Below, in pieces: positions 1 to 53,367 of a stretch of DNA of 53,367 nt. Both the position numbers and the translations under genes were made by a program. The stretch covers positions 1 to 53,367 of IMG/VR virus record IMGVR_UViG_3300034158_000030, one strand, 5' to 3'. The notes beneath the pieces are model-generated. The model saw only the letters and a list, made by a program, of their open reading frames with translations, did no database searches and was not told where the DNA came from. Position 1 is the stretch's first letter; every line of letters begins with the position of its first letter. The DNA is from a virus.

Positions 1-182
1 GTCGCCTTGGCCGCCTTGGCGGCTCCTACGTCGCCCTCGTGGCAACTAACACATGCCGAATCGGCAACGGACGGAATGCTCGACTGATCGTAACCGTTAC
101 AGCCGGCCAGGTATCCGGCGTCGCAATCGCCGACGGTGGGTCAGGGTACAATCCAGAGACAATCATTCTCGAATTCGAGGAC
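1..182. repeat. terminal overlap, left copy
   Basis: These 182 bases recur at 53186-53367. The only difference is base 128 (C) against 53313 (T), the third base of an Ile codon, so the protein is unchanged. The tailspike frame is open through both copies. The natural reading is a circular map or circularly permuted virion DNA, with the repeat being assembly overlap. A true short terminal repeat cannot be excluded without reads. Confidence 0.95.
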
Positions 183-1469
183 AGGTCGGCAGGCGGCAGC
201 GGGGCGACCGCTAAGTATACGGTTGACTCTACTGGCAAGATCACCAGCATTTACGACATCGTTGGCGGGTCTAACTACAGCGAAAACACCGAGGCAATGC
301 TTACTCAGCCGGAATCAACCTCGGCAGTTATCGCGTCCGAGCTCACGAACGTACACACCGGCAAAAACAACGGCGCCATGGCGACTGCCGGGTGCGAGGT
401 TTCTGGCTCCCAGTCTGCCGCAATTGCTTCCGACGCGAGCAAGGCTACAGCGGCCCGCGCATCGGTCATCAGCTCCATAGGGTCGACCGCAAGCGGACTG
501 GGGTCGGTTGTTCTGGGGGCTGTTAACTCCCAGTCAATCGCAGAAAGAGCGGTTGCTCTCGGTCGTAGAGTTATAGCAGATCTGCCTGGTTCATTCGTTA
601 TAGGTGAGGCCCTAGCGGGCGTCGCGGCGACTATCAACAAGGTTTTCCAGGTAACGTCTAACGGTAACGTGACGGCAAAGGGAACCTTTACCGGTAACAC
701 TATTTACGTCGACTACGCTGAGTTTTTTGAGAACCTTGTAAGCGGCGTTGCAATAGGTCTCGGCATTATCGTTACGCTTCGCGGCGGCAAGGTTTGCCCA
801 GCCCAGGAGAACGACTACATCCTTGGAGTGGTATCGGGAACAGCCCTGATCAGAGCTGGAGACAGCCCGCTGTACTGGGCTAAGCGCCACCTGACAGGTA
901 AGTTTGGTGAGCCGCTAATGGTTGATGTCCCCGTGGTCTCCTGGGATGGCGTCGCGCCATACGATGGGCCATTGAGCGCGGCCACCGCTGGCGGGGTGAA
1001 GATCCCTGGCGGCGCAAAGCGCTCACTGAAAAAAGTTCCAGTCGAGGCCGCGCTTTCTGGGAAGGTCTCAATGGCCCAGGTTGAATGGGTTAGCTGGAAG
1101 GGATACGAAGGGTTTGATGGTTCCGTGGCTTACTGCAAGAAGCTTGGGCTTAAGGTTCCGACTGGCGCCGTATACTCGACCGCCAAGGAGCACGTCGAGA
1201 ACCCAGACTTCGACCCGAGCATTCCGAATACACCTAGGTCTGACCGACCCGAGGACTGGAGCTGCGTCGGCGTTACCGGGCAGGTCCACGTTAGGGTATC
1301 GACTGATGACGTCGAGGCCTTCACGGGTCCAGGGGTAAGCGGTTATGTGAAGGTGATTGACGGGATAGGTTACCCGTCAGAAAAAGAAACCAGGCTCCGG
1401 TTCATGGTGGTGACGTCACCATTCAATGCCGATGACGGATTCGCGGTCGCTAAGTGCTTTATCCGGTAA
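1..1469 (+). CDS. tailspike, C-terminal part (continues from 52141-53367)
   Basis: This is the 3' part of one gene that starts at 52141 and crosses the circle join; together they encode about 837 residues. The first ~70 codons here hold two GGSGYNP/GGSNYS-type turns typical of fibre beta-repeats. A stretch rich in Ala, Ser and Gly (about nt 360-640) looks like repeated short strands before a trimeric chaperone. From about nt 700 the protein matches the intramolecular chaperone autoprocessing domain (Peptidase_G2 family): DYAEFFEN, then GIIVTLRGGKV, then ENDYILGVVSG. Such domains trimerise the spike and cut themselves off during assembly. The cleavage site is not assigned. A terminator follows directly. 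Confidence 0.85.
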   Translation, partial: RLGRLGGSYVALVATNTCRIGNGRNARLIVTVTAGQVSGVAIADGGSGYNPETIILEFEDRSAGGSGATAKYTVDSTGKITSIYDIVGGSNYSENTEAMLTQPESTSAVIASELTNVHTGKNNGAMATAGCEVSGSQSAAIASDASKATAARASVISSIGSTASGLGSVVLGAVNSQSIAERAVALGRRVIADLPGSFVIGEALAGVAATINKVFQVTSNGNVTAKGTFTGNTIYVDYAEFFENLVSGVAIGLGIIVTLRGGKVCPAQENDYILGVVSGTALIRAGDSPLYWAKRHLTGKFGEPLMVDVPVVSWDGVAPYDGPLSAATAGGVKIPGGAKRSLKKVPVEAALSGKVSMAQVEWVSWKGYEGFDGSVAYCKKLGLKVPTGAVYSTAKEHVENPDFDPSIPNTPRSDRPEDWSCVGVTGQVHVRVSTDDVEAFTGPGVSGYVKVIDGIGYPSEKETRLRFMVVTSPFNADDGFAVAKCFIR

Positions 1470-1473
1470 AACA

Positions 1474-1499
1474 AAACCCCTCACTTGAGGGGTTTTTTT
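1474..1499. terminator. bidirectional terminator after the tailspike gene
   Basis: CCCCTC and GAGGGG pair around a four-base loop. A run of seven T follows on the plus strand and a T-rich run on the minus strand. It ends the tailspike unit, and the minus-strand gene 1481-1654 stops inside the stem. Confidence 0.85.
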
Positions 1500-1654
1500 A
1501 TGGCCTGATATTTCTTGCACTTTCCGCACCGAAGGAACCCGAGGGACTGGAAAAAGATAGCTCCAGACCCGTTTAGCTCGTGCTTGTGCTTGCAATGCCC
1601 CGTGTATGTCAAGTCGCTTGACTCGACAAGAGCCTTGAGCGATGGGATGCTCAT
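1481..1654 (-). CDS. 57-aa His/Cys-rich hypothetical protein
   Basis: Not recognised. The start overlaps the stop of the upstream gene (1651-1896) in ATGA form, which supports translational coupling. The protein has a clustered H20-C21-K-H23-K-H25 and a C43-G-K-C46 pair, so a small zinc-binding fold is likely. Its stop codon lies inside the terminator hairpin shared with the tailspike gene. It is shorter than usual annotation cut-offs and easily missed. The function is unknown. Confidence 0.65.
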   Translation of the reverse strand: MSIPSLKALVESSDLTYTGHCKHKHELNGSGAIFFQSLGFLRCGKCKKYQAIKKPLK

Positions 1655-1896
1655 TTTGCCGATTCTGCTACCGAGTGCTCGCGAATCTCAGCGTGGAGCT
1701 CAGCCCACTCCGCAACCTTGATGCCGCCACCAGCATATGCGCCCGTAGCAGTGCTGTAGGCGGTCGCATAGCAGCGCTCAGGCGTAGGGCCAGGATTCTC
1801 TCCAGCGGCGCCGGTGAAGTGCTTTGCGGCGTCTTTCAAGTGGTCCCGGACCATCTTCTGTACCAGTTGAAAGCCTGCAACTTGTTTTTGGGTCAT
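1651..1896 (-). CDS. 81-aa hypothetical protein
   Basis: The start at 1896 (MTQKQVAGF) has a CTGGAG ribosome binding site about ten bases upstream; the longer upstream frame has none. The N-terminal half looks helical (LVQKMVRDHLKDAAKHF). The C-terminal half holds a Tyr/Ala/Gly-rich stretch and an acidic helix. It is first in a two-gene minus unit divergent from the endolysin. A possible promoter reads TTTACT, about 16 bases, TACCAT. Function not recognised. Confidence 0.7.
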   Translation of the reverse strand: MTQKQVAGFQLVQKMVRDHLKDAAKHFTGAAGENPGPTPERCYATAYSTATGAYAGGGIKVAEWAELHAEIREHSVAESAK

Positions 1897-1981
1897 AATT
1901 GAAAATCTCCAGTGCGTTAGATTGCGCAATGGTATCAGCGGCAAGACCCAAGTAAAGATTTTTTTTAGGAGGCACAGCAAC

Positions 1982-2431
1982 ATGACGCCAAAGGAAGCGT
2001 TTCTAGGGACCATCGCATACAGCGAGGGTACGGATCACCCGAGGCAGAAGACGCGCAACAAGGGCTATGACGTCATCGTCGGGGGCGCGCTGTTTACCGA
2101 CTACAGCAAGCATCCTGGGGTTATGGTGAGCCTGCCTAGGCTCGGTATAAAGTCGACTGCGGCCGGTCGCTACCAGATCCTCAAGAAGTACGCAGACCAC
2201 TATATCGAGCAACTGCGCTTGTCTGACTTCGGTCCGGCCTCGCAAGACTTAATCGCCTGGCAGCTAATTGGCGAGTGCGGCGCGAAGGCTGACGTCCTGG
2301 CTGGGCGCTTCGAATCGGCTATCTACAAGTGCCGCAGTCGGTGGGCATCACTGCCTGGAGCAGGGTACGGCCAGCATGAGCACTCAATCACGAACTTGCG
2401 GAGGGTATACGATGAGCTCCTCAAAAAATAA
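1982..2431 (+). CDS. endolysin, lambda R-type transglycosylase
   Basis: This 149-aa protein should cleave the glycan strands of peptidoglycan at lysis. It matches the lambda R (GH104-like) family: FLGTIAYSEGT at residues 7-17 with the catalytic Glu at 15, then YDVIVGGALFTDYSKHP, then STAAGRYQ. The length is typical. The start at 1982 has a strong TTAGGAGG site, and the longer upstream frame lacks one. There is no signal peptide or transmembrane segment, so it needs a holin. It is first in the order endolysin, 37-aa gene, i-spanin, o-spanin. Confidence 0.93.
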   Translation: MTPKEAFLGTIAYSEGTDHPRQKTRNKGYDVIVGGALFTDYSKHPGVMVSLPRLGIKSTAAGRYQILKKYADHYIEQLRLSDFGPASQDLIAWQLIGECGAKADVLAGRFESAIYKCRSRWASLPGAGYGQHEHSITNLRRVYDELLKK

Positions 2432-2525
2432 CTACAACGGGCAGAACGGAAACGGGTATCAGCCATTGCCCGGCAAATGTCCAGGCGATCCCGCACCGCC
2501 ACCAAGACAGAGGCGCAAGCGATGA
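2412..2525 (+). CDS. 37-aa proline-rich hypothetical protein
   Basis: A short frame starts within the last codons of the endolysin gene and ends in an ATGA overlap with the i-spanin start. That placement suggests a coupled gene rather than chance. The product is polar (many Asn, Gly, Ser) and then Pro- and Arg-rich. No domain is recognised. It could instead be only a translated bridge that delivers ribosomes to the spanin start. Confidence 0.45.
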   Translation: MSSSKNNYNGQNGNGYQPLPGKCPGDPAPPPRQRRKR

Positions 2526-2863
2526 ACCAAACAATCCTCGCCGCCATGCTCGTGGCGGCCTTCCTGGGCGGCTGGACGGCCTCTAACTGGCATACCGACT
2601 CGCTGGACCTTGTGGCCGAGAAAGCCGCCCAAAACGTAGCAGGCGCAGCCTCAGCCCATGAGCTGAAACAGGCCGAGATACTTCAAACCACTTTATCGAG
2701 GCTTAGAGCCAATGAAACGAAAATCATCCGCGAAAATGTCAAGCTGGTTGAAAGGCCTGTCTATCGCAATGTGTGCCTTGACGCTGACGGCCTGCGGCTC
2801 GCAAACGCCGCCAAGAACGGCACAGATCCAGGCGAGCCTGTTACTGGAGTGCCACAACCCTGA
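2522..2863 (+). CDS. i-spanin (Rz-like inner membrane subunit)
   Basis: This 113-aa protein has one N-terminal signal-anchor helix (about residues 3-20, ILAAMLVAAFLGGW) followed by a long charged, probably coiled-coil region facing the periplasm. That is the layout of Rz-type i-spanins, which join an outer membrane lipoprotein and disrupt the outer membrane after endolysin action. The start at 2522 overlaps the stop of the 37-aa gene. The o-spanin begins inside it in another frame, as with lambda Rz/Rz1. Confidence 0.85.
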   Translation: MNQTILAAMLVAAFLGGWTASNWHTDSLDLVAEKAAQNVAGAASAHELKQAEILQTTLSRLRANETKIIRENVKLVERPVYRNVCLDADGLRLANAAKNGTDPGEPVTGVPQP

Positions 2864-2996
2864 CGACATCACGGAGGTCGACGGCAAGGCCGCTCAGGAG
2901 TCCCTTACGGCCTGGGGCGCCGCGCTGCGCGAGTGCCGCGACCTCAATGCGGCGAAGGCTCGCTATATACGCAGTACCACCCCCTCGCAGCGCTAG
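2712..2996 (+). CDS. o-spanin (Rz1-like outer membrane lipoprotein)
   Basis: This 94-aa frame begins inside the i-spanin gene and runs past its end. Residues 12-28 form a lipoprotein signal peptide ending in the lipobox LTAC, with Cys28 as the lipidated residue, then GSQTPPR. The +1/overlapping arrangement and lipobox identify it as the partner spanin. Met9 is an alternative start. The last 53 bases overlap the convergent minus gene ending at 2944. Confidence 0.85.
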   Translation: MKRKSSAKMSSWLKGLSIAMCALTLTACGSQTPPRTAQIQASLLLECHNPDDITEVDGKAAQESLTAWGAALRECRDLNAAKARYIRSTTPSQR

Positions 2997-3195
2997 ACGA
3001 TCCGCGACGGTGCGGGGCGTTCTGGATCTGCCACGGGAACCCCGAGCAGCGGCAAGCGGCCTTTCGCCCTTCCCGTTTCGACTGGCGGTAAGTGTCGACC
3101 ACGTACAGGCCGCCGCACGGACAATGGGCGCCTAAAGGCTCTCGCTTGAACGTGCGGCGCGCACGACACCATCGGCACCTACTCTGCCAGATCAC
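2944..3195 (-). CDS. 83-aa cysteine-rich hypothetical protein
   Basis: The GTG start at 3195 overlaps the stop of the membrane gene 3192-3365 (GTGA). Three cysteine pairs, C7-x2-C10, C25-P-C27 and C48-R-C50, lie among many Arg and Lys, with a conserved-looking GFPW and NAPHRRG. A zinc-stabilised nucleic-acid-binding protein is plausible but unproven. It is last in a minus cassette with a P-loop protein and a membrane protein, and converges on the o-spanin gene. Confidence 0.65.
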   Translation of the reverse strand: MIWQSRCRWCRARRTFKREPLGAHCPCGGLYVVDTYRQSKREGRKAACRCSGFPWQIQNAPHRRGSSSAARGWYCVYSEPSPH

Positions 3196-3365
3196 GCCGC
3201 GAACCGCTCGACAAGATAGCCGACGAACGCGGAGTTGCCAGCCAGAATCACGAAAGAAGCCGCAGCGGCGCCGTAGTCTGTTTCCTGTAGCGCGGTCTGT
3301 ACGTTGCGCTCGTAAATGAAGACCGCCGACCACAGCGCCAGGCCGATAAAGAACCCGAGGATCAT
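3192..3365 (-). CDS. 57-aa small membrane protein
   Basis: The frame has two hydrophobic segments (about residues 3-18 and 33-51) separated by a short polar loop (YERNVQTALQETD). It is linked on both sides by 4-base overlaps: ATGA with the P-loop gene upstream and GTGA with the cysteine-rich gene downstream. The proximity to the lysis genes permits a holin or antiholin role, and superinfection exclusion is another option. No family is recognised. Confidence 0.65.
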   Translation of the reverse strand: MILGFFIGLALWSAVFIYERNVQTALQETDYGAAAASFVILAGNSAFVGYLVERFAA

Positions 3366-3646
3366 AGGTCTATTCCCAGGCTTGATAGGTGATAGCGGAG
3401 CTTGCTGCGCTCATCAGGATTAAGAGATTTCAGGTACTCCGACCTGAGCTCGCCGGTCGTCTTCGAGCGGATGACGATGCGATCAGCCTTGCCGCCATCT
3501 ACAGTGGTGTGGCTTGAGGTGATCGCACCATGCTCGGTGACCATGTCATTGATGAGCTGAGCTAGGCCGCTTTTCCCTGTGCCGCTTTCGCCCTGGATCA
3601 GGACGGTTAGCGACTGGTCGGGCCGTGTAAGGTAAGTCGTGGGCAT
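3362..3646 (-). CDS. 94-aa P-loop protein
   Basis: A Walker A motif GESGTGKS lies at residues 19-26 after a short beta-rich start (SLTVLIQ). The rest is only about 70 residues, too short for a full AAA+ or kinase core, and I see no clear Walker B. The start at 3646 is chosen because GGAG precedes it; the ATG at 3661 has no binding site. The stop overlaps the next gene. It may be a minimal NTP-binding regulator acting with the two downstream proteins. Confidence 0.65.
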   Translation of the reverse strand: MPTTYLTRPDQSLTVLIQGESGTGKSGLAQLINDMVTEHGAITSSHTTVDGGKADRIVIRSKTTGELRSEYLKSLNPDERSKLRYHLSSLGIDL

Positions 3647-3676
3647 TGCTTTAAACTCCATTGAGCGGTACGCAGA

Positions 3677-3694
3677 AAGCCCCTTTCGGGGCTT
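3677..3694 (-). terminator. hairpin between minus genes
   Basis: AAGCCCC pairs with GGGGCTT around a GAAA tetraloop (minus strand). The T run after it is short, so termination may be partial between 3712-3975 and the P-loop cassette. Confidence 0.45.
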
Positions 3695-3711
3695 GGGGGT
3701 GAGCTATGAGC

Positions 3712-3975
3712 TTACATCCCGACCAGGGAGCCGAGGCGCTGGCGGTTCTCGGTATTGGCAACCGATGGCGGCGACTCAACTGCCACTACTGCGTGATCAG
3801 TCCACTCAGGGTTCCAGCCCTGGGTTACGCGCTTGTCGGCGCCCTCCTTGGATTTAAACATGCCCGAGATTACGCGCTTACCTTCAAACATACTGACGAC
3901 TACGTGAGTGATCCCAGTCTTTGCGGTTTTCTTGCTGATTGTTTCGCCGTTGAAGTTAACTGTCAGGGTGATCAT
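3712..3975 (-). CDS. 87-aa hypothetical protein
   Basis: Not recognised. The start MITLTVNFNGE at 3975 lies about 30 bases downstream of a strong repeated promoter (4008-4036), and upstream in-frame starts would fall in the promoter. The N-terminal part looks like two beta strands with GETISKKTAKTG between them; the C-terminal part is mixed and hydrophilic. No membrane segment. It is probably expressed early from its own promoter. Confidence 0.7.
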   Translation of the reverse strand: MITLTVNFNGETISKKTAKTGITHVVVSMFEGKRVISGMFKSKEGADKRVTQGWNPEWTDHAVVAVESPPSVANTENRQRLGSLVGM

Positions 3976-4007
3976 GTCATTTACTCGTTGTTGGTTGGTG
4001 TGAGCCC

Positions 4008-4036
4008 ATTCTGTCAATTCAGTTGACAGGCGTCAA
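4008..4036 (-). promoter_or_regulatory. early promoter of the repeated TGAATTGACA class
   Basis: On the minus strand: TTGACG, 17 bases, CAGAAT. The spacer contains TCAACTGAATTGA and forms a dyad TGTCAA-N5-TTGACA. The spacer is nearly identical at 34281-34309 (minus) and 21583-21611 (plus). Confidence 0.7.
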
Positions 4037-4048
4037 GCGTTATTTTAA

Positions 4049-4333
4049 TTAAATCCAGCCTTCCCACTCAGGGTTAGGCGTGGTGCGGACGGGCTCGACC
4101 TGGACCTTGGGGCGCGGACCCAGCCGGCGCAGGCCGTGGACCCGGATAACCTCGGCTCGGACAAGGTTCCCGAGCTCCTCGGGCAATTCATCCATCATGG
4201 CAACCCGATGGCAGCGCAAGGACGCCAGAACCTCTACCGCCTTGTTGTAGATCCAAAAGTCGAGCTGAGACCGCACGCAATGCGATACGGGCTCAGCTCC
4301 GGCTATTACGGCCTCAAGCTGAGCCATGAACAT
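4049..4333 (-). CDS. 94-aa hypothetical protein
   Basis: Last gene of the replication operon. Its start overlaps the stop of the VRR-NUC nuclease gene by one base (TAATG). The product is largely helical (QLDFWIYNKAVEVLASL) with a Pro/Arg-rich tail. Met3 is an equally possible start. No family is recognised; expression alongside the recombination genes suggests a DNA-metabolism accessory role. Confidence 0.65.
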   Translation of the reverse strand: MFMAQLEAVIAGAEPVSHCVRSQLDFWIYNKAVEVLASLRCHRVAMMDELPEELGNLVRAEVIRVHGLRRLGPRPKVQVEPVRTTPNPEWEGWI

Positions 4334-4749
4334 TAGGCGGCCTCCACCAGTACGCGCCATTCCTCGAAGGCCTCGAATGCAGCCTCCCACCCGAACGCGA
4401 TGCAGCAGAACGCCCCTTGTGCCTGCGCCTGGCGTAGGTACGGCTCCTGGCCTGGCTGGAGGTCGGAAAGGGTGCGGTCCTTGCGCTTGAGCTCACACAG
4501 GAACGCAGGATTGCCAGGGATTGCGATATCTGGCGCACCGGTCGCCATGCCCTCGGCCTTTTCCTTTTGCACCTGATTCGGGGTTTTCTTGCCCTCGTTT
4601 CGGGTGTGGACGGCTGTCAACCCGTAGGTATCAGGGTGAAGCTTGCGTATCTGGTTGAAAAAGGTCACTTGCTCGGCAGCCTCGCGGGGGCACTTCTTGT
4701 CGCGATATTCGAGGTTGCCATAGTGCCTTATGCCTTCTAGGGGTTTCAT
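4333..4749 (-). CDS. VRR-NUC domain nuclease
   Basis: A 138-aa protein of the PD-(D/E)XK superfamily, VRR-NUC type. The signature GAPDIAIPG, FLCELKRKD, then LSDLQPGQEPYL and GAFCCIAFGWEAA matches the catalytic D, E-x-K and the following Gln-helix of phage stand-alone VRR-NUC proteins, thought to cut branched DNA such as Holliday junctions or flaps. The start overlaps the helicase stop (ATGA), so the two are co-translated. Confidence 0.87.
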   Translation of the reverse strand: MKPLEGIRHYGNLEYRDKKCPREAAEQVTFFNQIRKLHPDTYGLTAVHTRNEGKKTPNQVQKEKAEGMATGAPDIAIPGNPAFLCELKRKDRTLSDLQPGQEPYLRQAQAQGAFCCIAFGWEAAFEAFEEWRVLVEAA

Positions 4750-6587
4750 AGTCCGTCACTGTCCGCAGGTTGGTTGTAGTCAAACACTCGATACATTCCG
4801 CTGACCGAGTCCTTTTTGTAGGTTACCGTTTCCGGGTCCATTGTAAAGTTGTTTGTGGCTCGCTTATAGCGCTCCCACTCGGCAATCCTTGGCGTGCTAT
4901 TGCTCTCGTGCTGGTAGTAGATGGTAAACGTCCTGTAAGGCGTTACGAACGTTGTTACGCATTGCTTGTTACCCTTTTGGCTCTCGCCGTACCGGTTGGC
5001 AACCGAGAGGACCTCATCGCACTGGAGCTGTGTAGCGTCGCGCTTTTGTCGCTTGAAGTCGATTCGAAGCTTTTCGTTGGGGTCGATAATCTCGCCCTTG
5101 CAGGCCGTGCAGTACCTGGCCGCGATATCGTTGTCAGACTTGCAATTCTGGTCCGGGCACTCTTTCGACGACCAGCGGTATGAGCACTGGTATGAGAAGC
5201 CATCACGCGCCGGATGGAACGCTTGGCACCGTCGGCCGAAGTGGGCGGGCATTGGCAGCTTGATAGGCTTCTGCGTCGCCGGGTCAATCTCGGCTGTGTC
5301 GATCATGATCCTGTCGCCCTTCAAGTCGACAAAGTAGCCTTGAGCGTCAATGGCGTGGCCCTCATCGTTTTTCCGCGCCGAAAAGGTATTCTCGATTGAG
5401 CATTCTGGGCAGCACACGGTCATAGGCATGCCGGAGGTGCCACCCATACTCGCCTTGACGTCCGGCCGGAAAATGTCGCCGTCTGGACAGTGGCGCTCGA
5501 TGTTCTCCGCGTAGTCGAGAATCAAGACGTGATCCTTGCCCTCATACAGGCGCAAGCCACGGCCAATAATCTGCTGCATCAGGCCGATAGACTCGGTCGC
5601 CCTCAAGATCGCGATAACGTCGACGTGCGGCGCGTCAAACCCCGTCGTCAATACTGCGACGTTGACAAGGTACTTGATTTTTTGCGCCTTGAACTCGCGA
5701 ATGATCCGCTCGCGCTCTTTCTTGGGCGTGGCCCCGGTAACGATTGCCGACAGCTCAGGCGGCAGGGACCGCATGCACTCCTCAGCATGCTGGATCGTCG
5801 CAGCAAAGATCATCACGCCGCGCTTATTTCGCGACTGATACACAACGTCGGCGATGATCTGCGCGGTTACCCGGTTGTCACCCATAAAGGCCCGGTCGAT
5901 CTGGTCCTCAATGGCCTTTTTGGCTGCCGTGAAGTCAATCCCCGACGTGTCGTACCCGAGCGCGCCAAGGGCGCCCATTACCGGAGGCGTTAGGAATCCC
6001 AGCTCGATCAGCTCGGGAGCCGTGATGCTGTAGACCTTGCGCATAAAGTATGGGTCTTTGGCCTTGTTGTCGCCCATTACCTTGCCGTTTTCGTCCATGC
6101 GGTAGATGTAGCCGCTACCAAGGATGTACGGCGTACCCGTCAACCCGATGACGCGGACGTTAGGGTTTACCGAGCGGATGTCGTCGATGATCCCTCGAAC
6201 CGTAGCCGTCATACCCTGGGCCTCATCGACAACAACCACTGCGATCCTTGATCCGACCTGCTTTGCTACCGACTTGAACGAGCCGGGCGACGCAAAGATA
6301 ACCGGGTGACGCAGGTCCTTTCGGCCTGCGGATGCGCAATAGATCGACGCTGGCTCACCAGTCAGCAGAAACTTTTCATAGTTCTGCTCTACAAGCTCCT
6401 TGGAGGGCGCCAGGCACAGGACGTGCTTGCCGCTCATCTTGTTTACCTTGTTCGCGATATCGGCAACCAGGAGCGATTTGCCGGCCCCTGTAGCCGCCTC
6501 GATAAGGCACGGCTCCAGGGATTTGCGTATCTCGGCCAAAGCGGCGGTAACAGCATTGAGCTGATAGGGTCGCAGTGTGTAGTTCAT
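4746..6587 (-). CDS. SF2 DEAD/DEAH-type DNA helicase
   Basis: A 613-aa ATP-dependent helicase. LRPYQLNAV (5-13) is Q-motif-like, ATGAGKS (Walker A, Lys37) follows, then VVVDEAQG (motif II), GLTGTPY (motif III) and QIIGRGLR (motif VI). After the two RecA-like lobes there are several CxxC pairs (CCPEC, CPDQNC, YCTAC), so one or two zinc ribbons are likely in the C-terminal third. Similar phage helicases act in recombination-dependent replication. Its start abuts the exonuclease stop with no gap. Confidence 0.9.
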   Translation of the reverse strand: MNYTLRPYQLNAVTAALAEIRKSLEPCLIEAATGAGKSLLVADIANKVNKMSGKHVLCLAPSKELVEQNYEKFLLTGEPASIYCASAGRKDLRHPVIFASPGSFKSVAKQVGSRIAVVVVDEAQGMTATVRGIIDDIRSVNPNVRVIGLTGTPYILGSGYIYRMDENGKVMGDNKAKDPYFMRKVYSITAPELIELGFLTPPVMGALGALGYDTSGIDFTAAKKAIEDQIDRAFMGDNRVTAQIIADVVYQSRNKRGVMIFAATIQHAEECMRSLPPELSAIVTGATPKKERERIIREFKAQKIKYLVNVAVLTTGFDAPHVDVIAILRATESIGLMQQIIGRGLRLYEGKDHVLILDYAENIERHCPDGDIFRPDVKASMGGTSGMPMTVCCPECSIENTFSARKNDEGHAIDAQGYFVDLKGDRIMIDTAEIDPATQKPIKLPMPAHFGRRCQAFHPARDGFSYQCSYRWSSKECPDQNCKSDNDIAARYCTACKGEIIDPNEKLRIDFKRQKRDATQLQCDEVLSVANRYGESQKGNKQCVTTFVTPYRTFTIYYQHESNSTPRIAEWERYKRATNNFTMDPETVTYKKDSVSGMYRVFDYNQPADSDGL

Positions 6588-7493
6588 TTAATCGAGGGTC
6601 CACTTAGTCGAGGGGCTACCACGATACGCCTCAAGGTCGGCGCCGGGAAGTAGTTTTTTGACTGCCGCAGAGTAAGAAATAGATCCGGCGGTTTCGATCC
6701 GCGTGAGGTTGCGACCGCAGATCGTCACCGACTTTTCGTCGGCCATTTTCTTGAGCTGTTCAAGGATTTCATCCTTTCGAGCCTTATGGTTCGTGATGTT
6801 CACCGACAGCTCATCGTATTCGGCGAGCAGCTTTTCTGCCAGGGTGTTTTTGATCTGCTTTCGCAACGGTTCTAGGTGCGCCTTGTCCTTGCATGCCTCT
6901 TTGTACTCGGCATAAAAGGCTTCGAGCTGCGGCATGCTGACCTCAATCCAGCGCAAGTCGAGCTCGACAATTTCAGCGCGCAGGGCCAGCACCGACCACT
7001 GCGCGAAAACGCCCCAGGTAAGGCCGGCATTCATCATTTCTATTTGCATCTGCGCAAAGTGGTGCGGCAGCTCGCTCATAGGCTTGAAGTCTTTCGGGCT
7101 GGAGGCGTCCCGCTGTCCGTATGGGAGGCGCAAGTACAGAAGCCCTGGCGTTGTCCTGTCCTTGCCGTTGATCGTCAGCGGGTGCGTGCTGAGGAGCTTG
7201 TGCGGCTTCTTGATGTCGGCGCGAGTAATGTTCCGCTTGAAGTGGTTTTCAAACTTGAGCTCAGCGGCTTCGCGGTACTGGTTGGCATACTCGGTCGCCA
7301 CGTTCTCGACGTATTCCGATTCTGCGCCATGGTACTCGCGGACCATCGACCGCAGCACCTGAGCGCGTTTCATGGTCTTGCTCACGCCCAGGATTGCCGC
7401 TACCTGGCCGCCAGTGATTCGGCCATGCTTCTTGCGCGGAGCTTTCGCCAGGGCCTCGGCCGTGGTTACCGGTCCAGTTGATTCGGTTGTCAT
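6588..7493 (-). CDS. YqaJ-like recombination exonuclease
   Basis: A 301-aa protein resembling the YqaJ/lambda Exo family that resects double-stranded DNA ends for annealing. Supporting features are RITGGQVAAILGVS near the N-terminus (the family's substrate-entry motif), a central nuclease region, and HHFAQMQIEMMNAGLTWG, the QMQxE-type motif. The usual E-x-K is not obvious; KDFKP may replace it. A long charged helix (about 195-250) follows. Neighbours SSB, Sak4-like ATPase and VRR-NUC make a complete recombination set. Confidence 0.78.
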   Translation of the reverse strand: MTTESTGPVTTAEALAKAPRKKHGRITGGQVAAILGVSKTMKRAQVLRSMVREYHGAESEYVENVATEYANQYREAAELKFENHFKRNITRADIKKPHKLLSTHPLTINGKDRTTPGLLYLRLPYGQRDASSPKDFKPMSELPHHFAQMQIEMMNAGLTWGVFAQWSVLALRAEIVELDLRWIEVSMPQLEAFYAEYKEACKDKAHLEPLRKQIKNTLAEKLLAEYDELSVNITNHKARKDEILEQLKKMADEKSVTICGRNLTRIETAGSISYSAAVKKLLPGADLEAYRGSPSTKWTLD

Positions 7494-7954
7494 TTTCCAG
7501 TGCTCCCCAGGCCATTAGCGCCGCGCTCCGTCTCCTTGAACCCTTCGGAGTCGGTCACGTCGACGAACTGGACCCGCTCGACCGGCACAAGCATTGCTTG
7601 CGCGATACGGTCACCACGGGAAACGCTTATCGGGTTGAAGTCATCCCGCGCCAGCTTTACAAGGACCTCGCCCGTGTAGTCAGAGTCGATCACGCCGACG
7701 CAATTCGCGAGCCGGACGTTGTCCTTGAAGGCCTGGCCGGATCGACTGAACACCAGCATTGCCCACCCCTCGGGAATGTCGAAGGCGAGGCCGGTATTGA
7801 TTCGCATGTTGTTGCTTCCTACGCCCTGAGTGACGTAGTCAGCAGGCTTGGCGGCGGCAGGGATATCGGCGTACAGGTCGAAACAGGCCGCGCCTGCGGT
7901 AGCGTAGGTTGGCTCTTGCGCGGTATCGGTCAAGCGCTTGTATTTGACTTGCAT
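7490..7954 (-). CDS. dut: dUTP diphosphatase
   Basis: A 154-aa trimeric-type dUTPase that hydrolyses dUTP to dUMP and PPi, lowering uracil incorporation and feeding dTMP synthesis. All five motifs are visible: GAACFDLYAD (21-30), SRSG (70-73), GVIDSDYTGE (87-96) with the catalytic Asp, GDRIAQ (114-119) and GANGLGSTGK at the C-terminal arm. The start at 7954 has a CTGGAGAG site. It overlaps the exonuclease start by ATGA. Confidence 0.95.
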   Translation of the reverse strand: MQVKYKRLTDTAQEPTYATAGAACFDLYADIPAAAKPADYVTQGVGSNNMRINTGLAFDIPEGWAMLVFSRSGQAFKDNVRLANCVGVIDSDYTGEVLVKLARDDFNPISVSRGDRIAQAMLVPVERVQFVDVTDSEGFKETERGANGLGSTGK

Positions 7955-7971
7955 TTTCTGTCTCTCCAGGC

Positions 7972-7996
7972 AAAAAGAAGGGCGCCAGGGGCGCCC
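7972..7996 (-). terminator. attenuator-like hairpin between SSB and dUTPase genes
   Basis: On the minus strand GGGCGCC pairs with GGCGCCC across a three-base loop, followed by TTCTTTTTG. It lies just before the dUTPase binding site, so it may reduce expression of the distal operon relative to SSB. Confidence 0.6.
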
Positions 7997-8012
7997 GGTA
8001 GCAGGGTGAATC

Positions 8013-8035
8013 AAGGGTTAACCGGGTTAACCCTT
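8013..8035. repeat. inverted pair of AAGGGTTAAC / GTTAACCCTT
   Basis: Two copies of a 10-base word face each other with a three-base centre in the SSB-dUTPase gap. The word GTTAACCCTT also occurs at 20923-20932 and 38021-38030, both intergenic. Confidence 0.5.
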
Positions 8036-8044
8036 GCGGGGGTC

Positions 8045-8779
8045 CTAGAACGGGATATCGTCGTCAAACGAATCGAAGTCGCTGGCGGCGGATTGCTGCT
8101 GCGGGCGCTGACCTTGCGGGGCTTGCTGTCGCGGAGCGGACTGCTGAGGCGCGGCGCGGTCGCCTGGAGCTGCGAGCATGTCCTTGTATTCTTTTTCGGT
8201 ACGCGCTACAGCGGCTTCCTGATCTTCTTTCGACATGTCGACGAAAGCAGTTTTCGGTGCGACCTTGCGGACCCAGTTGCCGCGCTTGTAGTCAGCCGGG
8301 TGCGGGATCTTCACGCCGTTATCGGTATCGAAGACGTAGACGCCCAGCTTGAGCATCATGGTTTTTCCGGTCAGGTTCTTTTGCAGGTCGGCGTCTGTCG
8401 GCGCCTGAGGCGATGACAGGAGCTTGCCGCCCGCGTTCGTGTCGATGACCGCGAACATACGCAGAGCCTTGGAGCGCTTCGCCTTGAACTTTTCATCGGT
8501 CAACTTGACGTTGTTGGCAGCGGTGCGGACCGGCTTGATATGCAGCTTCTGGAAAATGATGCGGTTCTTGTAGCAGGCCGGCGCCAGAGCTTGATACTTG
8601 ATGTTGATGTAGTCGCCTTCGGACTCGGCGCTTTCCCACTTGGCGTCCTGGATGCCCACACGGACCTCGGTGCCGTCCGGCATAGGCATGATGCCGCCAT
8701 TACCACCCTCGACCTCGATAGTGTCCTGCGCGCCAACAACTTCGCCGTCGTCCAATGCCCAAAAGTTTGCAGTAGTCAT
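8045..8779 (-). CDS. single-stranded DNA-binding protein
   Basis: A 244-aa protein resembling phage SSB-like proteins of the DUF669 kind. The N-terminal ~170 residues form a beta-rich body (TEVRVGIQDAKWESAE, NRIIFQKLHIKP). It is followed by a Gln/Pro/Ala-rich linker and an acidic tip ending DDDIPF, the same six residues that end bacterial SSB and recruit partner proteins. It is encoded between the Sak4-like ATPase and dUTPase genes, as expected for the annealing module. Confidence 0.82.
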   Translation of the reverse strand: MTTANFWALDDGEVVGAQDTIEVEGGNGGIMPMPDGTEVRVGIQDAKWESAESEGDYINIKYQALAPACYKNRIIFQKLHIKPVRTAANNVKLTDEKFKAKRSKALRMFAVIDTNAGGKLLSSPQAPTDADLQKNLTGKTMMLKLGVYVFDTDNGVKIPHPADYKRGNWVRKVAPKTAFVDMSKEDQEAAVARTEKEYKDMLAAPGDRAAPQQSAPRQQAPQGQRPQQQSAASDFDSFDDDIPF

Positions 8780-8836
8780 GTAAGGTCAAATCCTCAAAAA
8801 ATTAATTTTAGTGCGTAAAGTGAATTGACAGCCCGA

Positions 8837-9754
8837 CTACAGCTCGGGCTCTTGGTATTCCATGTCGCCACCGGCCGCGATAGGATCGGCAGCGCTGTCG
8901 CCAACATCTTCAGGCGTTGGAGCGTCCGCCTCATCCTCCTCGACAGGCTCAGGGGTCTTGATGGACTCCTCGGCCAGCTTACCGGAATAATAAGGGATGA
9001 TCTTGAGCAACGGGTTTTCCCACTTGCTCAGCGGCGGCAGCTCGATAGGCTCGTCGATATGGTAACGGTTTTTCGACACGTTGCCCGCCACGCCATGCAC
9101 GACCAGTTGGCGAGTACCGTCCGAGAGAGCCTTGCCGGCCTTGCTGACGTTCTTGTCTTCACGGGCGCCACGAACGAACTTTTGCAGACAGATAAAGCCG
9201 ACCATGTCGACGTTGTCGACCCACGGGGCCTGGCTGTGCTTGCTCAATCGCAGGTTGTAGCGGCTGTAGTTCTCGCCATCGGGCGGCTCTACGGTGTCAG
9301 TGGTGGCGTGACCGATGACGATAACGGCAATCCCCGCGTCATTGATATGCCCGAGCATTTCCCGGATGTCGACGTGCATCTTGCCTAGGGCCTTCACGCC
9401 AGCGCCGAAGCCGCCGCACGCCTGGTTGATCGACAGAGGGTTGTTCGGGTCATTGGCGACGATATGCTTTTCGAACATCGTTTCGGCTTGGGTGATACTG
9501 TCAATGATCAGCGTCTTTTTGCCGTGCTCTTTACGCTTGGCGTACACCCAGCGCAATTGCTGCTTCAGGTCTTCAACGGTCTTGACCATCGGCATGATCG
9601 CCGGACGGCGGTCTACAGGAACGGACTCGATGCCGTCCTCAAGGCGGATAATGATCGACTTCGGGAACATGGAGGCCAGAATGGTTTTACCCATGCCAGG
9701 CTCGGAAAACAGGGTGATAAACGGCGGCCGTGGTGACGCGTTTTCGATAATCAT
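8837..9754 (-). CDS. Sak4-like RecA-fold recombinase ATPase (AAA_24)
   Basis: A 305-aa P-loop ATPase: SEPGMGKT (Walker A, Lys23), TLIIDS (Walker B, Asp85), then AVIVIGHAT (sensor-like). The size, motif spacing and first place in the recombination operon match Sak4-type single-strand annealing proteins, which work with an SSB on phage DNA ends. The last ~60 residues are acidic and Pro-rich (TPEPVEEDEADAPTPED) and probably disordered. A promoter lies at 9796-9824. Confidence 0.83.
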   Translation of the reverse strand: MIIENASPRPPFITLFSEPGMGKTILASMFPKSIIIRLEDGIESVPVDRRPAIMPMVKTVEDLKQQLRWVYAKRKEHGKKTLIIDSITQAETMFEKHIVANDPNNPLSINQACGGFGAGVKALGKMHVDIREMLGHINDAGIAVIVIGHATTDTVEPPDGENYSRYNLRLSKHSQAPWVDNVDMVGFICLQKFVRGAREDKNVSKAGKALSDGTRQLVVHGVAGNVSKNRYHIDEPIELPPLSKWENPLLKIIPYYSGKLAEESIKTPEPVEEDEADAPTPEDVGDSAADPIAAGGDMEYQEPEL

Positions 9755-9795
9755 TTTGCTTGCCCTCCAGGGCGCTTGTCGTGTTGACGGGGCGA

Positions 9796-9824
9796 ACTTT
9801 AAGCACGATTCGGAATAACGTCAA
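9796..9824 (-). promoter_or_regulatory. promoter of the recombination operon
   Basis: Minus strand TTGACG, 17 bases, TAAAGT, about 41 bases before the start at 9754. It is back to back with the plus-strand promoter at 9851-9879. Confidence 0.6.
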
Positions 9825-9850
9825 CTCCTTTTTTGAATTCTTTTTTTGGG

Positions 9851-9879
9851 TTGGATATCTCGATATCTCGCTATATACT
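9851..9879 (+). promoter_or_regulatory. promoter of the primase-helicase gene with tandem GATATCTC operator
   Basis: TTGGAT, 17 bases, TATACT, 27 bases before the start codon. Two copies of GATATCTCG (9854-9862 and 9862-9870) fill the spacer at an 8-base period. The same octamers recur in the non-coding region 12982-13190. Confidence 0.7.
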
Positions 9880-9906
9880 CGCGGCACTTTGAACGGAGCT
9901 GTAAAG

Positions 9907-12270
9907 ATGCCTATTAGAGAAGCCTACGATTTTCTCGAAGCTGAACACCGTATTTTCGGCCTGCACGGTGGCAATGACGATGGGTCCTGCGGATGCGGAT
10001 ACCCGGAGTGCAAGGCGGCCTATAAGCACCCGATTGCCAGCAACTGGCAAGTGACGCCAGACTGGTCTGATGAGCAGTTAGAAGGCATGGAGGAAATGGG
10101 CCAGCTCGATACGGGCTACGGCGTGCTCGTTAAAGGCCTTCTAGTCGTGGACGTGGACGCCCGCAACGGCGGCGTAGACGCTTATCACAATCTGGTCAAC
10201 CGCTTGGGCGTTGACCTGGCCGCAACCTCGGGGCTGACCGTACAGACCGGTTCGGGGCAGGGAAGTATGCACGTCTACTATAAGGCGCCCGAAGGGGTCA
10301 GCCTCGTGCAGAACCATAAGGACTTCAAGGGGATTGACTTCAAGTCATCCGGGTTCGTTGTCGGGCCAGGCTCGATGCACTCCAGCGGCAACCGCTACCA
10401 GATCCTCTTTGGCAGCCCTCACGAGATTGGCGACGCGCCCCAAGAGCTGATCGACCTGCTTCGGCGTCCCGATGCGTTCCGCGCCGACTGTAACGGCGCG
10501 GTCATGGACGTGACCGGCGACGACCTCGCCCACATGCTCAAGCACTGCGACTTCGACTGCGACCGGCCGACCTGGATCAACATAGGCATGGCGCTTCACC
10601 ATGCGACCGGGGGCTCAGGCTTCGATCTGTGGAACGACTGGAGCTCGAAGGGCGAGAAGTACCCCGGAGCCCCGAACCTGCGCAACCAGTGGGATCGCTT
10701 CGGCAAGTCAGCCAACCCCGTGACGCTAGGCACCCTCATCTATCACGCCGAGGCGGGCGGCTGGGAGGAGTCGGTAGAGTTCGTGCCGTCGACGTGGTTT
10801 GAGGAGGAGCTTCCAACCGGCGAAGACGTCAAGCCAGTTGACAATGACGAACCTGAACCTGTCGCGCTAGACGGCAATGAGGCGCCAAAGGCCAAGAAAG
10901 GGGCGACCCGGCACCCGTTCCACGTCAACGGCATTGACCTGCTGCGTCCGCCTGGATTCGTTGGCGAGGTGTGTAAATGGATCAACGACCAATCGCGCTT
11001 CCCTCGGGAGAACCTGGCCGTGGCGGCGGCGCTGGTGTCCATGTCCAACGTGGTCGGCCTCGGATGGACAGACGACATCGACGGCGTGACAGCCAACCTC
11101 TTTGCAATGTGCGTGGCCGGGTCCGCGACGGGGAAGGAAGCGATCATGCAGTCAATTAACACTATTCACCAGGCGGCCGGCATTCAGCGGGCGACCGTGG
11201 GCTCCATCAAGTCCGAACAGGAAATCATTCGCAACCTGATCGACAATCAGGCGGCGTTCTACGTTATCGACGAATTCGGGATATTGCTCAAGACGATTAC
11301 GACCTCGAAAGAGGCGTACCACTCCGGCGTCATCGGCGCCCTCATGTCGGCCTACTCGAAGGCGAACAGCTTTATGCCGATGAACGGCGACACTAAGCGG
11401 GAGGTTCGCAAGGCCCTGCTTGGCGAGCTCAAGTCGTGCAAAAAGGCCGTGATGGAAAACGAGGACCCAACCGGGGGCATTCAGCGCCGAGTCCCGCACC
11501 TGGAGCGCGCCCTTGAGTCCATCGACAGCGGCCTCGAAAAGCCTTACCTGTCGCTGATCGGCTTCACCACTCCCGTGACCTTTGACAGCCTCGTGACACC
11601 CGAGCAGGCGACCAACGGGTTTATTGGTCGGTCAATCATCATCAGCGAAAAAGAAACGAACCCACGGGCCAAGAAGGGGTTCAAGGCTGGCCGCATGGGT
11701 GACCGCCTGGCTCTGACCTTGCGCGCCCTGTACGACCGGGGCACCTGTGACGTTGAGGCGCACCGTGTCGAATGGTACGGCGAGCGGTCGCAGATCCGCA
11801 CCGAGCACGAGGCTCGGGACATGCTGGACATGGTCGCGGACTGGGCCTACACGGAGGCCGAGCGGCACAAGGAGTTCTCGGGCCTGGAGGCGATCCCCCG
11901 TCGAGCGCGTGAAATGGTCTCGAAGATAAGCCTAATCCTGGCAGTGCCGTCGGGCCTGCGGACCGCAGAGCACGTCCGGTGGGCCTATGCGTTCGTTGAG
12001 CGGGACATCCGGGAAAAAACCATGCTTGCCTACGCCAACGAAAACGAGGAGTCGTCGCCGGCCGCAGCCGTCAAGGCTCGAATCGTCAACATGCTGGGCG
12101 ACGGGCACAGCGAGACGCTCGGGGTCGTTATCAACCGCTGCAAGAAGTGGAAGCGCGAAGACGTCGAGAAGGTCATCAAGGTGCTTGTCGAGAACGGCAC
12201 GCTGACCCAGGAGACGACCCGCAACCCGACGAACGGCAAGGAGACCATTCGCCTGTCAATTAAGGAATAG
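9907..12270 (+). CDS. bifunctional DNA primase/polymerase and helicase
   Basis: A 787-aa replication protein. Residues ~1-200 form a Prim-Pol domain: a CGCGYPEC cysteine group (28-35), the metal-binding VVDVDARNG (Asp82, Asp84), GSGQGSMHVYY (His121), then GIDFKSSGFVVGPGS. A PriCT-like segment follows (about 225-300, WINIGMALHHATGG). From ~380 on is a helicase domain: AGSATGKE (Walker A, about 403-410) and AFYVIDEFG (Walker B). It likely primes and unwinds phage DNA. The start at 9907 has GGAG upstream; an operator-bearing promoter precedes it. Confidence 0.88.
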   Translation: MPIREAYDFLEAEHRIFGLHGGNDDGSCGCGYPECKAAYKHPIASNWQVTPDWSDEQLEGMEEMGQLDTGYGVLVKGLLVVDVDARNGGVDAYHNLVNRLGVDLAATSGLTVQTGSGQGSMHVYYKAPEGVSLVQNHKDFKGIDFKSSGFVVGPGSMHSSGNRYQILFGSPHEIGDAPQELIDLLRRPDAFRADCNGAVMDVTGDDLAHMLKHCDFDCDRPTWINIGMALHHATGGSGFDLWNDWSSKGEKYPGAPNLRNQWDRFGKSANPVTLGTLIYHAEAGGWEESVEFVPSTWFEEELPTGEDVKPVDNDEPEPVALDGNEAPKAKKGATRHPFHVNGIDLLRPPGFVGEVCKWINDQSRFPRENLAVAAALVSMSNVVGLGWTDDIDGVTANLFAMCVAGSATGKEAIMQSINTIHQAAGIQRATVGSIKSEQEIIRNLIDNQAAFYVIDEFGILLKTITTSKEAYHSGVIGALMSAYSKANSFMPMNGDTKREVRKALLGELKSCKKAVMENEDPTGGIQRRVPHLERALESIDSGLEKPYLSLIGFTTPVTFDSLVTPEQATNGFIGRSIIISEKETNPRAKKGFKAGRMGDRLALTLRALYDRGTCDVEAHRVEWYGERSQIRTEHEARDMLDMVADWAYTEAERHKEFSGLEAIPRRAREMVSKISLILAVPSGLRTAEHVRWAYAFVERDIREKTMLAYANENEESSPAAAVKARIVNMLGDGHSETLGVVINRCKKWKREDVEKVIKVLVENGTLTQETTRNPTNGKETIRLSIKE

Positions 12271-12304
12271 TTACTTGACAATGTAGACTCTTAGCGGAGA
12301 CACT

Positions 12305-12330
12305 AAGCCCTCACTTTTGAGGGCTTTTTT
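12305..12330 (+). terminator. terminator-like hairpin after the primase gene
   Basis: AAGCCCTCA pairs with TGAGGGCTT around CTTT, followed by six T in all. The GTG of the next gene follows at once at 12331, so it may act as terminator, attenuator or both. Confidence 0.7.
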
Positions 12331-12843
12331 GTGGCTAGGATTTTTATTGATGTTCACCAGGACGGCACTTTTACCACTGGACCATTCCACGGATGCCCGA
12401 AGGCTCACGCGGCCAATCAAGACGGCGGCGTCATTACCTACATGAGCGACGACGTAGTTTTTCGCGATATAGAGCCGTTCGGGATTGTCTTTCGCCGCCA
12501 CACAATCGCGGCAAAGCTCGCATTCGGCCCTCTCGGTCGATGGTCGGGCGACTGGCGCAAGTGGGGCGCGTTCTGCATAAATAAGTGGGGCGCCTGGTTC
12601 GAGCGGGTTGAATGCGGCGCACGCCGCGCAAGGTTGCCATCGGCAGACGACAAGATCGACCAGCGAGCGCTCGGTATCATCACCAGGGCGCGCAAAATCC
12701 TGCTGAGCGTGCTGCGCAACCGGATGCGGGATGAGAGCCCCGAGTCGATCAGAAGGGCGATCACCAGGCTGTCAGAAAGCGGCGCAATATCCGTCATATC
12801 CGACTGCGAAGGCTCAGGAGTGACGGTTATTCTTGTCAATTAG
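12331..12843 (+). CDS. 170-aa hypothetical protein, GTG start after a hairpin
   Basis: Not recognised. The frame is open from GTG 12331 with no ATG until codon 38. The only good ribosome binding site, GCGGAG (12294-12299), lies 5' of the hairpin. The body has Trp-rich central residues (GRWSGDWRKWGAFC) and a helical C-terminal half (RALGIITRARKILLSVL, SIRRAITRLSESG) that could be a winged helix. It ends just before the repeat array 12982-13190, so a DNA-binding or replication role is possible but inferred only from position. Confidence 0.6.
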   Translation: MARIFIDVHQDGTFTTGPFHGCPKAHAANQDGGVITYMSDDVVFRDIEPFGIVFRRHTIAAKLAFGPLGRWSGDWRKWGAFCINKWGAWFERVECGARRARLPSADDKIDQRALGIITRARKILLSVLRNRMRDESPESIRRAITRLSESGAISVISDCEGSGVTVILVN

Positions 12844-13331
12844 CTGTCAAGTGGCTGGGCGCTTTTCAGGCCGAAACGGCAAAAGTTGACACCGTCCAGG
12901 CGGCGCGGTAGGTTCGAGGTAAGTCTCCTGCGGCGGCGTCGTCAGGCTGGTTAACCCCCTTATTGCTAGGGGTACATATCCCGAGATATCTAGTAGATAT
13001 CCAGTTGATAGACCAGGAAACAAAGGACATAGCGAGATAGCGAGATATCTACCGGCACCCCCACATAGCCGGATTCGCAAAACTCCTCGGATATTTCGAT
13101 ATCTCGATATGTACCTCGGAAAGCCTAGTGTTTGCGCTGGTTTGACGGAATAACACACACGGATAACTCCCGGATATCTCGGATATCTCGCCCAAGGGCG
13201 GGATGGATAAGCTTCCAATTGCGCGCGCGATTAAGAGATTTTCTAGTATTAATCTCTATAGGAGAATAATAGAGGTATCAATTTTCTATTCTTATAAGTA
13301 GAATATGCGTACACAATCAGGAGGTCTAACG
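12844..13331. other. non-coding repeat array with AT-rich block: candidate origin or operator region
   Basis: 488 bases without a credible gene. Repeats of CGAGATATC lie at 12982-12990 and 13041-13049, with degenerate copies at 12993 and 13033. Reverse-orientation GATATCTCG lies at 13098-13106, 13173-13181 and 13182-13190, with one mismatch copy at 13090. From about 13215 to 13317 the sequence is strikingly AT-rich, with the inverted repeat AGAGATT/AATCTCT and a TAGAAT box (13299-13304) 27 bases before the next start. Iterons beside an AT-rich unwinding element would fit an origin; a repressor array fits equally well. Confidence 0.6.
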
Positions 13332-13631
13332 ATGTCTCTGCGGTCTGAGTTATTTGAAGCAGTAAGGGCGGCATTGTTCGCCGGGGGCGTATCGCAAAAA
13401 GCGCTCTCCAGGTCGATGGGCGTAAACCAGTCTGAGCTGAGCAAGATCAAGCGCGGGCATGACGCCCTGTCGATTGAGAAGCTGATCGTTATCGGAGGTG
13501 CGCTCGGGGTTGGCTTGAAGTGGCAGATAGGGAAGTGTGAGCCGGTCCCGGTAGCCTCGCCCTCGGATGGTATGGATGGTTTTTCGAGGTCGCTCCGTGT
13601 GGCCGATGGATTTTTTGGGGAGGTTGAGTGA
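13332..13631 (+). CDS. XRE-family HTH transcriptional regulator
   Basis: A 99-aa DNA-binding protein with a helix-turn-helix at about residues 20-45 (VSQKALSRSMGVNQSELSKI), followed by ALSIEKLIVIGGALGVGL as in small Cro/C1 and HigA-like regulators. The start at 13332 has a strong AGGAGG; the ATG at 13305 does not. It sits immediately downstream of the GATATCTC array and heads the long early operon, so autoregulation through the array is a reasonable inference. Confidence 0.8.
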   Translation: MSLRSELFEAVRAALFAGGVSQKALSRSMGVNQSELSKIKRGHDALSIEKLIVIGGALGVGLKWQIGKCEPVPVASPSDGMDGFSRSLRVADGFFGEVE

Positions 13632-14014
13632 TGGACAAAGAGAATCTGGTAAAGCTGGCGATGTATCACCGTGGTCGGGCCAACCGCATGACGGTGTGCG
13701 CTAATAGCCCTGCGCTCTCGTGTGGTCAGCGAAAGGCGTTCAAGGTGCTGGCTGACGCCGCATGGGGCTCGGTAGCGTCCCTGATGGCTCAGGCTCGTTA
13801 TGAGGCGGGCATGGTCAAGCGACAGAAGTACCTGATCAGTCGCGAGTTCATGGCGGTTGCAACGGTCCATGCGCTGACCCGTGATGAGGCCGGCCAGCTC
13901 TATGAGGATCAGTGCGCCCTTGAGGGCATTGAGTGCGACTCGTACCTTTTGGGTCAGCCCATGGGCCAAGTGCAAGGGCCTAGCCGTTTCGCAGCGTGGG
14001 GCGCCATCCTGTGA
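13631..14014 (+). CDS. 127-aa hypothetical protein
   Basis: Not recognised. The start ATG overlaps the regulator's stop (TGATG) and GGGGAGG lies upstream. The product is mostly helical (MTVCANSPALSCGQRKAF, KVLADAAWGSVASLMAQ) with no membrane segment. It lies between two HTH genes and overlaps the second by GTGA, so the three are co-translated. Confidence 0.7.
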   Translation: MDKENLVKLAMYHRGRANRMTVCANSPALSCGQRKAFKVLADAAWGSVASLMAQARYEAGMVKRQKYLISREFMAVATVHALTRDEAGQLYEDQCALEGIECDSYLLGQPMGQVQGPSRFAAWGAIL

Positions 14015-14238
14015 GCCCTACTGTAGCGGCGCTGAGGGCTACCCTAGGCGATGCCATAGGTTACATGCTTAAAACGTCTGGAATGAGCCAGCAGGAGGCC
14101 GCAACGGCATGCGGAGTGCATCAGACGAACGTGTCTGCGGCTATCCGGGCAAAAAGCTGCACAATTGAAAAGCAAATCGACCTGCTGTCGGGTCTTGGCT
14201 ATCGGGTTGAACTGAGGGTTATCAAGAATGAAAACTAA
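14011..14238 (+). CDS. second small XRE-like HTH protein
   Basis: A 75-aa protein with a helix-turn-helix at residues 25-50 (MSQQEAATACGVHQTNVSAA), then CTIEKQIDLLSGLGYRVEL, similar in layout to the regulator at 13332. The GTG start at 14011 overlaps the upstream stop. Two small HTH proteins in one operon next to an operator-like array suggest a paired switch, or a heterodimer. Confidence 0.75.
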   Translation: MSPTVAALRATLGDAIGYMLKTSGMSQQEAATACGVHQTNVSAAIRAKSCTIEKQIDLLSGLGYRVELRVIKNEN

Positions 14239-14875
14239 TACCACTCCATACTGCGCGCTGATCGGCAAAGAGGTGACTATTTCCATCAAGCGGCCGGAGC
14301 CGGTGCGGGCGGACATGTTCGTGATTGATGAGCTGCCGTTTATCGAGCATGCGCCTGGCAATGAGCGGTCTATCAGTTTTGAGCGGCCGGAGGGTGTCAA
14401 GTGGTTTGACGCGGTCCCGAGTGCTGATGGTCTGTCGGTTGAGTTCTATGATCTGCCGGAGCCGGCAGGTGTATCCATCGGGTATATGGGTCCGTTCCCG
14501 GTGTGCCCGGAGGAGGAGGTAACCCGCCGTCTGGAGTGGGATTTGTTCTATCCGTCGGGGTCGGTGTCGGTTGTTCGGGATGAGCCGGAACCGAAGATGC
14601 GTGACGTGGTTGTTATTGGTCATGGTCGAGGGCAGCCAGTGCGGAATGGGGTTATGGCAGCCCTCCTTGCAGCGCTTGGGGCGACTGGGCAGCGGGTCCT
14701 TTACGTGAGCGATGGGCAGCATAGGGCGTTCCGCTCTATCGGGGTCGATCCCGACTACATGGAGATTGTCCGGCCATTCCAGTTCGCCGAAGGGGTTAAC
14801 CCGGTTAAGAGCAAGCATCGGGGCCTGGACGTATCGCATCGTAGTCGTGCCGGAAAAGCTAACCGCTGGCGTTAA
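14228..14875 (+). CDS. hypothetical early protein carrying a TipJ-like segment
   Basis: A 215-aa protein of unknown role. Residues 88-111 (GPF..CPE.E.T.RLEWD.F.P.G) match the phage's own tip protein encoded at 48624-51650 (about residues 520-545) at 16 of roughly 29 aligned positions. The C-terminal half (VVVIGHGRG, MAALLAALGATGQRVLYVSDG) resembles a small alpha/beta domain. It starts inside the last codons of the HTH gene. A transposed or duplicated fragment of a tail gene in an early gene is unusual. Confidence 0.72.
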   Translation: MKTNTTPYCALIGKEVTISIKRPEPVRADMFVIDELPFIEHAPGNERSISFERPEGVKWFDAVPSADGLSVEFYDLPEPAGVSIGYMGPFPVCPEEEVTRRLEWDLFYPSGSVSVVRDEPEPKMRDVVVIGHGRGQPVRNGVMAALLAALGATGQRVLYVSDGQHRAFRSIGVDPDYMEIVRPFQFAEGVNPVKSKHRGLDVSHRSRAGKANRWR

Positions 14876-14882
14876 AAAGTGC

Positions 14883-14912
14883 TTGAGCCTGGGGGATGGT
14901 TTATGCCATGAT
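14883..14912 (+). promoter_or_regulatory. early promoter flanked by an inverted repeat
   Basis: TTGAGC, 18 bases, CATGAT, 34 bases before the start at 14947. GAGCCTGG (14885-14892) and CCAGGCTC (14913-14920) bracket the spacer and -10. Confidence 0.5.
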
Positions 14913-14946
14913 CCAGGCTCACTTTATTTGTTGATTTGGGGGATTC

Positions 14947-15120
14947 ATGCAGGGCACTGGCGCAGCTAACTTTGAGAAGAAAGGCAAGACAAAGGGCTAT
15001 CAGGAGAATGCTGAGCAGGCACGCAAGCGGAACATTCGTATGCGTCGCGAGCGGCTTCAAAAGCGGCGCATGTGTCATATCAACCCGGAGAACATCGTCG
15101 CAGCGGATGAGCTCAAGTGA
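14947..15120 (+). CDS. 57-aa basic hypothetical protein
   Basis: A short, highly charged protein (KKGKTKGY, then RMRRERLQKRRM), mostly Lys and Arg, that could bind nucleic acid. The stop overlaps the next start (GTGA), which supports it as a real gene. A GGGGG tract a few bases upstream can serve as binding site. No family is recognised. Confidence 0.6.
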   Translation: MQGTGAANFEKKGKTKGYQENAEQARKRNIRMRRERLQKRRMCHINPENIVAADELK

Positions 15121-15554
15121 ACCGCCTGTCGTTGTCGTGGGAGGGCGAGCTCATCGACTCCGTCCATGGCGACCTAGTCGAGTGGCGCGACGTTGAGAAG
15201 CTTGTAGAGGAGCTTGAGGCGTATCGCGCTGCGGCTAAGCCGGCAACGACAGGCACTGTATGCAAAGGCCGGTTCGGCTATGTCAACGGCGCAGACGCTC
15301 AGAAGTTCCTGGCGGGCGAGCGGTCCACTGTGACGGTCTCGCGCATGTCAACCGTCAAGCGCTCAATGCCTCTCTACTTCCCTGATAGCCCAGTCAAGTT
15401 CGTTAAGCCTGGAGTGGGCGACGCCTGCTACCACAAGGGCGCCAGGGTGACCTGCAAGGAGTGGACTCGGAAAGGCATCATCGTCGTCTACCCGGACGGC
15501 AAATGCGTGAATACAAGCTCATGGGAGTTAAAGCGGGATGGGGATGCACGTTAA
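15117..15554 (+). CDS. 145-aa hypothetical protein
   Basis: Not recognised. The GTG start overlaps the upstream stop. The N-terminal part has a helix EWRDVEKLVEELEAYRAA. The C-terminal ~80 residues look beta-rich and hydrophilic, with two Cys and a final WELKRDG. No signal peptide or membrane segment. Member of the early co-translated chain. Confidence 0.68.
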   Translation: MNRLSLSWEGELIDSVHGDLVEWRDVEKLVEELEAYRAAAKPATTGTVCKGRFGYVNGADAQKFLAGERSTVTVSRMSTVKRSMPLYFPDSPVKFVKPGVGDACYHKGARVTCKEWTRKGIIVVYPDGKCVNTSSWELKRDGDAR

Positions 15555-15723
15555 ATTGGCTCATAAAATTGGTGACACTGAGCTGCCTTATGAGCTACCT
15601 TGCGAAGTCGTCGTGATGAACGCCGACAATGCTGTAGTTCAAATTCAAATGGCTGCGGACGGGATGAGCAAGACTCGCACCGTTCAGGCTGATCAGGTTT
15701 ATTTCAAGCTGGAGGCTGCATGA
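15538..15723 (+). CDS. 61-aa hypothetical protein
   Basis: A small protein predicted beta-rich (YELPCEVVVMNADNAVVQIQ). It overlaps the previous gene by 17 bases and the next by ATGA. ATG 15544 is an alternative start. No family is recognised. Confidence 0.6.
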   Translation: MGMHVKLAHKIGDTELPYELPCEVVVMNADNAVVQIQMAADGMSKTRTVQADQVYFKLEAA

Positions 15724-16013
15724 AAGAGGGTTGCATGGGCATAAGCGTCATCGTCCCGGTGACGCAGGTTATCCGCCTGGATCGGCTGCCGGCCAAGAAC
15801 CGCACAAAGAGCGTCAACGCGGCGATTGATCTGTACCTTGACGTTCAGGAGGGTCCGGTGGGCAGCAACTGCTATGGCGTTGATTGCGATTATTTCCGGG
15901 AAAAGCTGCGCACCCTGATACGCGACATCGGCTCATATGGCCCTGAGGGGCTTAGTCGTGCCTTCGCAAGGCTTAGCGTAACGGCTGGAGGGGTCATTGA
16001 TGAAAAAGTTTGA
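15720..16013 (+). CDS. 97-aa hypothetical protein
   Basis: Not recognised. The start overlaps the previous stop by ATGA. A strand-helix start (VIVPVTQVIRLDRLPAKNRT, KSVNAAIDLYLD) is loosely like a ribbon-helix-helix, followed by helices (REKLRTLIRDIG). The likeness is too weak to assign DNA binding. Confidence 0.62.
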   Translation: MKEGCMGISVIVPVTQVIRLDRLPAKNRTKSVNAAIDLYLDVQEGPVGSNCYGVDCDYFREKLRTLIRDIGSYGPEGLSRAFARLSVTAGGVIDEKV

Positions 16014-16347
16014 AGTCGTTAAGGCTCGGCACGGGCGAGCTGTCTACTGGGTCGAGCGAGTGGCTGCGAACCCGATGGCTATGATCCACACCAAGGCCAA
16101 GGCCGAGAAGGTCGCCAAGGCTTTCAGTCGCCACGTTGAGCACTGGAGCGCCGTCACACGGTCCGGCATGACCATCGTTACCCTGGAGCTTCGCCCGATC
16201 CGTGACGGTGGCCCGTATTTCCGTGCGGTCGGCGGCATTGACTGGCGTGAGGATGGCGTGACAGCCGAGGACCTCAGCCTAGCCATGGATCACTTGCAGC
16301 GCGACGCCTATAGAGCCTTGGCACGCCATGCAATCGGCCCCCATTAA
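16000..16347 (+). CDS. 115-aa hypothetical protein
   Basis: Start ATG 16000 with GGAGG upstream; it overlaps the previous gene by 14 bases. Basic N-terminal half (KAKAEKVAKAFSRHVEHW), then a beta-rich middle (GMTIVTLELRPI) and a final helix. No motif is recognised. Confidence 0.65.
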   Translation: MKKFEVVKARHGRAVYWVERVAANPMAMIHTKAKAEKVAKAFSRHVEHWSAVTRSGMTIVTLELRPIRDGGPYFRAVGGIDWREDGVTAEDLSLAMDHLQRDAYRALARHAIGPH

Positions 16348-16486
16348 AAAGTCGGTCTGGTGGGTTTACCTGCCAGGTCAAAAACCCTTCACCATGGGCG
16401 GATCGCCCATGACACACCAAGAGGCACAGGACATCGTATGGACGATTTGGGCAACGACGGACAAGAGCAAGATCCAGGTCCAATAG
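16328..16486 (+). CDS. 52-aa hypothetical protein
   Basis: A short gene overlapping both neighbours. It contains WWVYLPGQKPFTM, a GGSPMTHQEAQDIVW stretch and a C-terminal KIQVQ, which looks like a compact strand-turn-helix-strand fold. The composition is that of a real protein, but no family is assigned. Confidence 0.55.
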   Translation: MQSAPIKKSVWWVYLPGQKPFTMGGSPMTHQEAQDIVWTIWATTDKSKIQVQ

Positions 16487-16665
16487 ATCACTGGGTCAAC
16501 TTCAAGACGCGCCGGGTCCGCATGGGTCGCGGGGAGGGGCAGCATGCGGCAGCACTGGCGGACGGGTTCAAGAAGGTCACGCAGAAGCATTTTGTCAGCT
16601 ACCTTGACAAGGCCCGCAACGGGTTCCGCCGCAAGCCGAAGGCCAAGGGGGCGCGGCATGTATAA
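16438..16665 (+). CDS. 75-aa basic hypothetical protein
   Basis: Starts MDDLGNDGQEQDPGPIDHW at 16438 inside the previous gene. It has an acidic N-terminus and a strongly basic remainder (FKTRRVRMGRG, ARNGFRRKPKAKGARH), so nucleic-acid contact is possible. It overlaps the next gene by eight bases. Function unknown. Confidence 0.58.
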   Translation: MDDLGNDGQEQDPGPIDHWVNFKTRRVRMGRGEGQHAAALADGFKKVTQKHFVSYLDKARNGFRRKPKAKGARHV

Positions 16666-16876
16666 CGGCAAGCGCGGGGCGCTATGGGTCGAAGGCGTCC
16701 AGCACGTCGAGCGCGAGATAGGGCTCGCACAGGGCGAGGAGGCGCGAGGTGTGGCCGACCGCATGCTAGCAGCCCTGGATCAGGCGGAAAGGCCTCGGGA
16801 GTACGCAGGGGGCGTTAGAGACGCATGCGAGGCTGTACTCAAGGCCCTGGAAGCGCAGGCCGTTGAAGTCGGCTGA
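16658..16876 (+). CDS. 72-aa hypothetical protein
   Basis: Starts MYNGKRGALWVEG at 16658. Almost entirely helical and acidic afterwards (EARGVADRMLAALDQAERP). Last gene before the terminator at 16906, so it closes this early sub-operon. No family is recognised. Confidence 0.6.
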   Translation: MYNGKRGALWVEGVQHVEREIGLAQGEEARGVADRMLAALDQAERPREYAGGVRDACEAVLKALEAQAVEVG

Positions 16877-16883
16877 CAGACGG

Positions 16884-16905
16884 TATATCAACATTTATTG
16901 ATATA
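16884..16905. repeat. perfect inverted repeat TATATCAA-N6-TTGATATA
   Basis: Two 8-base arms separated by CATTTA directly upstream of a terminator hairpin and of the promoter 16929-16957. The symmetry and spacing suit a dimeric DNA-binding protein. Confidence 0.55.
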
Positions 16906-16944
16906 GCCCGGTTTAAGTAAAATAATACTTGACCGGGCTTTTTT
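16906..16944 (+). terminator. long terminator hairpin
   Basis: GCCCGGT and ACCGGGC form the base and AAGTA/TACTT the upper stem around a six-base A-rich loop, followed by six T. The 3' arm contains the TTGACC of the next promoter. Confidence 0.85.
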
Positions 16945-16957
16945 GTGTGCGTACAGT
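16929..16957 (+). promoter_or_regulatory. promoter overlapping the terminator
   Basis: TTGACC, 17 bases, TACAGT. The -35 lies in the 3' arm of the terminator, so one element ends the upstream transcript and starts the next. Confidence 0.5.
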
Positions 16958-16997
16958 TCGTGTCAAGCAACTAGACAAACAAAACGGAGTAAATGAC

Positions 16998-17180
16998 ATG
17001 ACCGCAACCATCAAGAAAGAAGCTCAGGACGTACAGGTTGGCGAAACCGTTTTCACCGCTGCGGGCAACTGGGCGGAAGTAACCGCGATCACCTGCACCG
17101 CTGGTGGGCTGGTAGTGATGTCCCTCAAGGACCACTGCCCTTGCCACTGGCACAAGACCGAGACCGTCCAGGCCCGCTAA
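16998..17180 (+). CDS. 60-aa hypothetical protein
   Basis: Starts at 16998 with CGGAGT upstream. Beta-rich (VQVGETVFTAAGNWAEVTAI) with a Cys/His-rich end (DHCPCHWHK) that may bind a metal. Own promoter and terminator-like hairpins on both sides suggest independent strong expression. Family unknown. Confidence 0.68.
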   Translation: MTATIKKEAQDVQVGETVFTAAGNWAEVTAITCTAGGLVVMSLKDHCPCHWHKTETVQAR

Positions 17181-17197
17181 CCTACCCCGCCAACCTC

Positions 17198-17219
17198 AAG
17201 CCCCTTAAATGGGGCTTTG
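17198..17219 (+). terminator. weak hairpin
   Basis: AAGCCCC pairs with GGGGCTT around TTAAAT, but only three T follow, so it is probably partial. Confidence 0.4.
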
Positions 17220-17246
17220 CCAGCACCAGACATTGAGGTTTTGACC

Positions 17247-17684
17247 ATGACCAGCAAGCAAGAGGCAATCGGGATCATTAAGTCGATGGGCGGGACGGAT
17301 GTCGGCGAGCGCGACGGCCGCAGCGGTACCACCCTGTCGGTTTCGGTTGGCGCAAATCGGTTTCACCTGCTTGAGTGCGAGTGGACGCGGCCTGAGGAGT
17401 CCTTGCGCGGGACGATAGGCGCGCTACTCTGCTGGGCTGAGCGCCACGAGGCAGCTCGCAAGGGTGAGGGGTCCGCCGTGACGGTATCAGTCTCCCGCCC
17501 AGCGCCCAACCCAAGCGCGAAGCGGCCACCAGTCGTGATGGACGTCAAGCGGCCTGACAACTGGACGCCGCTACGCTGCCCTCTGTGCGATATGCCGGAC
17601 TCAGGGCGCAAGGGTTGGGGATGGCTGCTGTCATACGTGGCGGTCATCGCTGTGACATTTTTTTACTGCAAGTTCTTTATGTGA
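17247..17684 (+). CDS. 145-aa hypothetical protein with C-terminal membrane anchor
   Basis: A soluble N-terminal domain of about 100 residues (EAIGIIKSMGGTDVGERDG, beta-rich centre) is followed by RCPLCD, a CxxC pair, and a hydrophobic C-terminal helix (WLLSYVAVIAVTFFYCKFF). The topology is that of a tail-anchored inner-membrane protein. Binding site GAGG precedes 17247. Role unknown. Confidence 0.68.
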   Translation: MTSKQEAIGIIKSMGGTDVGERDGRSGTTLSVSVGANRFHLLECEWTRPEESLRGTIGALLCWAERHEAARKGEGSAVTVSVSRPAPNPSAKRPPVVMDVKRPDNWTPLRCPLCDMPDSGRKGWGWLLSYVAVIAVTFFYCKFFM

Positions 17685-17699
17685 CCGGGGAGTCAGAAA

Positions 17700-18461
17700 A
17701 TGGAAAAAGCAACGATATTCGGTATTACCAAAGACCTTTTACGTCCAGACGATGCGCGCAGAGAGGTGACCTCGGACATCGCCCAGCGCGCATGGTTACT
17801 CGGCATGATCCGCCAGGAGTCGCTCCGGTATATGGGTGGCATTGCGTGGGCGCACTTGAGGGGCGCGATTCAAAGCCTGACCGGGATCACGCCGGAAAAG
17901 GTCCGCCTACTGCGTGAGCAGACCGGCGAGGGGCTCATGGCCTGCAAGAAGGCGCTAACGGCTGCGGGCGGTGATATGGAGGCTGCAAAGGAGCGGCTGC
18001 GCACGCAGGGGCAGGCGGTTGTTCGTCGTCCGGTTCAATCGCCAAGCCTGAGGGTTCAGCATGTCGACAGGGTCGGCTCTATCGAGTGGCCAGCCGACAA
18101 CCCCATGCCTGACATGCGCCAGGCCCACCGGCAGATCCGGGAGAATGAGGACGTTTATCAGAGCTACTTGATGACGGGCGATCCCGTTACGCGTGATCGG
18201 CCTAGCGATCCGTTTATGGTGATTGCGCCACGCGCGGCCATGGTCGCACAGGCCTCGCTTATGCAGTCGGCAATGCCGGCTCTTACCAGCATCGCCATGA
18301 CCGCAACTGATGTCATGTTGGCGCGCCAGGAGGCTGAGGCCCGGATTCGGCGGGCAATTCTAGAGGCTTATGACCGAGGCTACTCGGACGGCCAGAGCAA
18401 CCCGAACGGCCACAGCGATGAATCAGAGCGTGGGCGCGTAGTCGTCGAGTCTATGGCTTGA
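17700..18461 (+). CDS. protein with EF-Ts-like UBA (TS-N) domain
   Basis: A 253-aa protein. Residues 63-104 (ITPEKVRLLREQTGEGLMAC, KKALTAAGGDMEAAKERLR) match the N-terminal UBA-like domain of elongation factor Ts, which contacts the G domain of EF-Tu. The core and dimerisation domains of EF-Ts are absent; the rest is unrecognised, with long helices. A GGGGAG site precedes the start. It could modulate EF-Tu or another host GTPase, but binding is inferred from the domain only. Confidence 0.75.
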   Translation: MEKATIFGITKDLLRPDDARREVTSDIAQRAWLLGMIRQESLRYMGGIAWAHLRGAIQSLTGITPEKVRLLREQTGEGLMACKKALTAAGGDMEAAKERLRTQGQAVVRRPVQSPSLRVQHVDRVGSIEWPADNPMPDMRQAHRQIRENEDVYQSYLMTGDPVTRDRPSDPFMVIAPRAAMVAQASLMQSAMPALTSIAMTATDVMLARQEAEARIRRAILEAYDRGYSDGQSNPNGHSDESERGRVVVESMA

Positions 18462-18477
18462 GCGCGCCCTAAAAGCC

Positions 18478-18507
18478 TTGCAACCAACGCCAGGCCCGCC
18501 GTATGAT
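18478..18507 (+). promoter_or_regulatory. promoter with -10 in a hairpin loop
   Basis: TTGCAA, 18 bases, TATGAT, 29 bases before the start at 18537. CCCGCCG (18495-18501) and CGGCGGG (18509-18515) form a perfect inverted repeat whose centre is the -10. Confidence 0.65.
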
Positions 18508-18536
18508 GCGGCGGGTCAACCAATTGGAGATAGGAA

Positions 18537-18983
18537 ATGACGGCAAAATATCCAACAAGCGCGCCAGTGGGAGTGCCGCGGCCTAATGCGCCCAAAGCCC
18601 AGCCCGCCAACGGCGGCCCGATAACGATGGTCTGCACCGTCGACATGAGCCAGGAGCTGCGCGAGGCCCTTGCGACCATTCAGGCGCTAAAGCCTGGGGA
18701 GTTGGTGGTTCTGCCTGGGGGCGATAGCGAGGAGCTGGCTGCTTTGCGGGAAGAGCTGGCCGAATGCAAGACGCAGAAAGCATGGTGGGCCGATTCAGCG
18801 AAAACACTGGACGAGCGCCTGACAGCCGCCGAGCAGCGGAATGCGGAGTTGGTCGCGGCGCTGAAACGGATCTATGGCGCTTCTGAGTGGACCAGTAACG
18901 CCTACCACTATCAGGAGGAAGCTCAAAAACTGGCGTGCGCCGCCCTCAAGCCCACCGAATCGGGGAAAGCGAATGAGCAGTAA
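18537..18983 (+). CDS. 148-aa coiled-coil hypothetical protein
   Basis: The Pro-rich N-terminus is followed by a segment ELREALATIQALKPGELVVL. Residues ~60-115 form a heptad-like coil (EELAALREELAECKTQKAWW, TLDERLTAAEQRNAELVAAL). TTGGAG site upstream. The ELVVL turn recalls phage proteins with short beta-caps, but no assignment is made. Confidence 0.68.
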   Translation: MTAKYPTSAPVGVPRPNAPKAQPANGGPITMVCTVDMSQELREALATIQALKPGELVVLPGGDSEELAALREELAECKTQKAWWADSAKTLDERLTAAEQRNAELVAALKRIYGASEWTSNAYHYQEEAQKLACAALKPTESGKANEQ

Positions 18984-19671
18984 AATTGACGGTGTTCCGC
19001 GCGATCTACTTGAGCGCGCAGCGTGCAACTTGACCAGCGGATGCGATGCCTACCAGATCCAGCAAGAGCTGACAAACATCCTCGCCGCCCCAGTCGTCGA
19101 GCGACAGGTAGGGGAGCCGCATGTGGTCGGGTACATGCCTGATCATCCTGACGGAGAGCCTCTGATCACGCAGGAATCGCATCAGGATTATGTCGCCGAA
19201 CTGCAAGCCACGATAGATCGGATGGAGCGCGAGGCAAAGAACGACCTGATCGCGTATAAGGCGGCAATTGAAAAGCAGGCGGAGTTGCGCGCCGAAATCG
19301 ATCGGCTTTCAAAAGAAGCATTGCCAGACCGTCACGAAGCCTGGATGGCTGGAGCTGAGGCGGGAAGGTCAGAAATCGAGCGGCTGAAGGGTGGGCAGGG
19401 TGAGCCGGTGGCGAATGCCAAGCCAGTCGCCAAGCTGCACGCTGAGCGACTGACAGGCAGGGATGGTGAATACGGGGTCACAGTTGAGGACCCTCAGTGG
19501 TTCAATACTTGCCGTCTGACTGGTGGAATCTTCAACCTCTACGCCTCGCAGCCCGCGCCGGTATCGGTGGTGCTGCCTGAGCCGCACGGCAAGCAATCCA
19601 ACCTGAAAGACACCCAATATGCGATGGGCTGGAACGCCTGCATAGCTGAAGCGGAGGGCATGAATAAATGA
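18973..19671 (+). CDS. 232-aa hypothetical protein with central coiled coil
   Basis: The start MSSKIDGVPRDLLERAACNL overlaps the previous stop by 11 bases. Residues ~75-120 are a coiled coil (LQATIDRMEREAKNDLIAYK). A C-terminal GWNACIAEAEGMNK end resembles modular early proteins of Pseudomonas and enteric phages. It overlaps the next small gene by ATGA. Function unknown. Confidence 0.66.
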   Translation: MSSKIDGVPRDLLERAACNLTSGCDAYQIQQELTNILAAPVVERQVGEPHVVGYMPDHPDGEPLITQESHQDYVAELQATIDRMEREAKNDLIAYKAAIEKQAELRAEIDRLSKEALPDRHEAWMAGAEAGRSEIERLKGGQGEPVANAKPVAKLHAERLTGRDGEYGVTVEDPQWFNTCRLTGGIFNLYASQPAPVSVVLPEPHGKQSNLKDTQYAMGWNACIAEAEGMNK

Positions 19672-19763
19672 TCCATGTATTCTGGAATGAATGGCGCTAC
19701 GCGGTGGGCTGGCAGTCTGCCGGGGCGGCGGTTTGGGCGGTTGCGGAGGGTCGGGCGGAATGA
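19668..19763 (+). CDS. 31-aa mini-protein
   Basis: A 32-codon frame linked by ATGA overlaps at both ends. Trp-rich (VFWNEWRYAVGWQSAGAAVW). The double overlap argues for translation, at least as a coupling bridge. No function is assigned. Confidence 0.5.
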   Translation: MIHVFWNEWRYAVGWQSAGAAVWAVAEGRAE

Positions 19764-20203
19764 TCATCGGACCGGACCATTATCGCTATCAGGACGTTCT
19801 CAACGAGGGAGGAATTCACCTAGTAGAGAAGACCTACCAAGTCATCCGGGAGACGCCATCGGGCTACTGGGTCAGGCTTATTGGCGGCGGCGGAAGGCTG
19901 ACAACGAAAGATCAAGCGGACAGCGTCTACGACAACAGGCGCACGGCATGGGGGGTCAGGTTCGTGCTAAAGCAGTCGAGTCGGCGCCACTGCTACCCAA
20001 CCAAGCTTGAGGCTATGGAGTCGTTCGCGTGCCGAAAGGCGGCTCAGATCAGGCACGCAGAGGCATCCCTAGTTAAGGCGCGCCACTCACTTGCCGCAGC
20101 AAATCGAATCGCGTCGACCGGGCTGGGTTACCCGCTTTGCCCATGGACGGGGTCAATCGAGGTAGGGATGCCGCCCGAGTACGCCGGAGTAACTTGGTAT
20201 TAG
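19760..20203 (+). CDS. 147-aa hypothetical protein
   Basis: Starts at 19760 by ATGA overlap. The N-terminal ~90 residues look beta-rich and basic (TYQVIRETPSGYWVRLIGGG); a helical region (SFACRKAAQIRHAEASLVKA) follows. Terminator directly downstream. No family is recognised. Confidence 0.66.
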   Translation: MIIGPDHYRYQDVLNEGGIHLVEKTYQVIRETPSGYWVRLIGGGGRLTTKDQADSVYDNRRTAWGVRFVLKQSSRRHCYPTKLEAMESFACRKAAQIRHAEASLVKARHSLAAANRIASTGLGYPLCPWTGSIEVGMPPEYAGVTWY

Positions 20204-20207
20204 TGTC

Positions 20208-20231
20208 AAGCCCCTTTACAGGGGCTTTTTT
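20208..20231 (+). terminator. terminator
   Basis: AAGCCCC and GGGGCTT around TTTACA, then a T run. Ends the transcript started at 18478. Confidence 0.85.
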
Positions 20232-20358
20232 GTGCCTGGGCGCCCATATACCCGCCAGGAATAGCCCTTGTGAGCAAAGGTTATTGGCAGGCCTGGGCTG
20301 CCGGGTCTACCTTGAGGGTGTGCCAGGGGATCACCTGGCCCCACCAGGGGTGCATGAT

Positions 20359-20913
20359 ATGAGCGTTAATCTGATTGAAGTGTTCACTAAGATTGAAAAA
20401 GCCGCAGGCCAGGTCGACGACGTGGCGGGCCAGTTGCTCCAGGCGATCCGCGAGGCGAAGGCGGCAGACCTCGAAGCGTTCAATGCCATGATCTACGCCG
20501 CCTACGACGCGAAGGGCTGGTCGTATCGCGTAGGCCGCCCTCAGCCTGGGGATGTCCCGGCGCCGCCGTCAGTGAAGGTCTATATCTCGAACGTGCGCAA
20601 GGGCTACAAGGCTGGCCTCGACATGCTGGGCATGATGTCGATCTTTGATCTACGCAAGGCCCTGGCCGCCAACAAGCCGGCCGCCTCGCCTCCTCCTCAG
20701 GGGCCTGATGAGCTGGTAGGGGTTCGGGTCAACAAGGCCAACCGACTGACCGGAAACCTATTCCATGACGTCATCGTTCTATGGGAGAACCTGCCGGATA
20801 CTCAGCAAGCGAAGCTGGAGGACGCGGTGCGCAAGCTGGTCGAGAAGTTCACCCACAAGGCCCCGCCCGCCATCCTCCCGACTCGGACCATCGGAGAGGC
20901 CGCCGCCGCTTAG
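20359..20913 (+). CDS. 184-aa hypothetical protein
   Basis: Starts MSVNLIEVFTKIEKAAGQ at 20359 with AGGGG upstream. Helical N-terminal half (VDDVAGQLLQAIREAKAADL), a middle with YRVGRPQPGDVPAPPSVKVY, and a helical end with KLEDAVRKLVEKF. A terminator follows. The preceding 120 bases hold no clear gene. No function is assigned. Confidence 0.68.
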   Translation: MSVNLIEVFTKIEKAAGQVDDVAGQLLQAIREAKAADLEAFNAMIYAAYDAKGWSYRVGRPQPGDVPAPPSVKVYISNVRKGYKAGLDMLGMMSIFDLRKALAANKPAASPPPQGPDELVGVRVNKANRLTGNLFHDVIVLWENLPDTQQAKLEDAVRKLVEKFTHKAPPAILPTRTIGEAAAA

Positions 20914-20933
20914 AGTTGACCGGTTAACCCTTC

Positions 20934-20960
20934 GCCCGCCAGTCATCGGCGGGCTTTTTT
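20934..20960 (+). terminator. terminator
   Basis: GCCCGCC and GGCGGGC around a seven-base loop, then six T. GTTAACCCTT lies just before it at 20923-20932. Confidence 0.88.
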
Positions 20961-20993
20961 ATGCCTTGACTTTTACCTTGGAGGCTTGCGAGG

Positions 20994-21059
20994 ATGTCCG
21001 CGTTTTATGGATCATGGACATTCAAGGGGAAGGGTTTTGGCAAAAGTCAAGTTTGTTGA
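20994..21059 (+). CDS. possible 21-aa leader peptide
   Basis: ATG at 20994 follows GGAGG at good spacing; the frame ends at 21059, overlapping the TTG start of the peptidase-like gene. It may deliver ribosomes to that weak start, or be chance. Confidence 0.35.
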   Translation: MSAFYGSWTFKGKGFGKSQVC

Positions 21060-21429
21060 AAGCTACACGGCCGAGGTGCTGGCCGCACGCGAGGCGCTCA
21101 AGGAAACTAACGACTGCACAGTCGTGTCGCTGGCGGTCGTGACCGGCAAGGACTATCGCCACGCTCGGGCCATCATGGCGGCGGGCGGAAGGCTGCACAG
21201 GAAAGGCCGGTGGATGCACAAGGCCGCTGCAATCGTCGGGATGGACATGGTGCGCGGCCTGGATGGCGAAGCCACTCCGACCCTGGCCGAGTTCTCAGCG
21301 GCGCACCCTCGGGGCAGTTACTGGGTCGAGGTCAAAGGGCACGCCCTGGCCGTTGTGGACGGCGTTATCTATGACCACTCACACAAGCCGCGCCGGAGGG
21401 TCCTGAGGGCCTGGCGGGTGCCGTCATGA
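21037..21429 (+). CDS. putative papain-like/C39-like cysteine peptidase
   Basis: A 130-aa protein with the order of a papain-fold catalytic set: NDCTVVSLAVVTG (Cys27), later GHALAVVDG (His102, Asp108) and IYDH (Asp113). Between them is TLAEFSAAHPRGSYWVEV, a layout seen in small peptidase C39-like and related phage proteins. TTG at 21037 is taken as start because GGGGAAGGG precedes it. A substrate cannot be named. It overlaps the next gene by ATGA. Confidence 0.68.
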   Translation: MAKVKFVESYTAEVLAAREALKETNDCTVVSLAVVTGKDYRHARAIMAAGGRLHRKGRWMHKAAAIVGMDMVRGLDGEATPTLAEFSAAHPRGSYWVEVKGHALAVVDGVIYDHSHKPRRRVLRAWRVPS

Positions 21430-21605
21430 CTCTGGAGGAGCTTCACGCCTGGCACGTAGCGCAGCGGGATGCGCTGGCCGCCTACTTCAATACCGATGAC
21501 ACCGACGGCAAGACCGCCAAGAGCTATCGAAAGCTCCTGGCTGCCTCTCAGGCGCGGGTCGATCTTTTAGCTAAAATAATGGTTGACGGGCATCAAGTGA
21601 ATTGA
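21426..21605 (+). CDS. 59-aa hypothetical protein
   Basis: Linked to the peptidase-like gene by ATGA. Helical (ELHAWHVAQRDALAAYF, then SYRKLLAASQARVDLLAKIM). The promoter 21583-21611 overlaps its 3' end. No family is recognised. Confidence 0.6.
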   Translation: MTLEELHAWHVAQRDALAAYFNTDDTDGKTAKSYRKLLAASQARVDLLAKIMVDGHQVN

Positions 21606-21611
21606 CAGAAT
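21583..21611 (+). promoter_or_regulatory. early promoter of the repeated TGAATTGACA class
   Basis: TTGACG, 17 bases, CAGAAT, 28 bases before the start at 21640. Spacer TCAAGTGAATTGA matches the minus-strand copies at 4008-4036 and 34281-34309. Confidence 0.7.
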
Positions 21612-21639
21612 GCGGGCACACCAACTGGAGAGTAAAACC

Positions 21640-22317
21640 ATGAGTTACAAGGATTTGAAGGCTGAGTTCAACGCTCGCGCAATCACCCTCGCGCTAACCT
21701 CTTGCCAGATTCAGACGGTACAGAACCTGGCCCGGATGCGCGACATCATCGTCGAGCTGGACAATGAGCGCGCTCAGGTCGCTGATGCTGCTCGCGTCCT
21801 GGCTATCGACTTCGGCTACGACGATGTGCAATTGCAGTGGGGTAGCCCTGAGTCGATTATCGACATGGCTAATCGCCGCACCGTCCTCGCGGCCGAAGCT
21901 TCCCGCTCGAACCTGCGCGAATACCAGATCGAAGCGGTTTTGATGACCTGCGCTGCCTGGCCTAAGCAAGCGCACTCGGTTGGCGGGTTCGTCAATGCCG
22001 GCCTGGCTTATAAGCTTGGACGCGCAGCCGGGGAGTTGGCCTCGGACTGGCTCAAGACCCGAGAGCGGACGGCGGACTCTGCGCGGTTCCTGTTTCTGCA
22101 TGGAATGAGCATGTCGAGGCAGCTCCTGCAACTGGACGCCCTAGATGCTGCGCTTATCGCCAAAAACGCAAGTCAACTCCAGGTCGCACGCGGGCAGGCT
22201 GCAAACGCCGCTCAATGGCTCTACCTGAACACTGAAGCGGACCCAAAGCTGATGCAGGCGATCTTTCGCCGCAGCACTCGCGCCGACATCATTCGCGACC
22301 GGGGGCTGTTCGAATGA
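21640..22317 (+). CDS. 225-aa helical hypothetical protein
   Basis: Starts MSYKDLKAEFNARAITLAL at 21640 with CTGGAGAG upstream; the earlier ATG overlaps the promoter. Almost wholly helical and Ala/Leu-rich, with several Gln/Glu pairs. No membrane segments or catalytic motifs. It heads an operon running to about 23451. Confidence 0.7.
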   Translation: MSYKDLKAEFNARAITLALTSCQIQTVQNLARMRDIIVELDNERAQVADAARVLAIDFGYDDVQLQWGSPESIIDMANRRTVLAAEASRSNLREYQIEAVLMTCAAWPKQAHSVGGFVNAGLAYKLGRAAGELASDWLKTRERTADSARFLFLHGMSMSRQLLQLDALDAALIAKNASQLQVARGQAANAAQWLYLNTEADPKLMQAIFRRSTRADIIRDRGLFE

Positions 22318-22493
22318 ACGCCCGCGAATGGCAGTACAAGTTCCGCGACCCGGCGACAGGCCAGGTCATGACAACGGACTGGCGCCCGTATGACGGCGTC
22401 ACGTCGATTCACGAGCTGCGGCGTGTTGCCGTAGACGAACAGCAAGGCCGCGACGTATTCGAAGTGCGTTCGCAGCCTGTAGGGGGTGCATAG
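22314..22493 (+). CDS. 59-aa hypothetical protein
   Basis: ATGA overlap with the previous gene and a one-base TAGTG overlap with the next. The product (WQYKFRDPATGQVMTTDWRP, then FEVRSQP) looks like a small beta-sheet. Function unknown. Confidence 0.6.
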   Translation: MNAREWQYKFRDPATGQVMTTDWRPYDGVTSIHELRRVAVDEQQGRDVFEVRSQPVGGA

Positions 22494-22762
22494 TGAGTAA
22501 GCGAAAGACCGGTATCAAGAACGAATTACGGGCCTTCTATGCGGACCAAGGGCTGACAGGCAAGCACCTGCGCAAGGCCTTGCGGCACGACATGAAGGCG
22601 GTGGCGCGGAATATCGCTGTACAGGGCTGCGGTTATCGCAGTGTGCGCAGCCTGCAAACCGCCTTCGGCTGGGGTTCCTCGCTGGAGGGCTCGGACTACT
22701 GGGGGTACAGAGCCTGCGCGATCAATCATCCGTCCCGCAGTCGGTCACGGTGGGCAGAATGA
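22493..22762 (+). CDS. 89-aa basic hypothetical protein
   Basis: GTG start. Contains GLTGKHLRKALRHDMKAV and a Cys/Gly turn (GCGYRSVRSL), ending in a Trp/Tyr-rich segment (SSLEGSDYWGY). Highly basic N-terminal half. It overlaps the next gene by ATGA. No assignment. Confidence 0.62.
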   Translation: MSKRKTGIKNELRAFYADQGLTGKHLRKALRHDMKAVARNIAVQGCGYRSVRSLQTAFGWGSSLEGSDYWGYRACAINHPSRSRSRWAE

Positions 22763-23070
22763 GTCGGCGCAAGTTGACGGCCGGTGATGTAGAGAGGGCC
22801 TTGGACACTGAAAAGCCTGGCTACTACCAGGAAGTGGCCGACCGGCTGAACGCGATCATTAACCCGCCGAAGCTGGTTGGGCACCTGGAGCTTGTTGGGC
22901 GCGCCCAGGTAGAAAGGGGAGGTCAGGCAAGGATAACGGTAGACCAGATCCCGGTATTCTCGACGGACGCATACGGTGACCTTGGCGCCTTTGCGGAGTC
23001 GGTCAAGTCGACCTACGGGATTGTGCATATCGAGAGCGCGACATTCTCGACCGGCTTCCCGTCAATCTAA
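22759..23070 (+). CDS. 103-aa hypothetical protein
   Basis: Starts MSRRKLTAGDVERAL by ATGA. The first 30 residues are helical, then beta-strands (VGHLELVGRAQVERGG, ARITVDQIPVFST). No recognised family. Confidence 0.62.
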   Translation: MSRRKLTAGDVERALDTEKPGYYQEVADRLNAIINPPKLVGHLELVGRAQVERGGQARITVDQIPVFSTDAYGDLGAFAESVKSTYGIVHIESATFSTGFPSI

Positions 23071-23082
23071 AGGGCTTCAATC

Positions 23083-23451
23083 ATGCAAAGAAACAGACGC
23101 TATACCGTCGGCTTCAAGACTGACGACTTCGGCCGGACTTCAGCGGTCACCGTGGAGGACCTCTCCCTGCCGGCCGACGGGGGCAGGGTCGTGGCTGTCT
23201 GCCGGACTGAGGCTGTCGCGGCGCAAGTACGCGATGCGCTGGAGCTGGTGCGTGGCGACCGCGACGACTTTACGGAAATGCTTGAGGGCTGGCGCTGCAA
23301 GCCGGAGCCGGAGCAGCAAAACCTGATGCCGGAGCCGCCCAGCGGGGTGCGCTGTCCTGATGGGTCGCTTCACGACCATGACGGTGAGCTGACATTCGGG
23401 TTTGAGTGGACCTGTAGCAAGTGTGGCTATGTGCATGAGGTCCCGTTCTAG
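23083..23451 (+). CDS. 122-aa hypothetical protein with zinc-ribbon-like end
   Basis: A mixed alpha/beta N-terminal part (TDDFGRTSAVTVEDLSLPA) is followed by a helix and a C-terminal RCPDGSLHDHDGE then TCSKCGYVH, which can form a zinc ribbon. Last gene before the ParB-like promoter. Function unknown. Confidence 0.65.
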   Translation: MQRNRRYTVGFKTDDFGRTSAVTVEDLSLPADGGRVVAVCRTEAVAAQVRDALELVRGDRDDFTEMLEGWRCKPEPEQQNLMPEPPSGVRCPDGSLHDHDGELTFGFEWTCSKCGYVHEVPF

Positions 23452-23477
23452 ACCGTCAATTTAATTGACAAAAACCC

Positions 23478-23506
23478 TTGCAATAAAGCGAGCGCATATT
23501 TAAAGT
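23478..23506 (+). promoter_or_regulatory. promoter of the ParB-like gene with -10 in an inverted repeat
   Basis: TTGCAA, 17 bases, TAAAGT. GAGCGCA (23490-23496) and TGCGCTC (23506-23512) bracket the -10. A second TTGACA lies at 23465-23470 next to a GTCAATT/AATTGAC dyad. Confidence 0.55.
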
Positions 23507-23544
23507 GCGCTCCTCAACCAAGCAATACCACGGAGATTCACCGC

Positions 23545-24786
23545 ATGACCGACACCACTGTAGAGACCACTCCGAACAGCATCAATAAAATGATCAAGTC
23601 GAAGATGATCAAAAAGCTCGACTCGGGCCTGTGGATTCAGCTCAAGAACGTCCACGACAAAAAGCGCGAAGATGGCACCTGCTGGAACCGTCGCGACATG
23701 AGCGCCTCCGGCACCCTGGAGCATATCGCAGGCATTACCAAGCACCTAAGCCGAGACGGCATTCTGCCGGCTGTAGAGGTTCAGGCGCACCCGGAAAGCG
23801 GCGTGGTAAAGATCGACGGCTATTGCCGTACCGAGGCGTACCGCAATGTCGACGCATCCGGCGAGGGCGAAATCTGGCTGCCTATCATTCAATTCAAAGG
23901 TGATGAGCTGGACTGCCTTGCCCGTATCGAATCCTCGAACCGCGACCGCAAGCTCACTCCGCTCGAACAGCTCGACCTCTACAAGTCGACCCGCGATGAG
24001 CTGATAGCTACCGGCCTCAAGGGCACCCTCGCGGAAATCGCCCACGTCATGAACGTTTCGCGCCAGTACGTCGACCAGATCCTCAAGTTGGGCGCCCTGG
24101 ACGCCGAAGGCAAGGCGCTGGTGTCCGAGGGTAAGGTCACGGCAGCCCAAGCTGTTAAAGCTGTCCGTGAGGGCGCTGAGGCCGCTACAGCAGCACTCAA
24201 GACCAAGGCGGTCGAGAACAAAGAGAAGGCAGGACCGAAAGCGCCTCAGGTTGCGCCGTCCCTGCTGTCTGACCTGTTTCAAATGACCGGCAACATCCGT
24301 CGCAGCCTGTCGCCAGAAGTTCACGCGGTCGCCGCTGGGTTCCTCAAGGGCGAGCGCAAGGCAACCGACATGGTATCTATCGAGGTCGGCCACCTGGCCC
24401 GCCTGATGGCCCTCCAGGACGAAGGCGAGCGCCAGCTTGAGGCCAAGGCCAGCAAAGCAAAGGCCAAGGCGGAAGCGGCTAACCAGGAGCCTATTGAGCT
24501 GCCTGAGGTGCCGGTAGACTCAATCCCTGCGGACGTACAGGCTAAGCTAGACTCGGAGCTTGCGCATGTCGACCTGGGCGAACAGTTGAATGATGACGGC
24601 CAGGAGCCTTGCCGCGTGGCGAGCGATGGCGGTATAGGTGAACTGGCATTGGTCGACCTGGACCCCGCCGACCTGGGCGGCGACTGGACACCAACGGACG
24701 CCGACCTGCAACTCAAGGACGACCAGGAGCGCCACGAGTCGGACAAAGAGCAAGAAGACAACAACCAGTTCGCATTCCTAGGCTGA
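23545..24786 (+). CDS. ParB-like DNA-binding protein
   Basis: A 413-aa protein. VKIDGYCRTEAYRNV resembles ParB box II. ARIESSNRDRKLTPLEQL and the following helices with an HTH (TLAEIAHVMNVSRQYVDQIL) match the ParB/RepB/Spo0J core. Then comes a helical region, an Ala/Lys-rich linker and a long acidic tail (from ~330). The C-terminal dimer domain of chromosomal ParB is not evident. There is no ParA gene in the genome, so a transcriptional or packaging-related role is as likely as partition. Confidence 0.78.
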   Translation: MTDTTVETTPNSINKMIKSKMIKKLDSGLWIQLKNVHDKKREDGTCWNRRDMSASGTLEHIAGITKHLSRDGILPAVEVQAHPESGVVKIDGYCRTEAYRNVDASGEGEIWLPIIQFKGDELDCLARIESSNRDRKLTPLEQLDLYKSTRDELIATGLKGTLAEIAHVMNVSRQYVDQILKLGALDAEGKALVSEGKVTAAQAVKAVREGAEAATAALKTKAVENKEKAGPKAPQVAPSLLSDLFQMTGNIRRSLSPEVHAVAAGFLKGERKATDMVSIEVGHLARLMALQDEGERQLEAKASKAKAKAEAANQEPIELPEVPVDSIPADVQAKLDSELAHVDLGEQLNDDGQEPCRVASDGGIGELALVDLDPADLGGDWTPTDADLQLKDDQERHESDKEQEDNNQFAFLG

Positions 24787-24837
24787 CAATCAACTTTACG
24801 GGGCGCTTCGGCGCTCCGCTTTCTGGAGAGAAAGAGT

Positions 24838-25287
24838 ATGACCAACAACAAGCAATCGACCGGCCCTATCGACCTGATTCCTGGCGCTAACTGCCTTGAG
24901 TACGCCTTTGTGGGCTCCCGTGTGACGTGTGAGCCGCCAGTGCTGGACACTGACTGCGACATCATTGTGCTGTTCGAGCGGTATCCCGGGCTTGCCGCTA
25001 TGCAGAGCGCAATCTATCAGGCCGGCGGCGAGCAGTGCGGCGAAGACTACGGCGGCGAGGCCGAGCTGATCCCTATGCGCCTGGGCGATCACAATTATCT
25101 CTTGACCCTTTCGCCGACCTACTACCGAACCTTCTTGCATGTGACGGCGGTAGCAAAGCACCTAAACCTCCTCGACAAGGCCGACCGAAAGGCTGTGTTC
25201 GCCTGCCTGATGGATGGCGACACCTCTTACATGACCGAGGGTTCGCGCATCAAATCCCACGCCCAACCCCTGGAGGACTTCCTGTAA
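24838..25287 (+). CDS. nucleotidyltransferase-like protein
   Basis: A 149-aa protein with FVGSRVTCEPPVLDTDCDII: a Gly-Ser pair (26-27) followed at the usual distance by D-T-D-C-D (37-41), as in the NTase fold with a DxD metal site. The later AVAKHLNLLDKADRKAVFAC matches a C-terminal helix seen in phage proteins of this kind. Substrate unknown. Its stop overlaps the exonuclease start (TAATG), so the two are co-translated. Confidence 0.68.
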   Translation: MTNNKQSTGPIDLIPGANCLEYAFVGSRVTCEPPVLDTDCDIIVLFERYPGLAAMQSAIYQAGGEQCGEDYGGEAELIPMRLGDHNYLLTLSPTYYRTFLHVTAVAKHLNLLDKADRKAVFACLMDGDTSYMTEGSRIKSHAQPLEDFL

Positions 25288-26021
25288 TGCTGCCTGAAAC
25301 CGCCTACATCATGGATACAGAGACGACCGGCAAAGATCCGGCCGTAGATCAGGTCATCGAGCTGGCGCGCCTGGAGCTTCCTGCCACGCCCGCTGAGTTC
25401 CTGAAAATGCCTCTCGACGGCGTCACGTTTCACCAGTTCTATGGGCATACCGCGCCAATGGCGCTCGGTGCAATCGCTACCCACCTGATCGACCCTGACA
25501 AGCTGGTTGGCCTACCACTGTTCGAGTCGGTCGACTACGCCGGCCGGTTCGCTATCGGGCATAACGTCGACTTCGACTGCCGCATGACGAACCTTGTCGG
25601 CTGCAAGCAGATTGACACCCTGCCGCTGTCCCGGATGCTGTGGCCTGAGCTGGACTCGCACACGCAGAGCGCGGTCCTGATCCACGTCGGGCGCCTCACT
25701 AAAAAGCCGTCGTCCTGGGCGATCAACCTGCTCAAGAACGCCCACCAGGCAGACGCCGACGTCCTAAACTGCGCTCGCGTGCTCAAGTACATCGTGTGGG
25801 TCATCATGAATAGTCATGAGCTCAGGGGCTTGCTGAGCTGGCACGACCTGTACCAGGTCACGCAGGATTCCCGCGTGCCGAAGGTGATGCCATTCAGCAA
25901 GCACAAGGGTGTCGCAATTGCCGACGTCGACCAGGGCTGGGTAGACTGGTACGCAAAGCAGGAAGTTACCGACCCGTGGCTAATCATCGCATTCAAGAAG
26001 GCGGGGAAATTGCCAGCCTAA
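25287..26021 (+). CDS. DnaQ-fold 3'-5' exonuclease (ExoX/RNase T-like)
   Basis: A 244-aa DEDDh exonuclease: MDTETTG (Asp10, Glu12), AIGHNVDFD (His92, Asp97), HQADADV (His153, Asp158). The C-terminal part with MPFSKHKGVAIADVDQGWVD matches the ExoX-type tail. It should degrade single-stranded DNA or RNA ends. It is the second gene of a pair with the nucleotidyltransferase-like protein. Confidence 0.87.
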   Translation: MLPETAYIMDTETTGKDPAVDQVIELARLELPATPAEFLKMPLDGVTFHQFYGHTAPMALGAIATHLIDPDKLVGLPLFESVDYAGRFAIGHNVDFDCRMTNLVGCKQIDTLPLSRMLWPELDSHTQSAVLIHVGRLTKKPSSWAINLLKNAHQADADVLNCARVLKYIVWVIMNSHELRGLLSWHDLYQVTQDSRVPKVMPFSKHKGVAIADVDQGWVDWYAKQEVTDPWLIIAFKKAGKLPA

Positions 26022-26037
26022 ATAACCGTAAATCTAC

Positions 26038-26065
26038 TTGACACAAGCAAGGCCCGACCTATAAA
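26038..26065 (+). promoter_or_regulatory. strong promoter with -10 in a terminator loop
   Basis: TTGACA, 16 bases, TATAAA, 28 bases before the start at 26094. The -10 is the loop of the hairpin 26049-26075. Confidence 0.8.
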
Positions 26066-26079
26066 GTCGGGCCTTCTTT
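26049..26079 (+). terminator. terminator containing a promoter -10
   Basis: AAGGCCCGAC pairs with GTCGGGCCTT around CTATAAA, then CTTTATT. Upstream readthrough RNA forms the hairpin; RNA started at the promoter cannot. Confidence 0.75.
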
Positions 26080-26093
26080 ATTGGAGTTACGAA

Positions 26094-26210
26094 ATGTACA
26101 TCTACCCTATCGCTGCAATGGCTCTGCTTATCTCTATCGTCGCTCTCAGCCTTGGCGTTGCCGCTCTCGGCATGGCCTGCCAGCGCGCAACCGAGACCGG
26201 GGAAATCTGA
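26094..26210 (+). CDS. 38-aa single-pass membrane protein
   Basis: One hydrophobic helix (about residues 6-29, MALLISIVALSLGVAALGMA) with a short polar tail. TTGGAG site upstream, strong own promoter, and TGATG overlap with the next gene. Small early membrane proteins of phages often perturb host division or block superinfection; no specific role can be given. Confidence 0.7.
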   Translation: MYIYPIAAMALLISIVALSLGVAALGMACQRATETGEI

Positions 26211-26560
26211 TGCAGGGGCGGGAGAAGCGCGACTACAGGTGGCGGCACGACGCAGAAAAGGAGGCCAAGAAGCAAGCTAAGTTTTGGCCTTACTCCTGGG
26301 TCATTCAGCACCCGCTAACCGGCCGTTACGTCGTGCTGACAGGTGAGACTATCGATGACGCACCTACGCGAGTCGCGCCACTTGCAGCGTTCGGCTCGGG
26401 GCCTCCACTGTCTCCATGCGAGCCTGACGACGGCGAGCTTTGGCGTATGCTTGTAAGCTTGATTGACGGCGGACACATTGTTATTTCCCTGAAAGATCAC
26501 GGCGTCATAAATTCTACTGACTTGGCGGACATCGTCCGCGATGAGGCTTCAAATGTCTGA
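26210..26560 (+). CDS. 116-aa hypothetical protein
   Basis: Starts MQGREKRDYRWRHDAEKEAK, strongly basic, then WSYSWV-like aromatic residues (FWPYSWVIQHPLTGRYVVLT) and a helical C-terminus. It is coupled to the membrane protein upstream. Function unknown. Confidence 0.65.
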   Translation: MQGREKRDYRWRHDAEKEAKKQAKFWPYSWVIQHPLTGRYVVLTGETIDDAPTRVAPLAAFGSGPPLSPCEPDDGELWRMLVSLIDGGHIVISLKDHGVINSTDLADIVRDEASNV

Positions 26561-27023
26561 TTCAACCACGCAGCACCTGGAATCCCTGCTGAAAGACGAC
26601 GGTCACCAGTTCGCAATGGTGCGCAAGGCTGACCTTGCGGCGCTCCTGGATACGATGTATTGCTTTAAGGCTGGTCGCGGGACCTTCGCAAACAAGGTTG
26701 GAGAGCTTCGCCGCACCATGGCAGAGCAGAGCCAGGTTATCGAGGAGGCTTTCGCAACCATCCGCAAGCTGTCCGGTCACGCCCGCAAGCATGGCGATGA
26801 ACGCCGCCGCTACATGGCGAACAACCGGGCGCTTCTGGCGCACCAGGAGAACCAGGAGGCGACCGTAGCGGAAATGGGCGCAACCATTGACGATAAGGCC
26901 GCAGAAATTTCCGAGCTGAACCAGGAGCTAAACGCATACAGCGACCTGTACCGGCGAAACCTTGGGCGCCTTATGCTCGCCGAGTCAAGCCTCGCGATCA
27001 TCCGAAAGGCCGCTCGGGCATGA
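26553..27023 (+). CDS. 156-aa coiled-coil hypothetical protein
   Basis: Starts MSDSTTQHLESLLKDDG at 26553 with GAGG upstream. Two coil-prone stretches (VGELRRTMAEQSQVIEEAF, then IDDKAAEISELNQELNAY). No membrane segment. It overlaps the next gene by ATGA. Confidence 0.65.
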   Translation: MSDSTTQHLESLLKDDGHQFAMVRKADLAALLDTMYCFKAGRGTFANKVGELRRTMAEQSQVIEEAFATIRKLSGHARKHGDERRRYMANNRALLAHQENQEATVAEMGATIDDKAAEISELNQELNAYSDLYRRNLGRLMLAESSLAIIRKAARA

Positions 27024-27220
27024 CTCCCGGCGTCAAGTACCTTGTCGAGTTTCCCGGCCAGCTCGGGCGACCAACCGTCGAGATTGAATGCTCGGTCGAC
27101 GTTTACGGGCGCTGGAGCATGGCTGACGGGCGATTCATCCCTGAACCGAAAGAGGTTGCGCGAGGCATCTACATCCGGCTAATCTGCGCGCCTAAATTCG
27201 TTGTGGATGCCATGAAATGA
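27020..27220 (+). CDS. 66-aa hypothetical protein
   Basis: ATGA overlaps at both ends. Predicted beta-rich (VKYLVEFPGQLGRPTVEIEC, then ARGIYIRLI). No family is recognised. Confidence 0.62.
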   Translation: MTPGVKYLVEFPGQLGRPTVEIECSVDVYGRWSMADGRFIPEPKEVARGIYIRLICAPKFVVDAMK

Positions 27221-27876
27221 ATCAGAAGCAAGTTAACGTTCGATGGGGCATGAGCTATGCCGACCTGCTGCCATGCTTTGCCGCTCAGGGGCTTTCAATC
27301 AGGGATACGGCTAGCGCCCTAGGTGTCTCTCACGCAGGGCTTAGGGAGGCCGTTAGAAAGCTTGGCATAGCAAGCCAGTTCGAGAACGTAGCGGCGCGCT
27401 CTTCGGCCTCCAGGCGCCTTCGCCAGCCGTTCTGGCTCTCGGTAGAGGACAATTGGGCGGCAGGAATGACCAGGACGCAGTCAGCGGCGATCCTTGGCTA
27501 CGACCCTCAGGCGTTTATGTTCGCGCTGAGGGAAAACCCCGAGCTTGACCCTTATTCGCCATGGCACGTCGCTGCCGACTACTTGCGGACGACTGGCGAG
27601 ACGGTGGTCGCAGGGGCTCGCAGGATGGCCGCCCAAGGCATGACCAAGACGGAGGCGGCAAGAGCTATAGGCTATGCCTCCTCGAATTCGCTAGATGATG
27701 CCCTAGCCTCTCGCGGCGCTTCCATTGAGTTCAAGAAAAGGATGCTCAAGCCTAAGAAGTATTTCGAGGGTTATATTGGCCGCCTATTCCCAAAAACCCC
27801 AGGCCCGCACCCGTGGAAGGTCGCAGCAAGAAAGGAGATTGCACAGCATGAACGCATGGGAACAAGCTCGCAATAA
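27217..27876 (+). CDS. 219-aa protein with three HTH-like units
   Basis: Three similar helix-turn-helix-like segments: GLSIRDTASALGVSHAGLRE (about 27-46), GMTRTQSAAILGYDPQAF (about 84-101) and GMTKTEAARAIGYASSNSL (about 144-162). Each has the A-x3-G-Y/V turn. The C-terminal ~45 residues are basic and Pro/Lys-rich. A multi-HTH DNA-binding regulator is likely; target unknown. Confidence 0.7.
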   Translation: MNQKQVNVRWGMSYADLLPCFAAQGLSIRDTASALGVSHAGLREAVRKLGIASQFENVAARSSASRRLRQPFWLSVEDNWAAGMTRTQSAAILGYDPQAFMFALRENPELDPYSPWHVAADYLRTTGETVVAGARRMAAQGMTKTEAARAIGYASSNSLDDALASRGASIEFKKRMLKPKKYFEGYIGRLFPKTPGPHPWKVAARKEIAQHERMGTSSQ

Positions 27877-28042
27877 GAACGCCAGGCGCCGCACGGAGTC
27901 GCCAACCTACACGGGCATGCAGGCAGATCCTCGCCACTGCCACGACTACCCGCCAGAGCCGCCACGCCACACTCCTGAGCGGCGCGCTGCCATCGTCAAG
28001 GCGATTGACGCAATGGAGGGGAAATTGAATGGCATGGGTTAA
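27848..28042 (+). CDS. 64-aa hypothetical protein
   Basis: Starts MNAWEQARNKNARRRTESP at 27848 with AAGGAG upstream. Pro/His/Arg-rich centre (DPRHCHDYPPEPPRHTPERR) and a short helix at the end. Overlaps both neighbours. No function is assigned. Confidence 0.58.
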   Translation: MNAWEQARNKNARRRTESPTYTGMQADPRHCHDYPPEPPRHTPERRAAIVKAIDAMEGKLNGMG

Positions 28043-28208
28043 GCAATGGGGCTCGAAACGCTGGCATAAGACCCGCCCGGATGGAATAATGGGGCTGTGC
28101 GGAAAGCGCACAATTGCCACAAAGACCGCCTCCGAGCCACCATGGCACGTCGCCTGCGTTGGCTGCCTGCAAGTAATCCAATCGAACAGGAAAAAACAAA
28201 CAGCATGA
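28029..28208 (+). CDS. 59-aa basic CxxC protein
   Basis: Trp-rich basic start (MAWVKQWGSKRWHKTRPDG), a single Cys (LCGK) and a later ACVGC pair that may bind zinc. ATGA overlap with the next gene. Function unknown. Confidence 0.58.
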   Translation: MAWVKQWGSKRWHKTRPDGIMGLCGKRTIATKTASEPPWHVACVGCLQVIQSNRKKQTA

Positions 28209-28699
28209 GCATCTACCACAAAGACGTTTCGCACCTGAAAACCATTGACCCGTACCGGTTGCAGGAGCTGTACAAGATGCACCCGTGCGCTGAGCACGTA
28301 GTGAAAAAGCTCCTAGTCGCCGGTGACCGCACTGGCGGCAAGTCGCTCGACGAAGATATCGCGGACTCAATATGGACTTTACAGCGCTGGCAGGAAATGC
28401 GGGCAGAGGATGCGGCCATGCGGTTTGAGCTTGTTGAAGTCACGGCCGACAGCGATCCCGGCCAGCGCTTCGAGGTGGCTACGCCTGGGAAGGTCCCGCT
28501 GTACGATTGGAGAGGGGTTGCCGGCCACTTTAACTGGCTGGCAAGCAACCCTGACGGGGTTATAATGGGTTTCTCTGTCAGGCCTGTACGCGACTCCTTT
28601 GGGTGGGTGATGACCAGCGGCTCGTGCGCGCCAGTCGATACCAGCACTACCAGCGCCGTCATGGCCTGGGCTGATTCCCTGGAGGCCCGCCCGGAATGA
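28205..28699 (+). CDS. 164-aa hypothetical protein
   Basis: Starts MSIYHKDVSHLKTIDPYRLQ by ATGA overlap. Helical first half, then beta-rich (KVPLYDWRGVAGHFNWL, then VIMGFSVRPVRDSFGWV). The second half may be a small beta-barrel. No family is recognised. Confidence 0.65.
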   Translation: MSIYHKDVSHLKTIDPYRLQELYKMHPCAEHVVKKLLVAGDRTGGKSLDEDIADSIWTLQRWQEMRAEDAAMRFELVEVTADSDPGQRFEVATPGKVPLYDWRGVAGHFNWLASNPDGVIMGFSVRPVRDSFGWVMTSGSCAPVDTSTTSAVMAWADSLEARPE

Positions 28700-29202
28700 G
28701 CGCCCAGGACGAAAGCCGCCTGGAGTCGCTACAGCGCTCAGTCGACCGCGCCTACATGCAGCGCAACACCCTGGCGGTCGCTGCCGTCAAAATGGCCTTA
28801 CTGCTGGGCTGGCCTGCGGGCCAGGGCCTGGACGATAACGAGGATGGTGAACACGAGTGGCGACACGTTGTTTACATTCAGTTGCCGGACGGCTCGCAAG
28901 TGTCGTACCACATCGCGCCTGGCGACCTAGGCCTACTGGACGGAATCCCGTGGTTCTCGGGCGAGTGGGATGGCTCCTACCTCGGAACAACTAAGGAATG
29001 GATCGCGTCCATCCCCGAGCTCTACACGTCGCTTGTGCCTGCCGGGATGACCCTGGAGGGGTGGGCAGAGGATCAGCTCGAAGGGTTCGCCCTCAAGCGC
29101 TGGCGAGTCGAGCTGCGCAAGGTTGACGCCGACGACAGTATCAGTCCTGAGACCAAGGATCGTATCCTTTGCGGGTACATCAAGGCATGGGCGGCGGGCT
29201 AG
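28696..29202 (+). CDS. 168-aa protein with WDGH-like segment
   Basis: HVVYIQLPDGSQVSYHIAPG and EWDGSYLGTTKEW resemble the WDGH domain found in many phage proteins of unknown role; the final His is replaced by Ser. N-terminal helix RLESLQRSVDRAY, C-terminal charged helix. Last protein gene before the tRNA region. Confidence 0.65.
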   Translation: MSAQDESRLESLQRSVDRAYMQRNTLAVAAVKMALLLGWPAGQGLDDNEDGEHEWRHVVYIQLPDGSQVSYHIAPGDLGLLDGIPWFSGEWDGSYLGTTKEWIASIPELYTSLVPAGMTLEGWAEDQLEGFALKRWRVELRKVDADDSISPETKDRILCGYIKAWAAG

Positions 29203-29203
29203 T

Positions 29204-29231
29204 TTGACACCGTGGAAAAGGTCTGTATTAT
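29204..29231 (+). promoter_or_regulatory. promoter of the tRNA region
   Basis: TTGACA, 16 bases, TATTAT. The -35 begins just past the stop of the upstream gene. No coding gene follows for about 1 kb, so it should drive non-coding RNA and tRNAs. Confidence 0.75.
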
Positions 29232-29238
29232 TCACCTG

Positions 29239-29428
29239 GCAACGGGCGAAAACGAAACAGACTCATTGTCTACCGGCCTTTACGCTAATCGCAGGCTAAA
29301 GCGATGAAAAATAATTTGGCTGACCTGGCGGACGAACAGTGACCGCCTGATGACCCTAAAGGGTCTGCGAATGAAAGCCCCTTGCCAGTGAAGCGGGGCG
29401 CGACTGGGAGTCGGTCGCCTGGCATCAA
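29239..29428 (+). ncRNA. candidate structured leader RNA upstream of tRNA-Asp
   Basis: About 190 bases without a good reading frame but with successive perfect hairpins: ATCGC/GCGAT, GGCGG/CCGCC, GACCC/GGGTC around TAAA, GCCCC/GGGGC, and CGACT/AGTCG around GGG. It is driven by the promoter 29204-29231. It may be a processed spacer or an RNA with its own role. No known family can be assigned by eye. Confidence 0.5.
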
Positions 29429-29505
29429 GCCCTATTAGCTCAGTTGGATAGAGCAATCCCTTGTCGCGGGATAGGTCAGCGGTTCGAACCCGCTATAGGG
29501 CGCCA
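29429..29505 (+). tRNA. tRNA-Asp (GTC)
   Basis: Complete cloverleaf: acceptor GCCCTAT/ATAGGGC, D-arm GCTC/GAGC, anticodon stem ATCCC/GGGAT with loop TTGTCGC, T-arm AGCGG/CCGCT with TTCGAAC, and encoded CCA. Confidence 0.97.
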
Positions 29506-29528
29506 ATCAAGTAGCTTGACAGTTTCGA

Positions 29529-29643
29529 CCGTGCGGGCCGGTAGGATCGGCACTTATGATGAACGGTCGCCTTAGACGGAGTAATTACCCTGAGAGGCGT
29601 CAACTAGCTTAAGTGAAAGAGAGTTCAATACTCTTCGCACGGA
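29529..29643 (+). ncRNA. tRNA-like element with a ~46-base anticodon-loop insertion
   Basis: Acceptor CCGTGCG/CGCACGG pairs 7 of 7. D-arm CCG-GTAGGAT-CGG. Anticodon stem ACTTA/TAAGT. T-arm GAGAG/CTCTT with loop TTCAATA directly abuts the acceptor. Only the anticodon loop is abnormal, at 53 bases instead of 7 (29557-29609), with its own stem CGCCTT/GAGGCG. No CCA is encoded (AGCA follows). It could be an interrupted tRNA, a degenerate tRNA or a functional mimic. Confidence 0.6.
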
Positions 29644-29644
29644 G

Positions 29645-29752
29645 CACCGAAGAAGGCCGAAAGGCAGAACTAAAACGAGGCGACTCAGCGCGCCTACCTC
29701 AAGTACGACCGACCTGGCGCGCAGGGTAATCAGGCTTAAGGGAACTTCGGTG
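29645..29752 (+). ncRNA. structured spacer element between tRNA-like and tRNA-Gly
   Basis: An outer 8-base stem CACCGAAG (29645-29652)/CTTCGGTG (29745-29752) encloses a GCC-GAAA-GGC hairpin and a 7-base stem GCGCGCC (29688-29694)/GGCGCGC (29716-29722). No T-arm. The nested pairing suggests a folded RNA rather than filler. Confidence 0.45.
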
Positions 29753-29762
29753 GCACAGTTTC

Positions 29763-29833
29763 GCGGGTATGCACAGGGTGTTAGTCAGCCTTCCAAGCTG
29801 ACGACAAGGGTTCGATTCCCTTTATCCGCTCCA
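29763..29833 (+). tRNA. tRNA-Gly (TCC) with shortened D-arm
   Basis: Acceptor GCGGGTA/TATCCGC (one G-T), anticodon stem TCAGC/GCTGA with loop CTTCCAA, T-arm AAGGG/CCCTT with TTCGATT, and encoded CCA. The D region is only CAC-AGG-GTG-like, several bases shorter than usual, for a total of 71 bases. Confidence 0.9.
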
Positions 29834-29837
29834 GTGT

Positions 29838-29940
29838 TTGACGTGGCTACCCCGACCTAGTGAGCGGGCAATTGCGGAAGGAAGTACGCGCAGGTCTACA
29901 AGTGGCGCGCAACTCTTGCGGGTGAGGCTCCCGCCGTCAA
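29838..29940 (+). ncRNA. possible degenerate tRNA-like spacer
   Basis: TTGACG (29838-29843) and CGTCAA (29935-29940) could form an acceptor-like stem. A 5-base stem GCGGG/CCCGC with a 7-base loop abuts the 3' arm, as a T-arm would, but the loop TGAGGCT is not T-loop-like. Confidence 0.3.
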
Positions 29941-29949
29941 CTGATTCAC

Positions 29950-30036
29950 GGACGATTGGCAGAGAGGTTTAACGCAACCGCTTGCTAAGCGGCAGCCCGA
30001 AAGGGTTCCCAGGTTCGAATCCTGGATCGTCCGCCA
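29950..30036 (+). tRNA. tRNA-Ser (GCT)
   Basis: Acceptor GGACGAT/ATCGTCC, anticodon loop TTGCTAA, long variable arm with CCC-GAAA-GGG, T-arm CCAGG/CCTGG with TTCGAAT, and encoded CCA. The long variable arm is that expected for serine. Confidence 0.95.
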
Positions 30037-30041
30037 AACGC

Positions 30042-30117
30042 ACGCGCATAGCTCAGCGGATAGAGCAACCGCCTTCTAAGCGGTCGGCCACTGGTTCAAA
30101 TCCAGTTGTGCGTACCA
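30042..30117 (+). tRNA. tRNA-Arg (TCT)
   Basis: Acceptor ACGCGCA/TGTGCGT, D-arm GCTC/GAGC, anticodon stem ACCGC/GCGGT with loop CTTCTAA, T-arm ACTGG/CCAGT with TTCAAAT, and encoded CCA. It reads AGA, a rare codon in GC-rich hosts. Confidence 0.96.
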
Positions 30118-30182
30118 ACAACCGGCCGACATGCACTAGCGGCCCCGGACGTCGTAACCGGGCTATTCTCTCCAGTGGTACT

Positions 30183-30210
30183 AAACCCGCCTTAAAAAAG
30201 CGGGTTTTTT
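30183..30210 (+). terminator. terminator of the tRNA region
   Basis: AAACCCGC pairs with GCGGGTTT around an A-rich loop, then a T run. Confidence 0.88.
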
Positions 30211-30217
30211 TATGGGC

Positions 30218-30243
30218 AAAGAAAAGCCCCGGTTAAGGGGCTT
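30218..30243 (-). terminator. terminator of the minus tail fibre gene
   Basis: Minus strand AAGCCCC, loop TTAACC, GGGGCTT followed by TTCTTT. It converges with the tRNA terminator. Confidence 0.8.
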
Positions 30244-30248
30244 CGGCT

Positions 30249-31520
30249 CTAGCTCATTTCTCTCCATGCCAGGATGGTAGAGGCTGTCGTTCCGCCCTCG
30301 CCGCCAATCATGTACTGGTATCCAGGCGGAACGAAAAGCGTGATGGTCACCCGGCGCGGAGTGGTTCCGGTCTGCGCATCGCTGGCGAACTCAAGCCCGT
30401 TTGTGTCGCTGGCATCCTTTCGGATGACGCCACGGAAAAACCTCGAACTTGAGGTGTTTTCAGTCGAGCGCAAAAACACAATCATTTCATTGCCTGAGTT
30501 GTTTGATTTCCACACTCCAGGAACTTGCTGGTTCGTAGGTAGATCGCGCCAGATACGGATGGATCGCGGTAGGTGGGCGGGGAGGTTTACAATGGGCACT
30601 CTAGCTCCGGTATCGAGCGGAGCGACGCCGCTGGCGGCACCCTTTGCGGTCGACGGAATAAGCCCGCTCGTGTCAACTGGCGGCGGCAGGTTGGCTGCCG
30701 GGACCTTCTTGTCTTGCCCTAGCGGGGCGACCCCGCCCGCCTTGTCTCGATCCCCTTTTGGCATATAGGTATCGGCGGCGTGCTGCTTACTCTCAAACGG
30801 CAGGTCGTCGCCGGACAGTGCCAGGCTGATAGCCGAGGATATCTCGGCAGGCCCCGGCTTTGCATCCCACTCGGAAATCTGCGAGCTTGTAACGAACCGC
30901 TTTTCGGGAGTCTCGGAAATCATCGCAGCAATGTAGTCGCCCGACTGCGGCGCAATGTTCCCGGTTCTGCCGTTGAATGAGGCTACCCCGATAGCCATGG
31001 TGTTTCCGAGTGGGGACCAGCTCGCATCAATTGCTGGGTCCTGATTCGCGTCCAGGCCCCAAGCGTCGCCGGTATCACTCTCATAGGCAATAGTGAGGTC
31101 GCCGTACACGGACAGCGCCAGGCGCGCAGCCTTGTTCGCCACGTTGACCTTGCGGCCTACCGGGAACTCAGGCAACTGGCTGTATGGCACGCGCCCCGAG
31201 GATAGGTCGGCCTTCTGCGACAGCCCGAGCGACAGAGCGGAAAGCTCGCCCATTGCAGCGTCTGCCGCCATTCTCGCCTCTGACGCCTTTAGCGAGGCCT
31301 GCGCCGCCTTAATCTCGGCCTCTGAGACGCGGTAGATAATCTCCTCTGGCAGTTCCCCGCTCTGACCGCCGTCAATCCCCTTTACAACGGCCTGGACCTT
31401 TCTGCCTGACATTTCCATGGGGCTGCCGTAGAGAGTCATGCCCTCGACGTTGACAGCATGCAAAACCATGAGCTCCAGCGACTTGTTGGTGTCCGCCTGG
31501 AGTAGCCTGTATTCAGCCAT
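30249..31520 (-). CDS. tail fibre-like structural protein
   Basis: A 423-aa protein. ASFNGRTGNIAPQSGDYIAA (about 180-200) is the FNGRTG..P..GDY motif common in phage tail fibres. Upstream is a helical segment (EAEIKAAQASLKASEARMAA). A repeated APL-linked stretch (GGVAPLGQDKKVPAANLPPP, SGVAPLDTGARVPIVNLP) leads into a beta-rich C-terminal domain. Own minus promoter (31552-31560) and terminator. It may be a second fibre besides the tailspike; the receptor is unknown. Confidence 0.78.
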   Translation of the reverse strand: MAEYRLLQADTNKSLELMVLHAVNVEGMTLYGSPMEMSGRKVQAVVKGIDGGQSGELPEEIIYRVSEAEIKAAQASLKASEARMAADAAMGELSALSLGLSQKADLSSGRVPYSQLPEFPVGRKVNVANKAARLALSVYGDLTIAYESDTGDAWGLDANQDPAIDASWSPLGNTMAIGVASFNGRTGNIAPQSGDYIAAMISETPEKRFVTSSQISEWDAKPGPAEISSAISLALSGDDLPFESKQHAADTYMPKGDRDKAGGVAPLGQDKKVPAANLPPPVDTSGLIPSTAKGAASGVAPLDTGARVPIVNLPAHLPRSIRIWRDLPTNQQVPGVWKSNNSGNEMIVFLRSTENTSSSRFFRGVIRKDASDTNGLEFASDAQTGTTPRRVTITLFVPPGYQYMIGGEGGTTASTILAWREMS

Positions 31521-31551
31521 TTCTCTTTCCTTGGATCAGTATGAAACTCAC

Positions 31552-31560
31552 ATTCTATCA
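31552..31560 (-). promoter_or_regulatory. extended -10 promoter of the tail fibre gene
   Basis: TGATAGAAT on the minus strand, 31 bases from the start codon. Same class as the other virion promoters; a weak TTAAAA lies 18 bases upstream. Confidence 0.65.
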
Positions 31561-31585
31561 TGCAAGTCAACGGTTTTTTAATCCG

Positions 31586-31594
31586 TGTTATCAT
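31586..31594 (+). promoter_or_regulatory. extended -10 promoter of the holin/terminase operon
   Basis: TGTTATCAT, 31 bases before the start at 31626, without a clear -35. It is divergent from the tail fibre promoter. Confidence 0.6.
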
Positions 31595-31625
31595 CCTGTC
31601 ATCACAGACAAGCGGACCAAATTCA

Positions 31626-31952
31626 ATGGCACTCGACAACAACCCCGAAACATTCGTAGCGCTCATTCAAGGCCTGAGCGAGCCAGTTAGGGCTGCCGCC
31701 GCTGCCGCCGTCCTGGGGCTTGTACTGGCGTTCCGAAAGAACGAGCGGGGGATCGTCAAGCGTCTGCTCGAAGTGCTCGCAGGCGCGATCACAGGCTTTA
31801 TCATCGGCTACATCCTGCACCTTGCTAGCTTCGAGCCGTGGGTTATCTGGTCGAGTAACGTAGCCATTGCATACCTGGGCGTCGACAAGGTCCGCGAGGT
31901 GATCGACTTCGCCGTCGACAAGTACATTTACAGAAAGGACCCTAAAGCATGA
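31626..31952 (+). CDS. putative holin
   Basis: A 108-aa protein with three hydrophobic segments (about residues 18-36, 51-70, 72-92; LEVLAGAITGFIIGYILHLA and VIWSSNVAIAYLGVDKV) and a charged C-terminus ending YIYRKDPKA. This is the size and layout of lambda S-like class I holins. The start at 31626 follows GCGGA. It is first in the terminase operon and far from the endolysin, which is unusual but known. It overlaps the small terminase gene by ATGA. Confidence 0.7.
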   Translation: MALDNNPETFVALIQGLSEPVRAAAAAAVLGLVLAFRKNERGIVKRLLEVLAGAITGFIIGYILHLASFEPWVIWSSNVAIAYLGVDKVREVIDFAVDKYIYRKDPKA

Positions 31953-32425
31953 GTAACGCAGGGCAGTTCACGTCAAGCCGGCAACCGGTAGACCGCCAGA
32001 AGCGCGGACCGAGTAAGCGCACGCTGCTGCTGAACGCAGTCCACAAGCAGTGCGTAGACGACTTCGGTCAGCCATTCAAGACGGCCGCAGAGGCCGAGGT
32101 CGCATTCATGGAGAAGCTGGTTAAGCGCGCCATGACCATTATTGACCCGGCGTCGGGCCAGCTCCTCAAGGAGGTGCTCGCTCGCCTGCACCCGGTCGAC
32201 AAGGCCACCATGCCTGCAATCTCGTTTGACTTTCGGGAGGACGGCAACGCCGCAGAGAAAATCGAGGACGTACAGAAGGCTGTCGCGGCCGGCATCCTGC
32301 CTGTGGACATGGGGAACACCATGGTGAACATGATTGTTGCGGGCATCAAGGTCTTCGAGGTCACCGAGCTTGCGGACCGCCTGGCTCGAATCGAGCAAAT
32401 GTTGGCAGAGGCCGACGGTGACTAA
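31949..32425 (+). CDS. putative terminase small subunit
   Basis: A 158-aa protein directly upstream of and overlapping the large terminase gene. The basic N-terminus (RQPVDRQKRGPSKRTLLLNA) is followed by helices and a C-terminal coil (ELADRLARIEQMLAEADGD) suited to oligomerisation. The assignment rests mainly on position; an HTH is not obvious. It would recognise phage DNA for packaging. Confidence 0.65.
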   Translation: MSNAGQFTSSRQPVDRQKRGPSKRTLLLNAVHKQCVDDFGQPFKTAAEAEVAFMEKLVKRAMTIIDPASGQLLKEVLARLHPVDKATMPAISFDFREDGNAAEKIEDVQKAVAAGILPVDMGNTMVNMIVAGIKVFEVTELADRLARIEQMLAEADGD

Positions 32426-33992
32426 GAGGCGGATCACGACAAAGCTACTCGATGACATTGAGAGGAGGGTAAAGGCAAAGGCCGGCACCGTAGAGTCGAT
32501 GGTTATCGCGCTGGTTGACCGGCACTGCCAGCCCGTTCGGGTCGTGCAAATGGTCGGCCGCACCGTCGTGGACGTCGACAAGACACCAGAGATTTACATT
32601 CCCGAGATTTTCGGCGACTACCTTTACCCGGCCATGATAAAGGTGGCGCGTGGCGGTCGCGGCTCTGCAAAGACCCATTCGTTTATCCGCATCATCCTAG
32701 CTCGGATGCAGGCCAGCCGCACGCACGTTGGCTGTTTCCGGGAAATCCAGAAGTCTATCGCGGACTCGATCAAGCAGACCATCGAGTCGATCATCGAGGA
32801 GCTAGGGCTACGGGATCAGTTCTACATTACCGACAAAGAAATTCGCCATATGGCGACCGGCTCGAAAATGGTTTTCGCGGGCCTGTATCGGAACGTGAAC
32901 AGCATCAAGGGCATGGACTGGATCGACATAGCCTTCTGTGAGGAGGCCGAGAACATATCGGCCGAGTCCTGGAACATCCTCACGCCTACGCTGAGAAAGC
33001 CAGGCGCCGAGCTCATGGTCTGCTACAACCCTAAAAACGTCCTGGACGCCACGCACCTTCGATATGGGCCTGGCGTGTGCAAGGCCTGGACGGATGAAAC
33101 CAAAACCGTTCGGTACGCGATCACCAAACAGATTAACTACGGTGACAACCCGTTTTTTACTGAGACATCCCGCATTCAAATGCTCGCCATGAAAGAGGAG
33201 GACCCGGACCTCTATGAGCATATTTGGGAGGGTCAGCCGAACGCAGACAGCGAGCAGGCCATTATCAAGCCGTCCTGGATACAGGCCGCAGTCGACGCGC
33301 ACCGCCTCCTAGGGTTCGAGCCGACCGGCAGCAAGCGGGTTGGGCAGGACGTCGCAGACGAAGGGAAAGACACCTCGGCGCTGTGCTTTAGCTGGGGTTC
33401 GGTCGTCCTGGACCTGGAGGAGTGGAAAGGCAAGGACACGCACTACACGGCGCGCAGGGCCTACGCCTATGCCAGCGACAACCGCGTCGACGCCCTGATC
33501 TACGACAACATCGGGGTGGGTGCTGGTGTCAAGGCTGAGCTAAACCAGCTCCGGTCGGACGCTGAGGAGGAGGGCCACTGCTTCGCCGATGAGGAGCTTT
33601 TCGAGATTCACGGGTTCAACGCTGGCGGGGCTATCGTCGACCCGACGCACGAGTACCTGCCGGGCAAGCTGAACCGCGACATGTTCGAGAACATCAAGGC
33701 GCAGGCATGGTGGGCGCTGCGTGACCGCTTTTATCGAACCTACCGCGCCGTGCGCGAGGGCGCCGTCTACGACCCGAGCGAACTGATAAGCCTGTCCAGG
33801 GACCTCCCGCAACTGGAGAAGCTCAAGGCAGAGCTGTCGCGCCCACGGGTCAGCTACGGCAAGACCAGCAAGGTGATGGTCGAGAGCAAAAAGGACATGG
33901 CAAAGCGCGGCATCCCATCCCCAAACCTTGCGGACGCCCTCGTTATGTGCTTCGCGCCAATCGGACCGGAAACTATGGGGGTTTTCCTGTAG
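32418..33992 (+). CDS. terL: terminase large subunit
   Basis: A 524-aa packaging ATPase/nuclease of the Terminase_3 (PBSX/SPP1-like) type. Walker A GGRGSAKT (Lys85), Walker B IAFCEEAE (about 171-178), and RNase H-fold nuclease residues in VGQDVADEGKDTSAL, IYDNIGVGAG and PNLADALVM. The GTG start at 32418 overlaps the small subunit stop. SPP1-like terminases usually package headful, which fits the circularly permuted ends. Confidence 0.93.
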   Translation: MTKRRITTKLLDDIERRVKAKAGTVESMVIALVDRHCQPVRVVQMVGRTVVDVDKTPEIYIPEIFGDYLYPAMIKVARGGRGSAKTHSFIRIILARMQASRTHVGCFREIQKSIADSIKQTIESIIEELGLRDQFYITDKEIRHMATGSKMVFAGLYRNVNSIKGMDWIDIAFCEEAENISAESWNILTPTLRKPGAELMVCYNPKNVLDATHLRYGPGVCKAWTDETKTVRYAITKQINYGDNPFFTETSRIQMLAMKEEDPDLYEHIWEGQPNADSEQAIIKPSWIQAAVDAHRLLGFEPTGSKRVGQDVADEGKDTSALCFSWGSVVLDLEEWKGKDTHYTARRAYAYASDNRVDALIYDNIGVGAGVKAELNQLRSDAEEEGHCFADEELFEIHGFNAGGAIVDPTHEYLPGKLNRDMFENIKAQAWWALRDRFYRTYRAVREGAVYDPSELISLSRDLPQLEKLKAELSRPRVSYGKTSKVMVESKKDMAKRGIPSPNLADALVMCFAPIGPETMGVFL

Positions 33993-33995
33993 GCG

Positions 33996-34020
33996 TAAAA
34001 AAGCCCCATTCAAGGAGCTT
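33996..34020 (-). terminator. terminator of the 69-aa minus gene
   Basis: Minus strand AAGCTCC pairs with GGGGCTT (one G-T) around TTGAAT, then six T. Confidence 0.65.
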
Positions 34021-34032
34021 GAGGTGGTCGGG

Positions 34033-34242
34033 TTAGCGGTCTGGGTGGTTACGGTAAATAGTGTCAAAGTGTCGACCGACGTTCCACGCTAGTAGCTTGG
34101 CATCTGGCTCAGGCACGCCCTCGTCGACCATCTTTTTTACTGCTGCTGCTTGAAGGTTTTTATTTCGGGTCCAATTCACAAAGCCAGCTTTTGATTTTGG
34201 GGCGGATTCAAGCGCTTGCTTCAAGGTGTTCAGTGCGTTCAT
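34033..34242 (-). CDS. 69-aa hypothetical protein
   Basis: A helical basic protein (NTLKQALESAPKSKAGFVNW, then LQAAAVKKMVDEGVPEPDAK). Own promoter of the TGAATTGACA class and own terminator, so probably an early gene lodged among virion genes. No family is recognised. Confidence 0.66.
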   Translation of the reverse strand: MNALNTLKQALESAPKSKAGFVNWTRNKNLQAAAVKKMVDEGVPEPDAKLLAWNVGRHFDTIYRNHPDR

Positions 34243-34280
34243 GTCCGTGCGTCCCGTGGTTGCTTGCTTTCGATGGGTTC

Positions 34281-34309
34281 ATTCTGTCAATTCAGTTGAC
34301 ATTCGTCAA
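34281..34309 (-). promoter_or_regulatory. early promoter of the repeated TGAATTGACA class
   Basis: Minus strand TTGACG, 17 bases, CAGAAT with a TGTCAA-N5-TTGACA dyad. Over about 35 bases it is nearly identical to 4008-4040. Confidence 0.72.
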
Positions 34310-34324
34310 GCGTTATTTCGCTTG

Positions 34325-34354
34325 TTGACGCGACCGGTCAGCAACCAGCATAAT
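34325..34354 (+). promoter_or_regulatory. promoter of the 97-aa gene
   Basis: TTGACG, 18 bases, CATAAT, 29 bases before the start. Divergent from 34281-34309. Confidence 0.68.
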
Positions 34355-34383
34355 CAGCACCCTAACAACTGGAGAGAACACCC

Positions 34384-34677
34384 GTGGAATACAGTAAGCA
34401 ATTCGACTCGCTACAGGCCGCCAATCAGTTCGTTTCCGAACTACCACCCATTGCGTGGGTTTCCCGCCGTCATCGGCCTGGGCGGATCACGGTGAGTTGG
34501 CGACCGCTTCGCCTGCGGATGATCCGAGCGGACGGCGGGACCAACGCAACGGCGCCCACCTTCGAGGTCAAGCGCGAAATCGAACACGCCTACCTGATCC
34601 GACCGCAGAGCGGGCAAATGATCAAGGTCAACCGTTACACGCTCATGTCGGCAGACCAGCGCTTCGAGCTGGTATAA
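34384..34677 (+). CDS. 97-aa hypothetical protein
   Basis: GTG start with CTGGAGAG upstream. Basic, beta-rich middle (GRITVSWRPLRLRMIRADGG) and C-terminal HAYLIRPQSGQMIKVNRYT. Own early-type promoter and a terminator at 34721. No family is recognised. It lies inside the block that carries the minus-strand head genes. Confidence 0.7.
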   Translation: MEYSKQFDSLQAANQFVSELPPIAWVSRRHRPGRITVSWRPLRLRMIRADGGTNATAPTFEVKREIEHAYLIRPQSGQMIKVNRYTLMSADQRFELV

Positions 34678-34687
34678 GGGAGGACGT

Positions 34688-34717
34688 ATGAAACGCGACG
34701 AACGACCCGACATCTGA
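34688..34717 (+). other. nine-codon mini-frame with strong binding site
   Basis: MKRDERPDI preceded by GGGAGG at ideal spacing, ending just before the terminator 34721-34746. It may be translated; a function is not claimed. Confidence 0.3.
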
Positions 34718-34720
34718 AGC

Positions 34721-34746
34721 AAAGGGGCCATCTAGGCCCCTTTTTT
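34721..34746. terminator. bidirectional terminator
   Basis: GGGGCC and GGCCCC around ATCTA, A-rich on the left and six T on the right. It serves the plus 97-aa gene and the minus MuF-type gene, whose stop overlaps it. Confidence 0.85.
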
Positions 34747-35677
34747 ATTCATCATCATTGCCCGCGTCGGGGTTCATGGCCTTGGCCTTGGCGATAATCT
34801 CGGGCGTCCACGGCTTGCCGTCCGCGTCGACTAGCACCTCGACGAACGTGCATTTGCAGTTGATCATATTCGGACTCGTGGACATCCAGACCCGAGCCTG
34901 TTCGAACGTGTACAGCTTCGCGTGCCTGCGGGCATGGCTCTGCCGCGTCGTGGCGCTTAGGGCGCTGAGCTGCATCATGCGCAGATTGAGCCCGAGGTCG
35001 ATAGTGGCCGACTCGGCCTCATCGATCCGGGAGCGCCTCAGGGCTGTAGTTATCTCGGTCCGAGCGATACGCCTGGCGCGTACTATGCTTGTGTCTGTCT
35101 GCGCGGCTATCTGCTGGGCGATCACGTTCGGGTTGATACCCTGCGCCATCCCGTCCATGAGGATGGTTCTGTACTGGCGCTTCATGTCCGAGGTGAGACC
35201 CTTCATTTCCTCGAACACTCGCGCCCGAACATACCCGAGCCGGGTGCGGTAGGCGTCCGTTTGCATGATGGCAATAAGCGTCGGCCGGGTCAGCTTGTAG
35301 GCCGCTGACTGCACCGCGATATTCGCTTGCGCCATGCCGGTTCCCTGCTGATACGCAGGCTCGACATAACCGCTCATGAACCAGCCCGTGCGCTCCTCGC
35401 TGCCGCCGAGCACGAGCCTGTCAATCAAGTTGTCAATCTCTACGCCGATGTTTTCCACGGTCAGTGTGTCGACGTTGAAGTAGTAGCGCACCACGTCGGC
35501 GTTCGTGACAAGTGGCGAGCTGAGCGTAACGGCTTTCACCGGCACGGCATCTAGTATCGCTTTGACGTCACGACCTACAGGCTTGATCCGTCGCTCAAAC
35601 TCGGCCATGGCGCGCCGCTCGCGAGAATCTTGCGCGGTTGGGTCGTTTATCTTGCGCGGTAGCAGTGGAAGTGGCAT
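34745..35677 (-). CDS. MuF-type head morphogenesis protein
   Basis: A 310-aa minor head protein of the Mu gpF/SPP1 gp7 family. RIARTEITTALRRSRI (about 208-223), then SHARRHAKLY and STSPNMINCKCTFVEV match the family's C-terminal domain with its paired Cys. It normally sits on the portal inside the capsid. It follows the portal gene on the minus strand, in the usual portal-MuF order but inverted relative to terminase and protease. Confidence 0.87.
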   Translation of the reverse strand: MPLPLLPRKINDPTAQDSRERRAMAEFERRIKPVGRDVKAILDAVPVKAVTLSSPLVTNADVVRYYFNVDTLTVENIGVEIDNLIDRLVLGGSEERTGWFMSGYVEPAYQQGTGMAQANIAVQSAAYKLTRPTLIAIMQTDAYRTRLGYVRARVFEEMKGLTSDMKRQYRTILMDGMAQGINPNVIAQQIAAQTDTSIVRARRIARTEITTALRRSRIDEAESATIDLGLNLRMMQLSALSATTRQSHARRHAKLYTFEQARVWMSTSPNMINCKCTFVEVLVDADGKPWTPEIIAKAKAMNPDAGNDDE

Positions 35678-35705
35678 ATTCGGGCCTGTCCTTATTTAAA
35701 CGTCA

Positions 35706-35711
35706 ATTGTA
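35706..35711 (-). promoter_or_regulatory. TACAAT promoter of the MuF-type gene
   Basis: GGGTACAAT on the minus strand, 29 bases before the start at 35677. Same -10 as other virion promoters, though TG is replaced by GG. Confidence 0.5.
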
Positions 35712-35728
35712 CCCTGGAGTGGTCGAGA

Positions 35729-35923
35729 ATGATGGAGTTAGTTTTGAACATGGTGAGCGCGGCATATACGGCTCTGTCGGCCTTTGTCATCGCGCTTATG
35801 ACCTTTGCGCCCATAATGCCTCACTGGGCTAGCCTGGCGCTATCGTTCGCAGTGGGGGCCACGGCGGCGGTCATTGGCTGGACCTGGCGCCAGTGGGTAT
35901 GGCGGGTTTTGAGAGGGAAGTAA
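35729..35923 (+). CDS. 64-aa membrane protein
   Basis: Two hydrophobic helices (about residues 8-28 and 33-52, YTALSAFVIALMTFAPIMP and WASLALSFAVGATAAVIGW) and a basic end (WRQWVWRVLRGK). This is a class II holin-like layout. It is on the plus strand between the minus portal and MuF genes, with CTGGAG upstream and a terminator after it. Holin or antiholin is possible. Confidence 0.68.
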   Translation: MMELVLNMVSAAYTALSAFVIALMTFAPIMPHWASLALSFAVGATAAVIGWTWRQWVWRVLRGK

Positions 35924-35950
35924 AAAGGGGCCTGCATGGCCCCTTTTGTT
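35923..35950. terminator. bidirectional terminator
   Basis: GGGGCC and GGCCCC around TGCAT, with A run on the left and T-rich on the right, between the 64-aa membrane gene and the portal gene end. Confidence 0.8.
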
Positions 35951-37382
35951 ATTTGGCTGGGGGCTTGACACCCACCTCATCGCCGTTGTCGTCACCCTCA
36001 TCGAGGGGCTCAATCGTCAATGTTCCACCATTGACAAACCCTGCCATGTCGCGAGCCTCCTGCGCCTCGAATGGATATTCACCGGTCTGCGCAAACGAGG
36101 CGTTAACCTCGCCCATGAGCTTGGCGTTTTCGAGCTTCTCTTTCTGGCTGGCCTCGGACAGGTCCGACCAGATAACCGACGTTTCCGCCATGAACTGCAC
36201 AAGACCGATTCGCATCAAGTGCGCGAGTACCTGCTCAATGTCCGACGAAAGCGTCTGAACGCGGCGACCCTGCATTGTGCTGTTCCAATCCTTGTTGTCC
36301 TCGCCGGATGCGCGCTCGCCGGTTTGGCTGCCGATCCAGATCATGGTTGGCATCATGAACGACGCGGCGGCAGACATCAGCGAGATATTGAAATGCTGCT
36401 GAGGGTCCGGCACGTTCGAGACCAGCGTAGAGACGTTGGCGCCCTGCGTGATAACCGCCTGGTCAATACCCTGGTTGAGCCCCTCGGTCACCTGATTGAA
36501 GATCCCGCGCAACTCGCCCGGCTTGACCTTGTGAGCCGCCGCGATGTCGTTTAGGTTGACCTCCTTGTCGAAGTTGATCGCAATCTGCCGGGAAGCATTC
36601 TTGAGGAAAGACTCGCCGGAGCCACCGGAGATTTTTTCCATGTTGACGAAGTCGTTAAACGCCGCTCGCAGCATCGGAACGCCGTTGACGATGTCGCCCA
36701 GGATGATAACGCGGTCGGGGTGAATCTCCAGGTTGCGACCAGTGTAGCCGGACGTCGCCTGGCTGCCAGCATCGTTTCCTACCTCCCCCTCGCGGAACGA
36801 GTACATGGTTGGCAGGCCGTAGTTCTCGCTGTCCGTGATGTCATCACCCCAGGACGCCGGGAATAGCTGGCCTTCCCACGCAGGAATGATCCGCACGAGC
36901 CTGCGGGCGGCACGTCCGCGCACTGGCTTATCCCAGGTCTTGCCGTCTGCAATTTGCAGGATCAGCGCTGAGTATTTGCCGACGCAACGGCGGGTATCCG
37001 CCTCGCGCAGGCACTCCCATAGCTTGCTTTGCTTTGCTACGGCTTTAAACGACTTCTCCCATGCGGTTGGCGGGCGCTTCTTGTCGTGCTCCTCCCCCTC
37101 GATAACCTGGGGTTCGTCCTGCCAGCACTTGCCGACAACGCGGGATACAGCGCCGTGGGCGAGGCTGTTCCGTTCCCACATCCGATAGTAGTCGTCGAAT
37201 GCAATGTGCTCTTTCCAGCCGAAGGCGCGCCAGGCGTTCGGGCGCTTTGCATCCGATCCGAGGAGGCCGTCGGACGGAGCGAACCGCCGCCTAGCTCGAA
37301 ACATTTTCTCCTCGCCCAGCGCCTCATTGAGGGCCAGGTACAACGGGCTCCCCTCTGCTGGTAGCTTGATAGCTTGACTCAT
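35949..37382 (-). CDS. portal protein (DUF1073-like)
   Basis: A 477-aa protein with the length and composition of DUF1073-type phage portals. AFDDYYRMWERNSLAHGAVS near the N-terminus and RAARRLVRIIPAWEGQLFPA fit the stem and clip regions. NISLMSAAASFMMPTMIWIG and SGEDNKDWNSTMQGRRVQTL match the conserved C-terminal wing. It should form the dodecameric DNA portal. GGAGG lies upstream of 37382. It is inverted with the MuF gene. Confidence 0.85.
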   Translation of the reverse strand: MSQAIKLPAEGSPLYLALNEALGEEKMFRARRRFAPSDGLLGSDAKRPNAWRAFGWKEHIAFDDYYRMWERNSLAHGAVSRVVGKCWQDEPQVIEGEEHDKKRPPTAWEKSFKAVAKQSKLWECLREADTRRCVGKYSALILQIADGKTWDKPVRGRAARRLVRIIPAWEGQLFPASWGDDITDSENYGLPTMYSFREGEVGNDAGSQATSGYTGRNLEIHPDRVIILGDIVNGVPMLRAAFNDFVNMEKISGGSGESFLKNASRQIAINFDKEVNLNDIAAAHKVKPGELRGIFNQVTEGLNQGIDQAVITQGANVSTLVSNVPDPQQHFNISLMSAAASFMMPTMIWIGSQTGERASGEDNKDWNSTMQGRRVQTLSSDIEQVLAHLMRIGLVQFMAETSVIWSDLSEASQKEKLENAKLMGEVNASFAQTGEYPFEAQEARDMAGFVNGGTLTIEPLDEGDDNGDEVGVKPPAK

Positions 37383-37409
37383 GTTCGAGCCTCCTGATTC
37401 AAAGTGGGT

Positions 37410-37415
37410 ATTGTA
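37410..37415 (-). promoter_or_regulatory. TACAAT promoter of the portal gene
   Basis: CTGTACAAT on the minus strand, 28 bases before the start at 37382. It shares bases with the plus-strand -35 TTGTAC at 37411-37416. Confidence 0.55.
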
Positions 37416-37439
37416 CAGCGGATCGCCTTAGGCTATTCT
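37411..37439 (+). promoter_or_regulatory. promoter of the four-helix membrane gene
   Basis: TTGTAC, 17 bases, TATTCT, 38 bases before 37478. It overlaps the divergent portal promoter. Confidence 0.5.
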
Positions 37440-37477
37440 CGCCGCTTCAAACACAAACCCGCTGGAGCTTTGCAGAA

Positions 37478-37957
37478 ATGAAAAATACTATCGCCCGCTG
37501 TCTTATTGGACTAGCAACTGTCGGATTGATGCTCGTGAACCTGATCCCCGCAGTACCTGTCGATGTCCTGGCCTTCACTATGCCTGCTGCCAAGCTCATC
37601 GCTTACGGGGTTGGTCTTACGGGACTGCTGGTAATCATGGCTGGGGCGCACACCCGAGGGCGCGCTCTAGAGTCGCCAGCGTCAGCGACGGCGACCCTCT
37701 TGCTCGGGCTGGCAGCAAGGACTGTAAGCGAAAAAGCCTCGGGGCATTACGTCATGCTGGTTCTGTGCATGATCTATGTGATCATGCTGTCGGCAGCCGG
37801 GTTCCTGTGGCCCCTGGCCGCCGTAACATCTGGCATCGTCCTGTCGTACATCGACATTGGCATGCTCCAGCGCGATGCGCACAAGATCAAAAATATGCGC
37901 GCAGATATGAAGCCGAAAAGCCATGACGCGCAAATGGCGCGACGTCGCAACAAGTAA
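37478..37957 (+). CDS. 159-aa polytopic membrane protein
   Basis: Four hydrophobic segments (LIGLATVGLMLVNLI; LIAYGVGLTGLLVIMAG; ATLLLGLAARTV weaker; YVMLVLCMIYVIMLSAAGFL and following) and a basic, His/Lys-rich cytoplasmic tail. CTGGAG upstream. It lies between portal and protease genes. It could take part in lysis or exclusion, but no family is recognised. Confidence 0.7.
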   Translation: MKNTIARCLIGLATVGLMLVNLIPAVPVDVLAFTMPAAKLIAYGVGLTGLLVIMAGAHTRGRALESPASATATLLLGLAARTVSEKASGHYVMLVLCMIYVIMLSAAGFLWPLAAVTSGIVLSYIDIGMLQRDAHKIKNMRADMKPKSHDAQMARRRNK

Positions 37958-37973
37958 CGTCAAGTAGCTTGAA

Positions 37974-37999
37974 AAAGCCCGCCGAGTGCGGGCTTTTTT
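37974..37999 (+). terminator. terminator upstream of the head operon
   Basis: AAGCCCGC pairs with GCGGGCTT around CGAGT, then six T, followed six bases later by the late promoter 38005-38013. Confidence 0.87.
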
Positions 38000-38004
38000 G
38001 TGCG

Positions 38005-38013
38005 TGTTAGAAT
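38005..38013 (+). promoter_or_regulatory. late promoter, head operon
   Basis: TGTTAGAAT extended -10, 32 bases before the start at 38045, no -35. GTTAACCCTT lies at 38021-38030 in the presumed leader. Confidence 0.72.
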
Positions 38014-38044
38014 TAACCCAGTTAACCCTTAGAGGCCTCAAGTA

Positions 38045-39307
38045 ATGGAAGAAATCCGCGTAAACGCGCTGGCGAAGGTCCGAAACAGTGACATCCGCCA
38101 TATCACCCACAACAACCGCGCACACATCGTTGTTCCGTCCTGGACCCTGCCAGATAACTGCGTGATGAATGGCGGCCTGTACCCGGCCGAGGAAATCGAG
38201 GCGGGTTTCAAAACCCTTGAGGGCACGCTCGCGCCTATCGGTCACCCGACGGTCAATGGGAAGCACGTCCTCGCGAACACGCCAGAGGCTATCAACGCGC
38301 ACTATCATGGCGTGTGGAACAAGAACGTAGCCCAAGAGGGCGGCCGGATCTATGTCGAGAAGTGGATCGACGTAGAGGTCGCGGCCCGCTCGGATGAGGG
38401 CAAGGCGCTACTCGACGCTATCGACAAGGGCGAGCCGATCCACACCTCGACCGGGCTCGTGTGCAATCGTGAGCTCGCAGTGAACCAAGCCGCCTATACC
38501 TGGGTCGCACGAGATATGCGCTTCGACCATGACGCGATCCTGTTCGGCGAGCCTGGCGCAGCCACTCCAGACGACGGCGTCGGGATGATGGTCAATAGCG
38601 CGGAGCTGGTCGTTAACGCTGTGTGCCCGGAGCTGGTCGTTAACGGCGTCTTGAGCAACTCCTACGGCCAGAAGCGGGACGCCCTGCAAGCCGCCATCCG
38701 CGAGCTGTTCGCCACCGCCGGCACGTATGCCTATGTCGAGGACTTCGACGACTCGAAGGTCGTCTACGGAATCCAGGGCAAGTATTACTCGGTCGGCTAT
38801 GAGTTCGACGGGAGCGCCCCGGTCATTGAGGGGTCGCCCGAGGAGCTGGTATCGCGGGTCGAATACATCGCCAAGGGCGCTGTCGTGGGCACTCAATTTG
38901 CGCTTAATAAAAACAGTGTACAATGCGTCCTTGACAAGCCAATTATCGAGCAGGAGCCCGAAACAATGGACGAAACTAAACTTGCCGCAGCGCTCGCGCT
39001 GGCGGTCAACGCAGCGGTAAAGCCGCTGGCCGATGACCTGGCAACCCTGCGCCAAGAAAACGCAGCCCTCGCCGGCAAGCTCGACGAATCGCTGACCGCG
39101 AACGCACGGCAGACCGACGAAGAAAACCGCGCCGTCATCCTGGCTAAGGCCCCCAACCTCAAGCTGGTGGTCAACACGCTGAAAGGCGAACCCCTGGCCG
39201 AGCTGGCCGCGCAGTACCAGGACGCCGCGCCGATTGTAAACGGTCGCACCCAACCAACCGGCAAAGACAACACCATGTCTGAGTTCGACGACTACAAAGG
39301 GGCCTAA
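38045..39307 (+). CDS. DUF2213 head maturation protease fused to scaffold
   Basis: A 420-aa protein. The N-terminal ~170 residues match DUF2213 phage proteins: LAPIGHPTVNGKHVLANTPE, AHYHGVWNKN and GEPIHTSTGL, with conserved His and Ser/Thr that suit a prohead protease. After ~305 the protein is a coiled-coil scaffold (DDLATLRQENAALAGKLDES). The scaffold part also has its own start at 38966. It would shape the procapsid and then be degraded. First gene of the head operon. Confidence 0.83.
   Translation: MEEIRVNALAKVRNSDIRHITHNNRAHIVVPSWTLPDNCVMNGGLYPAEEIEAGFKTLEGTLAPIGHPTVNGKHVLANTPEAINAHYHGVWNKNVAQEGGRIYVEKWIDVEVAARSDEGKALLDAIDKGEPIHTSTGLVCNRELAVNQAAYTWVARDMRFDHDAILFGEPGAATPDDGVGMMVNSAELVVNAVCPELVVNGVLSNSYGQKRDALQAAIRELFATAGTYAYVEDFDDSKVVYGIQGKYYSVGYEFDGSAPVIEGSPEELVSRVEYIAKGAVVGTQFALNKNSVQCVLDKPIIEQEPETMDETKLAAALALAVNAAVKPLADDLATLRQENAALAGKLDESLTANARQTDEENRAVILAKAPNLKLVVNTLKGEPLAELAAQYQDAAPIVNGRTQPTGKDNTMSEFDDYKGA
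38966..39307 (+). CDS. nested scaffold protein (internal start)
   Basis: In-frame ATG 38966 (MDETKLAAALALAVNAAVK) has AGGAG upstream, and a TACAAT box lies at 38919-38924 inside the protease gene. The product would be a 113-aa coiled-coil scaffold, as with lambda Nu3 within C. Supported by signals only. Confidence 0.58.
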   Translation: MDETKLAAALALAVNAAVKPLADDLATLRQENAALAGKLDESLTANARQTDEENRAVILAKAPNLKLVVNTLKGEPLAELAAQYQDAAPIVNGRTQPTGKDNTMSEFDDYKGA

Positions 39308-39310
39308 GAA

Positions 39311-39745
39311 ATGGCAGTTATCGGAAAACGCCCACGCCGCGTTAACAACGACGGCAAGTCGATCACTCGACTCGGGATTGCGAAAGTCGCTCTGCTGCCT
39401 GGCTCCTTTGCGGTGCTGGACTCCGCAGGCGAATTCATCCAGGCAACCGCAGTCGTCAAGCCGCTTTACATCGTCAACGTAGACGACAAAATCGGCGAGG
39501 ACATCCTGACCCCGGTTGTCGCGACCGAGTCCGCAACCTGCGACTTTGTCGAGCAAGGCCGCCAGTTCGCTGCGCTGGTCAAGGGCGGAACCGCCTGCGT
39601 CCTCGACACCCCGTTCAAGCTGTCCGCAACCCTCGGCATCCTGGAAAAGGCAACCGCCCCGGAAGACGTCGTGGTCGCCTACAGCATGGAAATCTACACC
39701 ACCAAAGCCGGCGCAGCGACCCACGTCCGCGTCCGCATCGCCTAA
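39311..39745 (+). CDS. putative head decoration/structural protein
   Basis: A 144-aa beta-rich protein (AVLDSAGEFIQATAVVKPLY, then SATCDFVEQGRQFAALVKGG) between the scaffold and major capsid genes, where decoration or head-fibre proteins usually lie. Reminiscent of DUF2190-type proteins. GGGG upstream. The assignment is by position and fold impression. Confidence 0.68.
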   Translation: MAVIGKRPRRVNNDGKSITRLGIAKVALLPGSFAVLDSAGEFIQATAVVKPLYIVNVDDKIGEDILTPVVATESATCDFVEQGRQFAALVKGGTACVLDTPFKLSATLGILEKATAPEDVVVAYSMEIYTTKAGAATHVRVRIA

Positions 39746-39759
39746 GGAGGGCTGAGCAA

Positions 39760-40836
39760 ATGCCGTACATGATGGAGCAAGCCCACCGGGGCAACCCGGA
39801 GTTCGACGCGCAATTCACCGCAGTTGTAAACCAGCGCAAGCTCGGTTTTCACGCCCAAAAGCTGATTGTCGATCAGTACGGCGAAGCGATGGACAATCAC
39901 ACCATGGCCCTGAACGCCGCCGATATGTTCGCGCCGAAGTTCTGGGCTCAGATCGACCAGCGCGCAATCGCTGTCCGTGACAACGACAAGGGTCGCGAGC
40001 TGCTGACCGACCTGATGACCCTGGCGACCCCGGTCGACATCGGTTACACCTTCAAGACCTACGCCATGGGCGGCGAGATCGACGACGAAGTGCAAATCTC
40101 GATGGACGGCCAGGCCCCAGTGACCTACGACCACGTAGACACCACTTCGGCTGGCGATCCGATCCCGATCTTTCAATGCGGCTTCGGTATCAACTGGCGT
40201 AAATGGCTCGGCCACCAAAACGCCAACATGAACACCGTGGCCGACTCCCAGGCCGCGAAGCTGAAAGTCATGTTCGAGCGCATGGCCGATTACTGCCTGG
40301 ACGGTGACGCCAAGGTTAAGGAGGCCGGCTTCAAAGGCCAGGGCATCCGCAATCACCGCAACACCAAAAAAATCGACCTTAACCTGGCCGCCATCGACCT
40401 GACCTCGGGATCGACCAGTAACGACGACATCCTGAACTTCTGGAACCAGATTTTCGCGATCCACCTCGACGACAACTACGTCGCTGGCAAAATCGACGTC
40501 GTATGGGTTTCCCCGGAAATTGATCGCCGGATGAACGTCCCGTTCTCGAACGCTCAAGGCTTCAAGGGCGGCACCCTGCGTACCTACATCCTGGAGTTCG
40601 GCCGCGTCGGCGAGTTCAAGACCACGTACAAGCTGAAAGGCAACGAGTTCCTGGCTTACGACCGTAACCGTGACTCCATCAGCCCGCTGGTTGCTCAGGC
40701 GGTCGCCACCGTGCCAATCGAACGTCGCTCGCCTCGTGCGAACTTCAACTTCGAGATTTGGGGCGCGATGGGGCTGCAAATCCAGGCCGACGTCAACGGG
40801 CGCGGCTCCGTGTTCTACGCGGCCAAGCTGACCTAA
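39760..40836 (+). CDS. major capsid protein
   Basis: A 358-aa protein in the capsid position after scaffold and decoration genes, with AAGGAGGG upstream. YTFKTYAMGGEIDDEVQISM, FQCGFGINWRKWLGHQNANM (an E-loop/spine-like region) and the C-terminal FNFEIWGAMGLQIQADVNGR fit HK97-fold capsid proteins of the P22/E-like groups. No N-terminal propeptide is obvious; the scaffold is separate. Confidence 0.85.
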   Translation: MPYMMEQAHRGNPEFDAQFTAVVNQRKLGFHAQKLIVDQYGEAMDNHTMALNAADMFAPKFWAQIDQRAIAVRDNDKGRELLTDLMTLATPVDIGYTFKTYAMGGEIDDEVQISMDGQAPVTYDHVDTTSAGDPIPIFQCGFGINWRKWLGHQNANMNTVADSQAAKLKVMFERMADYCLDGDAKVKEAGFKGQGIRNHRNTKKIDLNLAAIDLTSGSTSNDDILNFWNQIFAIHLDDNYVAGKIDVVWVSPEIDRRMNVPFSNAQGFKGGTLRTYILEFGRVGEFKTTYKLKGNEFLAYDRNRDSISPLVAQAVATVPIERRSPRANFNFEIWGAMGLQIQADVNGRGSVFYAAKLT

Positions 40837-40843
40837 CAATAAC

Positions 40844-40864
40844 GGCGGGGGAGACCCCGCCTTT
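40844..40864 (+). terminator. attenuator-like hairpin after the capsid gene
   Basis: GGCGGGG pairs with CCCCGCC around GAGA, followed by TTTG. Partial termination here would keep capsid expression above downstream genes. Confidence 0.6.
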
Positions 40865-40883
40865 GCTTCTGGAGATTCGTACA

Positions 40884-41216
40884 ATGCCAACCTATGAGAT
40901 TGTAAAAAGCCCTGGCCTGCAATTCCCTGTCGGGCACCGCTTCGACTCGGATGACCTGCACGTCATCATGCGGCAGCACGTCATTCAGGTCAAAGATGGC
41001 AAACAGGCGGCCGCCGTCGGCGGTCCAGAGCTCAACACCCTGGACGACCAGGACGAAGCCAACGCAGAGCTGGCCGCCGCCTGGGATGAGGCAGCCGCAA
41101 TGCACGCCGTCATCCTGGAGGGTGAGCGCGAGGCGAAGAAAGTAGCCGAGGCGGTCGCCGCCAAGAAGGTTCCGGCCAAGTCCGCCAAAGACGGCCCGAG
41201 CGACGAAAACACCTAA
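40884..41216 (+). CDS. 110-aa head-associated hypothetical protein
   Basis: Starts MPTYEIVKSPGLQFPVGHRF at 40884 with CTGGAG upstream. A small beta domain is followed by an Ala/Glu-rich helix (AAAWDEAAAMHAVILEGERE) and a Lys/Ala tail. Between capsid and connector genes, so probably a minor head protein. No family is recognised. Confidence 0.66.
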   Translation: MPTYEIVKSPGLQFPVGHRFDSDDLHVIMRQHVIQVKDGKQAAAVGGPELNTLDDQDEANAELAAAWDEAAAMHAVILEGEREAKKVAEAVAAKKVPAKSAKDGPSDENT

Positions 41217-41218
41217 CA

Positions 41219-41250
41219 AAAAGCCCTGTCAATTGACGGGGCTTTTTTTT
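41219..41250 (+). terminator. terminator of the head operon
   Basis: A continuous stem from AAGCCCTGTC to its complement with the core GTCAATTGAC, then eight T. Confidence 0.85.
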
Positions 41251-41258
41251 GGTACAAT
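41250..41258 (+). promoter_or_regulatory. late promoter, neck and tail tube genes
   Basis: TGGTACAAT, 29 bases before the start at 41288, directly after the terminator T run. Confidence 0.7.
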
Positions 41259-41287
41259 ATTTTTTTATCAACTGGATTGACAGATAT

Positions 41288-41692
41288 ATGAGCGTTACGC
41301 TAGAGGAGGTTAAAGAATACCTCGCGACGCAGCAAATCGAGCTCCCAGACTCAATGCTTGCTCGCATGATTGCGCGGATCGCAAAGTACGAGCAATGCTT
41401 TGCCGACCACGGGTACGACTCGAACGATATCTACTTTATCTACTGCTACCTCCTGGCACTCCTGGCCCTGTTCGGGGCTGACGGGCGCGTTCGCTCTCAG
41501 GGCGCACCAAGCGGCGCTAGCCGGTCGTTCTTTTTCGGCTCTACCGCCGAGCGCTGGAAGCAGCTAAGCAGCCTCCTGGCAGCGCTGGACCCCGAGGGGT
41601 GCGTATCCTCGCTTGTGCCGCCAGATCCAGACAAGAAAGCGAACTGCGCCCTGTTTATCTCCCCTGGCGCTGCGGGGTGCTCCTTTGAGTAG
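41288..41692 (+). CDS. putative head-tail connector protein
   Basis: A 134-aa largely helical protein (LEEVKEYLATQQIELPDSM, then IYFIYCYLLALLALFGA) at the position of the gp15/gp6-like adaptor that docks under the portal. The C-terminus is Cys-containing. The assignment is from gene order. Confidence 0.66.
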   Translation: MSVTLEEVKEYLATQQIELPDSMLARMIARIAKYEQCFADHGYDSNDIYFIYCYLLALLALFGADGRVRSQGAPSGASRSFFFGSTAERWKQLSSLLAALDPEGCVSSLVPPDPDKKANCALFISPGAAGCSFE

Positions 41693-42035
41693 CATCAGCC
41701 GCTGGAGCTACACAAACACCGCGACCGTCTGGAAGCGCGGCAAGAAAAACCACCTAGAGGGCGGCAGTCCGTGGGGCGTCCCGTACACGATCAAATGCAC
41801 CTGGACCGCCGGGACCGAGGTGATGAAAGACAACAACGGCGCGGAGTTCGTGAGCTCCTGCCAATATTTCCACGAGGACGCCAGGCCAGGCCACGGCGAC
41901 CGCATCCGGCGAGGCGCTTTCACCGACGCAGATCCGATGGCGGTTGGCGGGACCGATGAAATCAAGTCGCACACCGAGTGGGATATGTCACCGTTCGGAG
42001 CAAACGAACTACCAGACTACAGGAGCTCAGTCTAA
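41685..42035 (+). CDS. putative head closure/stopper protein
   Basis: TTG start at 41685 overlapping the connector stop; CGGGG upstream. 116 aa, beta-rich (SYTNTATVWKRGKKN, YTIKCTWTAGTEVMKDNNGA), consistent with the stopper between adaptor and tail-completion genes. It overlaps the next start by TAATG. Family not confirmed. Confidence 0.64.
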   Translation: MSSISRWSYTNTATVWKRGKKNHLEGGSPWGVPYTIKCTWTAGTEVMKDNNGAEFVSSCQYFHEDARPGHGDRIRRGAFTDADPMAVGGTDEIKSHTEWDMSPFGANELPDYRSSV

Positions 42036-42397
42036 TGGCGATCAAAGGCCTCACAGCGGCGCGCAGCAAGACAAAGCGGCTATCCGATAGCATCGAGAAC
42101 ATCAAGGCTCAGCGCGCCGTCACGGCCGGCGTGATCGTCGGGCAGGGCTGGGCGCAGATCCTAACGCCCGTGGACACGTCATTCCTGATCAACGGCCAGT
42201 ATCGAAGGGTGAGCAAGTCCAGCGTCGGATATGCCGGACAAGTCGGCTATGTAGCGAACTACGCGGCAGCAGTTCACGCCGCCTCGAACAAGCAGAATTT
42301 CAAGAAGCCGGGAGCCGGAAAGGAGTTCTTGCGCAAGGGGTTCGAGGATCATCGAGCGCAGATCGACGCAGCGGTATTGAAGGCATTCAGCCTATGA
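42035..42397 (+). CDS. HK97 gp10-like neck/tail completion protein
   Basis: 120 aa. VIVGQGWAQILTPVDTSFL and GYVANYAAAVHAASNKQNFK match the pattern of gp10-like (tail completion/minor capsid) proteins, in which a long helix is followed by the PVDTG..R-type turn and the Y-A..VE/H motif. Coupled to both neighbours. Confidence 0.75.
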   Translation: MAIKGLTAARSKTKRLSDSIENIKAQRAVTAGVIVGQGWAQILTPVDTSFLINGQYRRVSKSSVGYAGQVGYVANYAAAVHAASNKQNFKKPGAGKEFLRKGFEDHRAQIDAAVLKAFSL

Positions 42398-42774
42398 CCA
42401 CTCTCGACGCGCTGATCGAATACTTGACGCCTGCGGCAGGCAGCCTTGAGCTTTGCCTGGGGGAGTGGGACGAATCGACAGGAGAGGAGCGGACAGAGTA
42501 CCTGTCGATTAACTTTGATGCCGGGGCAAAGCCCGATGTCATCGCGACCTTCCCGATTGTAGACCTGTGGCTTGTGTCTGTTCGAGGTGTTAACGACATC
42601 GCTGGAGGAAAGATCGACTGGTATCGACGGTGCGCAGCCATCCACCAATACATACTCGACAACCCGTCGTCAAGCTGTTTTGCAAACGTAATTCCAATTG
42701 CTGGTATCATTGGCCCGAAGACGTCCGAGGAGAAGCGGGCCATCTACAAAATTACCCTTGAACTGACGCAATAG
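42394..42774 (+). CDS. putative tail terminator protein
   Basis: 126 aa, ATGA overlap. An alpha/beta protein (LDALIEYLTPAAGSLELCL, VDLWLVSVRGVN, YKITLELTQ) of the size and place of tail terminators, which cap the tube before joining to the head. Assignment by order: neck, terminator, tube. Confidence 0.7.
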   Translation: MTTLDALIEYLTPAAGSLELCLGEWDESTGEERTEYLSINFDAGAKPDVIATFPIVDLWLVSVRGVNDIAGGKIDWYRRCAAIHQYILDNPSSSCFANVIPIAGIIGPKTSEEKRAIYKITLELTQ

Positions 42775-42785
42775 GAGGCCTTTAA

Positions 42786-43274
42786 ATGGCTGATTGTGAA
42801 CTGGATAAATACATTGGCCGGGACGTCGGCCTTGAGGTTGCCTTTGCTTGCGGCGACATCGACCCGACGACCCTGAGCTACATGCCTATCGGCGCGCTGC
42901 GGGCGAAAGACTTTTCCCTGGAATGGGACACCGTCGACGGTACTGCCGACGACAACAAGGGGTCGACTAAATCGACCTATGCCACCTACAAAACTTTCTC
43001 GTGCTCGGGCAACGGCACCTGCAAGAAGAAAGACGGAACCCAGTCGAATCAGACGCGGCTGTTCATGCACGTCAACGACCCGCAGGGCACTTCGGGGCAG
43101 CCAGTGGTTTGGGTTCGCATCACTTGCCCGGACATCACCGTTTACGCTTTCTGCCTGATCACCAGCATCGGCCGAACCATGCCGTATGACGCCATGGCCG
43201 AGTTCAACTTCGAGGCCACCGCTACCGACTCGCCGTTTGGCGTGATGGTTGTTCCAACGCCGGAAGCTCCGTAA
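42786..43274 (+). CDS. major tail tube protein
   Basis: A 162-aa protein with AGGAGG upstream. VTG-like beta structure: GALRAKDFSLEWDTVDGTAD, ITCPDITVYAFCLITSIGRT, MAEFNFEATATDSPFGV are typical of siphophage tube proteins, and it sits directly after the terminator protein gene. It should polymerise around the tape measure. Confidence 0.8.
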   Translation: MADCELDKYIGRDVGLEVAFACGDIDPTTLSYMPIGALRAKDFSLEWDTVDGTADDNKGSTKSTYATYKTFSCSGNGTCKKKDGTQSNQTRLFMHVNDPQGTSGQPVVWVRITCPDITVYAFCLITSIGRTMPYDAMAEFNFEATATDSPFGVMVVPTPEAP

Positions 43275-43624
43275 TGGCAGTGGTCGCAAGCAATAAGCTT
43301 GCCTCCCCCGTCCCGGTTGTTCTGGTGAAAACCACGCTGACCGCAAACGACACGATGACCTATAACCCGGCCGCAAACGGCGTCCTGTTCCTGGACAACC
43401 CGACGGCCTCCCCGGTCACCGTGACCATTGACGGCGACAAGGCTGCAACGGCCTTCGCTCCCGGCGGCATCGGGTCGACCATCGACCTGAGCGCCGGCCT
43501 GCCGATCATCGTCCCGGCGAACAAGACGATTGCCGTTCGCCTGGCTGACATTCAGCGCTATCTGGCGGGCGCGATCGCCGTAAAGGGCGGCGTCGGCGTC
43601 ATCGCCTGGACTGCCGAGGCGTAA
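43274..43624 (+). CDS. 116-aa beta-rich virion protein
   Basis: Starts by TAATG after the tube gene. VTVTIDGDKAATAFAPGG and KTIAVRLADIQRYLAGAIA suggest a compact Ig-like or beta-sandwich fold, possibly decorating the tail. No family is recognised. Terminator follows. Confidence 0.66.
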   Translation: MAVVASNKLASPVPVVLVKTTLTANDTMTYNPAANGVLFLDNPTASPVTVTIDGDKAATAFAPGGIGSTIDLSAGLPIIVPANKTIAVRLADIQRYLAGAIAVKGGVGVIAWTAEA

Positions 43625-43640
43625 ACCAGCTTTACAGGAA

Positions 43641-43665
43641 AAGGGGCCTCCGGGCCTCTTTTTTT
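43641..43665 (+). terminator. terminator after the tail tube genes
   Basis: GGGGCC and GGCCTC (one G-T) around TCCG, then seven T; late promoter follows within six bases. Confidence 0.78.
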
Positions 43666-43670
43666 ATGCG

Positions 43671-43679
43671 TGGTAGAAT
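43671..43679 (+). promoter_or_regulatory. late promoter, chaperone and tape measure
   Basis: TGGTAGAAT, 31 bases before the start at 43711, no -35. Confidence 0.72.
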
Positions 43680-43710
43680 TGCGCATTGACACACACGGAG
43701 CGCTTGAGAT

Positions 43711-44394
43711 ATGCGCGTAATTACAGCAATTGGCGAGCAGGGTCTAGAGCATCCCGATGGACTGGCCGCGCTACTGCGGCCGAGCTTCTACGCCATGACC
43801 CAGCTCGGGGACCCCTCCCGCATCGTCGAGGTGTTCGCCGACCTTCACCGCAGGCCCGGCCTAATCGAGTCAATGCCATTCGATACCGAGGGGGCAAAGG
43901 CTCAAGCTGAGCGGGTAAACGCGCAGATACTGCGCCGCCATTGGCGCGACATGCTGTTTTTGTCCTGGGAGGTCATGAACGCATGTAGCGAAGACGACCT
44001 GGCACCGTTCATTGGTGAGCCTGGAAGCCGCTACGGGTCGTACAGGCTCGGACCGGTCAGCCCCGAGGTGATGCTCGCCCTGTCGCAGTCGCTCATGCAG
44101 CACGGCGTCATAGGTCCCATGCCAAAGGAAATGGCGGACCCCGAGGCGGTCAAGGAGGCAAAGCAGAAAGCGGGGAACTACACGCCGGAGTTCGACGCCA
44201 TGTCGTTCGTGTCCAAGGCCATTGCGCACTTGGGGCTTAGCGAGGCGGAAGCCTGGAACCTGACCCTGACAGGGTTTGCAGCGCACTGGGAGGCCAAATT
44301 TGGCGAACCGAAAGAGAAGCGCCATAGCTCCGAGCATGACGCGACAATGAACTGGCTTGAGAAGGTCAACGCCCTGAGGGACAAAAGAAAATGA
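43711..44394 (+). CDS. putative tail assembly chaperone (DUF6246-like)
   Basis: A 227-aa protein between the tube and tape measure genes, the place of gpG-like chaperones. Helical (GLAALLRPSFYAMTQLGDPS, then FVSKAIAHLGLSEAEAWNLT), ending in the KFGEPKEKRHSSEH tail. Lambda uses a frameshift G-GT pair here, but the tape measure starts directly by ATGA overlap, with no room for a second long frame, so a single form is made. Confidence 0.7.
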   Translation: MRVITAIGEQGLEHPDGLAALLRPSFYAMTQLGDPSRIVEVFADLHRRPGLIESMPFDTEGAKAQAERVNAQILRRHWRDMLFLSWEVMNACSEDDLAPFIGEPGSRYGSYRLGPVSPEVMLALSQSLMQHGVIGPMPKEMADPEAVKEAKQKAGNYTPEFDAMSFVSKAIAHLGLSEAEAWNLTLTGFAAHWEAKFGEPKEKRHSSEHDATMNWLEKVNALRDKRK

Positions 44395-47300
44395 CAGCGC
44401 AAGTGGCAGGGCAAATCGTCTACAACCTGGACGTCAACACAACTAAATTCGTCGCAGGGATGCGGACCGCAGACAGCGGACTCGCGAACCTCGGCCAGAA
44501 CATGGACAAGGCAGACAGCTCGGCACAGAAGCTCGGCGGCGGACTCAACAAGGTCACCGTGGCGCTTGGCGGTCTGGCATCAATCAAGGCCTTGCAGACC
44601 ATGCAGGCCATGTCCGAGGAGTTCACCGTCCTGCGCGCCAGAATCGACAGATTCTCGGGCGGCGTAGAGCAGGGCGCTGAAAACTATCAGCGCCTGCTAA
44701 ATATCTCCAGCAAGACCGGCTCGGATATGGCTACGGCCGTTAAGACCTGGGAGAGCCTGACGGGCGCCCTCCAGGAAATGGGCAAGTCTAACGACGACAT
44801 CGTAGGGCTGACTGATACGCTCTTGAAAATGGGCATCGTCGGCGGATCATCGGCCGAGGAAATGAAAAACGGCCTGCGCCAGTTGGGCCAATCGTTCTCG
44901 GGCGGGATCATCCGTGGCGAGGAGTTCAACAGCGTTCTGGAGAACACGCCGGAAATCGCTCGCCAGCTTGCAAAAGGCCTTGGCGTTCCGTTCTCCGAGC
45001 TTCGCAAAATGATGCTCGATAGCCAGCTCACTACCGAGGTAGTTTTCGATGCTCTGAAAAAGCGCACCGAGGCAATCGACGCTGACTTCGCCAAGATGCC
45101 GCGCACCGTTGCTCAGGCAACCAACGCCATCAAAAACGAGTTCGGCTCTGCGCTGTCGAAACTCGACCAGGAGTCGGGATTCTCGGTCAGCCTAGCCAAG
45201 GGCATCGACCTCGTTGCGTCCAAGATCGCAGGATTCGCTGGCGACGCCGCAGCAATGTCCGACGCCCTGGACATGATCGCCGGGGCCGCATCTTCTGTCG
45301 CGGCCGTCATTGCCGGTCGAGTCCTTACGTCGCTCGGCTCCTACATATACGCCCAAGGAACGGCCATTAAGGCGACCATGGCGGCAATCGAGGCCGGCAA
45401 GGCTCAGGCCGTCGGAGAGGTCAACAGAGCGCAGGCAATCCATGCGGGCAACCTGGCGGACCTGGAGCGGGCTAAAACCGCCGTATCGGCCGCAGCGGCC
45501 GGCGTATCGGCATCGAGGCAGGTTCAGGCGGCAGAGATTGCCCGCATGGAAACCGCTATCGCGTCGATCCAGGCCGAGAAGGCCCTTGAGGCGGTACGCC
45601 TGTCCGCGCAGATCACCGACAAAGGGCGCGCGGCCTCGATTGCTCGCATGGCTGAGCTGCAACGCGCACAGCTCGTGCTGACAGGTCAATTGACAGCGGC
45701 GCAAGCGACGCTCGCAGCCACCACGGTGTCCACGTCAACCGCAATGACCGTGGCGACCGAGGGCCGCGCCGTAGCAAGTGAAGCGGCGGCGGCATCAGCT
45801 CTGCGACTGGGAGCGGCAACGTCCGCTATGGCGGCGATCACGTCCGGCGCAACCGTCGTCATGAACGGGCTCAAAACCGCTATGGCGTTCCTCGGCGGGC
45901 CTATCGGCGTCGCAATGCTGGCGGCCCTGGCTATCTATCAGTTCGGGATCAAATCCGAGGAGGCCGCACCCAAGGCCGACCTACTGACCCAGTCCATCGA
46001 TGAGATGGGCAACGCCATGCTAAAGCTGAACCGGATCAAGGTCGCAGAACGCATCGACGAAATGAACAAGTCGCTTGATGCGGAGTCGATCAAGGCCTAC
46101 AACGCCCAAGCGGAGAGCCTGCGGAAAAACCTTGAGCAGTTCCCAGGATCTCCAAACGTCGCAAAATGGACAAAGGACCTTGCAGAGGCGGAAGGCAAGT
46201 CTGAGGAGGCTGAGAAGGGTCTAAAGGCACTCCAGGACAGGCTGAAAGCCATTGACGATGAGACCAAGAAGCGCGCAGGCGAGAAGCCGGCCGAGAAGGT
46301 CCACAAGACCAGCAGCGAAGACCAGCGGGTAATCGACAACCTCAAGGATCAGCGCGCCCTGGCGGCACTTGCTGGAGAGGCTCGCGCTCGACTGGCAGCG
46401 GAGCAGAAGCTTTCCGCGACCGCGACCGCCGAGGAAAAGAAAGCTGTAGGCGACTTGGCCGTAGAAATCTACAAGCTTGAGCAGGTCAAGAAGGACGGAA
46501 AGGAAGCCGAGAAGGACGCAAACAAACAGGCAGCCAAGGACGCTAAGGAGCTGGAGAAGGCGGCCAAGGAAGCAGTCAAGACCGCCGAGGAAAACTCGAA
46601 GGCGATCACCGACTACGCCGTATCCATCGGCATGGCCGCCATGAAAGGCGAGGACCTTGTACGCGCCCAAGCGGCAGCGAAACTAAACAAGTTCGCAACG
46701 CCAGAGGACGTAGCGACCATGGATGCGCTGGCCCGCGCCATGTACAAGGTGCAGCAGGCAGAGGAGAGCAGGAAGCTACTCGGCAGCGTCGACCCCATTG
46801 AAGGCGAGAACCAGGCGCACGCAAAAGAGCTGGCGGACCTTGAGCTACTCAACCAGCAAAAGCAATTGAGCAACGACCGATATCTTGAGCTCAAGAGCCT
46901 GGCAGAAGACGCGCACAGCCAGAAGCTCGCGGCAATTCGCGAGCAAGAATTCCGGGATATGTCGGCAAGCAACGAACTCATGATGGCGTCGCTTGACGCG
47001 CTGGGCTCCTCGGGTGCGCAGGCTATCAGCGGAATCCTGTCTGGAACTGGAGACCTCAAGAGCGCGCTAGCCGGGATCGCAAACACCGTGTTCAACACTG
47101 TGATTGGCTCGTTTACTCAAATGGGCGTCGAGTGGGTCAAGCAGGAAATTATCAAGCGTGCCGCCACCAAGGCGACCGAGGCCGCGCAGGTAGCCAGCAC
47201 GGCGGCGGTAACCACGGCACAGGTAGCCGCAACCGGGACCATCGCCTCGACCACTGTAGGCGCTGCGGCAGCTACCGGTCCAGCCGTAGCAACTGCAATG

Positions 47301-47747
47301 GCGCCTGCTGCGGGCCTGTCGTCTATCGCATCGTTCGGCGGCGCGGCGGTCATCGGGGGCGCTGCGCTTTTGGGTACAATGGCGCTGGCGAAGTCGTTCG
47401 GCGGCGGTCGTCGTTATGGCGGCGGCGTGAGTGCCGACAGCATGTACCAAGTAAACGAAGGTGGCGCGCCGGAGATTTTCAATTCCAGCGACGGCAAGCA
47501 GTACATGATGCCGAACACGCGAGGCGAGGTAGTAAGCAACGCAGACGCAACTAAGGGAGGCGGAAGCGGACAGGCCAGGCCTATCGAGATTCGGATCACG
47601 AACAACGGGAGCCAGGAGGTGACCGCAACCCAAACCAACCTGACAGAAAAGGACGTAATCGACATCGTTGTCGGCAACATGGCAAACGGCGGGGAAATCG
47701 CCCGCACAACGAATGCCATCACCGGCACAAACAGACAGGGAACATAA
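44391..47747 (+). CDS. tape measure protein
   Basis: A 1118-aa protein, the largest in the genome. Residues ~60-235 match the lambda-type tape measure N-terminal domain (LRARIDRFSGGVEQGAENYQ, LRQLGQSFSGGIIRGEEFNS, ENTPEIARQLAKGLGVPFSE). Long helical coils fill the centre, with a hydrophobic segment (MAFLGGPIGVAMLAALAIYQ, about 495-515). The C-terminal part is Ala/Thr-rich, then GGGRRYGGGVSADSMYQVNE, seen at tape measure ends. The length implies a long tail. Confidence 0.92.
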   Translation: MTAQVAGQIVYNLDVNTTKFVAGMRTADSGLANLGQNMDKADSSAQKLGGGLNKVTVALGGLASIKALQTMQAMSEEFTVLRARIDRFSGGVEQGAENYQRLLNISSKTGSDMATAVKTWESLTGALQEMGKSNDDIVGLTDTLLKMGIVGGSSAEEMKNGLRQLGQSFSGGIIRGEEFNSVLENTPEIARQLAKGLGVPFSELRKMMLDSQLTTEVVFDALKKRTEAIDADFAKMPRTVAQATNAIKNEFGSALSKLDQESGFSVSLAKGIDLVASKIAGFAGDAAAMSDALDMIAGAASSVAAVIAGRVLTSLGSYIYAQGTAIKATMAAIEAGKAQAVGEVNRAQAIHAGNLADLERAKTAVSAAAAGVSASRQVQAAEIARMETAIASIQAEKALEAVRLSAQITDKGRAASIARMAELQRAQLVLTGQLTAAQATLAATTVSTSTAMTVATEGRAVASEAAAASALRLGAATSAMAAITSGATVVMNGLKTAMAFLGGPIGVAMLAALAIYQFGIKSEEAAPKADLLTQSIDEMGNAMLKLNRIKVAERIDEMNKSLDAESIKAYNAQAESLRKNLEQFPGSPNVAKWTKDLAEAEGKSEEAEKGLKALQDRLKAIDDETKKRAGEKPAEKVHKTSSEDQRVIDNLKDQRALAALAGEARARLAAEQKLSATATAEEKKAVGDLAVEIYKLEQVKKDGKEAEKDANKQAAKDAKELEKAAKEAVKTAEENSKAITDYAVSIGMAAMKGEDLVRAQAAAKLNKFATPEDVATMDALARAMYKVQQAEESRKLLGSVDPIEGENQAHAKELADLELLNQQKQLSNDRYLELKSLAEDAHSQKLAAIREQEFRDMSASNELMMASLDALGSSGAQAISGILSGTGDLKSALAGIANTVFNTVIGSFTQMGVEWVKQEIIKRAATKATEAAQVASTAAVTTAQVAATGTIASTTVGAAAATGPAVATAMAPAAGLSSIASFGGAAVIGGAALLGTMALAKSFGGGRRYGGGVSADSMYQVNEGGAPEIFNSSDGKQYMMPNTRGEVVSNADATKGGGSGQARPIEIRITNNGSQEVTATQTNLTEKDVIDIVVGNMANGGEIARTTNAITGTNRQGT

Positions 47748-47753
47748 AGCACA

Positions 47754-48239
47754 ATGTCACTACTCGAACAGATATGCGCAAGCGGCGGGGATCAAGCCGT
47801 CATCGACAGTCTTGAGCTGTCTTGCCCTATCTGGACGGGGCCTCAGCGCCTTGTCCAGGGGTTTGAAGACCTATCACTAGGGTTCGGCAATGGCTCCTAC
47901 GCGCTATTCCGAGCCGTTCCGCTAGGGATCGTCCTGCCGGCTCGAAGTAACAGCCCGAACCAGAAACTGACGTTCGCAATCGACAACGTCCTTGGCGAGG
48001 CTCAGCGACTGGTTGACCAGGCGCTAGCCGAGAATGCGCCTATCAAGATGACGTTCCGCCGCTATGTCGAGGGCAACCTTTATGGGCCTGCCGAGGTTCC
48101 GTTTGTTGCGACGGTGCTAGGCGGCGGCATCAAGGGAACAACTATCCAACTGAACGCGGGGTTCCATAACTTGCTCGACTACCGATACCCTCGCGACACC
48201 TACGACCTCGACTACGTCCCGGACCTTGCTTACGTATGA
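47754..48239 (+). CDS. DUF1833-like minor tail protein
   Basis: A 161-aa protein right after the tape measure, the gpM/L position. LELSCPIWTGPQRLVQGFED, AEVPFVATVLGGGIKGTTIQ, and HNLLDYRYPRDTYDLDYVP at the end match DUF1833 tail proteins, which form part of the baseplate hub. ATGA overlap with the next gene. Confidence 0.8.
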   Translation: MSLLEQICASGGDQAVIDSLELSCPIWTGPQRLVQGFEDLSLGFGNGSYALFRAVPLGIVLPARSNSPNQKLTFAIDNVLGEAQRLVDQALAENAPIKMTFRRYVEGNLYGPAEVPFVATVLGGGIKGTTIQLNAGFHNLLDYRYPRDTYDLDYVPDLAYV

Positions 48240-48634
48240 ATTGGATCAATGATTACATGCTCAGCGTCAAGTACGTTGACGGCGGACGCGGGCCAACCGA
48301 GTTTGATTGCTGGGGCCTGGCTCGCGAGGTCCGACACAAGCACTGCGGAAAGCGCCTGCTACCGAGCTGGGGCCACCTGCGAAACAACAACCCGAAAGAG
48401 TTCACCCGAGCCTATCGAGCCGAATCCGCCGCCATGGAGGCATGCCAGCCCGAGCACGGGGCGATTGCAGCGGTTTTCATCAACTCGCTGTGCGTCCATG
48501 TCGGGGTTGTCATTGAAGTGCCAGGGATAGGCCTGTGGGCGCTTGAGATAAACCCCGGTAAAGGCGCCTCATTTAAGCGCGTGTTAGAATTCCAGGCTCA
48601 ATACCTCAAGGTGATCTATTACCGTGACAATTAA
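48236..48634 (+). CDS. NlpC/P60-type tail tip hydrolase
   Basis: A 132-aa protein with FDCWGLAREV (Cys25) and SLCVHVGVVIEV (His88), the catalytic pair of NlpC/P60 cysteine peptidases, as in lambda gpK. It would cut peptide links in peptidoglycan during DNA entry. It precedes the tip protein gene. Confidence 0.86.
   Translation: MNWINDYMLSVKYVDGGRGPTEFDCWGLAREVRHKHCGKRLLPSWGHLRNNNPKEFTRAYRAESAAMEACQPEHGAIAAVFINSLCVHVGVVIEVPGIGLWALEINPGKGASFKRVLEFQAQYLKVIYYRDN
48582..48590 (+). promoter_or_regulatory. late promoter, tip protein
   Basis: TGTTAGAAT inside the end of the hydrolase gene, 33 bases before the start at 48624. Confidence 0.6.
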
Positions 48635-51600
48635 AGTGTTCTCCTCGAAGTTCTGCGATGAACCGACAGAGATTTATCAGTCGGACGCACCGACGGTGGG
48701 CGCCTGGCTGTCCGATAATATCAAGTCGTACCAGCGGCACCTGACCCAACAATTCAGCGTTTGCGTTAACGGAAAGCGAATCTGTCAAGCCGCTTGGCAT
48801 GACCACCTTGTGTCGACGCTGGATGACATTTGTATCACTGTAGAGCCGAAGGGTACAGAGTTATTTTTTGGTGGCCTGCTTCTTGTGGCAACCAGGATGA
48901 TGACGCCCAAGATTCCAAAGCTCAACAGCGCCGCGACCAAGACCGGCAAGGACCTCGATCAAGCGTCGATCAAGGGCAACAAAATCAAGCTCAATGATGT
49001 TCGGCCGGACATCGCCGGCCTGAACAAGGTGTACCCGAACGTCATAAAGCCGCCTCACCGATACTTCGCGGGCAAGCGCAACCAGCGCGTAAAGCTTTGC
49101 CTCGACATCGGCAAGGGCTATCACAGCATTCAGCCGAGCGACATCATGATCGGCGACACGCCGCTTCTGAGTCTTGGCGACGACGCTAACTGGAAGATCT
49201 ATCAGCCTGGGCAGTCCCTGGCTGCCGATGACCGCGCCGAGTGGTGGCACGATGTCGTCGAGGTTGGTGCCGGCTCTAACGGCTCATCAGGTCTTGAGCT
49301 GGCCTTGTCCGACCCTCTTACCGAGAGCTACGTCGCTAGCGTCCATCAGCTCAGCAATTTCATTGTTTCTATCCCGGCCGGCGCCGGCTCGTTCCCGGCT
49401 GACTGGGCATCCGGCCTGATTGTCAGAATCGAGGCCCCATATCAATACGAGGTGCTCGATGGCCCTCGCGACATTATCAAGGGTATGGCGCTGCAAATGC
49501 TCGCCCCTGTAGTCGGCCAACAGATTGAGATTTACGGACCAATAAATAGCGGTTTTTTCACCGTCGATAGCTACGTGCCGCACTCGCCAGAAGTGCCAGG
49601 TGCTCCAGGTCGCGTTTCCAAGCTGACCGGATCTGCGCCACCATCGCGCTACGACTTCGACGCGACCCCTATCAGCTTCACGCTGTCGCTCGGAACAACT
49701 AGCTACCCGCTGACGATCAACACGGCAGTCACAAACCTCGCGGGGCTTGCTGCGGCAATCAACACGGCAAAAGGGTCGGCACCGATCAACGCCACCGGAG
49801 AAGGCGGCGTTATCGTCATCCGCCAAACCGGAACGCCTGACGGCAGGTCGCTTAACCTGATCGGCGGGGCCGATGTTTTCGGCGGATCACCTGGAGTTGT
49901 TTCCGGCGTAGCTGCGAGCGCGCCGACTCCAGAGGTCATTCCGCAAATGACCCTAAACCTTTCTGATGGGTCGCCAGCGGCAAGCCTTGCTCTAGGCCCT
50001 ATGGCGGCGGCAATTGGCCCGGCAGGCCTTAGGTATAGACTTTCTGCGGCGAGCTCTACAAGCCTGACCGTTGGGCGCCTAACCTCTACCGGATCGCCTG
50101 ATACATCATTCCCGGGCTTTCAGTTCCTTGAAACTCAGGCCGCAGTGATAAGGCTTGACCCGTCGAATATGGTTGGCGGCTATCGAGGTCCGTTCGTGGC
50201 GTGCCCCGAGGGCGAGAAGACGACTCGCCTTGAGTGGGATACATTCCACCCGCAAGGCCTGTGCGGTATCGGTCGAGAGGGGCAAATCTATGAGGTCAAC
50301 GCCTATCACACGCTCGAATATCGAGACGTTGAGACGGCTGGGGCCTGGACGGCGATAGACCGGCAGCACCGAAGCGGATCGCTAGACTCGTGCGGCTTCA
50401 CTGACTTTGTCGACCTACCATACCCGATGAGACCAGAGGTTCGGATCATCAAGCGATTCGTGAGCCAGCCAGGGCGCACAGACAACGAGAAGAAAGACGC
50501 CACTGTATGGTACGGCATGAGGGCTCGCCTGAGCGGCGCAACGTCCTACCCCGACAGCACGACCATAGTTCTGTCCGTTCGCGGCGGTGACAGGCTTTCA
50601 GCTCAGGCTGAACAGCTTGTATGGCTCAAGACAACCAGAATGCTGCCAGTGCGTCGCGGCGGGGTTTGGCAGCCACGCGAAGCGACACGCGATATCGTGC
50701 CGTTCTGCCTGTACGTGCTGAAAGCCGTTGGTTACACGGACGCGGATCTTGACCTTGCCGAGTGGGATAGGCTCGATGAGTTCTGGCGCGCACGCGGAGA
50801 CACATACGACAAGATCCACAACTCAGCTAGCACCGTCCTGCAAATTATCGAGGATTGCCTAGCGGTCGGGTTCGCTGAAATCACGGTTAAAAACGGCCTG
50901 ATCAGTTTGGTGCGTGATGAGCCTCAGCTGTTCTACAAGTCGCTCTACACGGTCGACGCGATGGCCTTGGGCAACGAGCTTGATATCCGCTTTGACGCGG
51001 TACGCCTGGACGATTACGACGGCGTCGACGTCGAGTACATGGACGGCGTCAAGTGGCAGGTCGCTACTGTCAAGTGCAGGTTCGTCGGGGAGCCCGCGGC
51101 AAAGCGCGTGCTCAAGGTAAAGGTCGACGGGATCACCGACAAGACCAAGGCGTATCAGTTTGGCATGCGCCGGCTGCGAGACCTGAGATACCGCAGGAAA
51201 ACGTTCTCGTGGGGAACCCACATGGACGCCCTGAACAGCAACTTTGGCGACTATGTCCAGGTAGCAGGGGATACGCCAGGCTACTCGCAATCCACCGTAA
51301 TGGAGGCATACGACGCGGCGTCAAGGACTGTAACGGCTACCGAGGCGCTCAACTGGGCGGACTTCACGCCACCATATTTCATGTCGATCAGGACGCACGA
51401 CGGGAAGTGTTTTGGTCCGCTTCGGGTAACCCCAGTCGGAGAGTACGGCGCACAGCTTGAGCTGCCGCTGAACTTCACGCCGATACTGGACAACCCGAAC
51501 AGCATAATGCGCCCCCTGATCCTGCTGGGGGTTGGCTACTCAGTACAGATCACCGACATCAAGCCGAACGGTACGGACGCCGCCACGGTAGAGGCAAAAA

Positions 51601-51650
51601 TCTACGCGCCAGAGGTCTACCTAGACGACGACTCGCCAGTTCCCGCGTAG
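48624..51650 (+). CDS. TipJ-type tail tip/host specificity protein
   Basis: A 1008-aa protein of the lambda gpJ/TipJ class, in the expected place after the NlpC/P60 gene. An N-terminal domain (VFSSKFCDEPTEIYQSD) is followed by FFGGLLLVATRMMTPKIPKL, a hydrophobic stretch near residues 80-95. Fibronectin-like insertions occur at ~320-480, a GPFVACPEGEKTTRLEWD motif near 520-540, and hub domains to the end. It binds the host receptor or supports the spikes. Confidence 0.88.
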   Translation: MTIKVFSSKFCDEPTEIYQSDAPTVGAWLSDNIKSYQRHLTQQFSVCVNGKRICQAAWHDHLVSTLDDICITVEPKGTELFFGGLLLVATRMMTPKIPKLNSAATKTGKDLDQASIKGNKIKLNDVRPDIAGLNKVYPNVIKPPHRYFAGKRNQRVKLCLDIGKGYHSIQPSDIMIGDTPLLSLGDDANWKIYQPGQSLAADDRAEWWHDVVEVGAGSNGSSGLELALSDPLTESYVASVHQLSNFIVSIPAGAGSFPADWASGLIVRIEAPYQYEVLDGPRDIIKGMALQMLAPVVGQQIEIYGPINSGFFTVDSYVPHSPEVPGAPGRVSKLTGSAPPSRYDFDATPISFTLSLGTTSYPLTINTAVTNLAGLAAAINTAKGSAPINATGEGGVIVIRQTGTPDGRSLNLIGGADVFGGSPGVVSGVAASAPTPEVIPQMTLNLSDGSPAASLALGPMAAAIGPAGLRYRLSAASSTSLTVGRLTSTGSPDTSFPGFQFLETQAAVIRLDPSNMVGGYRGPFVACPEGEKTTRLEWDTFHPQGLCGIGREGQIYEVNAYHTLEYRDVETAGAWTAIDRQHRSGSLDSCGFTDFVDLPYPMRPEVRIIKRFVSQPGRTDNEKKDATVWYGMRARLSGATSYPDSTTIVLSVRGGDRLSAQAEQLVWLKTTRMLPVRRGGVWQPREATRDIVPFCLYVLKAVGYTDADLDLAEWDRLDEFWRARGDTYDKIHNSASTVLQIIEDCLAVGFAEITVKNGLISLVRDEPQLFYKSLYTVDAMALGNELDIRFDAVRLDDYDGVDVEYMDGVKWQVATVKCRFVGEPAAKRVLKVKVDGITDKTKAYQFGMRRLRDLRYRRKTFSWGTHMDALNSNFGDYVQVAGDTPGYSQSTVMEAYDAASRTVTATEALNWADFTPPYFMSIRTHDGKCFGPLRVTPVGEYGAQLELPLNFTPILDNPNSIMRPLILLGVGYSVQITDIKPNGTDAATVEAKIYAPEVYLDDDSPVPA

Positions 51651-51659
51651 TGGTACAAT
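51651..51659 (+). promoter_or_regulatory. late promoter, tailspike module
   Basis: TGGTACAAT directly after the tip protein stop, 27 bases before the GTG start at 51687. Confidence 0.68.
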
Positions 51660-51686
51660 GCAAAACCGATGAATGGAGGTTGACAA

Positions 51687-52154
51687 GTGGCTTTACCCGT
51701 ATACCCAGTCGGCCTACCGCTCGGCCTGCAAAGCGGGCGCTCATACCGGACCGCGTCCAATGTGAAGCGCTCGCTACTCGCTACCGGCCGCGCAAAGCAG
51801 CGTCGACTTTATACCGACGTGCCGACCTACGCCAAAATATCCTGGCTCCTCACTGATGAGCAGACACAGCTATTCGAGGGGTTCTGCCGTGACGCGCTAA
51901 AGGATTGCGTGAACTGGTTCGTGGTCCCGCTTCGCACCCCGCTAGGCCTCGGAGGCCACACCGTTCGATTCACTGACGGTTACGACGGGCCGGCAGACGC
52001 TGGGCCTGGCCTTTGGCGGATATCGGGAGAGCTCGAATTCCTAAAGCGGCCGCTTATCCCGGTTGGCGAGTGGGAATTCCCAGGCGACATACTTTTCAGC
52101 AAGTTGCTTGACAAGACAATTAACGTGGAGTGGCCGAAACATGACGACATTTAA
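51687..52154 (+). CDS. 155-aa tail-associated protein
   Basis: GTG start with GGAGG upstream. Compact alpha/beta protein (YAKISWLLTDEQTQLFEGFC, RTPLGLGGHTVRFTDGYDG, LWRISGELEFLKRPLIP). It lies between tip and tailspike genes and overlaps the latter by 14 bases, so a spike adaptor role is likely. No family name is assigned. Confidence 0.72.
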   Translation: MALPVYPVGLPLGLQSGRSYRTASNVKRSLLATGRAKQRRLYTDVPTYAKISWLLTDEQTQLFEGFCRDALKDCVNWFVVPLRTPLGLGGHTVRFTDGYDGPADAGPGLWRISGELEFLKRPLIPVGEWEFPGDILFSKLLDKTINVEWPKHDDI

Positions 52155-53367
52155 CACCGGAAACGCCGTGCCCTCAGGGGATGCGCGGGACCGCTTTGAC
52201 AACTCTCAAACGCTTGATGAGGTCGTATCCGGCAATCAGACGCACTACAGAAACAGGATTGGCGTTTACGTCATGTCGCTGTTCGGGATGAAAGCCACAT
52301 TTGAGAGCGATCAAGCGAACAGAAAGCTTGAATTCGATACGCTCATGCTGTCCATGGGTTACATGGATATCGGCGACTATGATTCCGGCCCGCTGAGCAT
52401 CACGAGCAGGAATCAGGTGTTCAAGAAAGACGGCGAGCTGTGGAAGGCGGGTCCAAGCGTGACGCTTCCGTTTTCTACGTCCGGTAACTGGGCGGTCGAC
52501 AAGGTCGGGATGCTGGCGGTTGGCGATAACTCCCTGAGACAGCAGATCGCGTCCGGTTCCGGAAGCGGGATCATTGGTTATCTGCGCGCAAAAGTTGGCG
52601 CAGTCTTCAGGACCGCTCAAAGCAAGTTCGAGGAGGATGTAACTCCTACCGACTTCGGGGCATCCCCGTCAGGAATTGCCGACGCTACGACAGCGTTTGA
52701 CGCATTGCAGGCCGCATACTCGGGCAGGATCATCGACCTCAAGGGTGGCACTTTCGCGGTGTCGGCAATTCCATCAGGGAATACCTATGTAAACGGGTTT
52801 TTCAACCTTGGCGGAACGATCTATAATGCTGCGCAGGACTCTACCGCAATCGGCAGCGCAACCGACACAGGAGGATTGATCCCTGCCTATAACGGCGGGA
52901 CGCAAGGAACTCCAACGCTCCCAGGTCGGGACACGGTATTCAACCGCGTAATCATCGCGTGCAGCAATTGCCGGGTGCTTTTTGTTCGGGGCGCCGCAAT
53001 CGCCTCGATTTACACCTGGGTCAAGGCAAACGTAGGCTTTGCGGCCGCAGCTCGACAGTGCGTCGTTAACGGCCCTCAAGCTTCCGCAATATCGTCCGAG
53101 GAATGCCAGTCCTATGGATTCCGAGCTGTTCATTACGGGTCGGTATTCTGCAAGGCCATGGTCTCATCCGGAGGAAGCTTTGTAAGTCGCCTTGGCCGCC
53201 TTGGCGGCTCCTACGTCGCCCTCGTGGCAACTAACACATGCCGAATCGGCAACGGACGGAATGCTCGACTGATCGTAACCGTTACAGCCGGCCAGGTATC
53301 CGGCGTCGCAATTGCCGACGGTGGGTCAGGGTACAATCCAGAGACAATCATTCTCGAATTCGAGGAC
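52141..53367 (+). CDS. tailspike, N-terminal part (continues at 183-1469)
   Basis: Open to the window end; joined across the circle it makes about 837 aa. Residues 4-45 (NAVPSGDARDRFDNSQTLDE, then HYRNRIG) form the classical fibre/spike N-terminal motif that binds the tail. Residues ~90-125 (QVFKKDGELWKAGPSVTLPF) complete the anchor. TPTDFGASPSGIADATTAFD (about 172-191) starts a pectate-lyase-like beta-helix. The second half and C-terminal autoprotease lie at 1-1469. Depolymerase activity is possible but unproven. Confidence 0.87.
   Translation, partial: MTTFNTGNAVPSGDARDRFDNSQTLDEVVSGNQTHYRNRIGVYVMSLFGMKATFESDQANRKLEFDTLMLSMGYMDIGDYDSGPLSITSRNQVFKKDGELWKAGPSVTLPFSTSGNWAVDKVGMLAVGDNSLRQQIASGSGSGIIGYLRAKVGAVFRTAQSKFEEDVTPTDFGASPSGIADATTAFDALQAAYSGRIIDLKGGTFAVSAIPSGNTYVNGFFNLGGTIYNAAQDSTAIGSATDTGGLIPAYNGGTQGTPTLPGRDTVFNRVIIACSNCRVLFVRGAAIASIYTWVKANVGFAAAARQCVVNGPQASAISSEECQSYGFRAVHYGSVFCKAMVSSGGSFVSRLGRLGGSYVALVATNTCRIGNGRNARLIVTVTAGQVSGVAIADGGSGYNPETIILEFED
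53186..53367. repeat. terminal overlap, right copy
   Basis: Matches bases 1-182 with one synonymous difference (53313 T against 128 C). Confidence 0.95.

Follow-up and report, generated by a model that had tools for sequence, protein, structure and literature searches.

The window analyzed here, i.e., the whole 53,367-bp stretch of viral DNA, carries a primase-helicase gene preceded by its promoter and followed by ORF 12331, a non-coding region with an array of short words, an AT-rich block, and an operon encoding two helix-turn-helix (HTH) proteins (Table 1). The primase-helicase unites a Prim-Pol domain (PF09250) and a PriCT_2 domain (PF08707), both exceeding the Pfam cut-off, with a DUF3987-like helicase that falls just short of it and a C-terminal winged helix (approximately residues 718–787). 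Among named phages, DDSR119 and Torfinnsbu, both of Pseudomonas, are most closely related to it (ca. 67% DNA identity over the primase gene). Elsewhere, the window encodes a ParB-like protein (phrog_1033; positions 23545–24786) and three tRNAs (Rfam; positions 29763–30114). For Torfinnsbu, a phage-plasmid lifestyle has been suggested on account of its ParB (PMC11780129).

Table 1. Features of the primase-helicase locus and the proposed origin (window coordinates, or residue numbers for the winged-helix elements).
Feature	Position	Strand	Basis
Primase promoter with word spacer, proposed self-repression operator	9852–9880	+	Sequence; promoter words of relatives
Primase-helicase, proposed initiator	9907–12270	+	phrog_3022 (E 9e-146), Pfam, AlphaFold, covariation
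Winged-helix codons (residues 719–787), N743/R744 at the end of helix 2	12061–12267	+	Column scan, AlphaFold
Winged-helix elements	Helix 718–730, strand 735–737, helix 738–744, helix 750–762, strands 766–772 and 779–785		AlphaFold2 model
ORF 12331, possible origin competitor or regulator	12331–12843	+	hhalign, tblastn
Iteron array, proposed replication origin	12982–13190	.	Shuffle counts; layout recurring beside the primase gene in ca. 45 relatives
Array words, left set	12982, 12993, 13033, 13041	+	Rightward-pointing
Array words, right set	13090, 13098, (13161), 13173, 13182	-	Leftward-pointing
Exact GAGATATC	9854-, 9862-, 12983+, 13042+, 13098-, 13173-, 13182-, stray 30838-		Sequence count
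AT-rich block, candidate unwinding element and/or HTH-operon promoter region	13215–13317	.	AT content
HTH protein 1 (HTH_3/XRE), rival candidate binder	13332–13631	+	phrog, Pfam
HTH protein 2 (HTH_37), rival candidate binder	14011–14238	+	phrog, Pfam

Exact copies of GAGATATC occur eight times in the window, vs. 1.1 expected by chance (shuffle mean; shuffle maximum of 6). Five of the eight fall within 221 bp (binomial probability of 7e-11), and one copy is a stray. All the words that an earlier note had reported from the letters alone were found in place, including the near copies at 12993, 13033, and 13090, and the left and right copies do point in opposite directions, as it had described, and face each other; a further degenerate word near 13161 (minus strand) was not in its list. 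An outer (12982/12993) and an inner pair (13033/13041) on the plus strand are followed by an inner pair (13090/13098) and outer copies (13173/13182) on the minus strand, which makes the layout of the array near-symmetric and close to a mirror image. A statistic counting word copies plus same-strand neighbors at 7–12 bp, used with shuffles in place of a free EM motif finder that was too permissive, reached 37.5 for positions 12841–13330, vs. a maximum of 13.5 in 200 shuffles. The array lies 0.7 kb downstream of the end of the primase gene, and multiple short repeats in a non-coding region adjoining a candidate initiator gene are characteristic of an iteron origin. These words are unrelated to WACTRTGAC, a nick motif described for other phages of Pseudomonas (PMC11780129).

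The same word fills the spacer of the primase promoter, where the tandem pointed out earlier consists of two exact copies in perfect register (9854–9869, minus orientation), joined by a third, degenerate copy (9870–9878) that overlaps the –10 element. This sigma-70-like promoter reads TTGGAT-17-TATACT by eye and TGGATA-16-TATACT by a promoter scan whose sites in the window are no commoner than in shuffles. Promoter words in the same orientation recur in relatives L002, L003, L004, L006, and L007 and are almost confined to the Pseudomonas-type clade, which is devoid of the small HTH gene located ahead of the primase in the majority of the other branches. The word pair is probably an operator through which the primase-helicase would repress its own gene, and such self-repression may substitute for the small HTH gene that this clade lacks.

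On its other side, the array is followed by the block of about 100 AT-rich bases that had likewise been noted (68% AT vs. 41% for the genome), and the AT-richest 103-bp segment of the whole 53 kb begins at position 13231. The center of the array itself is not AT-rich in the window, unlike in most relatives. Within the block and upstream of the HTH operon lies an inverted repeat resembling TTAAGAGATT...TATCTCTTAGAG (AGAGATT...AATCTCT in the window), and a similar AT-rich block with such a repeat is present in all eight Pseudomonas-type phages (i.e., the window and L001–L007). To the left of the array, ACCTGACTTTTGGGTAAGG recurs in L003 (8926–8968), L001 (near 18559), L006 (near 6481), and, as its reverse complement, L007 (near 12456). 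The GC skew of rightward genes rises across the array at about 13 kb, from 0.035 (9907–12270) to 0.19 (13332–14875), as might occur at an origin; the outcome of this GC-skew check, proposed in the earlier note, is suggestive only.

In L003 (primase 78% identical), the words have been kept at both the array and the promoter and the intervening DNA has drifted from that of the window. Torfinnsbu carries CAAAGCAA three times in tandem in its promoter and again in its array, and DDSR119 has TGATAACT/TGATAAGC in its promoter and related words in the gap. Since the same two places were thus kept while the word changed, a partner changing along with the word is suggested.

A family set of 140 distinct primases was compiled from viral-contig scans plus phage records, and approximately 45 relatives display an array of facing words beside the same primase gene, each phage with a word of its own. 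At T of at least 21 and with tandem words in both orientations, 59 windows (41 loci) were found near the primase, vs. 2 elsewhere in 1.38 Mb. The arrays mostly lie within 800 bp downstream of the primase gene, or upstream of the primase operon in one branch, with a median length of 282 bp, a median center gap of 57 bp, and a same-strand spacing that peaks at 8 bp. About two-thirds of the 140 primase loci yielded no array with this finder, partly because contigs ended early; weak arrays, e.g., the one in DDSR119, also escape it. A scan of bacterial genome contigs found no relatives in bacterial genomes. In Bordetella phage BPP-1 (L089), a 9-bp tandem of TTTGCCTCG inside an inverted repeat, ca. 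480–580 bp downstream of the primase gene, resembles the inner pairs of the window array, although weakly (score of 18 vs. a maximum of 16.5 in 20 shuffles).

The words of 47 phages were subsequently aligned without reference to their proteins and compared with each of the 668 primase columns that were usable, controlling for overall primase distance. N743 and R744 emerged as the top two of the 668 columns and G739 as the fifth, and the best 25-residue stretch was 721–745; as the Asn/Ser/Gly pattern at residue 743 had been spotted by eye beforehand, the scan is unbiased in its ranking but not in its motivation. Moreover, word distance followed the winged helix given the rest of the primase (partial rank correlation of 0.23, permutation p of 0.001), vs. 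0.04 for the remainder of the primase. The best of all residue-by-base pairs was N743 with the A of TAG, this base being A at 375 of 381 sites with Asn743, T at all 18 sites with Gly743, and G at 16 and A at 4 of the 20 sites with Ser743. Fisher's test at the phage level gave 8e-5, but since the phages are related, change events weigh more. When the winged helix was left out of the tree, separate supported clades contained Torfinnsbu and L232, which have Gly743 and GCTTTGT in common, pointing to convergence, in which this combination arose separately in two distant phages. In the same tree, the L061/L068/L073 clade shows an Asn/Ser change at 743. The independent changes at 743 behind this pattern are few, and in the present alignment the A is kept despite Thr743 in L143 and Lys743 in L244. 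A second rule, in which Gly739 would go with G and Ser739 or Ala739 with C at the next word position, was set aside because it holds as a trend only (cf. L174, which combines Gly with ACAC).

A cleaner test than the column scan is provided by a prediction (i.e., Asn with TA, Ser with TG, and Gly with TT) that was written down before the last loci were analyzed, for which words and thresholds were looser than in the survey. Among these fresh loci, L361 (8 of 8 sites) and its near-twin L362, both with Asn743, carry CGCTTAGT, and L364/L369, also with Asn743, have GATAG. L368, with Ser743 and a primase 69% identical to that of L361, mostly carries CGCTTGGT (6 G, 2 A, and 1 C). TA was also found in five Asn743 phages with weaker arrays (L358, L375, L379, L341, and L311, the orientation of the latter being unsure). 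As far as sequences can tell, the prediction held in the fresh loci, with L368 alone making up its Ser arm and no new Gly743 phage among them for its Gly arm. Phages with Arg743 have other words (i.e., TATTGTCC in L374, GGTATTAA in L376, and GGTTAATA in L377), perhaps a further letter of the code. A word that changes with primase residue 743 across dozens of phages suggests a readable protein-to-DNA code, with N743 as the candidate partner of the A in CGAGATATC.

AlphaFold2 modeling of residues 624–787 with 71 homologues predicted a canonical winged helix (pLDDT of 92.6). The look-alikes of this domain in the PDB are winged helices, some of them DNA-bound regulators, and a profile search of solved structures returned weak matches only. 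In the model, N743 and R744 close helix 2, whereas the usual recognition helix is helix 3, so that the word would, unexpectedly, be tracked by the end of helix 2. The protein thus combines a helicase with a predicted C-terminal DNA-binding domain, as a self-loading initiator does, and the fusion of Prim-Pol, helicase, and winged helix is that of pRN1-type replicons. Its primase domain is PF09250 and not the Toprim type of the P4 alpha family. The P4 alpha domain did not appear among the fold-search matches, but as common winged helices take up these lists, its absence is uninformative.

Since the word covaries with residues 743/744 of the primase and the written prediction held in the fresh loci, the array is most likely an origin bound by the primase-helicase itself, and we hold with good confidence the fuller reading in which 12982–13190 is a replication origin, its words are iterons read by the winged helix, and the promoter words would mediate autorepression. 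The 8–9 bp words would be bound by the C-terminal winged helix of this phage's primase-helicase. As in SaPI Rep, P4 alpha, and the pRN1 model, on which this proposal draws, a pair of helicase rings would be placed head to head by the two facing sets. Melting of nearby AT-rich DNA and priming of both forks by the Prim-Pol domain would follow, with surplus primase-helicase covering the promoter words and shutting off its own gene, as the position of these words suggests. The earlier note had offered two readings, of which an origin with an initiator that controls the primase gene as well is favored by the covariation with the primase winged helix, the initiator now likely being the primase-helicase acting through this domain, while the operators of an XRE-type switch are disfavored by the occurrence of the same HTH helix with different words.

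Such a switch, in which one of the two HTH proteins encoded after the array would bind the words and thereby control its own operon together with the primase promoter, is unlikely. It would fit an array placed immediately before the HTH operon and a primase promoter filled with words, and the helix of HTH protein 2 is alike in the window and L003, which have their word in common. Nevertheless, HTH protein 1 differs between these same two phages, and L004 and L002 have nearly identical HTH protein 2 helices with different words. Several array phages are without an HTH gene before the primase, and in those HTH proteins that do adjoin the primase, the recognition helix stays nearly identical while the word differs (cf. 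L364/L369 and L368, which share helix TGLHFNTIREIRDN before the primase), i.e., the word does not vary with the HTH recognition helix as it should in an XRE operator set. Since the window clade has no HTH gene before the primase but two after the array, and these two were compared by eye only, HTH proteins 1 and 2 are disfavored rather than discarded.

ORF 12331 encodes an N-terminal domain of about 100 residues and of unknown fold, followed by a duplicate of the winged helix of the primase (97.4% and an E-value of 9.4e-12 in hhalign with the profile of the primase C terminus). Its homologues were found only in the window, L003, L004, and L005, and all four retain the Asn-Arg pair. By analogy, its protein may compete for the words, a possible parallel being Cnr of P4. 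An action like that of Odn, a nuclease that phage ICP1 directs at an origin (PMC8263062), is less likely than a Cnr-like one. PLE RepA and Odn similarly involve a separate protein that copies the domain of the initiator (PMC8263062), but RepA_N is another domain, the iterons there are ca. 30 bp, and ORF 12331 has no recognized nuclease. This second winged helix and its proximity to the array would also suit an origin read by another factor, i.e., the ORF 12331 protein or a host protein, with the primase covarying as its partner. We regard this as improbable, as homologues of ORF 12331 are restricted to four phages and a host factor would leave both the single word per phage and the residue-level covariation of the primase unexplained. 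That a DNA stem-loop is recognized instead of the words, as proposed for the pRN1 family (PMC4234260), seems very improbable: the array strand does fold better than shuffles (z of –4.3 in the window and –6.0 in L003), but any facing word set folds so, a stem needs no tandem same-strand copies at 8–9 bp, and the base-by-base link to one residue favors a duplex reading. An extended version of the primase-helicase origin, with mirror iteron origins and a 743 code throughout the family, promoter repression specific to one clade, and the ORF 12331 protein competing at the origin for timing or to block rival phages, is put forward tentatively, as conceivable rather than expected.

In P4, repeats are found at two genome places, i.e., ori and crr, the latter being a replication enhancer. 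Repeats at two genome places are found here as well, but the second set lies, as judged by position, within the primase promoter instead of an enhancer of replication. As summarized in PMC4234260, P4 alpha is likewise a primase-helicase with a winged-helix domain, which binds the origin repeats. Its primase is of the Toprim type and not a Prim-Pol; the primase described here may still work like P4 alpha. In SaPIs, the origin immediately follows the gene for the Rep helicase, whose C-terminal domain recognizes the short iterons there and which is presumed to bind as a pair of hexamers (PMC7581432, which refers to Ubeda et al. 2007). An initiator helicase with a C-terminal reader and a short-repeat origin downstream is common to both systems, although binding is a prediction here. 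The differences are the Prim-Pol plus DUF3987-like helicase, the occurrence in tailed phages instead of islands, the mirror layout of 8–9 bp words, and the extra words in the gene's own promoter. In the pRN1 ORF904 replicon and phages BIP-1/BPP-1, a single protein also unites Prim-Pol, helicase, and winged helix, the region essential to the origin comes right after the gene, and a two-ring model applies, with a proposed stem-loop and a bound motif stated as not yet identified (PMC4234260). The domain fusion is thus shared, as are the downstream origin region and the two-ring model in their form proposed here, and the difference lies in the stem-loop proposed there vs. the iterons with a residue-linked word here. 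The open-access literature searched yielded no earlier description of such arrays, of how they are laid out, or of a relation between residue and base, so that the kind of origin is known (SaPI Rep, P4 alpha, and pRN1) while the family, the layout, and the code appear new.

A large group of phages, for which no origin or initiator came up in the literature we searched, thereby gains a proposal for both, and the motif left open by the Prim-Pol/helicase/winged-helix replicon model (PMC4234260) gains a candidate. The natural variants at residue 743, including the one-base word pair CGCTTAGT (Asn) and CGCTTGGT (Ser), make the specificity of initiator for origin directly testable, and natural Gly and Asn forms are available in the cultured phages Torfinnsbu (P. 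poae Z9_5), DDSR119 (P. putida), and H103. If the code is true, origin words would be predictable from protein sequence and vice versa, and it would hint at how related phages cease to recognize one another's origins.
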